Source: a virus. Taken from it: a stretch of DNA of 21,555 nt. The notes under the pieces are model-generated. The model did no database searches, was not told the DNA's origin, and saw only the letters and a list, made by a program, of their open reading frames with translations. How positions within the stretch are numbered: the stretch's first letter is position 1; each line of letters opens with the position of its first letter. The DNA lies in IMG/VR virus record IMGVR_UViG_3300045743_000074, positions 1 through 21,555 of that record, one strand, 5' to 3'. Of this stretch, positions 1-21,555 are shown piece after piece. Made by a program: the position numbers and the translations under genes.

Positions 1-23
1 TTTATTGCCCGAAGGAAAAGTAA
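1..23 (+). CDS. 3' end of an upstream phage gene (partial)
   Basis: The frame starting at base 3 reads YCPKEK and then a TAA at 21-23, immediately before the scaffold ATG at 24. The same stop-then-start junction (TAA directly followed by ATG) recurs at 3534-3539, so this is probably the end of the preceding head gene. The order in related phages would make that the portal or a neighbouring head protein, but too little is visible to name it. The other two frames stay open a little further and cannot be excluded. Confidence 0.3.
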
Positions 24-1046
24 ATGCTTGAAAACGAAGGGGCTACCCCCGACGACATAGCACCCGTTGACACGGTTGTAGACGCTCCTGAACCCAAGTC
101 CATGGACGACACGATCCGCGAGACTCTACGGAGCTTGACGGAAAAGGGCGAGGGCCTGAAAGACGAGCCCGTAGAGAAGGCGCAGAAGATCGAGAAGGTC
201 AGGGATGACAAGGGCAAGTTTGCCCCTGACAAACCCATGATTGCCGAAGAGGCTGAAAAGCCCGAAGTGGTAACTAAGCCTGCCCCAAACACCTGGCGCA
301 AGGAAGTGGCGGAAAAGTGGGGCACTCTGCCTCCCGAGGTGCAATCTGAAGTTGAGCGCCGTGAGGCTGATTTCCACAAGGGGATCGAGTCCTACAAGCA
401 AAAAGCTCAGTTTGCCGACACATTGCAGGCGGCAATTGCGCCGCACATGAACACACTCCAATCGCTCAACGTCGCACCAGACGTGGCGGTTCGAGAACTG
501 CTCCAGGCTGACGCCAAGTTGCGTTATTCGCCTCCAGAGCAGAAGCAAGCGTATTTCGCGGAACTTGCCCGGGCCTACGGTGTAGACCTAGGCCAGGTGG
601 CAAACATTCCGCAGCCGGATCCACAAACCTCAGCGATGGCACAGCGTGTGCAGCAGCTCGAAGGCTGGATTCAGCAACAGTCACTCATGGGTCAACAGCA
701 GGAACAGGCAAAGCTCAACAGCGAAATTGCCAGTTTCAGTTCTGACCCAAACCATAGTCACTTTGAAAGTGTCCGTGGGCATATGGCCGCGCTTCTACAA
801 GCAGGCCAAGCCCAAGACCTTCAGGATGCCTATGAGCAAGCTGTTTGGGCTAACCCTCAGACCCGCGCATCCCTGATTGCACAACAGCAAACAGAAGCAA
901 AGGCGAAGGCAACTCTGACAGCGCAAGCGGCAAAGCAGGCGGCAAGTGTGAATACACGAAGCAGACCTTCAATGCCGGTATCGCAGCCCATAGGCACTAT
1001 GGACGAAACCATCAGGTCAACTCTGCGCAGATTGCAGAACGCCTAA
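24..1046 (+). CDS. Putative capsid scaffolding protein
   Basis: This 340-residue hydrophilic, Gln/Ala/Glu/Lys-rich protein sits directly before the major capsid gene, where podovirus-type phages encode the scaffold that directs procapsid assembly and later leaves. Residues 1-90 are acidic and probably disordered. Residues about 90-180 and 205-300 look helical and coiled-coil prone, with runs such as QQQSLMGQQQEQ. A helical motif occurs twice: SMDDTIRETLRSL at 26-38 and TMDETIRSTLRRL at 325-337, the second ending three residues before the C-terminus. Known scaffolds bind coat through a short C-terminal basic helix, so this motif is a candidate coat-binding element. The start has a good GAAGGAAAA ribosome site. 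The assignment rests on composition and position, not on a recognised family signature. Confidence 0.7.
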   Translation: MLENEGATPDDIAPVDTVVDAPEPKSMDDTIRETLRSLTEKGEGLKDEPVEKAQKIEKVRDDKGKFAPDKPMIAEEAEKPEVVTKPAPNTWRKEVAEKWGTLPPEVQSEVERREADFHKGIESYKQKAQFADTLQAAIAPHMNTLQSLNVAPDVAVRELLQADAKLRYSPPEQKQAYFAELARAYGVDLGQVANIPQPDPQTSAMAQRVQQLEGWIQQQSLMGQQQEQAKLNSEIASFSSDPNHSHFESVRGHMAALLQAGQAQDLQDAYEQAVWANPQTRASLIAQQQTEAKAKATLTAQAAKQAASVNTRSRPSMPVSQPIGTMDETIRSTLRRLQNA

Positions 1047-1064
1047 ACACCAAAGGAAATCATC

Positions 1065-2060
1065 ATGGCCTCTCCCGGTCAAGGTTACGCCGCAGGTAAC
1101 TTTGGCGTGTTTTCGGAACTGGTAACAACCACCTTCCGCAACCATGCCAAAGAAGTTGCAGACAACGTAACAAAACACAACGCGCTCTTTCGCAAGCTTT
1201 CCGAGTCGGGCAATGTCCGCCTGGAAGACGGCGGTCTGAGCATTGTTCAACCCCTGGAATATGCTTCCAACACCACTTACCAGCGTTACTCTGGTTATGA
1301 CGTGCTGAACATCGGCGCCGTGGACGTTCTGTCCGCAGCTGAGTTCCCATGGCGTCAGGTCGCAGTCAATCTGGCTGTGTCCGGTCTGGAAATGCGTACC
1401 AACTCTGGCGAGAACCGAATCATCAATTTCGTGAAAGCGAAAGTGAAGAATGCCCAGCACTCGTTTGCCAACGGCCTGTCCGCTGACCTGTACTCTGACG
1501 GCACTGCTGCCAATCAGATCAACGGCCTGCAGGCACTGGTGGCTGACGCTGGCACGGGTACGGTTGGCGGCATCAACAGCTCGACTTATGCCTTCTGGCA
1601 AAACGTTGTGCAGTCCGCTGCTGCTCCGCTGCAAGGTGGCTCTGGTATCACGCCAAGCGCATCGACTTTCGAGTCCCTGATGCTGCCGCTGTGGATCAAG
1701 CTGACTCGCGGCATGGACACACCCGACCTGATCGTCATGTCTGACGATTACTTCACGTTCTTCGAGCAATCGCAGACCTCGCTGAAGCGTTACACCGCAT
1801 CTGAAAACGGCCAGGCCGGCATGATGACCATGAAGTACAAGTCTGCTGACGTGTTCTTCGACTCGTCCGGTGGTATCCCCGCTGGTCACGCCTACTTCCT
1901 CAACACCAAGTACATCGATTTGGTTGTCCACCAGGACGCCAACATCACCATGCTTGATGACGTGGAATCCATCAATCAGGATGCGCTGGTGAAAACCATC
2001 ATCTGGCAAGGCAACCTGGCACTGAGCAACCGCTCGCTGCAAGGCGTCTTGAAAGCATAA
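1065..2060 (+). CDS. Major capsid (coat) protein
   Basis: This 331-residue protein forms the icosahedral shell; an HK97-type fold is inferred. Typical coat features are the N-terminal region of about 60 residues (FSELVTTTFRNHAKEVADNV), the strand-rich middle (YASNTTYQRYSGYDVLN) and the segment where a residue block is followed by TPDLIVMSDDYFTFFEQS, a pattern seen in Gp13-like/P22-distant coat proteins that load as phage major capsid protein. The length and the place after the scaffold fit. AAAGGAAA lies 8-9 bases before the ATG. The gap to the scaffold stop is 18 bases and to the next gene 13 bases, so all three should be co-transcribed late. GC-rich codon use matches its neighbours. Confidence 0.85.
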   Translation: MASPGQGYAAGNFGVFSELVTTTFRNHAKEVADNVTKHNALFRKLSESGNVRLEDGGLSIVQPLEYASNTTYQRYSGYDVLNIGAVDVLSAAEFPWRQVAVNLAVSGLEMRTNSGENRIINFVKAKVKNAQHSFANGLSADLYSDGTAANQINGLQALVADAGTGTVGGINSSTYAFWQNVVQSAAAPLQGGSGITPSASTFESLMLPLWIKLTRGMDTPDLIVMSDDYFTFFEQSQTSLKRYTASENGQAGMMTMKYKSADVFFDSSGGIPAGHAYFLNTKYIDLVVHQDANITMLDDVESINQDALVKTIIWQGNLALSNRSLQGVLKA

Positions 2061-2073
2061 GGAGTAAAACGAC

Positions 2074-2808
2074 ATGGCTTACTCTCAAATCACTCCTATC
2101 GTCGGTCAGTTGCAACAAGGTTTTCTGAACGTTGTTGACACGATCAAGCGCGAAATCCTGGGCACTGTCGTCCCCGCTGTGGACAACTACTGGGGCTTTG
2201 GTGAATTCATGTATGTGGCGTTCCCCGCCTCTGCTGCGATCACCCAAGGCCAAGTGGTCGTCATTTCTGGTTACGGCCAGAATGCAACGGATACCGCAGG
2301 CTACCAAGTCGCCGTTGCAGCCAACACCGCAAACACCGGTCGCCCGATCGGCATTGCAATCAACCCTGTCACATCCGTGGCATCGGTGCAATATGGCTGG
2401 ATTCAGATCAGCGGCAACGCTGTGATCAAGGCTGCGGCTTCTGTGGCTGCTGGCACTACGTTTGGCATCGATGCCACCACTGGCGGTAGCGTTGCTGCCA
2501 ATAGTGCGGGTCGTCAGGTGCTGAATGCCGTGTCTGTCGCTGCTTCGGCTACCACTGTCGTAAAGACTGCCCAGTTGACCAACGGTTCGCCCGTAATCAC
2601 TGTGTCTGACACTGCCGGCTGGTTCCCAGGCGCCGCAATCACCGGTACGGGTGTCTCTGGCACGATTCTGTCGATTGACTTCGACAGCCGTCGCGTCACC
2701 TTGTCTGCCAATGCATCCGCTGGCGGCTCGTCCTCTGTGACAGCCACCTACACCGGCTTCATTGTGGGTCAGATCCAGCGTCCTTTCCTGCAGGGCGCAA
2801 TCACCTAA
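2074..2808 (+). CDS. Capsid-associated structural protein, possible decoration protein
   Basis: This 244-residue, Ala/Val/Thr/Gly-rich, beta-strand-rich protein has almost no charge and no membrane segment. It lies directly after the major capsid gene, the usual place for a head decoration or cement protein, and that role is inferred. Residues 1-155 form one core, with a repeated pattern of short strands and phrases such as GRPIGIAINPVT. Residues about 160-226 look like a separate beta module (LTNGSPVITVSDTAGWFPG, ending SVTATYT) of a type often grafted into virion proteins. The last 18 residues (GFIVGQIQRPFLQGAIT) seem to resume the core. The start has AAGGAG 11 bases upstream. A terminator follows the stop, so the head genes may end a transcript here. 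Confidence 0.6.
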   Translation: MAYSQITPIVGQLQQGFLNVVDTIKREILGTVVPAVDNYWGFGEFMYVAFPASAAITQGQVVVISGYGQNATDTAGYQVAVAANTANTGRPIGIAINPVTSVASVQYGWIQISGNAVIKAAASVAAGTTFGIDATTGGSVAANSAGRQVLNAVSVAASATTVVKTAQLTNGSPVITVSDTAGWFPGAAITGTGVSGTILSIDFDSRRVTLSANASAGGSSSVTATYTGFIVGQIQRPFLQGAIT

Positions 2809-2825
2809 GCGTGTTCGCTTAACTG

Positions 2826-2856
2826 GCCTCCACCTCAAAAGGGTGGGGGCTTTTTT
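2826..2856 (+). terminator. Rho-independent terminator after the capsid genes
   Basis: GCCTCCACC (2826-2834) pairs with GGTGGGGGC (2842-2850), with one G-U pair and a 7-base loop, and is followed by six T residues (2851-2856). It lies 18 bases after the stop of the capsid-associated gene. It may set a high head-protein to tail-protein ratio by partial termination, since late genes continue on the same strand. Confidence 0.85.
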
Positions 2857-2903
2857 ATGGTCGTTTCTCCAAACGGAGAAGCCCATAACAAAGCTCAACA
2901 GCT

Positions 2904-2908
2904 AGGAG
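2904..2908 (+). promoter_or_regulatory. Ribosome binding site selecting a TTG start
   Basis: AGGAG ends 7 bases before TTG at 2916-2918. The first in-frame ATG (2934) has no comparable site, so TTG is the better start for the following gene. Confidence 0.7.
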
Positions 2909-2915
2909 ATTTCAA

Positions 2916-3536
2916 TTGGCATACGTAGACCCCATGCAGCGCGTTCCCTTCTTCTTCTTTCAAGACCGTGAACACGGCGTAGACGAGGCGGCAAGCAAAG
3001 ACCTTGGCTACCAAGTCCCCAAGATGGTGACTTTCATCATGATCACACCCCACGGTCACAAAGGTGACCCGCTGGAATTCATGGCCGGAGAGTTTCTGGA
3101 GCGCAAGGGAAAAGAAGCCAAGGAAGGCCGCTACGACCCCACATGGGTGCAGGAGTTCAAGGCTGGTCTTTCCGCGCACCGTGAAGGCAAAGAGATCCCG
3201 CGCCATGGGACTCCCCTGATCACATGGGAGCGCATTTTGAAGTCTCGCCGTGAATCCCTGGTGCAGCGTTTTCCAACGATTGAAGACCTGGCTGCAGTGC
3301 CGGATTCATCATTGGGAGACATTGGCCTCGATGGGCGAGTGCTGCGGGATATGGCAAAGGCCGACATTCAGGCAAAGAAATCCCTTTCGCCAGTTGTCAA
3401 AGAACTGGCTGACGCGCTGGAGACGATCCGGCGCCAGGAAGAACTGATCAACAAACTCTCCAGCCGCATGGATGCGATGGAAGACCCAGACAAACCGCGC
3501 CGGGGCCGTAAACCCCGCGAACTCACCGAGGCTTAA
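2916..3536 (+). CDS. Phage structural-region protein with HhH-like and coiled-coil segments
   Basis: This 206-residue soluble protein has unknown exact function. The start is TTG, chosen because an AGGAG sits 7 bases upstream; a later ATG would remove six residues. Residues 96-106 carry RHGTPLITWER, and residues 119-150 (FPTIEDLAAVPDSSLGDIG and on) resemble a helix-hairpin-helix-like segment found in small proteins of many podovirus head-tail regions. Residues about 157-188 are a coiled coil. Residues 191-201 are a basic tail (PDKPRRGRKPR). Its stop TAA directly abuts the adaptor ATG, so the two are translationally linked. A role in virion assembly or DNA packaging is plausible from context, but no catalytic motif is visible. 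Confidence 0.6.
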   Translation: MAYVDPMQRVPFFFFQDREHGVDEAASKDLGYQVPKMVTFIMITPHGHKGDPLEFMAGEFLERKGKEAKEGRYDPTWVQEFKAGLSAHREGKEIPRHGTPLITWERILKSRRESLVQRFPTIEDLAAVPDSSLGDIGLDGRVLRDMAKADIQAKKSLSPVVKELADALETIRRQEELINKLSSRMDAMEDPDKPRRGRKPRELTEA

Positions 3537-4247
3537 ATGGCACTTTCCTGTCTCTCAATCGTCCAGACGGTCTGCAAGCGTGTCGGAATAAACGCGCCCA
3601 TTGCAGCCTACACATCGCAAGACCAGCAGATCATCCAGTTGCTGTCTTTGCTGGAAGAAGAGGGGCAGGAACAGTCCACCCGCTATCCGTGGGAGGCTTT
3701 GCAGACTGAGGCCACATTCACGACCGTCGCAGCTCAGGTTCAGGGAACCATGGCGACTATTGCGCCTGGTTACGACTACATCGTCAACGACACGATCTGG
3801 AACAGGTCTTTGCGCCGGCCGGTCTATGGCCCGAAGTCTCAGCAGGATTGGCAGCAATCCAAGGCCATGCAGATCAATGGCCCATTCAACAGTTTTCGCA
3901 TCATCAACGATGTGATCAATTTCTACCCCGTGCCTGTTGCGGGTCAGACCTGTGCTTTTGAGTACATCAATAAGAACTGGATCAACACGGCAGCCGGCGG
4001 CACGTCCGAGCTGTGGACGAGCGACACAGACACCCCGAGGATCGATGACCAGCTCTTGGTTATGGGGGCTATCTGGCGCTGGAAGTGTGCCAAGGGTCTG
4101 GATTACTCCGAAGACTTCAACAAGTACGAACGCAGAGTCATCGATGCCATGGGCCGTGATGCAGGTAAAGCCCGACTGCACATGAATGGTGCGACTTACG
4201 ACATCCAGCCGGTCGTGATGGTGCCGGCCGGATCGTGGGGCGTCTGA
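3537..4247 (+). CDS. Head-tail adaptor protein (P22 gp4 / T7 gp11-like role)
   Basis: This 236-residue protein probably closes the portal and joins it to the tail nozzle. Visible features are an N-terminal helical half (LSIVQTVCKRVGINAPIAAY, then QQIIQLLSLLEEEGQEQ) followed by a strand-rich part with WNRSLRRPVYGPKSQQDW, FRIINDVINFYPVP and YINKNWI. This layout is characteristic of short-tail adaptor proteins. The position just before a nozzle-like gene supports the call. The start abuts the upstream stop and has GAGG nearby. The stop TGA (4245-4247) overlaps ATG 4247-4249, which looks like the former start of the nozzle gene before an endonuclease gene inserted. Confidence 0.7.
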   Translation: MALSCLSIVQTVCKRVGINAPIAAYTSQDQQIIQLLSLLEEEGQEQSTRYPWEALQTEATFTTVAAQVQGTMATIAPGYDYIVNDTIWNRSLRRPVYGPKSQQDWQQSKAMQINGPFNSFRIINDVINFYPVPVAGQTCAFEYINKNWINTAAGGTSELWTSDTDTPRIDDQLLVMGAIWRWKCAKGLDYSEDFNKYERRVIDAMGRDAGKARLHMNGATYDIQPVVMVPAGSWGV

Positions 4248-4312
4248 TGCGCCAAGCGGCTAAGCATTGCGCCAGGTTTTTCCGGTGCCGATTAGCCAAA
4301 CAGCATTTTTAG
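4247..4312 (+). pseudogene. Orphaned original start of the tail nozzle gene
   Basis: ATG at 4247 overlaps the adaptor stop in the TGATG arrangement used elsewhere in this late operon, with GGGG a few bases upstream. It reads MRQAAK and then runs antisense into the endonuclease gene, stopping at TAG 4310-4312 after 21 codons. The intact nozzle frame downstream begins MRSPAK, very like MRQAAK. The simplest reading is that this is the old N-terminus cut off by the insertion. Confidence 0.5.
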
Positions 4313-4751
4313 ACATTCCAAACATTTCGGCTGTAGCCTTTAGTTTGTGAGTTCGCAGGTATTCGACCCGTATTTTGGCGGCGATTTCCGATGTTATTTT
4401 TGAAAAATTGTTCTTCGCAGGATCACGAATAGTGTCCCAAGCACGGATGTGATTCTGGGATTTTGTGACGTATTCAAGGTTTGAGAGACGGTTGTCGTTT
4501 CTCACGCCGTTGATGTGGTTGACTTCCATATCGTCAGGGCAAGAACCAACAAAGGCTGAAATTACAGCCCTATGTGCTTTGATGGTTTGCTCTCTACCAA
4601 TGCACTTGAGAGTTACCAGCAAATATCCGTCCTTATCAAGTCGGAGTTTTCTGGTCAATCGTTTATTCCTGAAAAGGCTAACGATGTTTCCGAGATTGCT
4701 TACTTCGTACATTCCTTCCCAAGTTGGGATGGGTTTGAATATTTCGTTCAT
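4260..4751 (-). CDS. NUMOD4/HNH homing-type endonuclease
   Basis: This 163-residue protein carries the domain order typical of free-standing phage HNH homing endonucleases, which cut a specific site in related genomes that lack the gene. Residues 10-25 match the NUMOD4 motif (WEGMYEVSNLGNIVS). Residues 59-101 form the HNH core: AHRAV with H60, VNHINGVRNDN with H79, then NLEYVT and N100-H101. Residues 119-160 look like a C-terminal helix-turn-helix DNA-binding segment (AAKIRVEYLR, then TAEMFGMSKNAVW). It is the only minus-strand gene within the late arm and is visibly AT-richer than its neighbours. Its TAG stop overlaps the remnant of the nozzle start. A weak GGA lies about 8 bases before its ATG. 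Confidence 0.88.
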   Translation of the reverse strand: MNEIFKPIPTWEGMYEVSNLGNIVSLFRNKRLTRKLRLDKDGYLLVTLKCIGREQTIKAHRAVISAFVGSCPDDMEVNHINGVRNDNRLSNLEYVTKSQNHIRAWDTIRDPAKNNFSKITSEIAAKIRVEYLRTHKLKATAEMFGMSKNAVWLIGTGKTWRNA

Positions 4752-4772
4752 ATCAATTTCCGTTCATTGATG

Positions 4773-4835
4773 TCCGTGTGATGGTGCATGGCAACTGACA
4801 CGGAAATCAGCTTTCGGGAGCTACCCTAGCCATGC
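4773..4835. repeat. Nested inverted repeats between endonuclease and nozzle genes
   Basis: TCCGTGT (4773-4779) pairs perfectly with ACACGGA (4798-4804). GCATGGC (4786-4792), inside that loop, pairs perfectly with GCCATGC (4829-4835), so the two stems would form a pseudoknot or be mutually exclusive. A further ATTTCCG/CGGAAAT pair (4756-4762/4801-4807) overlaps. On the minus strand this would be the endonuclease leader; on the plus strand it lies just before the nozzle start. Confidence 0.5.
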
Positions 4836-4841
4836 CACTCA

Positions 4842-4847
4842 ATTATA
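4842..4847 (-). promoter_or_regulatory. Possible -10 box for the endonuclease gene
   Basis: The minus strand reads TATAAT exactly at 4847-4842, about 90 bases before the endonuclease ATG. No good -35 hexamer is seen at 16-18 bp spacing (TTGGCT lies only 14 bp away), so this is a weak or activator-dependent candidate. The TA alternation (ATTATATATAT) could also be chance. Confidence 0.3.
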
Positions 4848-4850
4848 TAT

Positions 4851-6635
4851 ATGCGCTCACCAGCCAAGAGAACTAACAGAGGCCAATCCGCAAGGACGTT
4901 TTCTGTCTCTGCGCCGGTGGCTGGATGGAATGCCCGAGACCCCTTGGCAGAGATGCAACCCAAGGATGCAGTCATCCTGGACAACTTCTTCTGCACCCCC
5001 TTTGATGTGCGCGTGCGACAAGGCTATTCCCAGTGGGTTACAGGCCTCACGGGCGATGCAGAGACTTTGTGCAGCTACTCACCCCAGACTGGCGCAATCA
5101 AGCTCTACGCGGCTTCTGGTGGCTTTGTCTATGACGTATCTGTCGCAGGCGCCGTGGGTTCTCCGTTGGTTTCCGGACTGACAAACAGCAGATTTCAGCA
5201 TGTCAACTTCGGCACCGCTGGAGGTAGCTTCATGGTCTGGGTGAATGGCGCTGATCTTCCCCTGGTCTACAACGGCACCGGATGGGGAAATACTTTTCCA
5301 GCCGCATTCAATTCCACCGTGACTTCGATCACCAGCGTGGGCTTGGTGGCCACCGTCACTACCTCTGTTCCTCACCTGCTCAAAACCGGCATGTATGTCG
5401 TGGTGGCCGGTTGGACTCCTGCGGGATACAACGGCACTTATCAAATCACCGTCACGGGTGGAAGCACCTTCACCTACGCTCTGGCGGGTGCTTTGGGCGT
5501 CACTACGGTCGCCGGCACAGTCACCCCCCAAGTAAATTTTGCAATCACCGGAGTCGATCCGACTTTGCTGATCAACGTGGCCGCATTCAAGGCCCGTTTG
5601 TGGTTCTGCGAAAAGAATTCCCTGCGCGTCTGGTACATGCCTGTTTTGTCTATTGGCGGTGCAGCCCAATCCATCGACTTTTCCTCCTTGTTCAATCGGG
5701 GTGGTTATTTGATGGCAATGGGTGACTGGTCTCTGGATGCGGGTTACGGCATGGATGATTACGCAGTCTTCATCACCTCTGAAGGCCAGGTGGCTATCTA
5801 CAAGGGTACAGACCCATCGAGCGCGACTACGTGGTCACTTATTGGCATTTACGACATTGGCTCACCGATCGGACGCCGCTGCATGATGAAGTACGCCGGC
5901 GACATGCTGATCGTCTGCCAGGACGGATTGGCACCCTTGTCAAAGTCCCTGATGTCTTCTCGCGTGAACTCTCAGGAGATGCTGACCGACAAGATTCAGC
6001 ACGTCATGAGTGATTACGTCACCTTGTACGGAACAAACTTCGGCTGGGAGACAACGATTTTCCCCAAGGAGAACATGCTCTTTGTGAATGTCCCTGTTTC
6101 CTCGACAGTGTCCTATCAGCTGGTGATGAACACCATCTCGGGTGCCTGGTCGCGGTTCCTGAACTGGAATGCGCACACATTTGAGCTTCACGGCGACAAC
6201 ATCTACTTTGGCGGGGCGGGGAAGATTTACAAGGCGTGGGACACCACGACAGATAACACCAATAACATCACGTTTGAAGGTCTTCAATCCTTCAATTACT
6301 TTGGCTCACCTGGTCAATTGAAACAGGTTTCGATGATCCGGCCTGTGGTGTCTTACACGGGTTATCCGTCGATCCTGCTTGGCGTGAATGCTGATTTCGA
6401 CCAAACAACACCCACAGGCCAAATATCCACAACTCACCCCGAAACATCAAACTGGGATTCTGCTCTATGGGATCAAGGGATATGGGGTGATGACTCATTC
6501 GTCATCAACCGCAACTGGCAGACCTCATACGCCCTTGGATACTGTGTTGCCGGCCACATGATTGGGGCGGTGAAAAATGCACAACTCCGCTGGGCTTCTA
6601 CCGACTTTCTACTTAAACCAGGCGGTGTGCTGTGA
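4851..6635 (+). CDS. Tail nozzle/hub-like protein (P22 gp10 / T7 gp12 role)
   Basis: This 594-residue, strand-rich, Trp/Gly-rich protein probably forms the nozzle below the adaptor through which DNA exits. N-terminal APVAGWNARDPLAEM (21-35) followed by DAVILDNFFCTPFDVRVRQGY (39-59, shown in part) is a hallmark of this podovirus tail family. INVAAFKARLWFCEKNSLRV (241-260) and repeated blade-like segments (DYAVFITSEGQVAIYKG; YAGDMLIVCQDGLAPLSK) suggest a beta-propeller-like core. Residues about 157-226 (TGMYVVVAGWTPAGYNGTY) look like an inserted small beta domain. The start is uncertain: ATG 4851 is the first in the open frame, but the nearest GGGAG is over 30 bases away, and the next Met is residue 35. 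The upstream endonuclease insertion probably removed the original coupled start. Confidence 0.72.
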   Translation: MRSPAKRTNRGQSARTFSVSAPVAGWNARDPLAEMQPKDAVILDNFFCTPFDVRVRQGYSQWVTGLTGDAETLCSYSPQTGAIKLYAASGGFVYDVSVAGAVGSPLVSGLTNSRFQHVNFGTAGGSFMVWVNGADLPLVYNGTGWGNTFPAAFNSTVTSITSVGLVATVTTSVPHLLKTGMYVVVAGWTPAGYNGTYQITVTGGSTFTYALAGALGVTTVAGTVTPQVNFAITGVDPTLLINVAAFKARLWFCEKNSLRVWYMPVLSIGGAAQSIDFSSLFNRGGYLMAMGDWSLDAGYGMDDYAVFITSEGQVAIYKGTDPSSATTWSLIGIYDIGSPIGRRCMMKYAGDMLIVCQDGLAPLSKSLMSSRVNSQEMLTDKIQHVMSDYVTLYGTNFGWETTIFPKENMLFVNVPVSSTVSYQLVMNTISGAWSRFLNWNAHTFELHGDNIYFGGAGKIYKAWDTTTDNTNNITFEGLQSFNYFGSPGQLKQVSMIRPVVSYTGYPSILLGVNADFDQTTPTGQISTTHPETSNWDSALWDQGIWGDDSFVINRNWQTSYALGYCVAGHMIGAVKNAQLRWASTDFLLKPGGVL

Positions 6636-7498
6636 ACGAAGTTGCGCAATTCCTGAACAGCGTTTCGGGCCCCAAGTACAACACCGGACTTGCCCCGCTG
6701 TCGCCCGTTGATGTAGCTCCCATTGTTGGGCTGAATGGCTACCAGCAATCCAGCCAAGCACCAGGACGGGCGCTAGGACAATCTGCGGGACAGGCGGCGC
6801 AATCATCCACGTCGATGGGAAGCAGCTCACCATCTCCCACCTTGTCCGGTTCGCTGTTCTCCAGTCCGTCTTTAGGTCCATCGTCTAGCCACTATCAATT
6901 TGATGCCAACACTGGAACAGCCAATCAAACAACAGGCAACGCCGACATAGGTGCGGGAATCAGCGCTCTGGGCCTGATGGGGCAACTTACCCATAACCCC
7001 ATGCTGTCGCAAGTTGCAGGGCTGGGCGGTACTATCTATGGGGCATCAAACGGGGACTACACCGGACTGGGCGGAATGCTGGGAAAATTGTCGGGTGTTC
7101 CAGGAGGGAGTCTTCTTGGTGCTGCTCTTGGTAATTGGGGCAGTGAAAACACGAACACACCGCGCTTCCTCGCAAACGCAGGCATCTCAATGATTCCAGG
7201 CTTGGGACAACTCTACAGCTTGGGAAACATGGTTACGAATGGCGCACTGTCAAACAGTCTGTTTGGCAAGGATTCAACCATTGGAGACACCGGAGCAATT
7301 ACCCCAGCAACAACCGGAATTGTGGCGAACCTAGGCAATCCAAATGCCTCGCGCATATTCGGCACAGGCTCGAACGCTGTGACCGTCTCAAACAGTGGTA
7401 ACAGCCATTCAACTGACGGAAGCAGCACCACAGGGAATATGAACAGTTCAGATCGTGCATCAATATCAGCCGCAAACGGTGGCGGCGGCGGAGTTTAA
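6632..7498 (+). CDS. Gly/Ser/Asn-rich putative internal virion protein
   Basis: This 288-residue protein is of no recognised family. It starts with GTG inside a 4-base GTGA overlap with the nozzle stop; AGGCGG lies about 10 bases upstream. Residues 40-110 are Ser/Gln/Thr-rich and disordered-looking (SSTSMGSSSPSPTLSGS). Residues 107-215 are Gly/Leu-rich and moderately hydrophobic (GAGISALGLMGQL, GLGGTIYGAS, GGSLLGAALGNWG, MIPGLGQLYSLGNM), resembling glycine-zipper membrane-seeking segments of phage ejection proteins. The C-terminus is Ser/Asn/Gly-rich and ends GGGGGV. Context, as first of four consecutive low-complexity genes after the nozzle, suggests it is packaged in the head and ejected with DNA; this is inference. 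Confidence 0.5.
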   Translation: MNEVAQFLNSVSGPKYNTGLAPLSPVDVAPIVGLNGYQQSSQAPGRALGQSAGQAAQSSTSMGSSSPSPTLSGSLFSSPSLGPSSSHYQFDANTGTANQTTGNADIGAGISALGLMGQLTHNPMLSQVAGLGGTIYGASNGDYTGLGGMLGKLSGVPGGSLLGAALGNWGSENTNTPRFLANAGISMIPGLGQLYSLGNMVTNGALSNSLFGKDSTIGDTGAITPATTGIVANLGNPNASRIFGTGSNAVTVSNSGNSHSTDGSSTTGNMNSSDRASISAANGGGGGV

Positions 7499-7507
7499 GG
7501 AACAAAA

Positions 7508-8443
7508 ATGGCAATAGACGCAAACGGCAACTACATCCCCGACGCAGCTGATTATTCATATGGCGGACCATCTACTGGGGTTTATGGCGTACCAGCAGCG
7601 GCCGACACATCCTCGCAGTGGTGGGATCCCAGCAACTGGACAGCAAAGGGAATAGGCGCAGTCTCTGCCGGCCTTGGACTCCTGAACAGTCAGACTGGCA
7701 ACCAAGCCGCCCCGACTGCTCCGAACTACGCCCAACTGGCCGCCAACGACACCGCTTCCAATCGGGTTGACTCGTACACACCCTATGGGTCTTCCACATG
7801 GGCCGTGGATCCGAACAATCCCAACCACTGGACGAACAATCAGACTCTATCGAGCGCACAGCAAGGCCTCCTGGATCAATCAAACGCGCTCAAGGGCACT
7901 TTGGGGAACACAGCCAATGCAATGGCCCAGAATCTCGGGCAAACGCTTGGATCATCTATGCCAGGAGCATACGACCCCACCCGGGCCACGAACTCCGCGA
8001 CTGCAAACATCATGAGTCGCGTGAATCCGATGCTGGATCGTCAAAACACACAACTCCAGGCGCAGTTGGCAAATCAGGGCATCACCCAGGGCTCTGAAGC
8101 CTGGAAGAACGCGCAGACTGATTTCGGCAATCAGCGCAATGACGCCTACCAGCAAGCCGCTCTTCAAGGTATCAACCTGGGTCAGTCGCAGCAAGCTCAG
8201 ACATACAGCCAGCAGATGACGAATAGAAATCAACCCCTGAACGAGTTGAATGCGCTGCAGAACGGCTCACAGGTGACCAACCCGACCTTCACCCAAGCAC
8301 CGACAGCGGCAAGTCAAACGGCAGCAGGTCAGTACGGCTACAGCGCCGGGATGCAGGCCACGAACAGCGCAAACGCAGCAAACGCAAACACCTCAAACGG
8401 TCTGTTTGGTCTTGGTTCTTCTTTGATGGCATACAAGGGTTAA
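7508..8443 (+). CDS. Gln/Asn-rich putative DNA-ejection/internal virion protein
   Basis: This 311-residue protein is rich in Asn, Gln, Ala and Ser. It has an N-terminal extended part with a Trp pair (SSQWWDPSNWTAKGIG, about 35-50), one Gly/Ala helix (AVSAGLGLL), then YTPYGSSTWAVDPNNPNHW and a long amphipathic stretch (IMSRVNPMLDRQNTQLQAQL, then ANQGITQGSEAWKNAQTDFG) ending in TYSQQMTNRNQPLNELNAL. The pattern ANQGI-x-x-GSEA followed by RNDAYQQAALQGI recurs in proteins encoded just before the long ejection proteins in podovirus-type phages; that recollection was not checked by search. AAGGA overlaps the upstream stop region 9 bases before ATG. No enzyme motif is visible. Confidence 0.55.
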   Translation: MAIDANGNYIPDAADYSYGGPSTGVYGVPAAADTSSQWWDPSNWTAKGIGAVSAGLGLLNSQTGNQAAPTAPNYAQLAANDTASNRVDSYTPYGSSTWAVDPNNPNHWTNNQTLSSAQQGLLDQSNALKGTLGNTANAMAQNLGQTLGSSMPGAYDPTRATNSATANIMSRVNPMLDRQNTQLQAQLANQGITQGSEAWKNAQTDFGNQRNDAYQQAALQGINLGQSQQAQTYSQQMTNRNQPLNELNALQNGSQVTNPTFTQAPTAASQTAAGQYGYSAGMQATNSANAANANTSNGLFGLGSSLMAYKG

Positions 8444-8446
8444 ATC

Positions 8447-10084
8447 ATGGCTACAGGAATTGATTCGACTACAAGCCTGATTGCGCCGGACATTGCAGCC
8501 CAACAGGTCATGCTGCAACGTCAGCAGGCTATGGCAGACCTATTGCGTCAACAGTCTTTGACGCCAGACCAAGGGCAAATGATTGGTCAGCAATACATTG
8601 CACCAAGCTGGACACAGGGACTTGCACGGATGGCGCAGGCTCTCATGGCGTCTAAGTCTCAGGACTCGATTGATGTCAAGAATCTTGACTTGGCAAAGAG
8701 CTATGGAGATCGTATCGGGGCAATGTTTGGTCAAGGTGCGCCGGATGCTTCAACTGCTGCGCCTGCTGCTTTGGCTCAAGGTGCAATTCAAGGTGACGTA
8801 GGGCCAACAAATTCAAATGCTGAACGCATGGGAACTATGCTTGCACAAGGCAGTGGAACTGCTCCGCAGGGTGGTGGATTGACCATCAACGGCATGTCGC
8901 CGAGCCAGGCCAAGATGGCGTTCATGCTGGATAAAGGTGCTTACATGGGTGGGTACATGAAGCAATTCGACCCGACAGAGGCAACCAAAATGGCATTGGC
9001 TGCGGGAGCAGATCCGCGCCAGGCGAACGCGGACGCACTTTTCAAGAATAGCTATGTGGCGCCAGAAAACATTCGCCCGGGTGGATGGAGCCGTGATCCT
9101 CGCACTGGTCAGGCTACAAACTTCCCGGTTGTTCCGGAAGGCTTCCAAGGCGTTCAGATTCCAGGCGGTGGATTCAAGATTCAACCTGCAGCGGGAGCGC
9201 TGGATGCAATTTCTTTGTCTGAAGCTTCTAAGCTCAAAGGCAAGAACATGGAGACGCTGGCGCCGGTGGGCCAGTCCGTCACGCTCGAGGACGGAACAAC
9301 GCTCCCGACTACGGTGGACGCAACCATTCATGGGAATCCCTCTGTTGGCAATGGGTTGGATATAAGCAAGCTGTCGCCTCAAGAGCAGCAACTTCTTCGC
9401 CAGACTGATCCTTCCGCTTACGATGCTGGCGTTGCCAGATTCAAGGCGAAAGGTGTCGGCGCGCCATTCGGCATGGAGCAGGGCGCAAAGAACTCGCAGG
9501 ATGAATTCTCCAAGCGGTGGTCGCAGCTCCAGACTGACAATTCCACAGCGCAAACCACCACTTCCTACCTGCAAAGCATCAAGGAGCTGGCGAAGAAGGC
9601 CAACGCTGGCGCAGGGTCTGACAAGTGGGCATTCGTCAATGGACTCCTTGCACCATTCGGCAATGAACGCGCCAACGATGAATTGACAGCAAAGAACTTG
9701 CTGGAGAAGTACAGCAACCAGATCACCACGCGCCTGGGCGCCGGAGGAATGGGAACAGACGCGGCCCGATCTATTCTGCAATCTGCATATCCCAATTCGC
9801 ACATGCAGCCTGACGCCATCAATGAAGCTGTCGACAACCTGGTCGGTGCAAATGAAATGGTGAAGGCCAAAACCAAGTTCCTGCAAGCTCCAGCACTCAA
9901 GCGCGATCCGAAAGCCTACTCAGAAAATGAGATCCAGTTCGACCAGAATGCAGACCCTCGCGTGTGGCAGCTGAAAAACATGCCTCCTGAGAATCAAGGT
10001 GCATTCGTCAAGAAGATGGACCCGGCCACGGCAGCTGACCTTCTGAAGCGCATTCAAACCCTAAAGAAGATGGGGGCCTACTGA
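8447..10084 (+). CDS. Putative internal virion/ejection protein, 545 aa
   Basis: The function is not recognised from a catalytic motif. The N-terminus is a Gln-rich amphipathic helix region (IAAQQVMLQRQQAMADLLRQQ in part, residues 16-37) followed by WTQGLARMAQALMASKSQD, a start style common in phage ejection proteins. Residues about 85-150 are Ala/Gly/Gln-rich and flexible. The middle (about 195-290) is Pro/Gly-rich with possible strands. The C-terminal 180 residues are charged and helical (FSKRWSQLQTDNSTAQTTTS, ELTAKNLLEKYSNQITTRLG). It starts three bases after the upstream stop, with AAGGG nearby, and its stop overlaps the next start (TGATG), so the gene is tightly linked to the ejection block. 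Confidence 0.5.
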   Translation: MATGIDSTTSLIAPDIAAQQVMLQRQQAMADLLRQQSLTPDQGQMIGQQYIAPSWTQGLARMAQALMASKSQDSIDVKNLDLAKSYGDRIGAMFGQGAPDASTAAPAALAQGAIQGDVGPTNSNAERMGTMLAQGSGTAPQGGGLTINGMSPSQAKMAFMLDKGAYMGGYMKQFDPTEATKMALAAGADPRQANADALFKNSYVAPENIRPGGWSRDPRTGQATNFPVVPEGFQGVQIPGGGFKIQPAAGALDAISLSEASKLKGKNMETLAPVGQSVTLEDGTTLPTTVDATIHGNPSVGNGLDISKLSPQEQQLLRQTDPSAYDAGVARFKAKGVGAPFGMEQGAKNSQDEFSKRWSQLQTDNSTAQTTTSYLQSIKELAKKANAGAGSDKWAFVNGLLAPFGNERANDELTAKNLLEKYSNQITTRLGAGGMGTDAARSILQSAYPNSHMQPDAINEAVDNLVGANEMVKAKTKFLQAPALKRDPKAYSENEIQFDQNADPRVWQLKNMPPENQGAFVKKMDPATAADLLKRIQTLKKMGAY

Positions 10085-12333
10085 TGTCCGACCTGGAATC
10101 ACTGTTGGCGCAGCAGGCATCAACAGCCCCGGCTGCGGATCCACTGGAGGCGTTGCTTACTGCGCAGTCCAATCCTGCGCCGGTGGCCAATATCGGGAAC
10201 GAGGGCAGGCACGGCCCCATGGCTGAAATGCCAGAGCCATTGCTTGACCAGCTGAAGCACCAAATCAGCCTCACAGGACGCGCGGGAGTTACTGCGCTCA
10301 CTGCATTGCCGAATATGGCGGGAGACGCTGCAAACGGCCTGCTGAACCTTGGGATTGGAGGATTCAATTCACTGACTGGTTCGAATGTTGGGAAATTGCA
10401 GTATCCGTCCCAAATTACGCAGCAGGCTCTGACCGGCGCGGGTGTTGACGAGCCAAGAAATGGAACTGAAAGAGTCGTCCAGGCCGCAACATCAGCCATG
10501 GGATCAACCGCGGCCAGTGTTGCGATGGGCAAATACCTTTCCACTTTTGGCGGCCCCACGGCGAAGGTTGTCGGAAATTCTTTCCAGTCTGCACCAGGAA
10601 TTCAGGCTTTAAGCGCGGGCGCTTCTGGAGCTTCAGGGCAGGGCGCAGCAGAGGCCGGATTTGGCCCGGTCGGTCAAATACTGGCGTCAATTGGCGGAGG
10701 TGGCGCAACTGCGCTGGCGGCGGCTGGTGGTCGTGGGTTCATCAATCCAGCCCCATCAAAGGAGCAGCTTCTTGCTTCCGCTTTGCGCGACCAGGCAGAG
10801 AATCAGAAGCCAATGCCCAGATATTCCACCGATTCGCTGGGCAATGTGCAAACTACATTCGACAAGCCACGCTACAAGCTGACACCTGAAGGCCCGGTTC
10901 TTGTTGATGCACCTGGTGCACCGCAGATGCCAACGAATTCAATTCCCGTAGACCGTCCGCTTCCTCCTGTCGCGCCAGCTCCTGAAGGAACTGTAAAACC
11001 CGTTCAGGACCAACTGGGCAATATTGCGCTGTTGAAGAAGATCGGCCTGAATGAACAGCGGCCGTCCACGATTTCCGGCGACCGGTTTACATCTGGGCAG
11101 GATTATGAAAATGCCCAACTGAACAATCCACTTGGCGAGGCCATGCGAACGCAGCTCACAAAAGAGCAAACAGCATTGCGTGATTTCGGGGCAAAGATTC
11201 AAAGCGAAACAGGCGCCAAGGCTATGACTCCAGAACAGTCTGGCCAGACTGTCAAAGCACCTCTGCGCGGTCTGTCGGACTGGTTTGATGGGAAGATAAC
11301 AGCCGTCTACAACGCAGCCAGAGAGAAAGCAGGCGGCATGGGCGCAGTAAGTCCGGACGATCTGAATAACCTGCTCAAAGACAATAATTTCAGGGAGACG
11401 TTGCTTTCATCGAAAGACGGTTCTGCGCTGCTCGGATCAATTGAGCGCCAGGTGAAGCGGTTCCAAGGAATACCAATCGAGGGCGAAGAACTTGCTCCCG
11501 CACCCAACACGGTGAACAGCGCGGAGAATCTACGCAAGTGGCTCAATTCCTCCTGGTCGCCAACGAACTCGAAGCAGATCGGCATGGTGAAGCAGGCGCT
11601 TGACTCTGATGTTGCAAGGGCAGGCGGCGCCGGCGTGTTTGACCAGGCGCGAAAGCTCCACCAGTTGCGCATGAACACGCTGGATAACCCAGACGGAATT
11701 GCAAAGCTGCTGAATGACCAGGGCCCCAACGGAGTAAATCAGGCAATTCCCGATGCGCTTGTCACGCAAAAGCTTTTGGCCATGCCCACAAGCCAGTTCG
11801 AACACATCGTCAAGACCCTGACGAATCTACCGCCTGAGCTGAAGGACATGGGAAATCAGGCAATTGCAGAAATCAAAGGTGCACTTGCCAAGCGGATCAA
11901 CGATGCGGGATACAGGCCTGGAGGCAATCAAAATGAAAGCCTGTGGAATGCGGGAAATGTAAACCGTGAGATAAACGCCAACAAATCAAAGATGGCGCTG
12001 GTTCTGACGCCTTCGGAGTTAGAGAACTTTCGGACCCTTCACGACGCCGGATACGTTCTCCAGACTCCCACCAAGTACAAGGGTGCGGTCGCCCAGGGTT
12101 ACAACTACCTGCAAAGTGGGAGTCTCGCAGGTCTCCCAGCAGGTGCCAGCGCTCTTGGGGGGTGGCTCGGGGCGTCCTTCGGCGGTCCAGCCGGTGCGGC
12201 CATGGGCGCCACTGCTGGCGGCGCTATCGGTGGTGGGGCGTCGGTCGTCCTGAAGAAAGGGATTGATAACAGCATGGCTGCCAGGCTTGCTGCGCAGCTT
12301 AGAAACCCGCTCCCACAGTTTCCAAAACAGTGA
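10084..12333 (+). CDS. Large putative DNA-ejection protein, 749 aa
   Basis: This is the largest protein in the window and the last of the four-gene internal protein block. Residues 1-35 are Ala/Gln-rich. Residues about 60-105 are a hydrophobic helix region (GRAGVTALTALPNMAGDAAN, then GLLNLGIGGFNSLTG). Residues 140-225 are Ala/Gly-rich with short-side-chain helices (GASGASGQGAAEAG; GGGGATALAAAGG). Residues 300-650 are charged and helical (MRTQLTKEQTALRDFGAKIQ). Near the C-terminus (about 675-725) a long Gly/Ala zipper (GGWLGASFGGPAGAAMGATA and on) could insert in a membrane. This alternation fits a protein that leaves the capsid and forms a trans-envelope channel. No lytic transglycosylase motif is visible, unlike T7 gp16. 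The start overlaps the upstream stop by one base. Confidence 0.55.
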   Translation: MSDLESLLAQQASTAPAADPLEALLTAQSNPAPVANIGNEGRHGPMAEMPEPLLDQLKHQISLTGRAGVTALTALPNMAGDAANGLLNLGIGGFNSLTGSNVGKLQYPSQITQQALTGAGVDEPRNGTERVVQAATSAMGSTAASVAMGKYLSTFGGPTAKVVGNSFQSAPGIQALSAGASGASGQGAAEAGFGPVGQILASIGGGGATALAAAGGRGFINPAPSKEQLLASALRDQAENQKPMPRYSTDSLGNVQTTFDKPRYKLTPEGPVLVDAPGAPQMPTNSIPVDRPLPPVAPAPEGTVKPVQDQLGNIALLKKIGLNEQRPSTISGDRFTSGQDYENAQLNNPLGEAMRTQLTKEQTALRDFGAKIQSETGAKAMTPEQSGQTVKAPLRGLSDWFDGKITAVYNAAREKAGGMGAVSPDDLNNLLKDNNFRETLLSSKDGSALLGSIERQVKRFQGIPIEGEELAPAPNTVNSAENLRKWLNSSWSPTNSKQIGMVKQALDSDVARAGGAGVFDQARKLHQLRMNTLDNPDGIAKLLNDQGPNGVNQAIPDALVTQKLLAMPTSQFEHIVKTLTNLPPELKDMGNQAIAEIKGALAKRINDAGYRPGGNQNESLWNAGNVNREINANKSKMALVLTPSELENFRTLHDAGYVLQTPTKYKGAVAQGYNYLQSGSLAGLPAGASALGGWLGASFGGPAGAAMGATAGGAIGGGASVVLKKGIDNSMAARLAAQLRNPLPQFPKQ

Positions 12334-12346
12334 CTCTGCCTTCGCT

Positions 12347-12427
12347 ATGAGGCAGATAAAGCACACAGCAAATATCGGAGCGGTGGCAGTGATGCTATTG
12401 CTGACGACCGTCATTAGTCACCCCTAA
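12347..12427 (+). CDS. Possible 26-residue membrane peptide
   Basis: ATG 12347 opens a 26-codon frame reading MRQIKHTANIGAVAVMLLL and on to TAA at 12425-12427. It has a basic N-terminus and one hydrophobic stretch (residues 10-23), as in tiny phage membrane proteins. Its stop runs into the terminator stem. No Shine-Dalgarno sequence is visible, so it may not be translated. Confidence 0.3.
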   Translation: MRQIKHTANIGAVAVMLLLTTVISHP

Positions 12428-12450
12428 AGCGCTCACTGTAGCGCTTTTTT
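12426..12450 (+). terminator. Rho-independent terminator before the tailspike gene
   Basis: AAAGCGCT (12426-12433) pairs perfectly with AGCGCTTT (12440-12447) around a 6-base loop, and the T run extends to 12450. It separates the ejection-protein block from the tailspike and lysis genes. Read-through or a promoter within the preceding gene would be needed for the tailspike. Confidence 0.85.
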
Positions 12451-12465
12451 CATTAAGGAACAATC

Positions 12466-14034
12466 GTGAGCTTCAACGGAAACGGAACATTTAGCCCCTA
12501 CACCCCTGGAAACCCCGCTGTAACGGGCTCAGTCGTCAGCAGCACGGCATTCAACAACACGGTTAACGACATTGCCACGGGCCTGTCAAATACTCTGACC
12601 AGAGACGGCCAGAGCCCCGCTACGGCAAACATTCCCATGGGCGCCAACAAGATCACCGGACTGGCGAATGGAACAGCAGCTACGGACGCAGCTAACTTAG
12701 GCCAGTTCGCAGCAAGCACCGGATCATCCCTCGTCGGCTTCATCCAGTCCGGAACTGGTGCTGTGGCACGGACGGTGCAGGATAAGGCTCGAGAGAGTGT
12801 GAGTGTCAAGGACTTTGGGGCGGTAGGGGATGGGGCAACGGATGACACTGCTGCTATTCAGGCTGCAGCTAACTCTGTTATTGCTACGGATACTTCCCCT
12901 GTATCTTCGGCAGGCGTCAGAAAGACTCTATTTTTCCCACGGGGGACGTATAGGGTTACGGCACAGCTTACCATTCCAGCGTTCGTAACCTTGGAAGGCG
13001 ATGAAACTTTTAGAAGCACCATTCAATTTATTGCTTGGGGGACCAGCGCCTCTGACGCAGCGATAGTTTTCGCGGACACAAGCGTAAAGATTCTAAAGAA
13101 TCTACACCTTGTTGGCACAGGTCAATGGAGCGCATTGGTTCAAATCAATCGTGCTGACAACAATTGTGCTATCGATAATTGCCTTATACAAGCATCTAAT
13201 GGAACAACTTACGCAACACTCAGTACTAATTGCGTAAAGATATTGGCAGGTACTCAGTTCTACACCTACACACTTTATTGTTCTGGAGCAAAAGAAAATA
13301 TATGGTCTGTAACAAATACACCAGTTATTGAAGTATCTCCAATATGCGATTTTGTAGATTCACATATCACATTTTCTGGAAGCCCGAATGAAGCGGGGTA
13401 CACATCAACAGGAGGTGTGTATGAAATTTCAGCAGCGATACCTGCTGGTACTGGTCTTAGAAGGGGCGTATTCTGGAATAAAAGTAACGGGGTAAATTAT
13501 GTGAGTATGCATGGTGCAAGCGTTAGAGGTGGTTCAGTCATAGGTGCTATTGTCTACTCGGATAGTTCATACAACGTAGACAACATAGTTCTGTCTTTTG
13601 TCTCTGCAATACCAATTGCTTTTATTCCATACTATTTTTACGCAAGTGTTTTTGGACCAGATCGGCACAAAGTAAATACAGGGACTGCTTTTGTAGGTGC
13701 GGCGCAATCTTACGTTGAGTATCCAACACTAACTGGATGTGTTAATGGTGCTGGATACTTACCGGTGAAAGCTACGCTGAATATGCTTACTCGGCAGGTA
13801 ACAATTACAGGCGTTGTAACGGGATTAAGCAATATATCGGCTACCATTATTGCAACACTAACAGCACCGCTTCGACCTCGTGCGACATATTCTTCCATTC
13901 AGAATGTTAGTGCAGGTTATGTTGCTGTGACAGTTGATACTGCTGGTCAAATTGCAGTTCGTGCTCACGTTGCACATGATGGAGATGCCAGCGTGCTGAC
14001 AACAATAAATTTGTGCTACCCAATAGATTTTTAA
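12466..14034 (+). CDS. Tailspike with pectate-lyase-fold (receptor binding/depolymerase)
   Basis: This 522-residue protein is probably the trimeric spike that recognises, and may cleave, a host surface polysaccharide. It starts with GTG after AAGGAA. Residues 1-85 look like the virion-attachment part (FSPYTPGNPAVTGSVVSS, then MGANKITGLANGTAATDAAN). Residues 95-136 hold the linker and the hallmark SVKDFGAVGDGATDDTAAIQ of the Pectate_lyase_3 superfamily start, followed by FFPRGTYRVTAQLTIPAFV, the usual first coil of a right-handed beta-helix. The rest is Ser/Thr/Asn/aromatic-rich beta structure with no recognised catalytic residues. Base composition changes sharply after about 12900: the first third is GC-rich like its neighbours, the remainder AT-rich. 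This suggests exchange of the receptor-specific part by recombination. Confidence 0.82.
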   Translation: MSFNGNGTFSPYTPGNPAVTGSVVSSTAFNNTVNDIATGLSNTLTRDGQSPATANIPMGANKITGLANGTAATDAANLGQFAASTGSSLVGFIQSGTGAVARTVQDKARESVSVKDFGAVGDGATDDTAAIQAAANSVIATDTSPVSSAGVRKTLFFPRGTYRVTAQLTIPAFVTLEGDETFRSTIQFIAWGTSASDAAIVFADTSVKILKNLHLVGTGQWSALVQINRADNNCAIDNCLIQASNGTTYATLSTNCVKILAGTQFYTYTLYCSGAKENIWSVTNTPVIEVSPICDFVDSHITFSGSPNEAGYTSTGGVYEISAAIPAGTGLRRGVFWNKSNGVNYVSMHGASVRGGSVIGAIVYSDSSYNVDNIVLSFVSAIPIAFIPYYFYASVFGPDRHKVNTGTAFVGAAQSYVEYPTLTGCVNGAGYLPVKATLNMLTRQVTITGVVTGLSNISATIIATLTAPLRPRATYSSIQNVSAGYVAVTVDTAGQIAVRAHVAHDGDASVLTTINLCYPIDF

Positions 14035-14037
14035 ACC

Positions 14038-14232
14038 ATGACCACCATCCTCCAACTGTTAAAAAGTCGCACGGTGCTGTTCGCACTGTTGCTGGCTGTT
14101 CTATCAGTCCTGCAAGGCTACATCGGACTGCTACCGCTTACCCCCATCAATCAAATGCTAGTCGGTCTAGCCATCAGCGTGATCGTCACCATCCTGCGCA
14201 TCGTCACCACTCAACCGATAAGCGAGAAATGA
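14038..14232 (+). CDS. Small two-TM membrane protein, putative holin
   Basis: This 64-residue protein has two predicted membrane helices (about 12-33, VLFALLLAVLSVLQGYIGLL, and 37-57, INQMLVGLAISVIVTILRIV) joined by a short Pro/Thr turn, with a short basic tail ending QPISEK. It begins three bases after the tailspike stop and its TGA overlaps the next ATG (ATGA). Size, topology and place at the start of the lysis cassette suit a class II holin or an accessory lysis protein. No strong ribosome site is seen, so expression may depend on coupling to tailspike translation. A second candidate holin lies at 15213. Confidence 0.6.
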   Translation: MTTILQLLKSRTVLFALLLAVLSVLQGYIGLLPLTPINQMLVGLAISVIVTILRIVTTQPISEK

Positions 14233-14561
14233 CCAACTTCCAACCATCTGGATACGAACGGCGCGAAGGTGAACGCAGGGCGCTGCTTTCGCAGCCCATG
14301 CAAGATCTACCAGGGTGGCACCTTGACAAGAAAGTTCCATTAGGAATCATATTTGCGCTGCTGATGCAGTTTGGGATGGCATTTCTAGCCTACGGTGACT
14401 TGAAGAAAGACGTGGAGTTGCTCAAGGCTGATCAGATGGTTTTGCATCAGCGCGATACAGCCCAAACGGATTCCTTGAAGGAAGCCTTAAGGCTCATGCA
14501 AGACCAATTTCAGCGGCTGGACTCTAAGCTGGATCGGCTGATTGAACGAGGCCAGAAATGA
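14229..14561 (+). CDS. Single-TM coiled-coil protein of the lysis cassette
   Basis: This 110-residue protein has a hydrophilic N-terminus (1-35), one membrane helix (about 36-56, VPLGIIFALLMQFGMAFLAY) and a long C-terminal coiled coil (58-107) with heptad Leu/Met residues (DVELLKADQM, LKEALRLMQDQFQRLDSKLD). The start at 14229 is chosen because it gives an ATGA overlap with the upstream stop; the frame is open further upstream, but that part is antilogous to the previous gene. A membrane helix followed by a coiled coil could suit an inner-membrane spanin or a holin regulator. The 35-residue cytoplasmic tail before the helix is longer than usual for a spanin. Function not established. Confidence 0.6.
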   Translation: MTNFQPSGYERREGERRALLSQPMQDLPGWHLDKKVPLGIIFALLMQFGMAFLAYGDLKKDVELLKADQMVLHQRDTAQTDSLKEALRLMQDQFQRLDSKLDRLIERGQK

Positions 14562-15010
14562 TGCAAAGTGTCAGCGCTCATTTTTCAATCGACGAAGTGA
14601 CCCACAGCCAGACCGCTGCGCGCCTGGGAATCAATAACGATCTGCCGCTTGAACTGATGCCAAACGTCAAGAAGGCGGCACTGGGCATGGAGCTTGTCAG
14701 GCTGGCGCTGAATTCCAACATGTGCATCGTCTCGAGCTGGTATCGCTGTGATGCCCTGAACGCTGCTGTGGGGTCTAAGCCGACCTCAGCGCACCGAACT
14801 GGCATGGCGATCGACTTCACCTGCCCGACAGCCGGCACGCCTGCGCAGATCGTGGCCGCGCTACTGCGAAGCAAGGTGCCATTCGACCAACTGATCCAAG
14901 AGTTTTACACGCAGGGAAAAACCGGTGGATGGGTACATATCAGCTTCGATCCGCGGATGCGTGGGCAGGCTTTGGTGATTGACGGCAACGGCACAAGGGC
15001 GTTTTCGTGA
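14558..15010 (+). CDS. Endolysin, M15-family peptidase
   Basis: This 150-residue peptidase of the VanY/M15_3 (D-Ala-D-Ala-type) family should cut peptide cross-links of peptidoglycan at lysis. The zinc-site motif is clear: SAHRTGMAIDF gives H79 and D86, and GWVHISF gives H127. SSWYRCDALNAAVGS (59-73) precedes it as in family members. The N-terminus (FSIDEVTHSQTAARLGINN) also matches. Length is normal for phage single-domain M15 endolysins. No signal peptide or SAR helix is visible, so it needs a holin for release. It starts with ATGATG in an ATGA overlap, with GAGG nearby; either Met could be used. Confidence 0.9.
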   Translation: MMQSVSAHFSIDEVTHSQTAARLGINNDLPLELMPNVKKAALGMELVRLALNSNMCIVSSWYRCDALNAAVGSKPTSAHRTGMAIDFTCPTAGTPAQIVAALLRSKVPFDQLIQEFYTQGKTGGWVHISFDPRMRGQALVIDGNGTRAFS

Positions 15011-15213
15011 GGCTAGACCTACCGATTGATGAGCCTGAGTTCTTGCCGGTGGAGACAAAGATTTTGTCTGACTTGCTAGACAAGCATGAGCAATACGTGG
15101 CTCAGGGCAGGGACTTGGAAGCGAAGGCTATGGCTCGGGCCGCACACATCGTGTGGTCTGGACTCAAAGGAACTTTTGGCGATACACAACCTTCTACGTG
15201 GGGAGAACTCTAA
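15007..15213 (+). CDS. Hypothetical 68-aa protein of the lysis cassette
   Basis: The gene starts with GTG inside a GTGA overlap with the endolysin stop, with AAGGG about 10 bases upstream. It is acidic at the N-terminus (LDLPIDEPEFLPVETKILSD) and then helical (LLDKHEQYVAQGRDLEAKAM), with no membrane segment. Its stop TAA overlaps the next ATG by one base. The family is not recognised. The tight packing between endolysin and holin shows it is a real gene of this operon. Confidence 0.6.
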   Translation: MRLDLPIDEPEFLPVETKILSDLLDKHEQYVAQGRDLEAKAMARAAHIVWSGLKGTFGDTQPSTWGEL

Positions 15214-15632
15214 TGGCACTTGATCCAGCAACCGCAGTCCTAGACCTTGGCGGGAAATTCATTGATCGCTTCTGGCCTGACCCGGCCACCAAAGAAGCCG
15301 CCAAGTTGGCGATGTACCAAGCCGAACGCTCGGGCGATCTGGAAACCATGAAAGCAGGCATGGCCGTGATGCTGGCTGAGTCGCAGTCGGCAGACCCTTG
15401 GACGAGCAGGGCACGCCCCAGCTTTTTGTACGTGGTCTACGTACTGCTGCTGGCGGGCCTTCCAATGGGCATCCTGTCGGCCTTCAGGCCCGATCTGGCT
15501 GTGGCGGTGGCCGCAGGGTTCAAGGCCTGGCTGGGGGCCATTCCTGACAGCCTGTACCTGCTGTTTGGCACGGTGATGACCGGCTACGGGATTCAGCGCA
15601 CGGTGGAGAAGGTCAAGGGTGCTGCGCAGTAA
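15213..15632 (+). CDS. Holin of the 3TM type
   Basis: This 139-residue protein resembles the phage 3TM_holin family. A charged amphipathic N-terminal half (GGKFIDRFWPDPATKEAAKL; ERSGDLETMKAGMAVMLAES) is followed by WTSRARPSFLYVVYVLLLAG (63-82) and two further hydrophobic stretches (96-108 and 112-127), ending in a basic tail. Such proteins form inner-membrane holes that let the endolysin reach the wall. The start at 15213 has GGGGAGA upstream and overlaps the preceding stop (TAATG). A frame extension upstream exists but overlaps the previous gene and lacks a ribosome site. This is the last late gene before the integration region. Confidence 0.8.
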   Translation: MALDPATAVLDLGGKFIDRFWPDPATKEAAKLAMYQAERSGDLETMKAGMAVMLAESQSADPWTSRARPSFLYVVYVLLLAGLPMGILSAFRPDLAVAVAAGFKAWLGAIPDSLYLLFGTVMTGYGIQRTVEKVKGAAQ

Positions 15633-15643
15633 CCTACCGGGGG

Positions 15644-15660
15644 CTACTGCGTAGTTTTTT
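15644..15660 (+). terminator. Weak terminator-like hairpin after the holin
   Basis: CTAC (15644-15647) pairs with GTAG (15651-15654) around TGC, followed by six T residues (15655-15660). The stem is only 4 bp, extended by G-U pairs, so it may be a poor terminator. It also contains one of the TGCGTA repeats. Confidence 0.4.
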
Positions 15661-15686
15661 GCGTATTTCCTGCGTTTTCCCTAGCT

Positions 15687-15723
15687 AAAGCCACCTTGAG
15701 CCAAGGTTCGGATGGGGCTTTTT
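15687..15723 (+). terminator. Rho-independent terminator at the end of the late arm
   Basis: AAAGCC (15687-15692) pairs with GGCTTT (15716-15721), enclosing an inner hairpin CCTTG/CAAGG (15694-15698/15702-15706), and is followed by T residues to 15723. It should stop late transcription before the integrase gene. The A run on the 5' side gives it some activity in the reverse direction too. Confidence 0.65.
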
Positions 15724-15732
15724 AGGGGGTCT

Positions 15733-15761
15733 TTCACTCTGTAGAGCTACTGTCATATACT
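15733..15761 (+). promoter_or_regulatory. Sigma70-like promoter for integrase
   Basis: TTCACT (15733-15738) and TATACT (15756-15761) are separated by 17 bp, matching 4 of 6 and 5 of 6 consensus bases. Transcription would start near 15768, and three TGCGTA repeats (15779-15815) would lie in the leader before the integrase ATG, which suggests possible control by whatever binds them. Confidence 0.5.
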
Positions 15762-15833
15762 TCTGTTTACCCAGAAAGTGCGTACTTCGGTGCGTATCTT
15801 TTTCTGGACTGCGTAGCAAAAACAGGAGCGGAA

Positions 15834-16874
15834 ATGGCATCAGTCTACAAACTCCCCAACGGCAAGTGGCGGGCAACAGTGCGGGTCAAGGGCCACAAGG
15901 AAGTGACCAAGCAGAAGAATACCAGAGCGGCGGCGGCTGTCTGGGCGGCAGACAAGGAAAAAGAACTGCGTGGCGGCGTTGCTGCATCTGGCGAGAAAAG
16001 CACCATCAGTGTGCTGATCTCTAAGTTCCGGGCTCTGCGAAAGCGTGGCAGGCCCATCATCGAAAAGTCCACGGAGGACTACACCCTGAAGATTCTGGAC
16101 CGATCAATCGGGGACTTGGTGGCGGCAGACCTGACGGTTGAAGACATACAAGGCTGGGCGCTCAAGCGCAGCGACGAGGGTGCCGGTGGGTACAAGATCG
16201 GCTGCGACCTCTCCAAGCTGGCTACCGTGCTGCGTGTGACCCTTCCCAGGTCGGTGTTCGTGCTGGACGAGGCAAGGCCAAAGCTGGCCTACATCGGGCT
16301 GATCGAGGGCGCCAATACCAGGGACCGCAGGCCCACGGCAGAAGAAAGTGTAAAGATCAAGGCCTGGATGGAGCAGTTCTATGGGCACAGGTATCGGGAC
16401 TTCGTGGCGTTCGGTGAACTTACGGCAATGCGCCGGGCTGAGATTGCCGGGCTGCTTTGGTCCGACATCGACGAGGCTCAGAAGATGGTGCTGGTGCGGG
16501 ACCGCAAAGACCCTAAGCACAAGATCGGCAACCACCAGTGGGTGCCGCTGCTCGCCGGGTCATTCGACCTGATGATAGCGCAGCCCAGGGTTGACGAGCG
16601 CATCTTCCCGATTGCGCCCAAGTACATCACCAAGGCTTTTACGGAATGCCGCAAGGCGCTCGGCCTTGAGGACATCGTGTTCCACGACATGCGGCATGAG
16701 GGCATAAGCCAGATGTTCGAGCATGGTTACGACATCCCCAAGGTGAGCATTGTGAGCGGTCACAAAGATTGGAAGAACCTGAAAAAGTACACCAACATCA
16801 AGCCGCAGTCTTTGCACGAACACGACACCCGTCAAGGTACGCCGCCACATCCTGATAAGCCGCCCACCGCTTAG
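15834..16874 (+). CDS. int: Tyrosine site-specific recombinase (integrase)
   Basis: This 346-residue integrase would insert and excise the phage genome. Residues 1-50 form a basic arm-binding-like N-terminus (KLPNGKWRATVRVKGHKEVT). Residues about 55-155 are the core-binding domain. The catalytic domain follows with R200 (TAMRRAEI), a candidate Lys in RKDPKHK (225-230), H284 and R287 (HDMRHEG), H310 (SGHKDW) and Y319 (KKYTNI). All expected residues are present, so it should be active. AGGAGCGG precedes the ATG by a good distance. Direct repeats and a sigma70-like promoter lie upstream. The last 77 bases overlap a convergent winged-helix gene. Confidence 0.93.
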   Translation: MASVYKLPNGKWRATVRVKGHKEVTKQKNTRAAAAVWAADKEKELRGGVAASGEKSTISVLISKFRALRKRGRPIIEKSTEDYTLKILDRSIGDLVAADLTVEDIQGWALKRSDEGAGGYKIGCDLSKLATVLRVTLPRSVFVLDEARPKLAYIGLIEGANTRDRRPTAEESVKIKAWMEQFYGHRYRDFVAFGELTAMRRAEIAGLLWSDIDEAQKMVLVRDRKDPKHKIGNHQWVPLLAGSFDLMIAQPRVDERIFPIAPKYITKAFTECRKALGLEDIVFHDMRHEGISQMFEHGYDIPKVSIVSGHKDWKNLKKYTNIKPQSLHEHDTRQGTPPHPDKPPTA

Positions 16875-17025
16875 ACCCCTCGACATAGGTCGGCACGGGG
16901 AAGGTCTCCGCGCTAATTTGGTTATAGATCGTCTGCTTGGCGATCTGCATGGCCTCCGCAAGCTGCTCCATGGTCAGGCGCAGGCCGTACTTGTCTGCGA
17001 TGATGGCTTGTGTCATCAGGCTCAT
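16798..17025 (-). CDS. Small winged-helix DNA-binding protein, candidate excisionase
   Basis: This 75-residue protein has a helix-turn-helix (about 18-38, MEQLAEAMQIAKQTIYNQIS) followed by a wing-like segment FPVPTYVEGSKRWAAYQDVA (42-61). The pattern TIYN-x-I, TFPVPTY and RWA is typical of AlpA/excisionase-like MerR-fold regulators. The start at 17025 (MSLMTQ) is chosen because GGAGAG lies 6 bases upstream and the ATG overlaps the preceding stop as TAATG; longer frames start at poorer sites. Being convergent with and overlapping integrase at its 3' end supports a role in excision or in directing integrase. A transcription regulator is the alternative. Confidence 0.7.
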   Translation of the reverse strand: MSLMTQAIIADKYGLRLTMEQLAEAMQIAKQTIYNQISAETFPVPTYVEGSKRWAAYQDVAAYLDGCRVRAKTAA

Positions 17026-17189
17026 TATTCTCTCCATCCAGGCCAGAAAAAGGTTAAGCAGCAAGCCGAAAGCGATGCGTATGCGAGAAAGAAGGCTACG
17101 ACGCCACGCTCATTGAAGTCATATCCGCCTGCCCATGCCAAGAAAGCAAAAGCAACCGCAGGAATGCACGAACCGATATATCGCTTCAT
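17025..17189 (-). CDS. Small membrane protein, 54 aa
   Basis: The protein has a short basic N-terminus (MKRYIG), a hydrophobic helix (about 7-21, SCIPAVAFAFLAWAGG), a charged hinge YDFNERG and a second hydrophobic helix (30-48). The start at 17189 has AAAGGAG 8 bases upstream. The stop overlaps the next ATG (TAATG), and the start overlaps the end of the upstream gene (17186). No family was recognised. Placement in the early operon suggests an accessory or host-interaction role, which is inference. Confidence 0.6.
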   Translation of the reverse strand: MKRYIGSCIPAVAFAFLAWAGGYDFNERGVVAFFLAYASLSACCLTFFWPGWRE

Positions 17190-17560
17190 TGGCCTAGCTC
17201 CTTTGTGATGCCGTGGGCTTCGTGCCGATTGGCGTAATACTGACTGCACTCCAGGCATGACATGTCGTAAATCTTGATGCCGGGTTGCTTGCCATGCTTG
17301 AAGTGTGTGCATGTGTCGCATGTCAGCGGCTGCACTGGTGCTGCGCGGAGTGCATCACGCTCCCGCAAGTAGTGGTCGCGCTCATCAAGTGCTTGGTGCA
17401 GCAGCGCCTTGGTGTCTTCAAGCTCACTCCGCAGTGCGCGGGTGTAGTCCTGCTCGGATTGAATGGCTGCTGCGAGTGCGGCTCGTTCTTTGGCGTGTAC
17501 TTGATGTGCTGCCGCACGGTTCGCATACGTGTCAGCCATCATCATGATTTTGTTAGTCAT
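17186..17560 (-). CDS. Coiled-coil protein with a four-Cys putative zinc site
   Basis: This 124-residue protein has an N-terminal coiled coil (about 18-73, ALRSELEDTKALLHQALDER) and a C-terminal CDTCTHF (C81, C84) plus CLECSQYY (C102, C105), a two-knuckle arrangement suited to zinc. The start at 17560 is chosen for its strong AAAGGAGGA 4-5 bases upstream. An 11-base gap separates it from the gene before it. Small phage proteins with a long coiled coil and a CxxC pair are common near early operon ends; the function is unknown, and a DNA- or protein-binding role is only possible. Confidence 0.6.
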   Translation of the reverse strand: MTNKIMMMADTYANRAAAHQVHAKERAALAAAIQSEQDYTRALRSELEDTKALLHQALDERDHYLRERDALRAAPVQPLTCDTCTHFKHGKQPGIKIYDMSCLECSQYYANRHEAHGITKELGQ

Positions 17561-17570
17561 GCTTCCTCCT

Positions 17571-17882
17571 TTACGCACGGCACATCGCGGCCTTGGCTTG
17601 CTCTGCGCCGTGGGCTGGCTCATAGGTCATTTCAAAGATGTCAGGCTTGCAAGGGTAGAACTCACCCTTCACGCCTTTGATGATGAAGTCTCCAACGCTG
17701 ACGATGTGTTGACCTTCTAGGGTGGCGATGCTCCACATCTGTATTGTGCGATGGTGTGGTCGGTGGGTTAGCCCTGCCGTAATAAGTTCAGGCCAACGGG
17801 CTTGGATTGTCTCCATGCTGCTATAGGAGCCATCCCACTGCATAGCCTCAATCACGACTGGTTTCTTGCGGTACATACTCAT
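17571..17882 (-). CDS. Conserved phage protein, MYRKKPVVIEAMQ type
   Basis: This 103-residue soluble protein is of unknown function. It begins MSMYRKKPVVIEAMQWDG and contains SIATLEGQHIVSVGDFIIKG (51-70) and VKGEFYPCKPDIFEMTYEP (71-89). This pattern is familiar from many temperate phages and prophages of proteobacteria, usually annotated as hypothetical. It probably forms a small beta-rich fold. The start at 17882 has AGGAGGAACG before it and overlaps the upstream stop (ATGA). The length is slightly greater than usual because of a charged C-terminal tail. Confidence 0.7.
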   Translation of the reverse strand: MSMYRKKPVVIEAMQWDGSYSSMETIQARWPELITAGLTHRPHHRTIQMWSIATLEGQHIVSVGDFIIKGVKGEFYPCKPDIFEMTYEPAHGAEQAKAAMCRA

Positions 17883-18169
17883 TTCGTTCCTCCTGCTGCG
17901 ATTGCAGCGTCGATGGCTGTGTCGAGATTGTTGCAGTCGCTAGGGTTTGGAAGTCGAAGGCACCAGACTTCATGCGGCTTTGGGTGCGGTGCTATTCCGA
18001 CATACGCATTTACAGCCAGCCACTGATACCGTGCAGCATCACGTTGCGCCGCCTCAAGCTCTGAGACAAGGTCTGCGATGGTGTTGGCTGCTTCATGGTT
18101 GCGTGCTTCCCAATTCTTATGTTCACGCAGCCGATGCTCGACTGCGCGTGCTTGTTCAATCGTTGTCAT
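17879..18169 (-). CDS. Early-operon protein with N-terminal coiled coil, 96 aa
   Basis: The N-terminal half is helical and charged (EQARAVEHRLREHKNWEARN; ADLVSELEAAQRDAARYQWL). The C-terminal half is shorter and Pro-rich (PHPKPHEVWCLRLPNPSDCN) and ends with an Ala-rich helix (LDTAIDAAIAAGGTK). The AARYQWL motif followed by a terminal DxAIDAAIAA helix is widespread in small phage proteins of unknown role. It starts in an ATGA overlap with the 56-residue gene and ends in an ATGA overlap with the next gene. Confidence 0.6.
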   Translation of the reverse strand: MTTIEQARAVEHRLREHKNWEARNHEAANTIADLVSELEAAQRDAARYQWLAVNAYVGIAPHPKPHEVWCLRLPNPSDCNNLDTAIDAAIAAGGTK

Positions 18170-18336
18170 TTCAAAACCCCACGAATAATATTGATCTGGT
18201 ACAGCAGCGCCGAATTCTCATCAGCAATCTTTTTGAAGTGATCGCGCAGTTTCTCTAGAGAGTCCTGCAACTGGTCGCGCTCTTTGCTGGCTTCTTTGTA
18301 GCGCTCAAACCATCCCAAATCAGTTTTGGTAGTCAT
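18166..18336 (-). CDS. Small coiled-coil protein, 56 aa
   Basis: An ATG at 18336 opens a 56-codon frame, MTTKTDLGWFERYKEASKE and on, ending VLK at TGA 18166-18168. It is almost wholly charged and helical, with a heptad-like pattern (ERDQLQDSLEKLRDHFKKIA). It fills a gap between two genes exactly, with ATGA overlaps at both ends (18333-18336 and 18166-18169), which is strong evidence that it is real. Function is unknown. Confidence 0.7.
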   Translation of the reverse strand: MTTKTDLGWFERYKEASKERDQLQDSLEKLRDHFKKIADENSALLYQINIIRGVLK

Positions 18337-18692
18337 AGCGCCACCTTGTAGCCGTGCTTCTTAAGCAACTTCAGGGCGTCACGGATGGCTGCGGCCTCGG
18401 CTGTTTCGTATTCCTGATTCCATGAGTATGTAGAGCGTGCCTTATCAAAGATCACACGACCCTTCTCCATTTCATACTTGAGCAGCAGCCACACCAGGTG
18501 CGATCCGAAATTCGGGAAGTGGTCGGCCATGTCCCAAGCAATCTCGTTGGCAGTCACTGGGCGACTGGATGCCTTGAGTAGCCGGCGGATGCGCTCGGTT
18601 CGGTTCAATCCCTCGGGAATCGGCTCATCGATTGTCCAGGCTGGAAGATGGGCGGCACTCAGGACACTAGCCATTTGAATGAATGGGTTCAT
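18333..18692 (-). CDS. Winged-helix-like phage protein, 119 aa
   Basis: The start at 18692 (MNPFIQ) is chosen because GGAGG lies 5 bases upstream and its ATGA overlaps the preceding stop; a Met four codons earlier has no proper site. Residues 31-92 look like a winged helix: RTERIRRLLKASSRPVTANE, then IAWDMADHFP, a recognition-helix-like LVWLLLKYEMEKG, and a wing RVIFDKARSTYSW. The C-terminal 27 residues are a further helix (EAAAIRDALKLLKKHGYKVA). It could be a DNA-binding regulator or a replication accessory protein of the early operon; neither is proven. Confidence 0.6.
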   Translation of the reverse strand: MNPFIQMASVLSAAHLPAWTIDEPIPEGLNRTERIRRLLKASSRPVTANEIAWDMADHFPNFGSHLVWLLLKYEMEKGRVIFDKARSTYSWNQEYETAEAAAIRDALKLLKKHGYKVAL

Positions 18693-18913
18693 GTCGGCCT
18701 CCATCCTTGCTTACGGTCCCAACGCACCAGGGCGGTCTGCATGCCGTCTGCGGTGGCAATACGTAGGCTTGTCCTGCCCAGTGGATCTGCAAGCAGCACG
18801 AGGTTTGCAGCGGCCTCCTGGACAGCTTGATCGTCTACTGCATCGATGTCGAAGCGTAGTAGATCGCGCCACGCACCCATTTGGTTGATCTGGAGTTTGA
18901 CAACGCGCTTCAT
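18689..18913 (-). CDS. Hypothetical early-operon protein, 74 aa
   Basis: This small soluble protein has beta-strand-like segments (VVKLQINQMGAWRDLLRFDI), a helix (DQAVQEAAANLVLLAD) and final strands (TSLRIATADGMQTALVRWDR). It starts 3 bases after the upstream stop, with AGGGG 8-9 bases before ATG, and ends in an ATGA overlap. The family is not recognised. Confidence 0.6.
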   Translation of the reverse strand: MKRVVKLQINQMGAWRDLLRFDIDAVDDQAVQEAAANLVLLADPLGRTSLRIATADGMQTALVRWDRKQGWRPT

Positions 18914-18916
18914 GAC

Positions 18917-19198
18917 TTACCCCTGCAACCGGTGGCGGGTGATACTTCCAACCGTAGGAAATGGGCTGGCAACCGTAGTTACTCGCAACGATTCATCCAC
19001 TGGCGATTCAAGAAACTTGGAATGATCTTGGCCGGTGATCTTGAGATACTCGTTTTCTACTTTGGCAGTGTCAACCAGGACACTAGCTACCTGAGCGACG
19101 GCCTTGGCTCGTTCAATATCCATTGGTACTTCACGATTACGCAAATCAGCGAGAGTGTCCAGGAGCGACTGGCGGACGGTATCAATATGATTGTTCAT
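18917..19198 (-). CDS. Conserved phage protein paired with the HNH-family gene, 93 aa
   Basis: Residues 1-63 are a helical domain: NNHIDTVRQSLLDTLADLRN, then MDIERAKAVAQVASVLVDTA and KVENEYLKITG. This ordering (a short helix, MD-x-x-RAK-x-VAQVA, then K-x-E-x-EYLK) is familiar from small proteins next to HNH-family genes in phage early operons; no function is established. The last 30 residues are less ordered. The start overlaps the upstream HNH gene by 17 bases, with only a weak AAGAAG site, so translation probably depends on the upstream gene. Confidence 0.65.
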   Translation of the reverse strand: MNNHIDTVRQSLLDTLADLRNREVPMDIERAKAVAQVASVLVDTAKVENEYLKITGQDHSKFLESPVDESLRVTTVASPFPTVGSITRHRLQG

Positions 19199-19868
19199 TT
19201 GCTTCTTTCTTGATTCGGTTTACTTGGCGGGTGATGGCACCCTTCAATTGAAATAATTTGGAGAGTTCAGGGTTTTCATTGCGTGGATGATTCATGTTTG
19301 CGTTCTCTCCACGACTGATGCATTGCAGTTTGTCGATCGTGATTTCTTCCAAAATAGCGGTACTCATGCCCTTCTTGAAAGTCACGATATGGCCATCAGG
19401 AATCGGGCCGTTTGCCTCAATCCATACCAAACGAGAAACTGGTGTCCATCGCTTGTGATTGGCTCCGCTTTCATCACTCGTCTTTTGCTCCAGGTGAATG
19501 CGTCCGGCCTTCTCTGTGACCAAGCGATAAGCACCTATGGGCTGTGTCTTGCAAGGCTTCTGACCTGGTTTAAACCGTGTCTGTGGGCTTCTTCCGCCGG
19601 CCACCCAGTTCGTACCTTTGTTCCATGGAATCAGACCTGGTTGAAACCTTCTTGACTTGGAAGCTTCGTTTTGCTTTCTCGTCAGTCGTCCGGACATATC
19701 ACTTTGGAAGAATGCCGCGCTCTTTTTCAATCCGAGCTTTGACGCCATGTTGTAAATATTGGCAGTTTTCTTTCCCAGCAGCTCAACCAGGACAGAGCAA
19801 GCGTTATCTGGATACAGATCACGCAAGGTCTGCAAATCTGATTCAGTCCATGATGAATTCCTAGCCAT
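19182..19868 (-). CDS. HNH-family nuclease-like protein with SANT-like N-terminus
   Basis: This 228-residue protein has an N-terminal DNA-binding-like domain (7-50): WTESDLQTLRDLYPDNACSV, then VELLGKKTANIYNMASKLGL, a SANT/GcrA-type pattern. A basic linker holds RFQPGLIPWNKGTNW and RFKPGQKPCKTQPIGAYRLV. The nuclease-like part (138-200) has RWTPVSRLVWIEANGPIPDG, H160 and CISRGENANMNHPRN, and the C-terminus ends LKGAITRQVNRIKKEAN. The first His of a canonical HNH (usually before RLV) is Ser here, so the site may differ from classical HNH enzymes or be inactive; similar proteins in phage operons are routinely called HNH endonuclease. It overlaps both neighbours. A regulatory or packaging-related role is possible. 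Confidence 0.65.
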   Translation of the reverse strand: MARNSSWTESDLQTLRDLYPDNACSVLVELLGKKTANIYNMASKLGLKKSAAFFQSDMSGRLTRKQNEASKSRRFQPGLIPWNKGTNWVAGGRSPQTRFKPGQKPCKTQPIGAYRLVTEKAGRIHLEQKTSDESGANHKRWTPVSRLVWIEANGPIPDGHIVTFKKGMSTAILEEITIDKLQCISRGENANMNHPRNENPELSKLFQLKGAITRQVNRIKKEANEQSY

Positions 19869-19956
19869 GGCGACAAACCTTCCAGGCGGTCTTCACGGCA
19901 TTCTTGATTGACCAGCCGTTGCGCAGGTAGAACCTTGTCATGTAGATGAAGTTCAT
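19861..19956 (-). CDS. Small basic protein, 31 aa
   Basis: ATG 19956 opens a 31-codon frame (MNFIYMTRFYLRNGWSIKNA and on, ending CRHG) with TAG at 19861-19863. It starts in an ATGA overlap with the exonuclease stop and overlaps the next ATG by 8 bases, so it fills the gap exactly. It is aromatic and basic, with an amphipathic helix. Similar short frames of the form MNFI-x-MTR-x-YLR-x-GW occur in other phage early operons, to my recollection; function is unknown. Confidence 0.6.
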   Translation of the reverse strand: MNFIYMTRFYLRNGWSIKNAVKTAWKVCRHG

Positions 19957-20612
19957 TTGAAGGTCATCCGCTTGTAAATCTGACGAGTAGCTTCCACGTC
20001 TTTTTCGCAATACAAGGCGACTTCTTCCAGCCGGCCGTCGCGCACGTAGTCCATCACCTTCGATCCATCGATGTCCCCCTTCGGAGAGGGGATGGAGAAT
20101 GCCTTACAGAGTTTATCCAGGCTCACCCGATTACCCGCTCCAGCCCACTGCACCATCGTGTCAAACACTTTTTCGCTGTCCCATGGCTTGGCTTGTGCTG
20201 CGCGACGAATGACCGTGTGGGGCTTGATCCCACGAATCATGTAGCGGTGCATCATGAAGCGAAGATCGAACTGGACCACGTTATGCCCGACAACAAGGGT
20301 GTCGTACGGGTGCAAGATGCTGTCCAGAAACTGGTTGAACTGGGGCAGGGTGGTTTCCTCATCCCCTGAAAACGTGATCGGGTCTTCGTCATCGATGGCA
20401 ACACCAATCACGATGATTTCCCCATACGCGCCGTCCAGTGCGGTCTTGCGGTATTCCTGGTCAAGAGCTTCAGCGCCTTCACGTTCAAACCATTCCGCAA
20501 TGGATTCAGGCTTTTTGTACTGGCCCGGTGGTTTCAGATTGGCGCGCAGTTCTGCCTTGATGTCGTCTCGCATGGTTGGCAGAGTTTCAATATCGATGTA
20601 AACAGTGGGCAT
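19953..20612 (-). CDS. DEDDy 3'-5' exonuclease (DnaQ/PolB-exo-like)
   Basis: This 219-residue nuclease removes nucleotides from 3' DNA ends. Exo I is YIDIET with D7 and E9; Exo II is VVGHNVVQFDLRFM with D116; Exo III is YCEKDVEATRQIY with Y201 and D205, the YxxxD of the DEDDy class. The fold resembles the stand-alone exonuclease domain of B-family polymerases. No polymerase domain follows, so it probably acts in phage recombination, repair or DNA end processing with the neighbouring SSB-like protein. AAGGAAAC lies before the ATG. Its stop overlaps the 31-residue gene. Confidence 0.85.
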   Translation of the reverse strand: MPTVYIDIETLPTMRDDIKAELRANLKPPGQYKKPESIAEWFEREGAEALDQEYRKTALDGAYGEIIVIGVAIDDEDPITFSGDEETTLPQFNQFLDSILHPYDTLVVGHNVVQFDLRFMMHRYMIRGIKPHTVIRRAAQAKPWDSEKVFDTMVQWAGAGNRVSLDKLCKAFSIPSPKGDIDGSKVMDYVRDGRLEEVALYCEKDVEATRQIYKRMTFK

Positions 20613-20627
20613 GATGTTTCCTTAGCC

Positions 20628-20641
20628 GGGGCCGCAGCCCC
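20628..20641 (-). promoter_or_regulatory. GC hairpin between SSB-like and exonuclease genes
   Basis: GGGGC (20628-20632) pairs with GCCCC (20637-20641) around a 4-base loop in the 37-base gap, just upstream of the exonuclease ribosome site. No T run follows, so it is not a terminator. It may stabilise or process the mRNA. Confidence 0.35.
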
Positions 20642-20649
20642 AGTGGTTT

Positions 20650-21033
20650 TTAGAATGCGTCGTCGGTTGCGTCTTCGTCTTCCATCGTGGGCGCCGGCTG
20701 GCGTTTCGCAGCAGCCTTCATGCGCTTGAAGCGAAGACCACCAGTGACCTTGCCCTGGAACTGGATGGACTCGTCGTTGTACACAATCACTTGCTTGCCG
20801 ATCCAGTCGTCCGTGTCGTCGCTGATGAAATTACCGAGCAATGAAATGTTTGTGCGGTTCAAGACCATGGGCTTGTCGAACTCATTGAAGCGGATCAACC
20901 ACTTCATATCAACGGGGCCGTCTTCCTTGCCAATGTTGGCTTGTCCCACCTTCTTGATCGTGACGATGGTGTCGTCCTCGATGTCGCCTTGTTTCAGATA
21001 CTTGCTCTCTACCATTTGAGAAATTTTTGCCAT
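20650..21033 (-). CDS. Single-stranded-DNA-binding-like protein with acidic tip
   Basis: This 127-residue protein has a beta-rich body (residues 18-103: DTIVTIKKVGQANIGKEDGP, WLIRFNEFDKPMVLNRTN, DWIGKQVIVYNDESIQF) that could be an OB fold. A basic linker (RFKRMKAAAKRQPAP) and an acidic C-terminus MEDEDATDDAF, ending in Phe, follow. The acidic-hydrophobic tip recalls SSB tails (typically DDDIPF), which recruit partner enzymes. The place next to a 3'-5' exonuclease supports a DNA replication or recombination role. The sequence of the body is not that of classical SSB, so the call is inference. Only a weak ribosome site is seen. Confidence 0.6.
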   Translation of the reverse strand: MAKISQMVESKYLKQGDIEDDTIVTIKKVGQANIGKEDGPVDMKWLIRFNEFDKPMVLNRTNISLLGNFISDDTDDWIGKQVIVYNDESIQFQGKVTGGLRFKRMKAAAKRQPAPTMEDEDATDDAF

Positions 21034-21079
21034 GATGTCAGTCCAGTCTTAAAGTTAACGAGTCAGTCGTGTAGCTGCT

Positions 21080-21223
21080 TCAGTTGTTAGGTACTGAAGG
21101 CCCTGTATGCTTTTGAAGGGCTTCAAAATCGATGCTGAAAGCCCTGCAAAGGTTTCTGATGTCGCTGTCTGTGAGGTCAAATTCACAGCCCAAGCAATAG
21201 AGGAAATCAAGAAATTCGGTCAT
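21080..21223 (-). CDS. Hypothetical protein, 47 aa
   Basis: The start at 21223 is in an ATGA overlap with the upstream stop; upstream in-frame Met residues lie antisense to that gene. The product (MTEFLDFLYCLGCEFDLTDS and on, ending VPNN) is acidic and helical, with the phrase DLTDSDIRNLCRAFSIDFEA. The family is not recognised. It fits the size and spacing of the operon. Confidence 0.55.
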   Translation of the reverse strand: MTEFLDFLYCLGCEFDLTDSDIRNLCRAFSIDFEALQKHTGPSVPNN

Positions 21224-21408
21224 TTGAAAAACCCCGTCGAAAGACCAATCAAAGTGAGAACGAAGAACACACACATCAGGGCATCAGGAACAGTCCAAGG
21301 CGGCGTTGTTTCACGTGGCTGGCCCAGCTCGTCGAAGTTCGCTTTGTAGGCGCGTGCGGGACAGTCCCGACCCTGGCGGCAATTGCCATTTGCATCACAG
21401 CAGTTCAT
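21220..21408 (-). CDS. Cys-rich N-terminus, single-TM small protein, 62 aa
   Basis: The start at 21408 follows AAGG and overlaps the upstream stop (ATGA). The N-terminus MNCCDANGNCRQGRDCPAR has four Cys (3, 4, 10, 16), a pattern seen in small phage early proteins; a metal site or membrane-proximal role is possible. A hydrophobic helix runs from about 42 to 60 (DALMCVFFVLTLIGLSTGF). The function is unknown. Longer frames upstream are not used because the preceding gene occupies that DNA. Confidence 0.6.
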   Translation of the reverse strand: MNCCDANGNCRQGRDCPARAYKANFDELGQPRETTPPWTVPDALMCVFFVLTLIGLSTGFFK

Positions 21409-21554
21409 GCCTTCACCCCTTGATTCAGTTGATTGACAATGTTTGTGAGGTAAGCGGCTTCCCATCCGGGCATGTCGCCCCACTTGATCGCGTTGATGAA
21501 GCCGTTTATGTAGCCGCGATAAAAGGTGTCGGAGTAGTCGCACTCACGCAGCCA
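21405..21554 (-). CDS. C-terminal part of an early-operon gene (cut by window end)
   Basis: A frame open from the window end reads WLRECDYSDTFYRGYINGFI and on to NQGVKA, stopping at TGA 21405-21407 in an ATGA overlap with the next gene. No start lies in the window. The visible 49 residues are aromatic-rich and soluble; the family is not recognised. It extends the leftward operon beyond 21555. Confidence 0.6.
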   Translation of the reverse strand, partial: WLRECDYSDTFYRGYINGFINAIKWGDMPGWEAAYLTNIVNQLNQGVKA

Positions 21555-21555
21555 C

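Follow-up and report, generated by a model that had tools for sequence, protein, structure and literature searches.

The TGCGTA repeats located 5' of the integrase gene in this viral genome fragment are very probably arm-type sites of a phage attachment site (attP), with the core predicted at 15696-15706 and an int promoter placed such that the integrase (Int) could repress its own synthesis. Based on sequence comparison, this reading is assigned a probability of roughly 0.87, because related phages carry the same layout and the two repeat clusters are found separated at the ends of their prophages. The window, i.e., the whole stretch of 21,555 nucleotides that was analysed, represents part of a podovirus-like phage genome and carries head and tail genes. 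Endolysin and holin genes are located just upstream of int, and int is followed by a convergent excisionase-like gene:

15834 to 16874, plus strand: tyrosine integrase of 346 amino acids (PF00589, E 5.8e-15; phrog_1)
16798 to 17064, minus strand: excisionase-like protein, probable RDF (phrog_1300 excisionase, E 3.4e-7)

The integrase residues R200, K225, H284, R287, H310 and Y319 are invariant in the alignment and form the full R-K-H-R-H-Y set, so that the catalytic domain is that of a tyrosine recombinase (phage integrase). A Pfam search of its N-terminal domain returned no arm-binding match, and Int_N (PF24624) is matched by four of seven aligned members. The excisionase-like reading frame overlaps the 3' end of int at 16798-16874; its listed TTG start is probably too long, with ATG codons following at residues 10, 14 and 17. 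Elsewhere in the window, the tail spike gene (12466-14034) encodes a pectate-lyase-like domain (PF12708), and a small minus-strand open reading frame (17571-17882) resembles genes of Gordonia, Mycobacterium, Vibrio and Streptococcus phages at the DNA level (71-84% similarity across about 75-115 bases), which is an unusual breadth. A close relative of the phage, L423, shares about 85% DNA identity over most structural genes of the window; L423 (17500-19051) ends at the 3' half of a tRNA-Leu and no homologue of the window integrase was seen there. The integration module may have been exchanged between the two phages.

Upstream of int, five exact copies of TGCGTA span 15648-15815 on the plus strand, joined by the near copy TGCGTT. 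The motif count bore out the positions and the single orientation given in the earlier note for these six sites.

15648 to 15653, plus strand: putative left arm-type site L1, TGCGTA, exact copy; relatives carry a left pair of one motif, 11-13 bp apart, at the same place
15660 to 15665, plus strand: putative left arm-type site L2, TGCGTA, exact copy, 30 bp from the TTGA of the core
15671 to 15676, plus strand: possible third left site, near copy TGCGTT, in an 11-bp register
15779 to 15784, plus strand: putative right arm-type site R1, TGCGTA, exact copy, in the int leader downstream of the promoter
15791 to 15796, plus strand: putative right arm-type site R2, TGCGTA, exact copy
15810 to 15815, plus strand: putative right arm-type site R3, TGCGTA, exact copy

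The start-to-start spacings are 12 and 11 bp in the left cluster (TGCGTT included) and 12 and 19 bp in the right one, in agreement with copies mostly 11-12 bp apart, and the right cluster does lie inside the int leader, the int ATG being at 15834. Most relatives have only a pair on the left, which bears on the possible third site. TGCGTA is the only hexamer in the whole window with at least five copies in 170 bp. The motif is somewhat frequent elsewhere in the window (16 copies on both strands versus 6.8 expected), as would suit a cluster that arose by chance or as a low-complexity feature. However, only 0.7% of 300 order-2 Markov shuffles of the window hold any hexamer cluster of this kind, and the integrase family keeps repeats at the same place with a changed sequence, which contradicts a chance origin and makes it extremely improbable.

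Relatives of the integrase, about 34-61% identical, were fetched by alignment-based scans. Exact-peptide scans with the window integrase alone yielded zero relatives, and a pattern scan of viral contigs for TGCGTA triplets yielded mainly repeats that look like coding sequence, without any relative of the integrase. The family is found mostly in Burkholderiales prophages and displays a common layout upstream of int: a pair of short direct repeats, approximately 30-41 bp, a core, an int promoter, further copies of the repeat and the int start. The motif varies by phage (TGATAC, TGCTAC, GTGAGTC, GTGCAC) and is the same to the left and right of a given core. At least three copies of a hexamer including a pair 9-14 bp apart occur in 54% of 147 distinct int upstream regions, for which duplicates were removed by similarity of the last 120 bp only, so that one lineage may be represented by several records; the same pattern occurs in 4% of shuffles and in 7% of random stretches from the same loci. 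The resemblance of TGCGTA to arm-type sites is thereby supported, with a motif that changes between phages and a spacing that is kept. For L337, the integrase with 61% identity, the record is cut inside int and the attP lies outside view. Short repeats, GTGCAC-like or TGCTAC, also precede int in more distant relatives (L474, L476, L478), which lie at the 5' end of a dusA-like gene. The core of five further members (L029, L039, L043, L044, L046) is CACTGAGCTACGGAGGC and resembles the 5' end of a different tRNA; therefore, target choice varies within the integrase family.

The attL/attR comparison proposed earlier could be carried out in integrated relatives. In many relatives a tRNA-Arg(CCT) is located about 110-190 bp 5' of int (ARAGORN), and the core of the integrated relatives, TTGAACTACG, lies at the 5' end of this tRNA. 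A pattern search in eleven genomes or contigs revealed a second core copy in four bacterial genomes. In the four integrated relatives, one end has the intact tRNA and the core side by side, with the right repeats and int after them, and the other end consists of a pair of the same repeat followed by the core 32-41 bp further on. As an example, the two core copies in Noviherbaspirillum are 40.5 kb apart on a single contig, and in Pseudorhodoferax GTGAGTC is present at both prophage ends. Thus, the same motif flanks the core and the clusters part to opposite ends, which is the behaviour due from arm-type sites flanking an attP core. Moreover, left pairs with the right-arm motif are found at 0 of 17 loci with an intact tRNA and at 10 of 45 loci without it (0.4 expected). 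No integrated copy of the window phage or of a near relative was found.

The core of the window phage was placed by its homology to the family core, its spacing to the left arms and a promoter block common to the relative L372:

15696 to 15706, plus strand: predicted core TTGAGCCAAGG, homologous to TTGAACTACGG of the relatives, placed by the spacing to the left arms, to the int ATG and to the promoter block

The gap between the second left arm and TTGAACTA measures 31-33 or 41 bp in eleven relatives; in the window phage, the TTGA of TTGAGCCAAGG follows that arm after 30 bp. Over TTGAACTACGG, 8 of 11 positions of the predicted core are identical to the family core. The distance to the int ATG is 138 bp, compared to 112-155 bp in most close relatives. 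L372 combines GTGAGTC arms and a TTGAACTACGG core on the common scaffold; its promoter block is identical to that of the window phage at 29 of 32 positions and lies 37 bp from the core versus 36 bp in the window phage. The predicted core thus falls inside the interval 15677-15778 in which it had been expected, and TGCGTA flanks it on both sides (15648 and 15660; 15779, 15791 and 15810), as in a heterobivalent attP. According to this model, the N-terminal domain of the integrase would bind TGCGTA on both sides and the catalytic domain would act on TTGAGCCAAGG, the exact crossover, like the binding itself, being a prediction. Recombination with the chromosome would bring L1 and L2 to one prophage end and R1-R3 together with int to the other.

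Two features between the core and the int start concern the expression of the integrase:

15733 to 15761, plus strand: predicted sigma-70-like int promoter TTCACT-17-TATACT, the sole such site in the region (0.0 expected), in the block shared with L372
15771 to 15807, plus strand: predicted hairpin of the leader RNA with a UUCG loop; R1 and R2 lie within it

The predicted promoter lies within the att region, as in KplE1-type elements, and it is situated between the core and the right arms, which places R1-R3 in the int leader. Across the family, the sigma-70 consensus is weakly supported (18 of 52 versus 11.5 expected by shuffle). Int bound to R1-R3 would block int transcription from 15733-15761. 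By analogy with a known system, autorepression is likely, and the autocontrol suggested in the earlier note fits since the predicted promoter sits between the core and the right arms and is conserved in L372. The position of the right cluster downstream of the promoter would equally suit operators for a separate regulator of int, a repressor or the excisionase-like protein encoded at 16798, and some RDFs do control int promoters, such as TorI in KplE1 (PMC2951348). Operators of this kind are nevertheless improbable as an alternative to arm-type sites: the same motif also occurs on the left side of the core, past the promoter, and the left copy of the relatives is carried to the opposite prophage end, 40.5 kb off in one of them, where an int operator would have no need of it.

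The repeats could also act in the leader RNA, with the R1/R2 hairpin, its UUCG loop and a T-run attenuating the int mRNA. A terminator-like site is predicted at 15778-15797 and the fold of 15768-15836 has -21.7 kcal/mol (z -2.4). However, terminator-like sites are expected 0.4 times per shuffle, attenuation leaves the left cluster unexplained, and relatives such as L011 have the direct repeats and lack such a hairpin, so that this explanation of the repeats is very improbable. Rfam yielded no credible match. According to the predicted fold, the hairpin could exist in addition to the arm-type sites, with a possible side effect on the int mRNA, or it may be incidental.

With the arm-type reading of the repeats, the bacterial target can be considered. 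When the central region (15666-15778) was compared by BLAST to 401 genomes from the GTDB family that includes Pseudorhodoferax, recurrent 19/20 matches appeared at 15687-15706; the genus and family of the genomes were taken from the named loci around which they were drawn. The inspected matches fall in a perfect intrinsic terminator that separates a bcp-like peroxiredoxin gene from a phoH-like gene; several variants of this terminator match at 21 of 21 positions (AAAGCCACCTTGAGCCAAGGT):

15687 to 15707, plus strand: stretch AAAGCCACCTTGAGCCAAGGT, identical to the host intrinsic terminator according to BLAST; candidate attB identity block

Of 103 genomes belonging to one genus, 36 contain the terminator match, 35 of them as a single copy. 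When the query sequence was reversed, so that its composition and hairpin character were preserved, the same genomes yielded no recurrent match of this type. The E-values are at chance level per genome, the weight coming from recurrence and position, and other recurrent chance matches also arose in the BLAST of the central region. Matches to a response-regulator gene (HoxA-like) and a NusB-like gene in Burkholderiales were judged to be chance because they lie within conserved coding sequence and do not extend. Two terminator copies in genome G812 were rejected as prophage ends, being redundant copies of one host locus. A core representing a tRNA 5' end was likewise not supported: exact matches were missing from 399 genomes, and the matches obtained had no tRNA next to them. 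Neither the core nor the terminator block turned up in exact scans of viral contigs, and a search for a relative of the major head protein in the terminator-carrying genus, which is of little weight, found none. The host-genome search for the core proposed in the earlier note delivered a matching candidate terminator and no integrated copy of the phage.

The intrinsic terminator between the bcp- and phoH-like genes in Burkholderiaceae is the best candidate for attB, at about even odds. The candidate attB sequence would be AAAGCCACCTTGAGCCAAGGTGGCTTTTT, with junctions expected inside CCTTGAGCCAAGG if this candidate is right. The chance that the attP is as described and attB is another site in an unsampled host, e.g., an unusual tRNA 5' end, is just short of even. 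No integrated copy was found at the terminator in the genomes examined, the host of L423 may be another genus, and the closest integrases with known sites use tRNA-Arg, all of which would agree with another target. Against it stand the absence of TTGAGCCAAGGTTCG from 399 Burkholderiales genomes and the recurrence of the terminator match, which the reversed query did not reproduce. Furthermore, a minus-strand -10 element lies beside the core in 36 of 52 tRNA-type relatives (13 expected), where it could drive the tRNA after integration; it is absent beside the core of the window phage, in line with a non-tRNA target. Tentatively, and at somewhat less than even odds, a lineage of integrases acting at the 5' ends of tRNA-Arg and dusA may have switched to the bcp/phoH-like terminator, swapping core and arms and keeping promoter and spacing; the terminator mimic of the phage would rebuild the hairpin at each junction, and int would be repressed through the arm sites in its leader.

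Within the family, the swapping of arms and cores forms a clean natural series. Predicting arm-type sites from sequence is difficult, and the family provides dozens of attP sites with nearly constant spacing and varying arm and core motifs, making the arm-binding code and the evolution of target choice directly testable. For an uncultured phage, predictions of attP, core and int promoter are thereby ready.

The layout is of a known kind, i.e., a heterobivalent attP whose arm sites and promoter lie upstream of int. The attP of phage lambda is likewise heterobivalent, its core being flanked by arm-type sites on both sides; unlike in the window phage, it lies 3' of int and the int promoters are elsewhere. 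The position of the arm sites 5' of int, which the earlier note had set apart from lambda, is not unusual because integrase promoters overlapping att are predicted for most tRNA-associated integrases (PMC2951348). In KplE1, negative autoregulation of intS by the integrase through the overlap of arm and promoter was tested, and its IntS/TorI attL similarly has arm-type sites 5' of int over the promoter region and a separate RDF gene (PMC2951348). KplE1 differs in integrase sequence and in attB; moreover, a KplE1 arm site overlaps the -10 box, whereas the right arms of the window phage lie in the leader, downstream of the predicted promoter. According to Farrugia et al. (2015, PMC4482086), islands with dusA-associated integrases use a 21 bp site in dusA, and the 5' part of the target is supplied by the element. 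The more distant relatives with short repeats before int at a dusA-like 5' end resemble these islands; the window phage has another core, and arm repeats were not met in the searched passages of the article. Also comparable are the Burkholderiales prophages L088, L089, L090 and L091 at the 5' end of tRNA-Arg(CCT), whose integrases are 43-48% identical and which have the same order of left pair, core, promoter region, right repeats and int. Their arms are TGATAC or GTGAGTC versus TGCGTA, and their core at the tRNA 5' end is TTGAACTACG (TTGAACTATG in L091) versus TTGAGCCAAGG. The window phage thus works like the tRNA-Arg(CCT) group and is set apart from its members by the target.
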